From positions 1-30,579 of IMG/VR virus record IMGVR_UViG_3300037487_001176: a DNA stretch of 30,579 bases, one strand, 5' to 3'. Each line of letters begins with the position of its first letter. Within the stretch, counting starts at the first letter, position 1. This DNA comes from a virus. Shown in pieces: positions 1 to 30,579 of the stretch. The position numbers and the translations under genes were made by a program. The notes under the pieces are model-generated. The model was not told the DNA's origin, made no database searches, and saw nothing but the letters and a program-made list of their open reading frames with translations.

Positions 1-77
1 TCAATGGTGGCGCGCTTCACCCAAGAATAGTTGGCTTCACCGCCATAAGTATCCGTCCATTCTGCAAGATAAGACAT
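1..77 (-). CDS. Small conserved phage protein, 3' end cut by window edge
   Basis: A leftward reading frame opens with ATG at 77 and runs off the window. The visible peptide begins MSYLAEWTDTYGGEANYSW and is then basic. I recognise this type (xWTDTYGGEANYSWVKR) as a small protein recurring in phage genomes, with no function known to me. It lies downstream of the 67-residue gene at 147-350, separated by a hairpin at 116-139. The only Shine-Dalgarno-like sequence is GGGGAACA just upstream of the ATG. Length and C-terminus cannot be judged. Confidence 0.6.
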   Translation of the reverse strand, partial: MSYLAEWTDTYGGEANYSWVKRATI

Positions 78-115
78 GCTATTGTTCCCCATATTGAACC
101 ATGATTGGCTCAGAA

Positions 116-139
116 AAGCGCAGGGTTTACTCTGCGCTT
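116..139 (-). terminator. Weak intrinsic terminator-like hairpin
   Basis: On the minus strand the arms AAGCGCAG and CTGCGCTT (8 bp, perfect) enclose an 8-base loop and are followed by TTTTC. The hairpin starts 8 bases after the stop codon of the leftward gene at 147-350, so it could end or attenuate that transcript before the next leftward gene. The short T-run makes strong termination uncertain. Confidence 0.4.
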
Positions 140-146
140 CCCAGAA

Positions 147-350
147 TCAACCATGAATAAGCTTGAATTGAAGCCCTATTAGTTTCGGCATAATGTCGGT
201 GGAAACGTGAACGTAATCGTTCTCGACGCCATGAAATTTAGATGTTTGCAGATAGTGCATTATGTCTATCAGCGCATTGCGCGCGTCTTTCACTTGCGCA
301 GCATATTCGTCACGTTCACGAATAAGGCGGTGAATATGGTTTTCGCTCAT
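147..350 (-). CDS. Hypothetical 67-residue phage protein
   Basis: This leftward gene starts at ATG 350, with an AGGAGC ribosome-binding site about 8 bases upstream, just past the stop of the 33-residue gene at 371-472. The product is a small charged protein. Its N-terminus (about residues 4-30) is a probable amphipathic helix rich in Arg, Glu and Asp, and no membrane segment or catalytic motif is visible. The Shine-Dalgarno and tight spacing to its neighbour argue that it is translated as part of a leftward operon with 371-472. The overlapping rightward frames lack a comparable start signal. I do not recognise a family. Confidence 0.6.
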   Translation of the reverse strand: MSENHIHRLIRERDEYAAQVKDARNALIDIMHYLQTSKFHGVENDYVHVSTDIMPKLIGLQFKLIHG

Positions 351-370
351 GTTCTTTGCTCCTGTTTCTG

Positions 371-472
371 TTACGGCGCGACGAATAGCGCCAGTAGCAG
401 CGCTACAAAAAACGCGACAATTGCGGCGTCGGCGCGATGCCTGGCAACATAGTCTATTACGGTTTTCAGCAT
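371..472 (-). CDS. 33-residue single-pass membrane peptide
   Basis: ATG at 472 opens a 33-codon leftward frame ending in TAA at 371-373. The first half is MLKTVIDYVARHRADAA, and residues 18-33 are almost purely hydrophobic (IVAFFVALLLALFVAP), enough for one membrane span ending at the C-terminus. A weak Shine-Dalgarno-like TAGGACA lies upstream. The Shine-Dalgarno of the next leftward gene (147-350) follows its stop directly, which suggests an operon. Small phage membrane peptides of this kind can act as toxins, superinfection-exclusion factors or lysis modulators. Which of these applies, if any, cannot be told from the sequence. Confidence 0.5.
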   Translation of the reverse strand: MLKTVIDYVARHRADAAIVAFFVALLLALFVAP

Positions 473-489
473 TTTGTCTGTCCTATAAT

Positions 490-525
490 TTGTTGTCACT
501 ACAAATACTCTTACAGAGTAATTGT
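490..525. promoter_or_regulatory. Two abutting operator-like palindromes
   Basis: Positions 490-504 read TTGTTGTCACTACAA, a palindrome of form TTGT-GT-AC-ACAA with only three unpaired positions. Sharing its ACAA, positions 501-525 form a second imperfect palindrome. Its core is TACTCT-TAC-AGAGTA and its outer arms are ACAA and TTGT. Both lie 18-53 bases upstream of the start codon of the leftward gene at 371-472, where a repressor would control leftward expression. No repressor gene is visible in the window, so the role is inferred from symmetry and position only. Confidence 0.4.
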
Positions 526-700
526 GGCAAGATTAAGGCAAAATAGGGCTGCAACAAAAAAAGTAAATGGCGAATAAAATATTAGGGCGATCTAGGCGCA
601 TCTTGCGGTAGTTCCGGCGGCAGTTACTGCCGCGCGCTTATGTCGAGGAAAAGCCATGCTTTTTTCCATATGCTAAGGCTAGTTAGGTAATACTATAATA

Positions 701-735
701 TAAAGGGATTATATGATATTGTTAACATATGTAAA
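701..735 (-). promoter_or_regulatory. Leftward sigma-70-type promoter candidate
   Basis: On the minus strand TTTACA (plus positions 730-735) is separated by 16 bases from a consensus TATAAT (708-713), predicting a start near 701. The spacer contains the 8-bp palindrome TGTTAACA (720-727), a possible protein-binding site. The promoter would read leftward through the operator-like palindromes at 490-525 into the genes at 472 and below, giving a leader of about 230 bases. This is the best promoter match I found in the non-coding region. It lies in its most AT-rich part. Confidence 0.5.
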
Positions 736-753
736 GTAATAGTAGTATAGCAG

Positions 754-902
754 TGGCGCCGCCGTCACCCCGCTGCGACTTTTTTCCGATAGCCTAAACC
801 GCCCAAACCGCCCAACTACAGATTATGTTGTGATTAGTCGCCATGGCGCGGCCGTCACCTCGGCGCGATGTTTCCGGCAATGCCTAGACCGCCCAAATCG
901 CC
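754..902. repeat. Two diverged direct repeats of about 55-60 bp
   Basis: Copy A (about 754-812) and copy B (about 844-902) both open with TGGCGC-GCCGTCACC, continue through GCGA and TTTCCG, and end in CCTA-ACCGCCCAAA-CGCC. They differ by several substitutions and a 3-base gap in the T-run. Similarity extends over the full unit, so this is a true duplication and not a chance GC match. The copies are separated by about 31 unrelated bases. No reading frame is preserved across them. Confidence 0.55.
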
Positions 903-913
903 GCACGCGCCAC

Positions 914-1067
914 GCTGCGCTGCAACATAATCGGTTGCTAATATAAGCTGGCGCTAATGCTGCGCCGCAACGTAATCGGTTGCTAATATTGCAACGCAAT
1001 ATGATGCAACGCTAATATAAGCGATTGCTAATGCTGCGCTGCAATATAAGCTGGCGCTAACATAAAC
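914..1067. repeat. Iteron-like repeat cluster upstream of the terminase genes
   Basis: A unit GCTGCGC-GCAAC-TAATCGG followed by TTGCTAATAT occurs at 914-944 and again at 959-989 (period 45, two substitutions). Shortened versions follow: CGCTAATATAAGCGATTGC at 1010-1028 and GCTGCGCTGCAATATAAGC at 1033-1051. ATATAAGCTGGCGCTAA occurs at both 941-957 and 1044-1060. Inside the array, GTTGC-N7-GCAAC (980-996) forms an inverted repeat. Clustered short repeats of this kind resemble initiator-binding iterons or terminase-recognition sites. Assignment to origin or pac is inference. Confidence 0.55.
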
Positions 1068-1070
1068 ACC

Positions 1071-1100
1071 TGGACATATGAATAGGTATTCATATGTTCA
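1071..1100. promoter_or_regulatory. 30-bp near-perfect palindrome (operator or cruciform candidate)
   Basis: The inner arms ACATATGAATA and TATTCATATGT (1074-1084 and 1087-1097) are perfect around a central GG. With one mismatch the symmetry extends to TG/CA at the outer ends. It lies between the repeat cluster and the GC-rich hairpin, about 130 bases before terS. A dimeric regulator binding site is the simplest reading. Confidence 0.5.
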
Positions 1101-1146
1101 CCTCTTCATACGTTGGGATGGCGCCGCGCGCCGAAGGCCGGGGGGA

Positions 1147-1207
1147 GGGGGGCCCGCTGGCCCCCCGTCCCGGTCACGGAGGGTCCGCAAAAACTTTTTT
1201 ATTTTTT
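1147..1207 (+). other. GC-rich hairpin plus T-runs directly upstream of terS
   Basis: GGGGGGCC (1147-1154), loop CGCT, GGCCCCCC (1159-1166) is a perfect 8-bp stem. The G-rich strand starts further upstream in a run of Gs broken by one A. Twenty-eight bases later come the T-runs CTTTTTTATTTTTTGG (1194-1209). The separation is too long for a classical intrinsic terminator. The position immediately before the terminase genes makes a cohesive-end or headful-initiation site possible, but the cut site cannot be read from sequence alone. Confidence 0.35.
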
Positions 1208-1230
1208 GGAAACCGTGCTACACACATTTT

Positions 1231-1662
1231 ATGACAGTCTTTTCACTGCCCCACGAGCCGCGCCGATTGCAGGCCACCGAGGCGCGGCTGGACGCAATCT
1301 ATCAGGCCGCACGCAAGGGCCTGAAGGGCGACACGCTGGCCTTGGCCGCCGGTATGCTGCCGCGCGAATACCGCGCCTTGTGTGAGTTTGACCCGGTGGC
1401 GGCGCTGGCCGAGGACAAAGGCCGCGCTGACGGCGAGATGGAGATGGCCAGCATTCTGCGTGACGCTGCGCTGGCCGGCGACGCCAAGGCCGCGCTTGAG
1501 GTGCTGAAGCACACGCACGGCTGGGTAGCCAAGCAGGCCGTGCAGGTCGAGGTCAACCAGACCATCTCCATCACCTCCGCGCTGCAAGAGGCGCAGCGGC
1601 GGGTAATTGAGGGGCTGGCAGAACCCATCACCCAGGTAGAACATGCAGACCACACGGTATAG
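1231..1662 (+). CDS. Terminase small subunit
   Basis: The 143-residue product begins MTVFSLPHEPRRLQ. It is predicted to bind the packaging site and hand DNA to the large subunit. It is mostly alpha-helical. Residues of about 15-50 (TEARLDAIYQAARKGLKG, then TLALAAGMLPREYRAL) look like a helix-turn-helix region of the kind that starts with a layered small terminase. A middle helical segment (GEMEMASILRDAALAGDAKA) and C-terminal helices follow. I chose ATG 1231 because the upstream in-frame extension to 1078 is Arg/Pro/Gly-rich and crosses a palindrome and GC hairpin. No good Shine-Dalgarno precedes 1231. It overlaps terL by 20 bases, and that adjacency is the main support for the call. Confidence 0.75.
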   Translation: MTVFSLPHEPRRLQATEARLDAIYQAARKGLKGDTLALAAGMLPREYRALCEFDPVAALAEDKGRADGEMEMASILRDAALAGDAKAALEVLKHTHGWVAKQAVQVEVNQTISITSALQEAQRRVIEGLAEPITQVEHADHTV

Positions 1663-3220
1663 CGCCGACGACGAAATGGAACTGATGAGCCGGCTGTGGA
1701 CGCCGGCCATCAAGGACGACCCGCTCAAGTTTGTGTTGTTCGTCTTCCCGTGGGGCCAGAAGGGCACGCCGCTGGAACACTTCGACGGCCCGCGCAAGTG
1801 GCAGCGCGAGGTGCTGCAGCGGCTGGCGGACCACATCAAGGCAAACAACGGCAAGGTGGACTTCGACACCTTCCGCATGGCGGACCACATCAAGGCAAAC
1901 AACGGCAAGGTGGACTTCGACACCTTCCGCATGGCAACCAGCTCGGGCCGCGGGATCGGCAAGTCGGCGCTGGTTAGTTGGTTGGTCATCTGGATGCTGA
2001 CCACGCGGATCGGCTCGACCACCATCGTGTCGGCCAACAGCGAAGCGCAGTTGCGCTCCGTCACCTGGGCGGAAATCACCAAGTGGCTGTCCATGTCCCT
2101 CAACAGCCATTGGTTCGAGGTCAGCGCCACGCGGGTCATGCCGGCCAAGTGGCTGACGGAACTGGTCGAGCGCGACCTGAAGTTGGGCACGCGGTACTGG
2201 GGCGTCGAGGGGCGGCTGTGGTCGGCGGAGAACCCCGACGCGTACGCGGGGGTCCACAACTTCGCCGGGGTCATGCTGGTGTTCGACGAAGCCAGCGGCA
2301 TCGACGACACCATCTGGTCGGTCGCGGCGGGCTTCTTCACCGAGAACACGCCGCACCGCTTCTGGCTGGCGTTCAGCAACCCGCGCCGCAACAGCGGGTA
2401 CTTCTACGAATGCTTCCACTCCAAACGGGAGTTCTGGGACACCAAGATTGTGGACGCTCGGTCGGTCGAACACACCGACAAGCAGGTGTACCAGCAGATC
2501 ATCGACGAGTACGGCCCCGACAGCACCCAGGCCCACGTCGAAGTGTACGGGCAGTTCCCCAACGCATCCGACGACCAGTTCATCGGGGCAAGCGTAGTGG
2601 ACGACGCCATGCGGCGCCAGGCGCACAAAGACCCGACGGCGCCCATCATCATCGGCGTGGACCCGGCACGCTTCGGGTCGGACAGCACCGTCATCGCCAT
2701 CCGGCAGGGACGCGACATCGTGGCGATCAAACGCCACAAGGGCGACGACACAATGACCGTCGTGGGGCACGTGATCGAGGCCATCGAAACGTACAAGCCC
2801 GCGCTGGTGGTGATCGACGAAGGCGGCCTCGGCGCCGGAATCGTGGACCGGCTGAAGGAGCAGCGGTACAAGATCAAGGGGGTCAACTTCGGCAACAAGT
2901 CGAAGAACCCCGTGATGTGGGGCAACAAGCGGGCCGAGATGTGGGGCGAAATGCGGGCTTGGCTGAAAGACGCCGCCATCCCACTGGACCGCTTCCTGAA
3001 AAACGACCTGACCGGGCCAATGATGAAGCCCGACAGCAAAGGGACGATATTCCTAGAGAGCAAAAAGGATATGAAGTCCCGCGGGCTGGCGTCGCCCGAC
3101 GCGGCCGACGCCATTGCGGTGACGTTCGCCTTTCCGGTGGCCCACCGAGAATATGTTGACAGGGGCACCCGCCGCCCCTATTCTGCCGGCGGAATACCAA
3201 CATCTTGGATGGGGGCTTAA
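1643..3220 (+). CDS. terL: Terminase large subunit (packaging ATPase/nuclease)
   Basis: This 525-residue protein has both expected domains. The N-terminal ATPase carries a Walker A, SGRGIGKS (residues 101-108), a Walker B, MLVFDEAS, with D215/E216, and a coupling motif AFSNP (about 243-247). The C-terminal RNase-H-like nuclease shows IIIGVDPARFG with D340, ALVVIDEGGLG with D392/E393, and SPDAADAIAV with D486/D489. It starts at ATG 1643 after CAGGTAG, overlapping terS. Odd feature: residues 62-79 (ADHIKANNGK onward) are repeated exactly as residues 80-97, encoded by a perfect 54-bp tandem duplication ending just before the Walker A. Catalytic motifs are otherwise intact. Confidence 0.95.
   Translation: MQTTRYSADDEMELMSRLWTPAIKDDPLKFVLFVFPWGQKGTPLEHFDGPRKWQREVLQRLADHIKANNGKVDFDTFRMADHIKANNGKVDFDTFRMATSSGRGIGKSALVSWLVIWMLTTRIGSTTIVSANSEAQLRSVTWAEITKWLSMSLNSHWFEVSATRVMPAKWLTELVERDLKLGTRYWGVEGRLWSAENPDAYAGVHNFAGVMLVFDEASGIDDTIWSVAAGFFTENTPHRFWLAFSNPRRNSGYFYECFHSKREFWDTKIVDARSVEHTDKQVYQQIIDEYGPDSTQAHVEVYGQFPNASDDQFIGASVVDDAMRRQAHKDPTAPIIIGVDPARFGSDSTVIAIRQGRDIVAIKRHKGDDTMTVVGHVIEAIETYKPALVVIDEGGLGAGIVDRLKEQRYKIKGVNFGNKSKNPVMWGNKRAEMWGEMRAWLKDAAIPLDRFLKNDLTGPMMKPDSKGTIFLESKKDMKSRGLASPDAADAIAVTFAFPVAHREYVDRGTRRPYSAGGIPTSWMGA
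1824..1935 (+). repeat. Perfect 54-bp tandem duplication inside terL
   Basis: Copy 1 is 1824-1877 and copy 2 is 1878-1931, identical at every base, followed by 4 bases of a third unit. The period is a multiple of three, so the frame is kept and 18 residues are simply duplicated. No synonymous differences have accumulated. The event is therefore either very recent or an assembly artefact. Confidence 0.95.
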
Positions 3221-3631
3221 ATGGCCTATACGAAGCCGATTGGCGTTGCGTTTACCGATCAAGACATCAACGGCGCCAACGTGATCTTGACGGATGAGCA
3301 GCTTGGCTACACCGCCGAAGGGCAGGGGACGGTCACGCAGGCCACCAGCAAATCCACCGCGGTGACGCTGAACAAGCCCGCAGGCCAGATCACGATGAAC
3401 AACGCGTCGTTGGCAACCGCCACGAACGTGACGTTTACGTTCAACAACAGCTTTATCAGCGTCAACGACATCCTTATCCTGAACGTGGCCGCTGGCGCGA
3501 CCGCGGGCGCGTACAACTGCTGGGTGTCGAGCCTAGCGGTTGGTTCGGCATCCATCACGGTGCGGAACATTTCGGGCGGTTCGCTGTCTGAAGCGGTCGT
3601 CATCAATTTTGCGCTGATCCACTGCGTGTAA
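3221..3631 (+). CDS. Small beta-rich phage structural-type protein
   Basis: The product has 136 residues and is dominated by Thr/Val/Asn-rich beta-strand patterns, with no membrane segment. The middle (STAVTLNKPAGQITMNN, then VTFTFNNSFISVND) and the end (NISGGSLSEAVVINFAL) match a type I recognise from many phages. Proteins of this type are variously annotated as head decoration or hypothetical. It starts 1 base after terL, with GGGGG upstream, and its stop overlaps the next start (TAATG). Its place among head genes favours a virion role such as capsid decoration, but no motif proves it. Confidence 0.7.
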   Translation: MAYTKPIGVAFTDQDINGANVILTDEQLGYTAEGQGTVTQATSKSTAVTLNKPAGQITMNNASLATATNVTFTFNNSFISVNDILILNVAAGATAGAYNCWVSSLAVGSASITVRNISGGSLSEAVVINFALIHCV

Positions 3632-3897
3632 TGCCGAAAAAGAGCGTATCGCTGGCCGTAGGCCGCGGCGAGAAGCTACCGACGGATAAGGGCGCGGGCC
3701 TGACTGCAAAGGGCCGCGCCAAATACAATCGTGAGACCGGCTCGAACTTGAAGCCGCCGGCGCCCAACCCCAAGACTAAAAAAGATGCTGGACGGAAGGC
3801 TAGTTTTTGCGCTAGGATGAGACCTATCGCAGAAAAAAGTGAGAAGGGTAGCCGTGCACGAGCATCAATGCGTAGATGGAAATGCGGGGGAAGCTGA
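3631..3897 (+). CDS. Conserved small basic phage protein (DUF6321-like)
   Basis: The product has 88 residues and is highly basic. It carries LTAKGRAKYNRETGSN (residues 24-39) in the middle, SFCARM near residues 58-63, and ends RARASMRRWKCGGS. This pattern matches the DUF6321-type proteins I know from phage and environmental sequences, in which a KGRAKYN segment, a CARM motif and a terminal RKWKC recur. No function is known to me. The start overlaps the previous stop by 1 base. A homing-endonuclease gene follows immediately, but the C-terminal RRWKC is intact, so the insertion lies between genes and does not break this one. Confidence 0.8.
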   Translation: MPKKSVSLAVGRGEKLPTDKGAGLTAKGRAKYNRETGSNLKPPAPNPKTKKDAGRKASFCARMRPIAEKSEKGSRARASMRRWKCGGS

Positions 3898-3898
3898 A

Positions 3899-4327
3899 AT
3901 GTGGGCCGACATCCGCGGGTACGAAGGCCGTTATCAAGTAAGTAACTACGGCCGCGTTAAATCGCTTGCGCGGTTTCGCCGCGGTAAAAACGGGTCTCAA
4001 GTTCCACTTCCCGAACTAATTATGGCTTTGACACCAAAAAAAGACACCGGACGGACTAAACCCTATGTAGAAGTAAGGTTTAGAAATGGAGGTTTGCGTA
4101 CCGAACGCTGCAAAGCTTTTTTGGTCCATCGTTTAGTAGCCGACGCGTTTATTAAACCTTTAACCGCTGGCGAACAGGTAGACCACATAAATGGCTTGCA
4201 TAGTGACAACCGGGCGGTCAATTTACGTATTATGCGGGCGGTCGAACATGCGCGGATTCATCCTCGTGTAGTGAACCCTAACTCAAGATGTCTTGTCACA
4301 GGGCGTTTTGTAAAGGATAGTTTGTAA
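3899..4327 (+). CDS. NUMOD4/HNH homing endonuclease
   Basis: This 142-residue protein starts at ATG 3899, one base after the previous stop. The N-terminal NUMOD4-like segment is MWADIRGYEGRYQVSNYGRV (residues 1-20), the DNA-contact module of many free-standing homing endonucleases. The HNH nuclease follows: LVHRLVADAF (about 75-84), then QVDHINGLHSDNRAVNL with D95/H96 and N108. The gene is visibly AT-richer than its neighbours (25 G+C in 4021-4080 against 45 in 5401-5460), a sign of separate origin. It lies between two conserved small genes and its stop overlaps the next start. The expected activity is double-strand cleavage of endonuclease-free relatives, spreading the gene by recombination. 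Confidence 0.9.
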   Translation: MWADIRGYEGRYQVSNYGRVKSLARFRRGKNGSQVPLPELIMALTPKKDTGRTKPYVEVRFRNGGLRTERCKAFLVHRLVADAFIKPLTAGEQVDHINGLHSDNRAVNLRIMRAVEHARIHPRVVNPNSRCLVTGRFVKDSL

Positions 4328-4488
4328 TGGCAAAACCGGGTCTGTACGCCAACATCAACGCCAAGCGGGCGCGCATTGCGGGCGGCTCTGGCGAGAAGAT
4401 GCGGAAGGTCGGCTCCAAGGGCGCCCCGACCGCGGCGGCGTTCCGTGAATCCGCCAAGACGGCCAAGCCAGCGAAGAAGGGCAAATGA
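4327..4488 (+). CDS. Small conserved Lys/Ala-rich phage protein
   Basis: The 53-residue product begins MAKPGLYANINAKRARIAGG, continues SGEKMRKVGSKGAPT and ends in a Lys/Ala tail. I recognise this as a very common short phage protein near portal genes, of unknown function. It is strongly basic and probably disordered. Its ATG overlaps the stop of the HNH gene (TAATG), so it is translationally coupled. GC content returns to the phage average here, marking the right edge of the endonuclease insertion. Confidence 0.8.
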   Translation: MAKPGLYANINAKRARIAGGSGEKMRKVGSKGAPTAAAFRESAKTAKPAKKGK

Positions 4489-4495
4489 CGTGCCG

Positions 4496-5068
4496 CTATT
4501 CCTTGGAGCCATGAGCAATATGCTTACGGTGCTCAAGCGAATGGCATATTGGGCACAAAACTTCCAGGTTATTTGGCGCGTTGTTTCGGTTGTTGCGGTC
4601 TTTATGATGGACACCAAGAATTTCTGGGTGCGCGTCATAGCCACACCGCTCACATTTTTTTACGGCACCCCGCCTAACCATTGCCTTTCTAACCGTGGTA
4701 AACGCGGGCGACCAAAATTCTTTTTTTGCCTTGTTAACACACTGTCTAGAGCAGTATTTTCTTTTATGCGACGGCGCGTCCAAAAAAGTTACGCCGCAGT
4801 GCGCGCATTCGTATTGAGCGGTTCCTTTTTGGGACATAGCTTTCCCGTAACACGCCGGCGAACAATATTTAGCTTTATCGGCCCTGCTGGCGATGTGGGT
4901 AAACTTTGCGGAGCACACCGCGCATGTTGACTCCATTTGATGCCGAGAAGCTAAAGCCGTGCACCGGCGGCTACAATACGCCGCCGTATTTTTTCGGTAT
5001 TCCGGCACCGAAAAAGCTGTGCTACAGTGTTTACAGTGCTTTTCATAGTGAACGCGGGAGCGTGTCAT
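4496..5068 (-). CDS. Zinc-ribbon HNH endonuclease, antisense in the head operon
   Basis: This 190-residue protein is read leftward against the late operon. Three tandem zinc-ribbon-like units each have CxxC and CxxxC pairs (C12/C15/C32/C36, C49/C52/C69/C73, C88/C91/C106/C110). An HNH nuclease follows: CERCG (C139/C142), LGVHHKDRNN with H154/H155, NNLEV with N167, and CPICH (C172/C175). It is probably a mobile homing-type nuclease. The region is AT-richer than the flanks (27 G+C in 4681-4740). ATG 5068 is the default start. A TTG at 5080, with GGAGG 5 bases upstream, is a good alternative. Its start overlaps the start of the opposite-strand gene at 5067. Confidence 0.85.
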   Translation of the reverse strand: MTRSRVHYEKHCKHCSTAFSVPEYRKNTAAYCSRRCTALASRHQMESTCAVCSAKFTHIASRADKAKYCSPACYGKAMSQKGTAQYECAHCGVTFLDAPSHKRKYCSRQCVNKAKKEFWSPAFTTVRKAMVRRGAVKKCERCGYDAHPEILGVHHKDRNNRNNAPNNLEVLCPICHSLEHRKHIAHGSKE

Positions 5069-5219
5069 GCCTTTAGTCAAGTCAGCCTCCAAAAAAGCGT
5101 TTCGACAAAATGTTGCCGCCGAAGCCAAGTCTAAACCAATTAAGCAGGCAGTTGCAATAGCCTATAGCGTCCAACGCAAAGCCGCCGAAAAGCGCGCGGC
5201 TGCAAAGAAGCAAAAGTAA
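5067..5219 (+). CDS. Small conserved basic phage protein upstream of portal
   Basis: The 50-residue product begins MPLVKSASKKAFRQNVAAEA. It then carries KPIKQAVAIAYSVQRKAAE and a Lys/Ala-rich end. The KQAVAIAYSVQRKA segment is characteristic of a small protein found in many phages with no known activity. GGGAGCG upstream is a good ribosome-binding site, and the stop overlaps the portal start (TAATG). Its coding start sits exactly where the antisense HNH gene begins, so that insertion stopped short of damaging it. Confidence 0.8.
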   Translation: MPLVKSASKKAFRQNVAAEAKSKPIKQAVAIAYSVQRKAAEKRAAAKKQK

Positions 5220-7384
5220 TGGCCTCGAACGACGTAGAAGCAGCGGGCAAGGTTTCTGACGCCGACAACAAGGACCGGCTGTCGGCCATGCGCCGGCGCT
5301 ACACGATAGCGCTGTCGGCATACTCGGACAGCCGCGAAGACGAACTGGATGACCTGCGGTTCATGGCGGGAAGCCCGGACAACCAGTGGCAGTGGCCGGC
5401 GGACGTGCTGGCGACCCGCGGGTCCGTGCAGGGCCAGACGATCAACGCCCGCCCCTGCCTGACGATCAACAAGCTGCCGCAGCACGTGCGCCAGGTGACG
5501 AACGAGCAGCGGCAGAACCGCCCGACGGGCAAGGTGATCCCGGCTGACGACCGCGCCGACGTGCGCGTGGCCGAGATATTCGACGGCATGGTGCGCCACA
5601 TCGAGTACATCTCTGACGCTGACGTGGCCTACGACACCGCCTGCGACAATCAGGTGACCTACGGCGAAGGCTACATCCGCATCCTGACCGAATACGCCCG
5701 CGAGGACAGCTTCGATCAGGACATCAAGATCGGGCGTGTTCGCAACTCGTTCTCGGTCTACATGGACCCTGCCATTCAAGACCCCTGCGGCTCCGACGCC
5801 GAGTGGTGCTTCATCACCGAAGACGTGAGCAAGGCCGACTATGAACGCATGTTCCCTGATGCTGCGCCGGTTTCAAGCCTTCTGTCGCAAGGTGTGGGCG
5901 ACCAAAGCCTATCTCAGTGGCTGTCCGAGGACATGGTCCGAATCGCCGAATACTTCTACTACGAGCATGAAAAAGCCACGCTGAACCTCTACCCCGACAA
6001 CATCACCGCTTTCTCCGGTTCGCCGCAGGACAAGCAACTCAAGCAGATGTTTGGCAAGCCGCTGCGGTCGCGCACGGTGGACCGCAAGAAGGTCAAATGG
6101 ATCAAGACCAACGGGTTTGAAATCCTCGAAGAACGCGATTGGGCCGGCAAATTCATCCCCGTCGTGCGCGTAATCGGCAACGAGTTTGAGGTGGACGGCC
6201 AACTTTACGTGTCGGGCCTTGTGCGGAACGCCAAGGACGCCCAGCGCATGTACAATTACTGGGTCAGCCAGGAAGCCGAAATGCTGGCTCTGGCGCCCAA
6301 AGCACCCTTCATTGGCTACGGCGGCCAGTTTGAAGGGTACGAGATGCAGTGGAAGACGGCCAACACAAACAACTGGCCGTACCTAGAGGTCAATCCAGAC
6401 GTTACGGACGGCGCAGGGCAGGTTTTACCGCTTCCGCAGCGTGCCCAACCACCTTTACCCCAAACCGGCCTCATACAGGCTAAATTGGGCGCTGCTGACG
6501 ACATCAAGGGCACCACTGGGCAGTACGACAGCAGCCTCGGCGCCCAAAGCAACGAACGGTCGGGCCGGGCGATCCTTGCGCGTGAAAAGCAAGGGGACAC
6601 CGGGACGTACCACTTCGTGGACAACCTGTCCCGCGCGATCCGCTACGTCACCCGGCAGCTTGTGGACATGATCCCCAAGATTTACGACACCGCCCGCGTG
6701 GCGCGTATTGTGGGTATGGACGGCGAAGTGGGCATGGTGCGGATCAACCCCACGCAGCCGGAACCCGTGAAGGAAATCCGCGACGAAAACGGGTTGGTGA
6801 TCGACAAGATTTACAACCCGTCGGTCGGCATTTACGACGTGTGCGTGACCACAGGGCCTGGCTACATGACCAAGCGTCAGGAAGCCTTGGACGCCATGTC
6901 GATGCTGTTGCAGTCCAATCCGCAGCTTTGGACGGTCGCCGGTGATCTATTCGTCAAAAACATGGATTGGCCGGGCGCGCAGGAGATGGCGGCGCGGTTC
7001 GCTAAGATCATTGATCCGAAGGTTATGGAAGGGGAAGACCAGTCCCCCGAAATGCAGATGGCCAAGATGCAACTTGAGGCGCTGACCAAGGAACTGAACC
7101 AAGTGGTTGGCATGTTGCAGCGCGTCGAACAGTCAATCGAGGCCCAAGAGGTCCAAATCAAGGCTTATGACGCCGAAACCAAGCGCATTTCGGCGGTTCA
7201 GGCCGGCATGACGCCTGAGCAAATCCAAGACATCGTGATGGGCACCATCGCCGCGGCCATGGATACGGGCGACATCGTGGGCCGCGACGCGCCTATGGAG
7301 CGCCAGATGCCGGCTATGGACCAAATGCCACCTGAAATGGGCGGTATGCCACCTGAAATGCCCCCAGGAGGGCCAATGCAATGA
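5219..7384 (+). CDS. Portal protein (P22 gp1-like)
   Basis: The 721-residue length is close to that of P22 gp1, the dodecameric DNA channel at the capsid vertex. The N-terminal half has the family's pattern: an acidic helical start (RRRYTIALSAYSDSREDELD), then LTINKLPQHVRQVTNEQRQN (residues 81-100), a segment typical of P22-type portals, and DNQVTYGEGYIRILTEY. The region around 430-480 (SERSGRAI-type motif, here NERSGRAILAREKQ) is also characteristic. The C-terminus (about 610-690) is helical and Gln/Glu-rich, as expected for the barrel, and ends in a Met/Pro-rich tail. The stop overlaps the next start (ATGA). Confidence 0.92.
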   Translation: MASNDVEAAGKVSDADNKDRLSAMRRRYTIALSAYSDSREDELDDLRFMAGSPDNQWQWPADVLATRGSVQGQTINARPCLTINKLPQHVRQVTNEQRQNRPTGKVIPADDRADVRVAEIFDGMVRHIEYISDADVAYDTACDNQVTYGEGYIRILTEYAREDSFDQDIKIGRVRNSFSVYMDPAIQDPCGSDAEWCFITEDVSKADYERMFPDAAPVSSLLSQGVGDQSLSQWLSEDMVRIAEYFYYEHEKATLNLYPDNITAFSGSPQDKQLKQMFGKPLRSRTVDRKKVKWIKTNGFEILEERDWAGKFIPVVRVIGNEFEVDGQLYVSGLVRNAKDAQRMYNYWVSQEAEMLALAPKAPFIGYGGQFEGYEMQWKTANTNNWPYLEVNPDVTDGAGQVLPLPQRAQPPLPQTGLIQAKLGAADDIKGTTGQYDSSLGAQSNERSGRAILAREKQGDTGTYHFVDNLSRAIRYVTRQLVDMIPKIYDTARVARIVGMDGEVGMVRINPTQPEPVKEIRDENGLVIDKIYNPSVGIYDVCVTTGPGYMTKRQEALDAMSMLLQSNPQLWTVAGDLFVKNMDWPGAQEMAARFAKIIDPKVMEGEDQSPEMQMAKMQLEALTKELNQVVGMLQRVEQSIEAQEVQIKAYDAETKRISAVQAGMTPEQIQDIVMGTIAAAMDTGDIVGRDAPMERQMPAMDQMPPEMGGMPPEMPPGGPMQ

Positions 7385-7743
7385 GTTGCGCCGATTTCAT
7401 CGGAACGCTGTTCCTCGCCCGTGATGTGGCCCATTCGGTCCACCTGAACACCCGCAGCTACGCTAAACACAAGGCGCTGAAGGGGTTCTATGAGGGTGTT
7501 GTGGACCTCGCAGACACGCTGGCGGAAGCTTACCAAGGCCGCCACGGCTTAATCGGCCCGATTTCGCTTATGTCAGCTAAGAAGACCAACAACATCCTTG
7601 AGTTTTTGGAAGGTCAGTTGGCTGACATTGAGGAAATGCGCTACAAAGTTGTGGACAAGAGCGATACCGCGCTTCAGAACATCATTGATGAAATTGTTGC
7701 GCTGTACCTGTCCACCATCTATAAACTCAAATTTCTCGCGTAA
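7381..7743 (+). CDS. DUF5856-like helical protein
   Basis: The product has 120 residues and is almost entirely alpha-helical. Motif-like stretches include FLARDVAHSVHLNTRSYAKH (residues 12-31), GFYEGVVDLADTLAEAYQG and FLEGQLADIEEMRY. This matches the DUF5856-type phage proteins I know, which have a ferritin/Dps-like helical pattern. The His and Glu/Asp spacing is suggestive of that fold but is not proof of metal binding. It is coupled to the portal gene by ATGA overlap. Its role in the virion or in DNA protection is unknown. Confidence 0.7.
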   Translation: MSCADFIGTLFLARDVAHSVHLNTRSYAKHKALKGFYEGVVDLADTLAEAYQGRHGLIGPISLMSAKKTNNILEFLEGQLADIEEMRYKVVDKSDTALQNIIDEIVALYLSTIYKLKFLA

Positions 7744-7752
7744 GGATTGACC

Positions 7753-8061
7753 ATGGAACTGTCCGTCACAAACCCGCTTTCGGACTCAACCTTTCCCGGT
7801 CGTACCGCCGCGTACACTGGCACGGCGGGGTCTACCGCCACATGGGACCCCGGCCCGCAGGTCGTGCTTGTTTGGGCCACCACGGCGGCCTATGTATCGG
7901 TCGGCGAGGGCGTCACCGCGACCACCAGTTCCACGCCGATCCCGGCCAACACCATCGTTCACCTGACGGTTCCGTCTGGCACAGGCGCCCCGTGGCGCGT
8001 CAGTGCCATTCAGGTGGCCGCCGGCGGGTCGGTGTACTGCAAACCGCTTAACCTTCGGTAA
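7753..8061 (+). CDS. Small beta-rich phage structural-type protein
   Basis: The 102-residue product begins MELSVTNPLSDSTFPGRTAA, followed by YTGTAGSTATW, VVLVWATTAAYVSVG and a conserved-looking end GAPWRVSAIQVAAGGSVYC. I recognise the type from podophage head modules, where it is usually hypothetical. AAGGA precedes ATG 7753, which I prefer to the in-frame TTG two codons upstream. The strand-rich composition and its place between portal and scaffold suggest a capsid accessory protein. Confidence 0.65.
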   Translation: MELSVTNPLSDSTFPGRTAAYTGTAGSTATWDPGPQVVLVWATTAAYVSVGEGVTATTSSTPIPANTIVHLTVPSGTGAPWRVSAIQVAAGGSVYCKPLNLR

Positions 8062-8079
8062 TAACGCAAGGGCGCCCTA

Positions 8080-8520
8080 ATGGCCAACGTCAAAATCTCC
8101 GCGCTGCCCGCTGCTACTACGCCGTTGACCGGCGCGGAGTTGGTGCCTGTTGTGCAAAGCGGCGTGACCGACCAAGTAAGCGTGGCCAATTTGACGGGTG
8201 GGCGTCTGGTATCGCTTGGGTCTCTTACCCGCGGCGCCCCAACCACAAAAACGGCCAGTTTCACCCTTGCGGATACCGAAAACTGGGTCATTTGCAACGG
8301 TACGGGGTCCATCACCATTACGTTTCCCTCCGCGGCGTCTTGGACCGGCCGCGAGGTGATGATCAAAACTATCGCCGCATTTACGGTTGTGTCGGCGTCG
8401 TCCAACATCGTGCCGCTTATCGGCGGCGGGGCAGGGACGGCTATTTTGGCAGCGACCGCCGGTAAATGGGCCACTCTTGTAAGCGACGGCACAAACTGGA
8501 TTGTGATGGCCGCCGCCTGA
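8080..8520 (+). CDS. Beta-rich phage structural-type protein
   Basis: The product has 146 residues. The N-terminus KISALPAATTPLTGAELVPV (residues 5-24) is a motif shared by many phage tail-fibre and virion-surface proteins. The rest is Thr/Ser/Gly-rich beta structure ending in the common pattern GKWATLVSDGTNWIVMAAA. It lies 18 bases after the previous stop in the head module. A capsid-surface or fibre-attachment role is plausible. No catalytic motif is present. Confidence 0.65.
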   Translation: MANVKISALPAATTPLTGAELVPVVQSGVTDQVSVANLTGGRLVSLGSLTRGAPTTKTASFTLADTENWVICNGTGSITITFPSAASWTGREVMIKTIAAFTVVSASSNIVPLIGGGAGTAILAATAGKWATLVSDGTNWIVMAAA

Positions 8521-8528
8521 CATCCGTA

Positions 8529-8545
8529 CTGGTGCGGTTCACCAG
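8529..8545 (+). other. Short hairpin before the scaffold gene
   Basis: CTGGTG (8529-8534), loop CGGTT, CACCAG (8540-8545) forms a 6-bp stem in the 43-base gap between two head genes. There is no T-run, so it is not a convincing terminator. It could be an mRNA processing or stability element, or chance. Confidence 0.25.
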
Positions 8546-8563
8546 GGTTCGTAAGGAACAACC

Positions 8564-9346
8564 ATGTCTGAAGCAGTACAAGACTTAGCGGAATTGCCCG
8601 CGCCGGATCAGGCCGCCACGGCGGCGCCTGCGCCCGATGATACCATGCCGGCTGAAGCGTCAACGGACGCGCCTAAAACCTTCTCGCAGGAGGAATTGGA
8701 CGCCATCGTTGGCAAACGCCTTGCCCGCGAACAGCGGAAATGGGAACGAGAGCAAGCCCAGAAACAGGCTGAATTGGAAGCGCGGCGGGCGATGCCCGTC
8801 AACCCTCCCGCGCCTGACGATTTCGACAATGCTGCGCGCTATGCAGAGGCTTTGGCCGAGCAGAAAGCGCAGGAGATGTTGCGTCAGCGTGAAGCAGCCC
8901 AGCAACAGGCTAAATTGCTGGAAACCTACCATGAGAAAGAGGAAGACGCCCGCGGGCGGTACGACGACTTCGAGCAAGTCGCCTACAACCCCAGCCTTCC
9001 TGTGACTGATGTTATGGCCCAGTCAATCCAGGCTTCTGACACTGGCCCCGACATCATCTATTGGTTAGGGTCCAACCCGAAAGAAGCCTCGCGCATCTCT
9101 AACCTTCCGCCTATTTTGCAGGCCAAGGAGATTGGTAAGATCGAAGCCAGATTGGCCGCCGATCCGCCGGTCAAAAAAACCTCAACCGCACCCGCCCCTA
9201 TTGCTCCGGTGACTGCGCGTTCGGCTTCATCACCTGCCTATGACACGACGGACCCTAGGTCCATGAAAACCATGTCAACGTCAGAATGGATTGAAGCGGA
9301 TCGTCAGCGCCAGATCAAGAAGTGGGAGGCATCCCGCAACCGCTAA
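8564..9346 (+). CDS. Capsid scaffolding protein
   Basis: The 260-residue product has scaffold hallmarks: an acidic Ala/Pro-rich N-terminus, a long charged Gln/Glu/Ala/Arg helix (about residues 45-130, including LAREQRKWEREQAQKQAELE and EQKAQEMLRQREAAQQQAKL) and a short basic C-terminus (EWIEADRQRQIKKW near the end), which in P22-type scaffolds binds coat. It directly precedes the coat gene, the usual order. AAGGAA lies upstream of ATG 8564. It should direct procapsid assembly and then be removed; no protease gene is seen nearby. Confidence 0.85.
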   Translation: MSEAVQDLAELPAPDQAATAAPAPDDTMPAEASTDAPKTFSQEELDAIVGKRLAREQRKWEREQAQKQAELEARRAMPVNPPAPDDFDNAARYAEALAEQKAQEMLRQREAAQQQAKLLETYHEKEEDARGRYDDFEQVAYNPSLPVTDVMAQSIQASDTGPDIIYWLGSNPKEASRISNLPPILQAKEIGKIEARLAADPPVKKTSTAPAPIAPVTARSASSPAYDTTDPRSMKTMSTSEWIEADRQRQIKKWEASRNR

Positions 9347-9364
9347 GTATAAGGATCAGCCACC

Positions 9365-10570
9365 GTGGCTAATTCACTTCTTACCATCGACATGATCACA
9401 CGGAAGGCTCTCGAAATCCTCGAGAACAACCTTGTGATCACCCGCACCGTGAACCGCCAGTACGACGACAGCTTTGCCGTCGAAGGCGCGAAGATCGGCT
9501 CCACCCTGCGTATCCGTCTGCCAGACCGCGCTCTGGTGACCGACGGCGCCGCGCTGCAAGTGCAGGACGACAACGAACAGTTCACCACGCTGACGGTTTC
9601 CAGCCAGAAGCACATCGGTGTAAACTTCACGTCGGCCGAACTGACCATGCAGTTGGACGACTTCGCCGAACGCGTTCTCAAGCCGCGTATTTCGCAGCTT
9701 GCGTCCAGCATCGACGCCGACGTAGCCAACTCGTACAAGTCCATCTTCCAGTCTGTCGGCACCCCCGGCACGACCCCAGCGACCTCGCTGGTGCTGTTGC
9801 AGGCGCAGCAGAAGCTGAACGAGTCCGCTGCCGTCATGTCCCCGCGCTACGCCACGGTGAACCCGGCGGCCAACGCAGGGCTGGTTGAAGGCTTGAAGGG
9901 CCTCTTTAACCCGGTCAACACCATCTCCCGCCAGTTCAAGAACGGCCTGATGGGTGAAGGCGTGCTGGGTCTTGAAGAGATCAACATGTCTCAGTCCATC
10001 AAGCAGCACACGACCGGCTCCCGCACCGGCGCGCATACCGTGACCACCACGGTGTCCACGCAGGGTCAGGCGACCATCAACATCACCGGCACCGGCTCGC
10101 AGACCATCGCCGCCGGCGACGTGTTCACCATCGCCAGCGTGTTCGCGGTCAACCCGCAGACCCGTGAATCGACCGGCTCGCTTCAGCAGTTCGTCGTGAC
10201 CGAAGCCAACACGGCTTCCGGTGGCGCGTACACCTCGGTGAAGATCAGCCCGGCGATTTACACCTCGACGAACGCTCTTGCCACTGTGGACAGCTTCCCG
10301 CAGTCCAGCGCGGTGGTGACGTTCCTTGGCTCTGCGTCCACGCAGTACCCGCAGAACCTTGTGTACCACAAGGACGCTATCTCCTTCGCCACCGCGGACC
10401 TTCTGCTGCCGCAGGGTGTGGATATGGCTTCTCGTCAGGTCCACAACGGCATCTCGCTCCGTGTTGTGCGCCAATACGACATCAACAACGACCGTATGCC
10501 GTGTCGTATTGATGTGCTGTATGGCTTCAACGCCATTCGTCCGCCCATGGCTGTGCGCCTCTGGGGCTAA
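9365..10570 (+). CDS. Major capsid protein (P22 gp5-like coat)
   Basis: The 401-residue protein carries the P22-coat signature near its C-terminus: NLVYHKDAISFATADLLLPQ (331-350), GVDMASRQVHNGISLRVVRQ (351-370) and CRIDVLYGFNAIRP. It lacks any HK97-type prohead protease context. A Thr/Ser-rich beta segment at about residues 220-325 matches the position of the accessory I-domain of P22 coat. Residues 1-50 (ALEILENNLVITRTVNRQY) form the N-arm region. Translation begins at GTG 9365 with AAGGA 8 bases upstream; no ATG fits. It self-assembles on the scaffold into the icosahedral shell. Confidence 0.93.
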   Translation: MANSLLTIDMITRKALEILENNLVITRTVNRQYDDSFAVEGAKIGSTLRIRLPDRALVTDGAALQVQDDNEQFTTLTVSSQKHIGVNFTSAELTMQLDDFAERVLKPRISQLASSIDADVANSYKSIFQSVGTPGTTPATSLVLLQAQQKLNESAAVMSPRYATVNPAANAGLVEGLKGLFNPVNTISRQFKNGLMGEGVLGLEEINMSQSIKQHTTGSRTGAHTVTTTVSTQGQATINITGTGSQTIAAGDVFTIASVFAVNPQTRESTGSLQQFVVTEANTASGGAYTSVKISPAIYTSTNALATVDSFPQSSAVVTFLGSASTQYPQNLVYHKDAISFATADLLLPQGVDMASRQVHNGISLRVVRQYDINNDRMPCRIDVLYGFNAIRPPMAVRLWG

Positions 10571-10596
10571 CAGGTAAGAAATAGGAGAACACAACC

Positions 10597-11013
10597 ATGG
10601 CACTTCCTTCTGTTGGTGGCGGCTATCAGATTGGTGATGGCAACCTTAACGAACCGGAAATCGTCACTGTTCCCGCGCCGGCAACGGCTACGGACAGCGC
10701 GACGCTGACATCCGCGCAGCTTACTAACGGCATTCTCATCGGCACGCCGACGACGACCGCCGCTTACACGCTGCCGTTGGCGTCCGATCTGGACGCCTTC
10801 CTTAACAACTCCAAAGTGGGGTCTGCGTTTGATTTCCGCGTCATCAATACGACGACCGCGGGCGTCATCACCATGACCACCAACACCGGCTGGACCATTG
10901 GTTCCAGCGGTTCGCAGGGTCTTATGACCATTGCGGCCACCGCCGGCACCGTTCGGTCCTTCCGCGCACGGAAGTCCGCCGAAGGCGCGTGGGCGCTGTA
11001 CGCGATTTCGTAA
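10597..11013 (+). CDS. Beta-rich virion-type protein after coat
   Basis: The 138-residue product begins MALPSVGGGYQIGDGNLNEP. The GGGYQIGDGN motif is common to phage proteins that follow the coat gene. The body is Thr/Ala-rich beta structure with the end RSFRARKSAEGAWALYAIS. It has a good Shine-Dalgarno (AGGAG) and sits between coat and a strong hairpin at 11021-11042. It would therefore be co-transcribed with coat at high level, consistent with a decoration protein. Family unassigned. Confidence 0.65.
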   Translation: MALPSVGGGYQIGDGNLNEPEIVTVPAPATATDSATLTSAQLTNGILIGTPTTTAAYTLPLASDLDAFLNNSKVGSAFDFRVINTTTAGVITMTTNTGWTIGSSGSQGLMTIAATAGTVRSFRARKSAEGAWALYAIS

Positions 11014-11020
11014 TCTACCC

Positions 11021-11042
11021 GGCCCCTGCTTCGGCAGGGGCC
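11021..11042 (+). terminator. Intrinsic terminator or attenuator in the late operon
   Basis: GGCCCCTGC, loop TTCG, GCAGGGGCC is a perfect 9-bp stem with the highly stable C(UUCG)G tetraloop. It begins 7 bases after the stop of the gene at 10597-11013. The following sequence ACCCCCTTT has only a short T-run, so partial termination is likely. Placed directly after coat, it would lower transcription of tail genes relative to coat. Confidence 0.6.
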
Positions 11043-11061
11043 ACCCCCTTTAGAGGCTTAC

Positions 11062-11280
11062 ATGGCGGTAATTTACCTGCAACACCCCGAACACGGAGCC
11101 AAGGTGGCCATTTCGGACGCCGAGGCAATTTATGATGAAGAGTTTGGGTGGATGCGCTATAACCCGGCTGCGCCGGCCCCACCGCCAAATACGGACGGGG
11201 CGGTTAATGGGCTGGCTAATCGGCGCCGCAGCCGCCCACGAGTAGCTAAAGAGGAAGACGCACATGACAACGGCGGCTGA
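11062..11280 (+). CDS. Small hypothetical phage protein between head and tail genes
   Basis: The 72-residue product begins MAVIYLQHPEHGAKVAISDA and continues YDEEFGWMRYNP. The C-terminal half is Pro/Ala- and Arg-rich and probably disordered. The pattern (YL-HP-HG-KVA, then a GW-RY motif) recurs in small phage proteins before head-tail connectors. It has AGAGG upstream and overlaps the next gene by 17 bases, giving tight translational linkage. The function is unknown. Confidence 0.7.
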   Translation: MAVIYLQHPEHGAKVAISDAEAIYDEEFGWMRYNPAAPAPPPNTDGAVNGLANRRRSRPRVAKEEDAHDNGG

Positions 11281-11974
11281 CCAGATTAACGGTGCGCTTC
11301 GGCTTTTAGGTGTGCTGGCCGAAGGCGAAACGCCTTCGTCGGAAACTTCCCAAGACGCGCTTACGGCGCTCAACCAGATGATCGACAGTTGGAACACCGA
11401 ACGGCTGGCGGTGTTTTCGACACAGGACCAGGTGGAAACTTGGCCGCCCGGCGCCATATCTAGGACGTTCGGCCCAACCGGCGACATCGTGGGCAATCGG
11501 CCTGTTTTGGTGGACGACGCCACCTACTTTCGTGACCCCGCCAGCGGTATTTCATACGGCCTCAAGCTGATCAATCAGCAGCAGTACAACGGCATCGCCG
11601 TCAAAACTGTCACCAGCACGTACCCGCAGGTGCTGTGGGTCAACATGACCTACCCCAACATCGAGTTGTATGTGTACCCGGTGCCGACGAAGGTGTTGGA
11701 GTTCCACATTGTCTCGGTTCAAGAACTCTCCCAACCGGCAAATTTGACGACCACGCTGGCCTTTCCGCCAGGCTACCTGCGGTGCTTCCGCTACAACTTG
11801 GCGTGCGAGATGGCGCCCGAGTTTGGCGTTGAGCCGTCGCCGCAGGTGCAGCGCATCGCTATGACATCCAAGCGCAACTTGAAGCGGATCAACAACCCCG
11901 ACGACATCATGGCGCTGCCGTACAGCATCGTCGGCACTCGCCAACGCTTTAACATCTTTGCCGGCAACTACTAA
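11264..11974 (+). CDS. Head-to-tail connector (P22 gp4-like tail accessory factor)
   Basis: The product has 236 residues. The N-terminal helices (DQINGALRLLGVLAEGETPS, then DALTALNQMIDSWNTERLAV) are the signature of gp4/head-completion proteins. These bind under the portal after packaging. The remainder is mixed beta/helical with FPPGYLRCFRYNLACEMAPE near residues 165-185, also typical. It is longer than P22 gp4 (166 residues). GAGGAAG precedes the start, and the stop overlaps the next start (TAATG). The gp4-gp10 order is that of P22. Confidence 0.85.
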   Translation: MTTAADQINGALRLLGVLAEGETPSSETSQDALTALNQMIDSWNTERLAVFSTQDQVETWPPGAISRTFGPTGDIVGNRPVLVDDATYFRDPASGISYGLKLINQQQYNGIAVKTVTSTYPQVLWVNMTYPNIELYVYPVPTKVLEFHIVSVQELSQPANLTTTLAFPPGYLRCFRYNLACEMAPEFGVEPSPQVQRIAMTSKRNLKRINNPDDIMALPYSIVGTRQRFNIFAGNY

Positions 11975-13521
11975 TGAAGACGCCGATCCTTGGCTCGACC
12001 TATGTGGCCCGCAGCGTCAATGCTGCGGACAGCCGCATGATCAACCTGTTCCCAGAACTTGTGCCAGAGGGCGGCAAAGAACCCGCGTTTCTTCAACGTG
12101 CGCCGGGCTTGCAGTTGCTCGCCACGGTCGGCAGCGGGCCTATCCGCGGGCTGTGGCAAATGGGGGCGTACGGTTACGTTGTATCCGGCGACACGCTCTA
12201 TAAACTCAACAGCAACTGGGCCGCCACTTCCATTGGCACGATTGCCAACACCGGCCCTGTGTCAATGTCGGACAACGGTACGCAACTTTTTATCGCCGCC
12301 AACGGCCCCGGCTACATCTACAACACCCTGACAAATGTCTTTCAGCAGATCACCGACATTGATTACCCCGGTGCTGTCGCGGTCGGCTATTTGGACGGCT
12401 ACTTTGTGTTCAACGAGCCAAACAGCCAAAAGTTTTGGATCACAAGTTTGCTGGAAGGTACGCAGGTCGATCCATTAGATTTTGCCAGCGCTGAAGGCTC
12501 TCCTGACGGCTTGGTATCTCTCATTGTTGACCATCGCGAAGTTTGGTTGTTTGGCACCACTTCCGTTGAAGTCTGGTACGACGCCGGCACCGCGGATTTT
12601 CCACTCCAACGCATCCAAGGCGCGTTCAACGAAATCGGCTGCGCGGCCGCGTATTCCGTCGCCAAAATGGACAACGGCCTGTTTTGGTTGGGCGCCGACG
12701 CCCGCGGCCGAGGCATTGTGTATCGGTCCAACGGGTATACCGGGCAGCGCATTTCTACCCACGCGGTCGAGTGGCAAATCCAGCAGTACGGCAATCTTTC
12801 TGACGCCATCGGCTACACATACCAGCAGGACGGCCATTCATTCTATGTGCTGATCTTTCCGTCCGCCAATACGACGTGGGTGTACGACGCGGCCACGCAA
12901 GCCTGGCACGAGCGTTCTGGCTGGGAGAACGGCGCGTTTACGCGCCACCGCAGCAACTGCCAGATGAATTTCAACGACGAGATTGTTGTCGGCGATTTTG
13001 AAAACGGCAACATCTACGCCTTTAACCTTGACGTATACGCAGATAACGGCTCGGAACAGAAATGGCTGCGGTCCTGGCGCGCGTTGCCGACAGGTAAAAA
13101 CACGCTTCTTCGCACCACGCACCACGCACTGCAACTCGACTGCGAAACCGGCGTTGGCCTTAGCGTTTCGCCGTCTGATGATGAAATATTCGACAGCGCG
13201 GTTGAGGTAGGTCTGCTGCTTACGGAAGGCGATGATTTCCTTGTCACCGAAAGCGAAGACTATATTTCCGTCACGGAAAGCCCCCTTGTTACCATGGTGC
13301 CGCGCGTCATGCTGCGCTGGTCAGACGATGGCGGCCACACATGGTCAAACGAGCATTGGAAGTCCATGGGCCAAATCGGCCGCTACGGCTTCCGCACCAT
13401 CTGGCGCCGCCTTGGCATGACCATGAAAATCCGCGACCGGGTGTATGAGGTGTCTGGCACGGACCCGGTGAAAATAGCCATTCTCGGCGCCGAATTGGCG
13501 ATTAGCCCGACCAATGCCTAG
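11974..13521 (+). CDS. Tail accessory factor (P22 gp10-like, packaged-DNA stabilisation)
   Basis: The product has 515 residues (P22 gp10: 472). The N-terminus STYVARSVNAADSRMINLFP (residues 8-27) and the repeated beta-strand pattern with GLWQMGAYGYVVSGDTLYKL fit the beta-propeller-like gp10 family. The family forms the hexameric tail hub below gp4 and carries spikes or fibres. Further family-like segments are EVWYDAGTADFPLQRI and GIVYRSNGYTGQRISTHAVE. It is coupled to gp4-like on the left and overlaps the next gene by 8 bases. Confidence 0.85.
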   Translation: MKTPILGSTYVARSVNAADSRMINLFPELVPEGGKEPAFLQRAPGLQLLATVGSGPIRGLWQMGAYGYVVSGDTLYKLNSNWAATSIGTIANTGPVSMSDNGTQLFIAANGPGYIYNTLTNVFQQITDIDYPGAVAVGYLDGYFVFNEPNSQKFWITSLLEGTQVDPLDFASAEGSPDGLVSLIVDHREVWLFGTTSVEVWYDAGTADFPLQRIQGAFNEIGCAAAYSVAKMDNGLFWLGADARGRGIVYRSNGYTGQRISTHAVEWQIQQYGNLSDAIGYTYQQDGHSFYVLIFPSANTTWVYDAATQAWHERSGWENGAFTRHRSNCQMNFNDEIVVGDFENGNIYAFNLDVYADNGSEQKWLRSWRALPTGKNTLLRTTHHALQLDCETGVGLSVSPSDDEIFDSAVEVGLLLTEGDDFLVTESEDYISVTESPLVTMVPRVMLRWSDDGGHTWSNEHWKSMGQIGRYGFRTIWRRLGMTMKIRDRVYEVSGTDPVKIAILGAELAISPTNA

Positions 13522-14068
13522 CCCTCCCAACGTAACCAACATCCCCGCCCCCCGCGTCCCCATCACGGACGAGCGCACGGGGCTGATTTCGCGGGAATGG
13601 TATCGGTTCTTCTTTAACCTGTTCAACCTGACCGGCAGCGGGTCCAATACGGACACGCTGCAAGATGTGCAGCTTGGCCCGCCGGCCACGGACGAGGCCA
13701 CGATCTTTGAAGCCTTGCAGAGCGCGGCCCTGTCCAACCCAGACGGCGCCGCGGCCTTCTCGGCGGTCTTGCAGAGCCAAGTGCAGGCCCTAGCGGTCAC
13801 GCCGCCACGCATCGACGAGGTGCCAGGCTGGCTTATCCTGCCGCGCGCCATAGCCGCCGGCGCGTCACCTTTTACCTTCCAAAACACCACCGGGCGGTCT
13901 ATAGATGTTATTGTAACAGGTGGCACGGTATCCGTCGTCGCTTTCTCGCGCGACAACGTAACTTTCTATGGTGTCGGCTCGACTTCTGGGGTATTTTGGT
14001 TGTCGCCTAATGATCGGTTGCGTGTAACATACACTGTTGCACCTACCTTAACTCTTGTGCCGAGGTAG
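13514..14068 (+). CDS. Tail-associated protein (podophage hypothetical)
   Basis: The product has 184 residues. The N-terminal block (IPAPRVPITDERTGLISREW, then YRFFFNLFNLTGSGSNTDTL) recurs in podophages between the tail hub and fibre genes. The C-terminal 70 residues are a beta-rich domain (TGRSIDVIVTGGTVSVVAFS, then VFWLSPNDRLRVTYTVAPTL) that looks like a virion-surface or adaptor domain. It starts inside the end of the gp10-like gene, with no independent Shine-Dalgarno visible, so translation is probably coupled. It may join fibres to the tail hub or act as a tail plug. P22's trimeric tail needle is otherwise missing here. Confidence 0.7.
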   Translation: MPSPPNVTNIPAPRVPITDERTGLISREWYRFFFNLFNLTGSGSNTDTLQDVQLGPPATDEATIFEALQSAALSNPDGAAAFSAVLQSQVQALAVTPPRIDEVPGWLILPRAIAAGASPFTFQNTTGRSIDVIVTGGTVSVVAFSRDNVTFYGVGSTSGVFWLSPNDRLRVTYTVAPTLTLVPR

Positions 14069-14071
14069 AGC

Positions 14072-14773
14072 ATGGCCGTTGTTATCTCACTCTTTGGCGG
14101 CGTTGGGAGCCAGTTTTTTGACAACAACGGCGTGCCGTTGTCGGGTGGCCTGATCTACACCTACGAGGCCGGCACCACGACCCCGACGGCGACGTACACA
14201 TCTTCGACCGGCGTCACGCCGCACGCAAACCCTATCGTGCTGGACTCGGCGGGGCGCGTTAATGAAATTTGGCTGGACGATCAGACAGCCTACAAATTTG
14301 TGCTGAAGACCTCGACGGGCATCACGATTGCGACTTACGACAACGTGTACGGCCCGGCGGCCAGTTTCAGCCCCGTCGTAGACGGCGATCTGTACGTCAA
14401 CGGCAACGCCTACATCAGCCAGCGCGTAGCCATTGGCGGCACGAGTTCCGCGGTCAAACTGTCTATCCTGTCCACTGATGCCGTGCTGATACCCGTAGGG
14501 ACCACTGCGGAGCGCCCCACGGGCGCTGCGGGGTATTTGCGGTTCAACACCACCCAGGCCGCGTTTGAGGGCTACAACGGCTCGGCGTGGGGTTCTATCG
14601 GCGGCGGCGCTACGGGCGGCGGCACCGACCAGATGTTCTTCTTAAACGGCCAAACGGTGAACAACAGCTACTCAATTCCCAGCGGTCAGAACGCCGGTAC
14701 CTTTGGCCCCATTTCGGTTGCCAGCGGCGCGACCGTAACCATCCCCTCTGGTTCCACGTGGACGGTGACATAA
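14072..14773 (+). CDS. Tail fibre/spike N-terminal-type protein
   Basis: The product has 233 residues. Residues 11-100 (FFDNNGVPLSGGLIYTYEAG, then TPTATYTSSTGVTPHANPIV, then YKFVLKTSTGITIATYDNV) form a virion-anchoring domain I know from many phage fibres and spikes. The rest is a Gly/Thr-rich beta region with LRFNTTQAAFEGYNGSAWGS, a motif common in fibre shafts. No lyase or depolymerase domain follows, so this is a short fibre or the anchor for other fibre chains. GAGG lies upstream of the ATG. Confidence 0.8.
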   Translation: MAVVISLFGGVGSQFFDNNGVPLSGGLIYTYEAGTTTPTATYTSSTGVTPHANPIVLDSAGRVNEIWLDDQTAYKFVLKTSTGITIATYDNVYGPAASFSPVVDGDLYVNGNAYISQRVAIGGTSSAVKLSILSTDAVLIPVGTTAERPTGAAGYLRFNTTQAAFEGYNGSAWGSIGGGATGGGTDQMFFLNGQTVNNSYSIPSGQNAGTFGPISVASGATVTIPSGSTWTVT

Positions 14774-14774
14774 G

Positions 14775-15413
14775 ATGCCAGTTAAGCTGAACTCATCCGG
14801 CGGCGGTTCCGTCACGCTGACAACGCCAAGCACGGCGGTCGATTATACCGCTACGTTCCCGGCCAATACGGGGAATGTGGTGACAGATGGCGCAACCCAG
14901 ACGCTGACCAATAAGACGCTCAGCAGCCCGTTGGTTATGGGCGCAAGCGTTATCACATCAGGTACGGCGCAGGTCAGCACCAGCGGCACCAACATTGACT
15001 TTACCGGCATCCCGTCATGGGTAAAACGGGTGACGGTGGTGTTCAACGGCGTCAGCACGAACGGGACAAGCGCGCTCCTTGTACAGCTTGGGGATTCTGG
15101 CGGCATTGAAACCACAGGATACGTTTCAACAAGCCTTCAGATGTCAACTGCGGCAGGAATTGTCGATAGTTCAACTGCTGGGTTTATTATCCGATCTGCG
15201 ACGGCAGCAAATTTGTTTTCTGGGTCTATGGTAATTATGAATATCACCGGAAACGACTGGGTTTCAAATCATGTGGTAAAACAATCAACGACCGCTATTG
15301 CTGGCGGCGGCGGCGATAAATCCCTTTCAGCTACCCTCGACCGCGTTCGCATTACCACCGTCGGCGGCACCGACACCTTTGATGCGGGCAGCATCAACAT
15401 CCTGTACGAGTGA
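14775..15413 (+). CDS. Tail fibre protein, paralogue A
   Basis: The product has 212 residues. The N-terminus includes VTDGATQTLTNKTLSSPLV (residues 36-54), a frequent fibre shaft repeat. Residues 62-99 form a block (SGTAQVSTSGTNIDFTGIPS, then WVKRVTVVFNGVSTNGTS) that is 35 of 38 identical to the gene at 16394-17014. The last 22 residues (VRITTVGGTDTFDAGSINI and LYE) match that gene with one difference. Between these blocks the two proteins are unrelated. The middle is therefore the likely receptor-contact part. Confidence 0.8.
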   Translation: MPVKLNSSGGGSVTLTTPSTAVDYTATFPANTGNVVTDGATQTLTNKTLSSPLVMGASVITSGTAQVSTSGTNIDFTGIPSWVKRVTVVFNGVSTNGTSALLVQLGDSGGIETTGYVSTSLQMSTAAGIVDSSTAGFIIRSATAANLFSGSMVIMNITGNDWVSNHVVKQSTTAIAGGGGDKSLSATLDRVRITTVGGTDTFDAGSINILYE

Positions 15414-15423
15414 GGACTAGGAC

Positions 15424-15957
15424 ATGCCGATCATCATTTCTGGCTCCACTGGCATTTCAGGTGTTGACGGCACCGTTGCGACGCCCGCCGTGCAGGGCGC
15501 GGACACCAACACGGGCATCTACTACCCGGCGGCGGATCAGGTCGCGCTGTCAACTAACGGCGCGCAGGCTATGCTTGCGACGACGGCGGGTGTGACCATT
15601 GCGGGTAATCTGTCGTTCGACTCCGGTTATGGTTCTGCTGCGGTGGCGTATGGTTGCCGCGCGTGGGTAAACTTTAACGGCACCGGAACGGTTGCCATTC
15701 GTGCAAGCGGTAATGTCACTAGCATTACGGATAATGGAACAGGGGAATATACGCTTAATTTTACTACGGCGCTGCCCGATGCAAATTATTCTGTCGTAGG
15801 AAGTTGCGGCACCGGCGCGGCAGGAAACGATGATTTTAATCTATCCACTAACTTTAATGCGGCTCCAACAACGACAACAGCGCGCGTTGGTTCTCAGCGG
15901 GCGAATACAGGCGTTGCAACGGATGCTGCGTACATTTCTGTCGCTATTTTCCGCTGA
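15424..15957 (+). CDS. Tail fibre protein with common C-terminal domain
   Basis: The product has 177 residues. The N-terminus MPIIISGSTGISGVDGTVA and TNTGIYYPAADQVALSTNGA are standard phage fibre shaft motifs. The C-terminal domain (YGCRAWVNFNGTGTVAIRAS, then LPDANYSVVGSCGTG) is a widespread fibre tip module. GAGGACTAGGAC precedes the start. It is another separate fibre chain in the cluster, alongside paralogues A and B. Confidence 0.8.
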   Translation: MPIIISGSTGISGVDGTVATPAVQGADTNTGIYYPAADQVALSTNGAQAMLATTAGVTIAGNLSFDSGYGSAAVAYGCRAWVNFNGTGTVAIRASGNVTSITDNGTGEYTLNFTTALPDANYSVVGSCGTGAAGNDDFNLSTNFNAAPTTTTARVGSQRANTGVATDAAYISVAIFR

Positions 15958-15969
15958 AAGGGTAATCTA

Positions 15970-16161
15970 ATGAATCAACGTATTATATACCCAACAGACG
16001 AAGGCGGCGTTGCCGTTATCATTCCTGCACCTGAGTGCGGCCTGACGATTGAAGAAATCGCGGCCAAGAATGTGCCTGCGGGTAAGCCGTTTAAGATTGT
16101 GGATGTGGCGGATATTCCGTCAGATCGTACCTTCCGAGCCGCTTGGGAGTACAGCGAATGA
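15970..16161 (+). CDS. Small conserved protein of the fibre cluster
   Basis: The 63-residue product begins MNQRIIYPTDEGGVAVIIPA and ends FKIVDVADIPSDRTFRAAWE plus YSE. This small acidic protein commonly accompanies phage fibre genes. The IPSDRTFRAAWE ending is its signature, and its role (perhaps fibre assembly) is unproven. AAGGG lies upstream, and its stop overlaps the next start (ATGA), indicating a coupled pair. Confidence 0.75.
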   Translation: MNQRIIYPTDEGGVAVIIPAPECGLTIEEIAAKNVPAGKPFKIVDVADIPSDRTFRAAWEYSE

Positions 16162-16391
16162 TCACCGTCAACATCGACAAGGCCAAGGCCATCGCCCACG
16201 ACCGTCGCCGTGCGGCCCGTGCGGAGGAGTTTAAGCCGCATGATGAGATCATCATGAAGCAAATCCCTGGTGCTGACGCTGCGGCGGCAGAGGCTGCCCG
16301 CGCGACCATCCGCGCCAAGTATTCTGATATGCAGAGCCAGATTGAAGCCGCTGCCACGCCCGACGAAATCAAGGCCGCTTTAGGAGCCTAA
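16158..16391 (+). CDS. Small helical partner protein of the fibre cluster
   Basis: The 77-residue product begins MITVNIDKAKAIAHDRRRAA. It continues with a helix containing EEFKPHDEIIMKQIPG and ends in ATPDEIKAALGA. It is fully helical and charged, and is typical of a small protein found paired with the preceding one next to fibres. I chose ATG 16158 (GGGAG upstream) over an in-frame ATG 15 bases earlier. A fibre-assembly chaperone role is conjecture. Confidence 0.75.
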   Translation: MITVNIDKAKAIAHDRRRAARAEEFKPHDEIIMKQIPGADAAAAEAARATIRAKYSDMQSQIEAAATPDEIKAALGA

Positions 16392-16393
16392 AC

Positions 16394-17014
16394 ATGTCCA
16401 CCTTGCAAGCCACGAACCTCAAGCACGGCAGCAGCGCCAGCAACAACATCGTGCTGGACGCGAGCGGCAACACGACCATCAGCGGCGCAGCGACGTTCAG
16501 TGGTGCTGTCACAACGGGCGTTGGCGCGCTTTATCCTTTGGTATCCGGCACAGCGCAGGCCAGCACCAGCGGCACCAGCATCGACTTCACCGGCATCCCG
16601 TCATGGGTGAAGCGGGTGACGGTGATGTTTAATGGGGTATCAACAAATGGCACTTCCAACGTACGAGTGCGGATAGGTCCATCAGGTGGTGTAGAAACTT
16701 CTGGTTACCTAGGCGCATCCATTACTTGTTTATCAACTAGCGTTAATACACAAGCTTTTACCGCAGGGTTTGATTTTTATGACGGAGGCGCGGCGGCAGC
16801 GGTGCGAAATGGCGTAATGATTCTCGCGCTGCTTGACTCCAGCACAAACACTTGGACCGCTTCGGCCAACCTTGGGCAGTCAGATGCAGCCCGTTTTATT
16901 GGTTTGGGCGGATCAAAGCCTCTAGCCGGTGCGCTGTCTATAGTTCGCATCACAACTGTCAACGGCACCGACACCTTTGATGCTGGTAGCATCAACATCT
17001 TGTATGAGGGCTAA
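16394..17014 (+). CDS. Tail fibre protein, paralogue B
   Basis: The product has 206 residues. The N-terminus (STLQATNLKHGSSASNNIVL) is a shaft motif different from paralogue A. Residues 51-88 (SGTAQASTSGTSIDFTGIPS, then WVKRVTVMFNGVSTNGTS) and the terminal VRITTVNGTDTFDAGSINI block are nearly identical to paralogue A. The stretch between them (about residues 89-183) differs. It is preceded by TTAGGAGC. This arrangement suggests module duplication followed by replacement of the centre, giving the phage alternative fibre chains. Confidence 0.8.
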   Translation: MSTLQATNLKHGSSASNNIVLDASGNTTISGAATFSGAVTTGVGALYPLVSGTAQASTSGTSIDFTGIPSWVKRVTVMFNGVSTNGTSNVRVRIGPSGGVETSGYLGASITCLSTSVNTQAFTAGFDFYDGGAAAAVRNGVMILALLDSSTNTWTASANLGQSDAARFIGLGGSKPLAGALSIVRITTVNGTDTFDAGSINILYEG

Positions 17015-17017
17015 GAT

Positions 17018-17356
17018 ATGGCCGTAACTGTTACCGTCCTGATCCCAGCCAAGACTGCGGAAAACACGCAGACGACGCAGTACACCTCCAACGGTGTCAC
17101 GACGATCATCGACAAGTTCACCGCAACCAATTACACCGGCACGGCCGCGACGATCAGCATCAACTTGGTGACGGGCGCCGGCGCTGCCGGCAACGACAAC
17201 CTGATTGTCCAGAACAAGACGCTGCAAGCGGGCGAGACCTACACCTTCCCTGAGATCGTGGGCCAGGTGCTGTCACCCAGCGGGTTCATCTCCACAATCG
17301 CCGGCACGGCGTCGGCTATCAACATGCGCGCCAGCGGGCGCCAGGTGACGCAGTGA
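17018..17356 (+). CDS. Beta-rich phage protein after the fibre genes
   Basis: The 112-residue product begins MAVTVTVLIPAKTAENTQTT and is strand-rich throughout (TATNYTGTAATISINLVTGA, then LQAGETYTFPEIVGQVLSPS). The pattern resembles a small beta-sandwich found in phage virions near fibres. No catalytic residues stand out. Its stop overlaps the GTG start of the hydroxylase gene (GTGA), so the enzyme behind it is translated with virion proteins. Confidence 0.65.
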   Translation: MAVTVTVLIPAKTAENTQTTQYTSNGVTTIIDKFTATNYTGTAATISINLVTGAGAAGNDNLIVQNKTLQAGETYTFPEIVGQVLSPSGFISTIAGTASAINMRASGRQVTQ

Positions 17357-17895
17357 GGCATTTTCTCTGCATAGCTGATCAAGTTGATGTTACACCAGTC
17401 CTTCGGGAGCTAGCCGTCCAACCTGAATTGTGGGACCAAAATACGCTTCGCACACAGCACCCGAACACAGCCCACAGCGCTGTCAGCGACATTTGGTTGT
17501 GGTTTAACGAAGTGTCTGACGATGTGTCGGCGGTGGCCAACGACATTCAAACGCGGCCTTACCCGGCGTGGGGCGCTCTGCCGTCCTTGCGGCGGCTGGT
17601 GTTGGACCTGATCCGCCGCGTGGACGGCGTGCAGCTAGGCCGCGTAATCGTCACCAAACTGCCGTCGGGTGCCATCATAACACCCCACGTTGACCGCGGC
17701 GCCCCGGCGGAATTTTACACCCGGTATCAAATTGCGTTACAGTCGCGCCCCGGCTCGTTGTTCCACTGCGAAGACGAAACGGTCAACTTTCGCCCCGGCG
17801 AAGTTTGGTGGGTCAACAACCGCGTAACGCACTCCGTTGTTAACAACAGTGACGACGACCGGATCGTGTGCATCGTGGATATTCGGAGCGCATAG
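17353..17895 (+). CDS. 2OG-Fe(II) dioxygenase, aspartyl/asparaginyl beta-hydroxylase type
   Basis: The 180-residue protein has an HxD...H iron-binding facial triad: IITPHVDRGAP gives H112 and D114, and WVNNRVTHSVVNN gives H160. R170 in DDDRIVCIVDIR is in the position that binds the 2-oxoglutarate carboxylate. GSLFHCEDETVNFRPGEVWW between them matches the Asp/Asn hydroxylase family (PF05118 type). Enzymes of this family hydroxylate Asp/Asn (or other) side chains in proteins. The substrate here is unknown. It starts at GTG 17353 overlapping the previous stop and is followed within 2 bases by an acetyltransferase gene. Confidence 0.85.
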   Translation: MRHFLCIADQVDVTPVLRELAVQPELWDQNTLRTQHPNTAHSAVSDIWLWFNEVSDDVSAVANDIQTRPYPAWGALPSLRRLVLDLIRRVDGVQLGRVIVTKLPSGAIITPHVDRGAPAEFYTRYQIALQSRPGSLFHCEDETVNFRPGEVWWVNNRVTHSVVNNSDDDRIVCIVDIRSA

Positions 17896-17896
17896 C

Positions 17897-18352
17897 GTGA
17901 TCACGGCGCAGGTCGAACCTTGGAGCGAGTTTGTTAAAGACGCGGTAGAGCTATTTCCCGCGCACTGGGAAGAATTGGCGCTGAACAAAGACAAGGTGCC
18001 GCTGTCCGTTCAACACGATGTATACCTAGCGTACGAGGCCGCAGGGCAGACGCTTGTTGTGACCCTTCGGCAGAAAGGCCGGTTGGTCGGATACTTTGTT
18101 GGGTTCGTGTCGCCGGCGCTGCACTACAGCACCTGCTTGACCTTGCAAATGGACATTTTCTGGACCCATCCCGACATCCGCGGACGCATGGAAGGTGTAA
18201 AACTCTTTAGAGCAGTGGAAGCTGAGGCCAAGCGCCGCGGCGTCCAGCGCATCTTTTATGGGTCCAAATTGCATAAAGACGCTTCTCGGCTGTTTGAGTA
18301 TTTGAAAATGGAGCCGGTTGAGGTGTATTACACCAAGTGGATTGGAGACTGA
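17897..18352 (+). CDS. GNAT-type N-acetyltransferase
   Basis: This 151-residue protein starts at GTG 17897 with GGAG 8 bases upstream. The GNAT pattern is visible: strands TLVVTLRQKGRLVGYFVGFV (residues 52-71), LQMDIFWTHPDIRG (83-96), the acetyl-CoA loop region RGRMEGVKLFRAVEAEAKRR (95-114), then VQRIFYGSKLHKDASRLFEY. The P-loop is a degenerate RGRMEG in place of canonical Q/RxxGxG/A. I recognise similar acetyltransferases between the fibre and ejection genes of other podophages. The substrate is unknown. The hydroxylase directly upstream makes joint modification of one target plausible. Confidence 0.75.
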   Translation: MITAQVEPWSEFVKDAVELFPAHWEELALNKDKVPLSVQHDVYLAYEAAGQTLVVTLRQKGRLVGYFVGFVSPALHYSTCLTLQMDIFWTHPDIRGRMEGVKLFRAVEAEAKRRGVQRIFYGSKLHKDASRLFEYLKMEPVEVYYTKWIGD

Positions 18353-18356
18353 CGCT

Positions 18357-19148
18357 ATGGTCGCAGCAGCAGCTATTGTAGGTGGCGCCGCCTTAATCGG
18401 CACAGTCGGCAGCATGTACGCGGCGGACAAAGCGGCAGGAGCGCAGAAGAGAGCCGCGCGCGACGCGGCTGCTGCTACCTCCGAGGCCGCGCAACAGTCC
18501 ATCGACGCCCAGGAGCGGATGTTCGGCAAACAGGTCGAACTGCAAGAGCCGTTTCGCCAAGCCGGCCTGTCCGCGCAAAACAGGCTGATGGATTATTTGG
18601 CTTTAAGCGAAAATAAAACCGCGCCCGGCTATGGTAAATACGCCCGCGACTTTAGCATGGCCGACTATACTGCCGACCCCGGCTACGGGTTTCGTGTCAG
18701 CGAGGGCATGAAGGCGCTTGAACGGTCAGCGGCCGCGCGCGGCGGCCTGCTGTCGGGCGCCACACTGAAAGGCATTACGCGGTTTGGGCAGAACACGGCG
18801 TCTGAAGAGTACCAGAACGCGTTCAACCGCTACCAGGTGAACCGCGCCAACCAGCTTAACCCGCTGCAAAGCCTTATGGGCGCGGGCCAGACCAGCGCAA
18901 ACGCTCTGACTTCGGCGGCCGGCCAAACCGGCGCCGGGATGGGCAGCACTTACATGGGTATGGGTGCCGGCCTGTCAAACGCTGCGCTGGCCGGGGGCGC
19001 TGGCCGCGCGTCCGGCTACATAAACATGGCCAACGCATTAAACCAGGGCCTTAGCACCGGCGCCAATCTGTACATGCAGGGGCAGTATCTCGGCGGGGTA
19101 AACGAGCTTAACGCAGCTAGAACTGCGTATTACAACCGCCAGGTGTAA
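18357..19148 (+). CDS. DNA ejection / internal virion protein 1
   Basis: The product has 263 residues. An N-terminal hydrophobic, Gly/Ala-rich segment (VAAAAIVGGAALIGTVGSMY) could insert in membrane. An Ala/Gln/Arg helical stretch follows, then the family-like block YGFRVSEGMKALERSAAARG (about 102-121), GGLLSGATLKGITRFGQNTA and EYQNAFNRYQVNRANQLNPL. I recognise this as the phage DNA-transfer protein type located after fibres and before the lysozyme-containing ejection protein. The C-terminus is Gly/Ala-rich. GGAG precedes ATG 18357. Confidence 0.75.
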   Translation: MVAAAAIVGGAALIGTVGSMYAADKAAGAQKRAARDAAAATSEAAQQSIDAQERMFGKQVELQEPFRQAGLSAQNRLMDYLALSENKTAPGYGKYARDFSMADYTADPGYGFRVSEGMKALERSAAARGGLLSGATLKGITRFGQNTASEEYQNAFNRYQVNRANQLNPLQSLMGAGQTSANALTSAAGQTGAGMGSTYMGMGAGLSNAALAGGAGRASGYINMANALNQGLSTGANLYMQGQYLGGVNELNAARTAYYNRQV

Positions 19149-19159
19149 GGAGATAGCGC

Positions 19160-21208
19160 ATGTCCGGTTCCTTCCCTCCTTTGCCTGAACTCCGGCCTTT
19201 TCAGGCGCCTAATCTTGTAGCAATGTCCAGCGCTATGCAGGAGCAATCGCTAAACGCAATGCGCGAACGGGCGTTGATGGGTAACGAGCAGGAGCTTACA
19301 AACCTGCGGCGCGTGGTGGCCGACCCAAATTTTGATATTAACGCGCCCGGCGCAACAAACCGTATCTTATCGGCGGCCCCGCGCAGCGGCGCGCAAACGG
19401 TTCAAGCGCTGATGGCCGCGCAAAATCAGCGCCGGCTGGCGGAAGGCGCCGGCCTTGAAAACGCCGTTAAACTTACCCAATCATTTCGGGATTTGCTTCC
19501 TACTGCCACTGCGGAAAACTACCCCGCAATTCGCGCGGCGGCGCTCGCGGCGGTGCCCGGTTGGGCGCCTTCGTGGCCTGAAAATTACGACGCAGACGCG
19601 GTTCGGGCGCTTATGCAAAAGGCGGACGACAAACTTAAAGAATACGGCGTTACTATCACGGCGACGCAAGGCGGCACTGGTGCGTTTGCTTCGCCGACAG
19701 TGCTGCCCCGCGGTGCCGCGCCTTTACAAGGCCCGACGTTTTACCCCGCCGAAAGCATCCCCGCCGCGCCGGCGCCGACCGCGCCCGGCGCCCCCGCTCC
19801 ACGCGCCGAGGCGCCGTCTTTGGGTGACCCAGGCCGCGACATGGCGGCGGCCATGTTGCGCCGCAGCGAAGGTTTCCGCCCCGAACCGTATTTTGACCGC
19901 ACGGCCTTCCGCACGGGCTACGGCAGCGACCAAATTACGACGGCGGATGGCCGCGTCGTGCCGGTGACGCAAGGCACCCGCGTGACGCAGGAAGACGCCG
20001 AGCGCGACCTAGCCCGGCGCGTCCCCGAGTTTGAGCGGCGCGCAGCGGCAGCGGTGGGCGAGGAACGGTTTGCGGCGCTGCCGCCGAACGTCCGCGCTGC
20101 GTTGATCTCCGTGGCGTATAACTACGGCACGCTGCCAGGCCGCATCCGTAACGCGGTGCAGTCCGGCGACGTGGATGCCATCGCCGCCGCCGTCGAAGGG
20201 TTGGCTGGCGATAACCAAGGCATCAACGCGCGCCGCCGCAGCGAGGAAGCCGCGGTCATCCGCGGCGCTAACGCTATGGCGCCAAACGCCGCGCCTGCCA
20301 ACGCCATGCTGGCGCCACCGGACGCGGCGGTGGTGCCACGACCATTAAGCCCAGTTGAGTTTCCGGGGGCTCCAAGGCCAGCCTCATTAAGCGAAGCTGA
20401 TTTGCTTAAGCGCATACGGGACGTGCAACAGAAAGAAGCCGAAGCCCTTATGCTTGCAGATGTTCAACGTCAAACGGCGGCAGCGCGCATAGCGGAAGAA
20501 GCCGATAAGGCGCGGGGCGTTGCCCAAGCCCAGGCCCAGGTGCGGGGCAACTTGCCGCCGCCTCCCGCTGGCTATCGGTACAACCAAGATTTTACTGCTT
20601 TTGAACCTGTTCCTGGCTCGCCTCAAGCCCAAGCCGTAACCGAACGGCGCGGCGCGCAAGTCGCGGCGGCCAACGTTGTGACACGCGACATTGACCGCAT
20701 TTTGGAAAGATTGGACACGGCGGTTCTTCCCGTAACTGGCATGGGCGCGCCTACAATGGCCGCGCTGGTGGGCGGTTCGCCGGCCGCTGACGTTGCAGAA
20801 CTGCGGAAAACTATTGAAGGCAACATCTCGTTTAACAAACTAAATGAGTTGCGCCAGCAAAGCCCAACCGGCGGTGCGTTGGGCAACGTGACCGATAAAG
20901 ACCTAGAGTTGTTAAAAACAACACTGGGCAGTTTAAACCAAAACCAATCGCCGCGGCAGTTCCGCGAAAACCTGTTAAACCTCCGCAACGCGTTTATGGA
21001 GGTTATCCACGGGCCTAACTTTAGAGATGTGGCGCCCCCGGCGCGCGAACCCCCGGCGCCGGAACGGTTGCCCGGCCGCCGCGGCGCACCGCCGACTGGT
21101 AACCGGCCTACGCTTGAGCAGTTTCTTGAACGCGCGCGCCCGGCAAACCCTAACGCGTCAACCGAAGACCTTACCTCCTATTACAACCGCACTTATGGGG
21201 GCCGCTGA
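19160..21208 (+). CDS. Ejection protein with embedded T4-type lysozyme (GH24)
   Basis: The product has 682 residues. The N-terminal helical region (1-190) is followed by a Pro/Ala linker. Residues 225-370 form a GH24 muramidase: AAMLRRSEGFRPEPYFDRTA then FRTGYGS carries E237, D246 and T252, the same spacing as the E11/D20/T26 triad of T4 lysozyme. LPPNVRAALISVAYNYGTL fits the family's second half. The C-terminal half is a long helical region (IDRILERLDTAVLPVTGMGA, then LRKTIEGNISFNKLNELRQQ). It probably travels in the capsid and opens peptidoglycan locally during DNA ejection. AAGGAGATA is a strong ribosome-binding site. Confidence 0.88.
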   Translation: MSGSFPPLPELRPFQAPNLVAMSSAMQEQSLNAMRERALMGNEQELTNLRRVVADPNFDINAPGATNRILSAAPRSGAQTVQALMAAQNQRRLAEGAGLENAVKLTQSFRDLLPTATAENYPAIRAAALAAVPGWAPSWPENYDADAVRALMQKADDKLKEYGVTITATQGGTGAFASPTVLPRGAAPLQGPTFYPAESIPAAPAPTAPGAPAPRAEAPSLGDPGRDMAAAMLRRSEGFRPEPYFDRTAFRTGYGSDQITTADGRVVPVTQGTRVTQEDAERDLARRVPEFERRAAAAVGEERFAALPPNVRAALISVAYNYGTLPGRIRNAVQSGDVDAIAAAVEGLAGDNQGINARRRSEEAAVIRGANAMAPNAAPANAMLAPPDAAVVPRPLSPVEFPGAPRPASLSEADLLKRIRDVQQKEAEALMLADVQRQTAAARIAEEADKARGVAQAQAQVRGNLPPPPAGYRYNQDFTAFEPVPGSPQAQAVTERRGAQVAAANVVTRDIDRILERLDTAVLPVTGMGAPTMAALVGGSPAADVAELRKTIEGNISFNKLNELRQQSPTGGALGNVTDKDLELLKTTLGSLNQNQSPRQFRENLLNLRNAFMEVIHGPNFRDVAPPAREPPAPERLPGRRGAPPTGNRPTLEQFLERARPANPNASTEDLTSYYNRTYGGR

Positions 21209-22875
21209 TGGTTGATATTGTCGATCCATTTAAAGCCCCCGCAATAGTAGACCCTTTTGCGGCGCCGGACACGTCACTCGCGCAAAACGTCGGCGTCGTG
21301 TCTCGCGCCGCGGCTCCACCTGCTGCGGCGACCGCCGCAGGCGCGTTGGCAGGCTCTCGCTTTGGCGCGCCCGGCGCCCGCGTGGGCGCGGCGCTGGGGC
21401 CGTTATTGCTGGGTGCTGCCGACATTGGCGCGACGGGGTACAACATCGCCGCGCCGTATGTGGGCCTGCCGACGGCGGGTTTACCGTCTGAAGTTATTCA
21501 AAACGTAATGGAGCGCGCTGGGTTTGGCCGGCAACCGCAAACTTATGGCCAGCAATTGTTATCTGACGTAACCGCAGGGGGCACATCGGCGGGCGCGCAA
21601 GCGGCGTCGTTTAACGTGCTTGCGCGGCGCGTAGGCCCTCAAATGGCGCAGTACCTAATGCCGCAAGGCGCCGTGCAATCGCAACGGCCAGCTAGCCTGC
21701 TTACCACGCTGTCCGCGCAGCCCGCAGCGCAGGTGGGCGCCGGCGCAGGGGGCGCCGCAGGACCGACGTTGGCGCGGGCGGTAACCGAAGATGAAAACCC
21801 GTACCAAGACATCGTGGCCAGTCTGGCCGGCGCTGTTTTAGGCGGCACCACCGCGAGTAAAGTAGCCGCCGGGGCGCGGGGCGCAAGGGACTTGGCGCGG
21901 CGGCCGTCTACACCGTCTACTGAGGATTTGCGCGTGCGGGCTGACCGCTTGTACGCAGACGCCGACGCAGCCGGCGCGCGCTACGATCCCGCTTCGGCGT
22001 CGGGGTTTGCGGGCGGTTTGCGGAGTTTTATTGCTGGCGAAGGCTATACGTTAGGCCAAAACACACCCACCGTAGTAAACAAAACAATATCCATCTTGGA
22101 TAATTCAAGCCAACCAATATCGTTTACCGAATTACACACGTTGCGGAAAGACTTGGCCGCTACACGACGTAGCCTTAGCGGTTCGGCCGCGCCAGGTTCG
22201 GATGATGACGCCCGTCTTATCGGGGCGGTTATGCGTCGGCTGGATGATTTTACCTTAAATCCTCCCGGCGGCGCGCTTGTTGGTGGCGACATTGCCGCTA
22301 CCCGCCGCGCTGTGGCAGACGCCCGCGCTACGTGGTCGCGCATGAGCAAGAGCGAAGACATCGAAGACGCCGTGTACCGCGCTTCTGTGTCTAAGCCCGG
22401 CAGCGAGGGCCGGATGGACGAAGCACTTCGCGCCGAATTTGCAAACTTGGCCAAGCGCATCCGCGACGGGAAAGCGTCTAACTTTAACGCGGACGAAATC
22501 GAAAACATCGAACGGATTGCTCGCGGTCAAAACAGAGGCGCGTTAGTAAAGACCCTGAGCGCGTTAAGCCCTGGTTTGTCGGCGCGGGGGGCCGTTGGTG
22601 TTGTCGCCCCCGCGGCCGCCGGCGCGGCCTCGATGTACAGCGGGGCGCATCCTGAAGTGTTAGCGGCGGCGGGGCTTTTGGCCAGTACCGCATACGGGGC
22701 GCGCGCCGCGCGTAACATGATGGCGCAGCAGGGCGCGGCTAATCTGGCCGCTGGCGTGCGTCGGGGGGACGTGCAGGCGCCAATCGCCGCGCGGCCTGTG
22801 CCGATGATTTCGCCTACGATCCAGCAAATGATCTACCAGCCTGAGTACGAACCCGCCAACTATTTTGCCCGCTGA
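21208..22875 (+). CDS. Large Ala/Gly-rich ejection protein
   Basis: The product has 555 residues. An IVDPFAAP-like repeat at the N-terminus (VDIVDPFKAPAIVDPFAAPD) is followed by long Ala/Gly-rich, moderately hydrophobic stretches (ATAAGALAGSRFGAPGARVG; SLAGAVLGGTTASKVAAGAR). A helical charged middle follows, then a second hydrophobic stretch near residues 460-505. This composition and the position after the lysozyme-bearing gene match the third ejection protein of P22-like phages, which lines or crosses the host membrane during ejection. Assignment is by composition and context, without a diagnostic motif. Confidence 0.7.
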   Translation: MVDIVDPFKAPAIVDPFAAPDTSLAQNVGVVSRAAAPPAAATAAGALAGSRFGAPGARVGAALGPLLLGAADIGATGYNIAAPYVGLPTAGLPSEVIQNVMERAGFGRQPQTYGQQLLSDVTAGGTSAGAQAASFNVLARRVGPQMAQYLMPQGAVQSQRPASLLTTLSAQPAAQVGAGAGGAAGPTLARAVTEDENPYQDIVASLAGAVLGGTTASKVAAGARGARDLARRPSTPSTEDLRVRADRLYADADAAGARYDPASASGFAGGLRSFIAGEGYTLGQNTPTVVNKTISILDNSSQPISFTELHTLRKDLAATRRSLSGSAAPGSDDDARLIGAVMRRLDDFTLNPPGGALVGGDIAATRRAVADARATWSRMSKSEDIEDAVYRASVSKPGSEGRMDEALRAEFANLAKRIRDGKASNFNADEIENIERIARGQNRGALVKTLSALSPGLSARGAVGVVAPAAAGAASMYSGAHPEVLAAAGLLASTAYGARAARNMMAQQGAANLAAGVRRGDVQAPIAARPVPMISPTIQQMIYQPEYEPANYFAR

Positions 22876-22886
22876 CGAGGCCCGCC

Positions 22887-23117
22887 ATGCCGCAAGATTT
22901 CGTGAACATCATCATCGTCGTGGCCGGCGCGGCGATGGGCTGGATGCTGAAGGTCGTGTGGGAGTCGATCAAGGAGTTGCAGCAGGACGCGCAACGTTTG
23001 GAGCGTGAGGTCCACACCCGCTACGTCAGCAAGGACGACTACCGGACGGACATCCAAGAACTGAAGGACATGCTGAAGGCCATCTTCGAGCGGCTGGACC
23101 GCAAGGCCGACAAATAA
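22887..23117 (+). CDS. Membrane-anchored coiled-coil protein of the lysis cassette
   Basis: The product has 76 residues. Residues 5-25 (FVNIIIVVAGAAMGWMLKVV) form one transmembrane span, and residues 28-75 are a charged coiled coil (IKELQQDAQRLEREVHTRYV, then IQELKDMLKAIFERLDRKAD). The architecture resembles an inner-membrane spanin (Rz-like) or a holin-accessory protein. The soluble part is short for a spanin and no outer-membrane partner is seen. GAGG lies 6 bases upstream, and the stop overlaps the next start (TAATG). Confidence 0.7.
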   Translation: MPQDFVNIIIVVAGAAMGWMLKVVWESIKELQQDAQRLEREVHTRYVSKDDYRTDIQELKDMLKAIFERLDRKADK

Positions 23118-23581
23118 TGGAACTGCCGAAGCTGACGCCGGTCGTCCAGTTCGCCACCGCGTCGTTCGCGTTGGCGGTCGGCGGCTATTCCGCCGGCGAG
23201 AAATTCGGCTGGTTCAAGAACGAGATCATCACGTGGACGCCGGAGCATTTTCGGATCGTGGACACCAAGATCGGCGCGCCGATCACGGTGACGGTGGCCC
23301 GCATAAAGCGGCGCGACGACTGTTCGGTCGAAGGCTTCAACGTGACGGTGCGCGACGGCGCGGGCGTGGTGCATGAAGCGCAGCCCAGCATGAGCCGCTT
23401 CACCGGCCCCGCAGGACCGGAAATCGACACCTTCACGTACCAGCTTACCTTGTCTGACAAGGAAACTATTGCGCCGGGCAAGGCGACGCTGCTGGCGACG
23501 ATCAAGTACAAATGCCCCGAGGGCGAGCGGACGGTCACGTACCCGCGCCACCCCAACCTGTCATTTGCACTGGAACGGTAG
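23117..23581 (+). CDS. Conserved hypothetical protein of the lysis cassette
   Basis: The product has 154 residues. An N-terminal hydrophobic stretch (VVQFATASFALAVGGY, residues 9-24) is followed by GEKFGWFKNEIITWTPEHFR and a beta-rich domain (RDDCSVEGFNVTVRDGAGVV; ATLLATIKYKCPEGERTVTY). Two cysteines (C68 in RDDC, C133 in KCPEG) could form a disulphide, suggesting a periplasmic domain anchored in the inner membrane. I recognise the family from other phages, but no function is known to me. It sits between a membrane coiled-coil protein and the holin. Confidence 0.7.
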   Translation: MELPKLTPVVQFATASFALAVGGYSAGEKFGWFKNEIITWTPEHFRIVDTKIGAPITVTVARIKRRDDCSVEGFNVTVRDGAGVVHEAQPSMSRFTGPAGPEIDTFTYQLTLSDKETIAPGKATLLATIKYKCPEGERTVTYPRHPNLSFALER

Positions 23582-24100
23582 ATGGACGCAATCCTCAACC
23601 TCGTCAAAACGGTCGCCCCAAGCCTGGCGTCGGCCGTCGGCGGCCCGCTGGCCGGCATGGCCGTGCGGACCATCTCCGAGGCGCTGCTGGGCAAGCCCGA
23701 CGGCACCGAGGACGAACTGGCGCAGGCGGCGGCGCAGGCCACGCCGGAGCAGTTGCTGGCGCTGAAGAAGGCCGAGCAGGACTTTGCGGTCAAGATGCGC
23801 GAGTTGGACATCGACCTCGAACGCATCGCCAACGCAGACCGCGACAGCGCCCGCAACCGGGAAGTCGCCACGAAAGACTGGACGCCGCGCATCTTGGCCG
23901 GCCTGATCACCTCGGGATACTTCGGCGCGCTGTTCTACATGCTCGTCAACGGCCTGCCGCAGCACGGTGGGTCTGAGGCCATGCTGGTGATGCTGGGCAC
24001 CTTGGGGACTGCCTGGGGCGGCATTGTAGCGTATTATTTCGGCAGCAGCGCCGGCAGTAAAGAGAAGACCGAAGCTATGAACAGGATGGCCAGCAGATGA
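23582..24100 (+). CDS. Holin, GTA 3TM type
   Basis: The product has 172 residues. The N-terminal amphipathic/hydrophobic segment (SLASAVGGPLAGMAVRTISE, residues 14-33) and two clear spans near residues 104-123 (ILAGLITSGYFGALFYMLVN) and 134-154 (MLVMLGTLGTAWGGIVAYYF) give a three-segment topology. The central RDSARNREVATKDWTPRIL and the terminal YYFGSSAGSKEKTE are diagnostic of the GTA_holin_3TM family (PF11351 type). It should form the membrane lesion that releases the endolysin encoded next door (ATGA overlap). Confidence 0.88.
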   Translation: MDAILNLVKTVAPSLASAVGGPLAGMAVRTISEALLGKPDGTEDELAQAAAQATPEQLLALKKAEQDFAVKMRELDIDLERIANADRDSARNREVATKDWTPRILAGLITSGYFGALFYMLVNGLPQHGGSEAMLVMLGTLGTAWGGIVAYYFGSSAGSKEKTEAMNRMASR

Positions 24101-24630
24101 GTTATTTCCCCAAAATTCTCGCCATGACCCTACACCACGAGGGCGGCTGGTCTGACCACCCCAAAGACCCCGGCGGCGCCACGATGAAGGGCGTCACCAT
24201 GCAGACCTATTCGGACTACCTCGGCCGCCCAGCCATGAAGGACGAACTGCGCCGCATCCCCGACGATCATCTGGAAGCCATCTACCGCAAGGGCTACTGG
24301 GACAAGGTGCGCGGTGACGATCTGGCGGCCATCTCGCCGGGCCTTGCGGCGTGCGTGTTTGACTTCGCGGTGAACAGCGGGCCAGGCCGGGCTGCCAAGG
24401 CCCTTCAGAGCCTGTGTGGGGCGGTGACGGACGGCGGCATTGGGCCTAACACGCTGAAGCAGGCGAAGGCGTGGGCGGACATGCTGGGGCCGCAGGGCGC
24501 GATTGACGCTTACCAGGCGTCCCGCCAGCACTACCTTGAGAGCCTAGACACGTTCGCCCACTTCGGCAAAGGCTGGACGCGGCGCGTGGGCGACATGACG
24601 GTGTTCGCCAAAGACAACGCTTGGGTCTAG
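24097..24630 (+). CDS. Endolysin, GH108 N-acetylmuramidase
   Basis: The 177-residue length is typical of the family. The N-terminal GH108 domain has HHEGGWSDHPKDPGGATMKG (residues 13-32) with the catalytic Glu E15. A downstream block VFDFAVNSGPGRAAKALQSL follows. The C-terminal part (GIGPNTLKQAKAW onward) resembles the PG_binding_3 domain that accompanies GH108. It lacks a signal peptide and so depends on the holin. It is the last rightward gene of the late operon. Its TAG stop shares the palindrome CTAG with the stop of the opposing gene. Confidence 0.92.
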   Translation: MSYFPKILAMTLHHEGGWSDHPKDPGGATMKGVTMQTYSDYLGRPAMKDELRRIPDDHLEAIYRKGYWDKVRGDDLAAISPGLAACVFDFAVNSGPGRAAKALQSLCGAVTDGGIGPNTLKQAKAWADMLGPQGAIDAYQASRQHYLESLDTFAHFGKGWTRRVGDMTVFAKDNAWV

Positions 24631-24812
24631 CTCTGCTGGACCAGCCGCGTCATTTCCCGGCGTTCGCGCAGGCTCCGCAGGACGGTAAACCGCTGGTGCA
24701 TACGGACCAGCAGCGTCAGCCGCTTCGGGCCTGCCAGTTCGTTCTGGATCATCTGTTCCAGTTCGTCTTCCCGCAGACTGCCAAGCCGGGCCGTGAGTTC
24801 GCGCCAATTCAT
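24627..24812 (-). CDS. Small conserved helical protein coupled to the helicase
   Basis: The 61-residue product begins MNWRELTARLGSLREDELEQ. It continues KRLTLLVRMHQRFTVLRSLR and is helical and Arg/Glu-rich. I recognise it as a short protein found after phage helicase genes. Its function is unknown. Its ATG overlaps the helicase stop on the same strand (ATGA), which argues strongly that it is real. It converges with the endolysin gene. Confidence 0.75.
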   Translation of the reverse strand: MNWRELTARLGSLREDELEQMIQNELAGPKRLTLLVRMHQRFTVLRSLRERREMTRLVQQS

Positions 24813-26158
24813 ACCGCTGTACCTTTCAGTTCTTCCAAAGCAATGTCGGACACCGCCCGCTTGTCATAAAGCGCGGCCCAGATGCGTTCGTCAATAGTCT
24901 TGTTGCAGATCACGGCGTAGACCCACACCGGGTGCTTCTGCCCGCTGCGGTGCAGCCGCCCGATGGTCTGCTCGTACAGTTCCAGCGACCACGGCAGCGA
25001 CAGGAAGATCATCTTGTTGCCGCCGTGCTGAAGGTTCAGCCCGTGCCCCGCCGACTTCGGGTGGATCAGCAGCAACTCGACCTCGCCGGCGTTCCACCGC
25101 GCGATGACATCGGGGTCATCAATCGTCGCCGCCTTTGGGTAGCGGCGCTTCAGTTCCGCCAATTCTTCCTTGTAATTGTACACGATGATCGTGTTGTCTC
25201 TCTGGTTTTCCTCAAGAATTTCGTTGATCAAGTCAAACTTGTGAGTGGAGAACCAGACCGCTTCTTTCACCGGCGTAAATTTTCCGGCGATCTCGGCCGC
25301 TACGCTTTCGCTATTGTAGACGAACCCACTGGCCATCTGTTGCAGCTTGCCCGTGACCGTCGCCGCCGTCAGCGCCGTGATCTGCCGCCCACCCAACTCG
25401 ACCAGATAGTCCTTCTTCATCTTCTCATACGGCAGGCGGTCAACCATGGTGCAGCGCATCTCGACCGTGTGCAGCGGCGGCAACTGGTCCTTGTACTCGC
25501 CAGGTTCCAGCACGAAGGTGGCCGGGCGGATGGCGTCCATGATAGCCGGCAGTGCCCCCTTGCGCGGCGTCCACTCGCCGTAGTCGCGGTTGATGCAGAC
25601 GAAATACTTCTGCAAGAACGCGCCCTTGGACCGGCCCAGCAAGGCTTGGTCGATCATCTTGCACTGGCCGAACACGTCTTCGATGCCGTTGCTGGTGAAC
25701 GACCCGGTCAGGCCCCAGCGGTACTTGAACCAGCCGATGATCTTCTCCAAAGACTTGAACCGCGACCCCGACGGGTTCTTCAGCCGGGTCAGTTCGTCGA
25801 ACACGATCCCGTTGAACGGCCCGATGCCGCCCGGCAGCTTGTCTAGGTTCTCGTAATTGACCACCACCACGGGCGCATCGCTGGCGAAGGCGTCGACGCG
25901 CTTCTTGGGTGACCCCACGGCCACCGCAATCTCCATGCCGGGCGCCCACTTCGGCCCCTCGACCGGCCACACGTCGGTGCAGACGCGCTTCGGCGCCACC
26001 ACCAACCACCGCTTGACGTGGCCGTCGGCCAGCATGGCCTGCATGGCGGTCAGGGTGATGGCGGTCTTGCCCGCCCCCACCGGCGCCAAGATCATCGCGC
26101 GGTCGTGTTCGTAGAGAAAATCCGCCGCCTCATCCTGATAAGGTCGCAACCCAGGCAT
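24809..26158 (-). CDS. SNF2-family helicase/translocase
   Basis: The product has 449 residues with all core motifs: Q-like start LRPYQDEAADFL, motif I LAPVGAGKT (K31), motif II VFDELTRLKN (D121/E122), motif III LTGS (150-153), motif V GHGLNLQHG (371-379) and motif VI EQTIGRLHRSGQ (396-407). It is compact, as in phage SNF2 proteins, with no extra targeting domain. It probably translocates on or remodels DNA during replication or recombination. It overlaps the VRR-NUC gene upstream by 29 bases and is coupled to the small gene downstream. Confidence 0.93.
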   Translation of the reverse strand: MPGLRPYQDEAADFLYEHDRAMILAPVGAGKTAITLTAMQAMLADGHVKRWLVVAPKRVCTDVWPVEGPKWAPGMEIAVAVGSPKKRVDAFASDAPVVVVNYENLDKLPGGIGPFNGIVFDELTRLKNPSGSRFKSLEKIIGWFKYRWGLTGSFTSNGIEDVFGQCKMIDQALLGRSKGAFLQKYFVCINRDYGEWTPRKGALPAIMDAIRPATFVLEPGEYKDQLPPLHTVEMRCTMVDRLPYEKMKKDYLVELGGRQITALTAATVTGKLQQMASGFVYNSESVAAEIAGKFTPVKEAVWFSTHKFDLINEILEENQRDNTIIVYNYKEELAELKRRYPKAATIDDPDVIARWNAGEVELLLIHPKSAGHGLNLQHGGNKMIFLSLPWSLELYEQTIGRLHRSGQKHPVWVYAVICNKTIDERIWAALYDKRAVSDIALEELKGTAV

Positions 26159-26408
26159 CCACCTGCTCCTTTGTCCAGAGGCAGGCGTAGCGCTGCCCCA
26201 TCCGTTCCATCTCCTGCGCGAACAGCCGCTGCAACGGCGCCAGCCGCCCGCCCTTGGTCTTCAACTCGACAAACCATGTCTGGCCGTCGGGCAGGCAGAC
26301 GATCCGGTCAGACACCCCGCGGTGGTTGACCGACTTGAATTTGTAGGCCACGCCACCCATCCGAGCGACGTGCCAGACCAAATGCCGTTCGATTTCGCTC
26401 TCACGCAT
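26130..26408 (-). CDS. VRR-NUC domain nuclease
   Basis: The 92-residue stand-alone VRR-NUC (PD-(D/E)xK) enzyme has ESEIERHL at the start (E3/E5/E7), SVNHRGVSDRIV with D34, WFVELKTKGG with E48 and K50, and LAPLQRLFAQEM with Q60. These are all the expected catalytic positions. Small phage VRR-NUCs are thought to cut branched DNA, in the role of a Holliday-junction resolvase or flap nuclease. GAGG lies about 12 bases upstream of ATG 26408. It begins the leftward operon with the SNF2 helicase. Confidence 0.92.
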   Translation of the reverse strand: MRESEIERHLVWHVARMGGVAYKFKSVNHRGVSDRIVCLPDGQTWFVELKTKGGRLAPLQRLFAQEMERMGQRYACLWTKEQVDAWVATLSG

Positions 26409-26494
26409 GAAATTCTGTTACCTCAAAAATAGGACTTGTGCAACGGGTTCTGTTGTAATATGGTGCCGGGGTTGGAGTCAATCGAGAGGGAAAC
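26409..26494. promoter_or_regulatory. Divergent promoter region between replication blocks
   Basis: Eighty-six bases separate the leftward nuclease gene from the rightward DUF2800 gene, so both must be started here or read through. Rightward, TTGTGC (26436-26441) and TAATAT (26456-26461) are only 14 bases apart, a poor spacing. Leftward, TTGACT (plus 26476-26481) can pair with TTACAA at 17-base spacing (plus 26453-26458). Neither is a strong match, and phage-specific promoters are possible. Confidence 0.35.
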
Positions 26495-27634
26495 ATGGCT
26501 GCACATTCAGATATTGTCGGCGGTTCGACCGCCAAACGCGTCATCGCCTGCCCCGGCAGCGTCAAGCTGTGCCAGACGATGCCACCCAAGCCGTCGTCGC
26601 GCTACGCTGACGAGGGCACGCTGTGCCACAACATCATGAACGGCGTGCTGATGGACCGCCGCAAGCCGGAAGACTTTCTGGGCGACACGCTGGGCGACAT
26701 CACCGTCACGGAAGAACTGCTGGAAACCAAAATCCGCCCTGCCCTGCGGGCGCTGGATGAGATCGACCCCTTGCGTGACATGGGCTACGAATGCGAGACA
26801 GTTGTGGGCTTCGGTGACGCGCTGCCCAACGTGTTCGGGTCCGCTGACCTGTTGGGCCGCATGGGCGACCGGGCCATTGTGCTGGATTGGAAGTTCGGCG
26901 ACGGCGTGGACGTTGAGGTGGAGGAGAACCCGCAGGCGATGTTCTACGCCGCGGCCGCCATGCGGACGCCGGACGCCCAGTGGGTGTTCGACGGCGCGAC
27001 CGAGGTCGAGTGCATCATCGTGCAGCCGACCGCGCGCACGCCCATCAAGCGCTGGCTGACCACACCCGACCGCGTCCGCGCCTTCGAGCGGCAGTTGTTT
27101 GCGGCGGTCAGTGAAGCGCTGGGGCCGGACCCGTCCATGGCCACCGGCGACCACTGCCGCTGGTGCGCTGCCAAGCCCGTGTGCCCGCTGCTGAACGGCG
27201 CTGCCGACCGGGCGCTGGCCGCGCAGATCAACGCGCTTGACGCCGCCGGCATCGGCGAGATGCTGACCAAGGCCGACCTGCTGGACCAGTGGATCACGGA
27301 CCTGCGGGCGCTGGCGTTTCAGATGTTGGAGAAGGGTGTTGCGGTGCCAGGCTATAAGCTGGTGCCCAAGCGCGCCACCCGGCAGTGGGCCAACCCTGAG
27401 CAGGCGCAGGCCGCGCTGGAAGGCATCGGGCTTGACCAGACAGAATTGATGGAGACAAAGTTGCTGTCCCCGGCGCAGATGGAGAAGGTGCTGAAGAAGC
27501 GCAAGCTTTCCATGCCGGCGGACCTGATTGTCGCCATCTCATCAGGTAACACGCTGGCAACCGAGGATGATCCTCGCCCAGCGGCGTTGCAGATCGGCCA
27601 TCAGTTGGCGGCCGCTCTTGGTAAACTCGTGTAA
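26495..27634 (+). CDS. DUF2800 RecB/Cas4-like nuclease with Fe-S-type cysteines
   Basis: The product has 379 residues. PD-(D/E)xK motifs are visible: ADEGTLCH (E40/H45), GSADLLG (D118), VLDWKFG (D131, K133) and the QxxxY helix NPQAMFYAAA (Q147/Y151). One N-terminal cysteine (IACPGS, C19) and three C-terminal ones (HCRWCAAKPVCP: C221, C224, C230) reproduce the four-Cys iron-sulphur arrangement of Cas4/AddB-type nucleases. It probably acts as a 5'-3' exonuclease in phage recombination or end-processing. GAGAGGGA precedes ATG 26495. It starts the rightward replication operon. Confidence 0.9.
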   Translation: MAAHSDIVGGSTAKRVIACPGSVKLCQTMPPKPSSRYADEGTLCHNIMNGVLMDRRKPEDFLGDTLGDITVTEELLETKIRPALRALDEIDPLRDMGYECETVVGFGDALPNVFGSADLLGRMGDRAIVLDWKFGDGVDVEVEENPQAMFYAAAAMRTPDAQWVFDGATEVECIIVQPTARTPIKRWLTTPDRVRAFERQLFAAVSEALGPDPSMATGDHCRWCAAKPVCPLLNGAADRALAAQINALDAAGIGEMLTKADLLDQWITDLRALAFQMLEKGVAVPGYKLVPKRATRQWANPEQAQAALEGIGLDQTELMETKLLSPAQMEKVLKKRKLSMPADLIVAISSGNTLATEDDPRPAALQIGHQLAAALGKLV

Positions 27635-27645
27635 AGGAAAGTAAA

Positions 27646-28299
27646 ATGAACGGTATCGTTAAGTTCGGCAACGCTAACCTCCCGTCCGCGCAGTCGCTGG
27701 CGCAGTCCCTGCGGGCGCTCGATACGGGCGCTGCCCTTGGCAACACGGTCATCCTGAAAATGGACAAGACCGGCCACTGGGTCTTCGGTGCTGACCAGAC
27801 CGAAGTGGAAGACGACAGCCTGTGGGCGATCAACCCCTTCTCCTTCACGCATGGGTACATCGCGTGGGGTGACGGTGAGGTGCTGGGCGAGAAGATGGCG
27901 TCGGTGTCGCAGCCGCTGCCGGAACTCGACGCGGCGCCGCCCGGTGCGAAAAGGGGTTGGGAGCCGCAGGTCGGCATGTCCTTGCAGTGCATCAAGGGTG
28001 AAGACAAGGACATGGAAGCGCGCTTCTCAACCACGGCTGTCGGCGGTAAGCGCGCGGTGCAGGTGCTGGCGCTGGCCATCGCCACGCAAGTGGAGAAGGA
28101 CCAGAACAAGCCTGTGCCGGTGGTGCGCCTGAAGAAGGAGCATTACATGCACAAGTCCTACGGCCGCATCTACACCCCGGTGTTCGAGGTGATGGAGTGG
28201 ATCAGCCTTGACGGCCCCGGTGCTGAACCGGAAGCCGTGGCCGAACCGGAAGAACCCGCGCCTGCCGAAGCGGGCCGCCGTCGCCGGCGCACAGCCTGA
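27646..28299 (+). CDS. Unknown replication-operon protein (SSB-like position)
   Basis: The product has 217 residues. The N-terminal half includes VILKMDKTGHWVFGADQTEV and SLWAINPFSFTHGYIAWGDG. The second half is mixed alpha/beta with VGGKRAVQVLALAIATQVEK and YGRIYTPVFEVMEWIS. The tail is Pro/Glu-rich and ends in an Arg cluster (RRRRRTA). I do not recognise a named family. In related phage operons the gene between a DUF2800 nuclease and a family A polymerase is often a ssDNA-binding protein (DUF2815 type). This one may fill that slot. AAAGGAAAG is a strong Shine-Dalgarno. Confidence 0.75.
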   Translation: MNGIVKFGNANLPSAQSLAQSLRALDTGAALGNTVILKMDKTGHWVFGADQTEVEDDSLWAINPFSFTHGYIAWGDGEVLGEKMASVSQPLPELDAAPPGAKRGWEPQVGMSLQCIKGEDKDMEARFSTTAVGGKRAVQVLALAIATQVEKDQNKPVPVVRLKKEHYMHKSYGRIYTPVFEVMEWISLDGPGAEPEAVAEPEEPAPAEAGRRRRRTA

Positions 28300-28306
28300 G
28301 AAGGAC

Positions 28307-28330
28307 CGGCCCCGGCGCAAGCTGGGGCCG
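28307..28330 (+). promoter_or_regulatory. Strong hairpin 7 bases before the DNA polymerase start
   Basis: Arms CGGCCCCGGC and GCTGGGGCCG pair over 10 positions (one G-U) around a GCAA (GNRA) tetraloop, followed by TTTCACC and the polymerase ATG at 28338. The only purine-rich ribosome-binding candidate (GGGG) lies inside the 3' arm. It may be a weak terminator/attenuator or a translational control hairpin. Confidence 0.45.
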
Positions 28331-28337
28331 TTTCACC

Positions 28338-30302
28338 ATGATCCTCTGGCTTGACTTCGAGACCCGCAGCCGCTGCGACCTGACCAGCGCGGGCGCCTAC
28401 AACTACGCGCAGCACGGCAGCACCGAGGTGCTGTGCATGTCCTACGCCTTCGGCGATGAAGACGTGGCGACGTGGGCGCCAGGCCAGCCCTTCCCTGCCC
28501 GCGTGGCGCAGCACCGGGGCCAGATACGCGCCCACAACGCCGCCTTCGAGCGGCTCATCTTCTGGTATGTGCTGGCGCCCGATCAGGGCTTCGCCGAACC
28601 GGCGCTGGAGCAGTTCTATTGCACCGCAGCGCAGTCCCGGTCCAACTGCGGTCCCGGCAGCCTTGAAGACGTGGGGCGCTTCGCCGGCGCGTCCATGAAG
28701 AAGGACCACCGCGGCGCGCAACTGATCCGCGCCCTGTCCATCCCCAAGCCCGACGGTACGTTCCGCGAAGACGCGGCGCTGATGGCCGAAATGGTGGCCT
28801 ACTGCGAGCAGGATGTGCGCGCCATGCGCGCCGTCAGCAAGGCCATGCGCGAGATGTCCGACGATGAGTTGGCCGAATACCATACGAATGAGCGGATCAA
28901 CGACCGGGGCGTGCTGGTCGATACGGCGCTGTGCGAAGCCGCCGCGCGCTACGCCGCGCAGGAACTGACCGAGATCGAGCAGACCGTGCGTGAGGTCACC
29001 GAGGGTGCCATCACCAGCGTCCGCAGCCCCAAGATGCGGGCGTGGGTCGAACACCGCGTGGGCGCCGAGGCCCGCAAGTTGATGATCGTCTATAAGGACG
29101 GCGAGGCCAAGGTGTCCATCGACAAGACCGTGCGCCACAACCTGCTGGCGCTGGCCGATGAGAACCCTGACGAAGTGCCGCCCGACGTGGCCGAGGTGAT
29201 CCAGTGCGCTGACGACCTGTGGGCCAGCAGCGTGGCGAAATTCAACCGCGCCGCCGCGCTGGCTGACACCGAGGACAACCGCGTGCGCGGCGCGTTCGTG
29301 TTCGCCGGCGGGTCGGCCACGGGCCGCGCGTCAAGCTTCGGCTTGCAGGTCCATAACTTCCCCCGCAAGTGCGCTGCCACGCCCGATGACGTGCGGCAGG
29401 CCATGGTGCGGGGGCACCAGATCGTGCCGGCCTACGGCAAGCGCGTCACGGACGTGCTGAAGGGGATGCTGCGCCCGGCCATGCTGCCGTCGCCCGGCAA
29501 GGTGCTGGTGGCCGCTGACTGGTCGGCCATCGAGGCGCGGGTGAACCCGTGGCTGTCCGGCCATGGCGACGCCAAGCTGGAACTGTTCCGCACCGGGCAG
29601 GACGTTTACAAGGTCAACGCCGCGGCCACCTTCCGCGTGGCGGTCGATGAGGTGGACAAGGACCAGCGCCAGGTCGGCAAGGTGCAGGAACTGGCCTGCG
29701 GCTTCGCCGGCGGCGTGGGCGCCTTCGCTGCCATGGGCCGCATCTACGGCGTTCACCTGCCTGAGAGCGAGGCGCGGCGCATGGTGGACGCGTGGCGCCG
29801 GGCGAACCCGTGGGCGGTGCCGTTCTGGCAGGGGTTGGAGAACGCCTACACGCGGGCGATGCGGAACAAGGGCCACGAGTTCAGCGCGGGCCGCGTCACA
29901 TATTTGTTCGACGGGACGCATCTTTGGTATGCGCTGCCCTCTGGTCGTGTGCTATGCTACCCGTTCGCAAAGCTGGAACCGGATGGCGTATCGTATGCCA
30001 AAGCATCTTGGAAACCCGCCGCTGACGCTAAGGAATGGCCGCGCGCCCGGCTGTGGCGCGGGCTGGCCTGCGAGAACGTCACGCAGGCAGCGGCGCACGA
30101 CCTGCTGCGGCACAGCCTGCGGCAGTTAGAGGCGATGGGGCAGGAAGTGGTGCTGCACGTTCACGACGAAATTGTCTGCGAAACCGCCGATCCTGACGCA
30201 ACGGTCGCGGCGATGCAACAGGCGATGTGCGTGCCCCCGAATTGGGCCGGGGGTATTCCGCTGAACATCGAAGCGGAAGTGATGACACGATACGGGAAGT
30301 GA
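28338..30302 (+). CDS. Family A DNA polymerase with 3'-5' exonuclease
   Basis: The product has 654 residues. The exonuclease domain has ExoI LDFETRS (D6/E8), ExoII RAHNAAFE (about 64-71) and ExoIII YCEQDV (Y155/D159). The polymerase domain has motif A VAADWSAIEAR (D394), motif B RQVGKVQELACGFAGG (R444, K448) and motif C HVHDE (H609-E611). ATG 28338 is required to keep ExoI. Aligning motif B with E. coli Pol I puts Leu452 at the 762 position, where T7-like enzymes have Tyr and E. coli has Phe. It is the phage replicase, clustered with the nucleases and a downstream primase-like gene. Confidence 0.95.
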   Translation: MILWLDFETRSRCDLTSAGAYNYAQHGSTEVLCMSYAFGDEDVATWAPGQPFPARVAQHRGQIRAHNAAFERLIFWYVLAPDQGFAEPALEQFYCTAAQSRSNCGPGSLEDVGRFAGASMKKDHRGAQLIRALSIPKPDGTFREDAALMAEMVAYCEQDVRAMRAVSKAMREMSDDELAEYHTNERINDRGVLVDTALCEAAARYAAQELTEIEQTVREVTEGAITSVRSPKMRAWVEHRVGAEARKLMIVYKDGEAKVSIDKTVRHNLLALADENPDEVPPDVAEVIQCADDLWASSVAKFNRAAALADTEDNRVRGAFVFAGGSATGRASSFGLQVHNFPRKCAATPDDVRQAMVRGHQIVPAYGKRVTDVLKGMLRPAMLPSPGKVLVAADWSAIEARVNPWLSGHGDAKLELFRTGQDVYKVNAAATFRVAVDEVDKDQRQVGKVQELACGFAGGVGAFAAMGRIYGVHLPESEARRMVDAWRRANPWAVPFWQGLENAYTRAMRNKGHEFSAGRVTYLFDGTHLWYALPSGRVLCYPFAKLEPDGVSYAKASWKPAADAKEWPRARLWRGLACENVTQAAAHDLLRHSLRQLEAMGQEVVLHVHDEIVCETADPDATVAAMQQAMCVPPNWAGGIPLNIEAEVMTRYGK

Positions 30303-30312
30303 GGAGGGAAAG

Positions 30313-30579
30313 ATGCAATTTCTAGAGTTTCTTCAGGGGCTGGCGCCGACGGGTGAAACCCTGCTGGTGGCGAAGCAGAAGCCGGTCATGCGTGACGGCG
30401 CGCAGGCGACACACGCCGACGGCACGCCTAAATACACCTGGCCGGCGTTTCTGCCGTCGCGGATGAAAGGGGAGGGGGCCTGGTACGCCAACACCGGCTC
30501 CTTCATCATCGACCGCTTCATGGAAGGCAAGCCGAGCGCGTCCACGGCCTGCTGCGAATACGTCTTGGTGATGATGCTG
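30313..30579 (+). CDS. N-terminus of probable phage primase/helicase, cut by window edge
   Basis: ATG 30313 follows a strong GAGGAGGG and opens a frame of 89 codons that runs off the window. The N-terminus MQFLEFLQGLAPTGETLLVA, then DGTPKYTWPAFLPSRMKGEG, WYANTGSFIIDRFMEGKPSA and CEYVLVMML, matches in pattern the start of large phage primase/ATPase proteins encoded next to family A polymerases. The catalytic domains lie outside the window, so the enzyme type is inferred from N-terminal resemblance and position. Confidence 0.65.
   Translation, partial: MQFLEFLQGLAPTGETLLVAKQKPVMRDGAQATHADGTPKYTWPAFLPSRMKGEGAWYANTGSFIIDRFMEGKPSASTACCEYVLVMML

What the first reader, a model, noticed from the sequence alone, without database searches (positions are those of the whole stretch)
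17353..18352. Hydroxylase-acetyltransferase pair embedded in the virion operon
An Asp/Asn-hydroxylase-type 2OG-Fe(II) enzyme with intact H112/D114/H160/R170 is translationally coupled to a virion-type protein and followed 2 bases later by a GNAT enzyme. Both use GTG starts. Late expression among fibre and ejection genes suggests they modify a virion protein, or a host protein late in infection, possibly acting in sequence on one substrate. I know of no defined role for such a pair.
Basis: partly seen in the sequence, partly recalled or inferred. Interest (0 to 1): 0.6.

Follow-up and report, generated by a model that had tools for sequence, protein, structure and literature searches.

The report
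Ejection-protein modifying enzyme pair in podophages
A virus of bacteria carries two protein-modifying enzymes directly in front of the gene for a protein that it injects into its host, and across hundreds of related viruses the first exposed amino acid of that injected protein changes with the kind of enzyme carried, which suggests that the enzymes chemically tailor the injected protein.

Summary
In detail: a PF05118 2OG-Fe(II) hydroxylase (17353-17895, GTG) overlaps the preceding 112-aa gene by 4 nt, and a GNAT (17897-18352, GTG) follows after 1 nt. H112/D114/H160/R170 are intact, invariant in 60 distinct homologues, and both genes are under purifying selection. Neighbours are not random: 69 of 87 distinct hydroxylases with enough flank have the GNAT downstream. 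But the pair is not obligatory. Close relatives lack the hydroxylase, GNATs occur alone, the order can be reversed, and a cupin can replace the GNAT. What stays constant is the next gene, the small DNA-ejection protein (P22 gp7/T7 gp14-like). Residue 2 of that protein tracks the enzymes: GNAT gives V/G/A (90/90), hydroxylase+cupin gives P (16/16), cupin or cupin-SET alone gives S/T (69/69). This also holds for ejection proteins with homologous bodies (1679/1679 cross-class pairs), and position 2 is by far the most informative position. T7 gp13, an assembly factor in the same slot, is predicted to have a GNAT fold. Best reading: dedicated modification/assembly enzymes for the ejection protein, probably acting at its N-terminus. 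"Asp/Asn hydroxylase" is not secure: the closest solved structures are L-proline hydroxylases. Substrate and chemistry remain inferred.

The parts
17353..17895 (+). PF05118-type 2OG-Fe(II) hydroxylase, 180 aa, GTG start; facial triad H112/D114/H160 and R170
   Evidence: Pfam 2.2e-13; invariant triad in 60 homologues; AF2 model pLDDT 93.3; nearest solved L-proline cis-4-hydroxylase 4P7W and proline 3-hydroxylase 1E5R/1E5S, then AspH
17897..18352 (+). GNAT-family protein, 151 aa, GTG start; P-loop R95-G-R-M-E-G100 (partly degenerate R/Q-x-x-G-x-G/A)
   Evidence: Pfam PF00583 above cut-off; PHROG 1249 acetyltransferase 1.2e-10; PDB profile hits are nearly all GNATs; motif listing
18357..19148 (+). 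small DNA-ejection protein (P22 gp7-like), 263 aa, N-terminus MVAAAAIVGGAALIG; proposed substrate
   Evidence: PHROG 598 DNA ejection 7e-33; constant downstream neighbour
18357..18425 (+). first 23 codons of the ejection gene: hydrophobic N-terminal segment whose residue 2 (here V) varies with the enzyme class upstream
17018..17356 (+). 112-aa virion-type protein of unknown family, overlaps the hydroxylase start by 4 nt
   Evidence: no significant family hit; conserved upstream neighbour in the window clade
19160..21208 (+). second ejection/internal protein with a lysozyme domain
   Evidence: PF00959 7.9e-9; PHROG 24864 5e-26
21208..22875 (+). third large protein of the ejection region, 555 aa
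   Evidence: PHROG 21712 1.5e-15; position in operon
11974..13521 (+). P22 gp10-like head-closure Hc3 protein, marks the tail/ejection module
   Evidence: PHROG 578 9.6e-132
14775..17014 (+). tail-fibre-like gene cluster (14775-15413, 15424-15957, 15970-16161, 16143-16391, 16394-17014)
   Evidence: PHROG 11355/3484 tail fibre for 15424-15957; PHROG 29482 for 14775-15413 and 16394-17014

Best explanation
The hydroxylase and the GNAT are late-expressed, dedicated modification/assembly enzymes for the small ejection protein encoded by the next gene. They occupy the slot that T7 gp13 holds in front of ejection protein gp14. Most likely, after Met removal exposes Val (Gly or Ala in relatives), the GNAT binds and N-alpha-acetylates the ejection protein's N-terminus. 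The hydroxylase is an accessory 2OG-dependent oxygenase that hydroxylates a residue of the same protein; in relatives that carry hydroxylase plus cupin, the exposed Pro is the best candidate. The modification would tune how the hydrophobic N-terminal segment is protected, assembled into the procapsid core, or inserted into the membrane on ejection. Shown: gene order, conservation, catalytic residues, dependence of residue 2 on enzyme class, predicted GNAT fold of T7 gp13. Inferred: that the ejection protein is the substrate, the site, the chemistry and the benefit.
For: The ejection-type gene is next in every main context: fibre-hyd-GNAT-eject, TerL-hyd-GNAT-small protein-portal, hyd-cupin-eject, hyd-eject (L003), cupin-hyd-eject (L157), GNAT-eject (Zobellviridae), cupin-eject, cupin-SET-eject. 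Residue 2: GNAT V63/G17/A10; hyd+cupin P16; cupin S67/T2. With enzymes clustered at 50% identity: 12 GNAT clusters all V/G/A, 8 hyd+cupin all P, 6 cupin all S/T; chance of perfect sorting 3e-11 under free shuffling. All 1679 cross-class pairs with homologous bodies obey the rule, e.g. L152 (Pro2) and L221 (Val2) with 82% identical bodies. The gene after the ejection gene shows no such rule. Information about enzyme class peaks at position 2 (1.49 bits; 0.39-0.84 at positions 3-9). All residues seen (A, C, G, P, S, T, V) are MetAP-cleavable (own knowledge). T7 gp13: AF2 pLDDT 92.9, listed PDB matches all GNATs; its homologue is not listed among phiPsa17 virion proteins (PMC4517105). Proline hydroxylases are the nearest solved relatives of the hydroxylase, fitting the hyd+cupin/Pro2 link. 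A SET lysine-methyltransferase-like domain fused to the cupin in the same slot also points to protein modification.
Against: No modification has been measured. The hydroxylase co-occurs with Pro2 only when the cupin replaces the GNAT (or, in L003, when neither is present); in the window residue 2 is Val, so its target there is unknown. Hydroxylase presence or absence in the closest relatives changes little in the ejection protein (3 fixed differences). N-terminus and enzyme are physically adjacent, so linkage by descent can mimic a functional link. The GNAT P-loop is partly degenerate, and T7 gp13 has none visible, so the fold may act as a chaperone rather than an enzyme. GNATs near L202-L213 precede a different, non-hydrophobic protein. 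phiKMV has an ejection protein with Ala2 and no enzyme in front.
Confidence: 0.5

Rival explanations
1. Non-catalytic assembly factors: the GNAT fold (as in T7 gp13) and the cupin act as chaperones or scaffolds that hold the hydrophobic N-terminus of the ejection protein until it enters the procapsid. The residue-2 rule reflects binding specificity, not chemistry; the hydroxylase is an accessory.
For: T7 gp13 keeps a GNAT fold without a visible acetyl-CoA P-loop and is called a probable scaffold (PF11090); the P-loop is partly degenerate in the window family; most cupin-only proteins in the alignment lack the last His ligand.
Against: The hydroxylase keeps every catalytic residue; GNAT residues H23, E26, H76, Y77, D86, R95 and K124 are invariant; a SET methyltransferase-like domain occurs in the same slot.
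Confidence: 0.25
2. The enzymes modify other virion proteins (the tail-fibre-like or 112-aa protein upstream) and merely lie in the same late operon.
For: The 112-aa gene overlaps the hydroxylase start and is its conserved upstream neighbour in the window clade.
Against: Upstream neighbours change (head-closure protein, TerL, tail tube B, fibres) whereas the downstream ejection-type gene persists; the 112-aa gene is kept where the hydroxylase is absent.
Confidence: 0.1
3. Auxiliary metabolic or host-takeover genes acting on host proteins or small molecules late in infection, as the phage literature usually assumes.
For: Phage GNATs can hit host targets: Rac of a phiKMV-like phage acts on RNA polymerase (cited in PMC10504331). 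The DC33 hydroxylase was published as an AMG (PMC12195039). The hydroxylase resembles free L-proline hydroxylases.
Against: Constant position in front of the ejection gene and covariation with its N-terminus are not expected for AMGs.
Confidence: 0.1
4. Hitch-hiking: recombination breakpoints inside the ejection gene keep its first 25 or so codons linked to the upstream enzyme by descent, with no functional relation.
For: N-terminal segments travel with the upstream enzyme against exchanged bodies.
Against: Information peaks sharply at residue 2 rather than being even over positions 2-9; the same classes recur with unrelated ejection families and divergent enzymes.
Confidence: 0.15

Closest known systems
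T7 gp13 (PF11090, probable scaffold, upstream of ejection protein gp14)
   Same: Same operon position before the small ejection protein; predicted GNAT fold
   Different: No significant sequence similarity to the window GNAT; no acetyl-CoA P-loop seen in the gp13 alignment; no hydroxylase partner
Pseudomonas phage PfAn1 genes XRX11816-XRX11818
   Same: Same order hydroxylase-GNAT-ejection protein; GNAT 54%, hydroxylase 38-40% identical; ejection protein starts MVAAAV
   Different: Annotated hypothetical protein / putative acetyltransferase; function untested
L-proline cis-4-hydroxylase (4P7W) and proline 3-hydroxylase (1E5R/1E5S)
   Same: Closest solved structures by sequence and fold; HxD...H...R aligned
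   Different: Those act on free L-proline and are about 290 aa, with about 100 more residues after the shared region
AspH (aspartyl/asparaginyl beta-hydroxylase, PF05118)
   Same: Same Pfam family and fold
   Different: More distant than proline hydroxylases; human AspH is, to my knowledge, an exception that lacks the Asp of the triad; no EGF-domain substrate known here
P22 gp14-gp7
   Same: Small morphogenesis gene directly before ejection gene 7, in a P22-like operon
   Different: DUF2824, no detectable match to the GNAT profile; gp7 loses 20 N-terminal residues to host OpdA

Membership tests
PF05118 Asp_Arg_Hydrox | Profile score above curated cut-off | tested here: met
   50.8 bits against 22.6
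PF05118 Asp_Arg_Hydrox | HxD...H iron triad and 2OG-binding Arg | tested here: met
   H112, D114, H160, R170 invariant
PF05118 Asp_Arg_Hydrox | Double-stranded beta-helix oxygenase fold | tested here: met
   AF2 pLDDT 93.3; 433 PDB matches at E<=0.001, the 50 listed all hydroxylases/2OG oxygenases
Asp/Asn beta-hydroxylase (enzyme activity) | Hydroxylates Asp or Asn in a protein | not testable with these tools
   Nearest solved enzymes are proline hydroxylases
GNAT acetyltransferases (PF00583) | Profile score above curated cut-off | tested here: met
   24.6 bits against 20.7; PDB profile hits to GNATs
GNAT acetyltransferases (PF00583) | Acetyl-CoA P-loop R/Q-x-x-G-x-G/A | tested here: inconclusive
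   R95 and G100 kept, central Gly replaced in most members
GNAT acetyltransferases (PF00583) | Acetyl transfer activity | not testable with these tools
   No assay
T7 gp13 family (PF11090) | Sequence or profile homology | tested here: not met
   hhalign probability 0.2%; no PF11090 match
T7 gp13 family (PF11090) | Gene directly upstream of the small ejection protein | tested here: met
T7 gp13 family (PF11090) | GNAT fold | tested here: met
   gp13 model m1236b7724323 against the PDB; the window GNAT was assigned by Pfam and not modelled
T7 gp13 family (PF11090) | Absent from mature virions | not testable with these tools
   Only gp13 of phiPsa17 is documented as not detected (PMC4517105)
P22 gp7-like DNA ejection proteins (PHROG 598) | Profile match of the downstream gene | tested here: met
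   7e-33

The most novel reading that the evidence does not exclude
Short-tailed phages carry an exchangeable slot of protein-modifying enzymes (GNAT, proline-hydroxylase-like oxygenase, cupin, cupin-SET methyltransferase) that chemically cap the exposed N-terminal residue of the injected ejection protein. The identity of that residue (V/G/A, P, S/T) co-evolves with the enzyme. T7 gp13 would be a decayed GNAT of this class, which would explain an old assembly gene of unknown mechanism.
Probability: 0.3. Interest if true: 0.88.

Novelty: new variant of a known kind. Interest (0 to 1): 0.7.

Why it matters
Ejection proteins build the trans-envelope channel of short-tailed phages, and the review read here does not mention acetylation, hydroxylation or post-translational modification of them (PMC8954989). 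A phage-encoded, exchangeable set of modifying enzymes tied to their N-terminus would be a new layer of virion maturation. It would give a concrete hypothesis for T7 gp13, and it would reclassify genes that papers now list as auxiliary metabolic genes. It can be tested with standard virion proteomics.

Tried and rejected
A recent joint transfer of hydroxylase+GNAT as a cassette: identity profiles against close relatives show no breakpoints flanking the pair. Direct sequence homology of the window GNAT to T7 gp13: not significant; fold used instead. Hydroxylase target from fixed differences between hydroxylase-plus and -minus relatives: only positions 4, 8 and 114 (by window numbering), one lineage, not interpretable. 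F116 as a bridge between DUF2833 and acetyltransferases: the stretch fetched ended before the tail module; only the YA3 annotation in PMC7326022 supports it. The A1 alignment was too diverse for a collection scan. Genome contigs gave one extra locus, L303, same order hyd-GNAT-ejection. Start calls in L217, L330, L310 and L380 were unresolved and left out of the residue-2 counts.

Full report
OBSERVATION. The window is a 30.6-kb linear virus record with a P22-like late operon: TerL, portal, major head protein, head-closure Hc3, tail-fibre-like genes, then the ejection region. The hydroxylase ORF is 17353-17895 with a GTG start that overlaps the stop of a 112-aa gene by four bases. The GNAT ORF is 17897-18352 with a GTG start one base after the hydroxylase stop. 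The next ATG, 18357, starts a 263-aa protein matching PHROG 598 "DNA ejection" at 7e-33. Pfam assigns PF05118 (2.2e-13) and PF00583 (3.4e-5), both above the curated cut-offs. H112, D114, H160 and R170 are invariant in 60 distinct homologues. Pairwise dN/dS is 0.03-0.16 for the hydroxylase and 0.04-0.12 for the GNAT.

NEIGHBOURHOOD. A scan of IMG/VR gave 79 relatives of the hydroxylase. In the window clade the order 112-aa gene - hydroxylase - GNAT - ejection protein is kept at 75-90% identity, and hydroxylase-GNAT-ejection recurs in the isolated Pseudomonas phage PfAn1. With the further scans there were 116 distinct hydroxylase sequences; of 87 with more than 2 kb downstream, 69 have the GNAT next, 12 a small cupin and 6 neither (the sampling was seeded from hydroxylase+GNAT phages, so these fractions are not population estimates). 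In Limnohabitans DC33-type phages the pair sits between TerL and portal, again followed by a small protein with a hydrophobic N-terminus. Whether that 107-129-aa protein is a true ejection protein is not shown: it matches mainly PHROGs of unknown function.

THE PAIR IS NOT OBLIGATORY. Very close relatives of the window (L085-L087, L093-L102; GNAT 86-88% identical) have the 112-aa gene followed after nine bases by the GNAT, with no hydroxylase, in the ones inspected. GNATs without hydroxylase also occur in Zobellviridae, between tail tube protein B or a similar gene and a small hydrophobic-start protein. Divergent hydroxylases carry a cupin of about 107-118 aa instead of the GNAT; L003 has hydroxylase then ejection protein; L157 has cupin-hydroxylase-ejection; L330 has GNAT then hydroxylase. 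In cupin-only phages the cupin, often annotated as a tail-fibre protein, lies directly before the ejection gene, and in a large group it is fused to a SET lysine-methyltransferase-like domain (PF00856 6.4e-6 in L304, above cut-off). The constant element is therefore the downstream ejection-type gene, and the enzymes form an exchangeable slot in front of it. Exceptions: L253, L258 and L262 (hydroxylase before TerL), L155 (hydroxylase before terminase-like genes) and L202-L213 (GNAT before a different, non-hydrophobic protein).

THE RESIDUE-2 RULE. Residue 2 of the protein after the enzymes, which would be the exposed N-terminus after Met removal, depends on the enzyme class. GNAT with or without hydroxylase: V 63, G 17, A 10. 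Hydroxylase+cupin: P 16 of 16. Cupin or cupin-SET alone: S 67, T 2 (four loci with unresolved starts and ten whose next gene is not ejection-like were left out). Relatedness is the main worry, and was handled four ways. (i) Clustering the enzymes at 50% identity leaves 12, 8 and 6 clusters, all obeying the rule; perfect sorting by chance has probability 3e-11 under free shuffling, which still ignores deeper descent. (ii) All 1679 pairs of ejection proteins whose bodies (residue 36 on) are homologous but whose enzyme class differs obey it, e.g. L152 (MPWGF, hyd+cupin) against L221 (MVAAA, hyd+GNAT), 82% identical bodies, or L149 (MPWGI) against L346 (MSGIA), 61%. These pairs are not independent; they show that several switches occurred. 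(iii) The gene after the ejection gene shows mixed A/P/S in every class. (iv) Mutual information with enzyme class is 1.49 bits at position 2 and 0.39-0.84 bits at positions 3-9. All residues seen, including Cys in T7 gp14, belong to the set that methionine aminopeptidase tolerates at position 2 (own knowledge). Outside the slot, P22 gp7 has Leu2 (its first 20 residues are cleaved by host OpdA) and phiKMV gp35 has Ala2 with no enzyme in front.

T7 GP13. T7 has gene 13 exactly between tail gene 12 and ejection gene 14. Gp13 is PF11090, "probable scaffold"; a review calls it necessary with undetermined location (PMC8811829), and its homologue is not in the list of phiPsa17 virion proteins (PMC4517105). 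AlphaFold2 gives a confident model (pLDDT 92.9) with GNAT topology, and all listed PDB matches are GNATs. Sequence profiles do not link it to the window GNAT, so it is an analogue in position and fold, not a proven homologue. In phage YA3 a DUF2833 (the former PF11090 name, own knowledge; one search shows T7 gp13 annotated so) protein annotated as putative acetyltransferase directly precedes internal virion protein B (PMC7326022).

CHEMISTRY. The hydroxylase model (pLDDT 93.3) and profile are closest to L-proline cis-4-hydroxylase and proline 3-hydroxylase, ahead of AspH. The label "Asp/Asn hydroxylase" should not be taken as the substrate. In hydroxylase+cupin phages the ejection protein starts with Pro, which makes N-terminal proline a natural candidate there; in the window it starts with Val and the hydroxylase's target is open. 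For the GNAT, N-alpha-acetylation of an exposed V/G/A is consistent with the absence of Pro in this class (an N-terminal Pro is a poor acetylation substrate; own knowledge), but the absence of S/T, which are also acetylatable, is not explained by this. The GNAT P-loop keeps R95 and G100 but usually lacks the central glycine, so catalysis is likely, not certain.

PRIOR WORK. Papers found list these genes separately as auxiliary metabolic genes: the DC33 hydroxylase (PMC12195039), aspartyl/asparaginyl hydroxylase as a core gene of pelagimyophages (PMC7029224), GNATs and 2OG oxygenases in roseophages (PMC11288001, PMC6918029). The ejection-protein review contains none of the terms acetyl, hydroxyl or post-translational (PMC8954989). 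No paper in the library was found that ties the slot to ejection proteins; subscription journals are not covered.

VERDICT. The reading "sequential pair" should be replaced by [quoted passage not shown]. The functional link is a strong correlation, not a demonstration.

Noticed in passing
L304:1720-2481, L307:1690-2565 and about 80 IMG/VR loci (L334-L413): Cupin fused to a SET-domain methyltransferase-like domain directly before the ejection gene in many podophages; ejection protein starts MS.
   Followed up: partly
L269:5308-5724 (T7 gene 13): T7 gp13, an assembly protein of unknown mechanism, is predicted with high confidence to have a GNAT fold without a visible acetyl-CoA loop.
   Followed up: yes
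L414:912-1367 (P22 gene 14): P22 gp14 (DUF2824, 151 aa) lies in the same position before gp7 and by eye resembles a GNAT; no profile support, fold not tested.
   Followed up: partly
L085-L087, L093-L102: Close relatives of the window lack the hydroxylase cleanly (112-aa gene, 9 nt, GNAT); their ejection proteins start MVASAAIIGG instead of MVAAAAIVGG or MVGAAAIVGG.
   Followed up: partly
L330:2501-3456: Reversed order: GNAT followed by a PF05118 hydroxylase, then a protein with a hydrophobic segment.
   Followed up: no
window 14775-15413 and 16394-17014: Two paralogous tail-fibre-like genes (both PHROG 29482) separated by an unrelated tail-fibre gene; this stretch is highly variable between close relatives.
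   Followed up: no
window 3839-4327: HNH endonuclease gene between terminase large subunit and portal, possibly a homing-type insertion.
   Followed up: no
PQ492659.1 (Limnohabitans phage DC33): GenBank taxonomy places this tailed dsDNA phage in Inoviridae, which looks like a misclassification.
   Followed up: no
L078/L077/L075 cupins against L266/L268/L306 cupins: Cupins paired with the hydroxylase keep a terminal His ligand that the cupin-only proteins replace by Arg or another residue, so metal binding may differ between the two classes.
   Followed up: no
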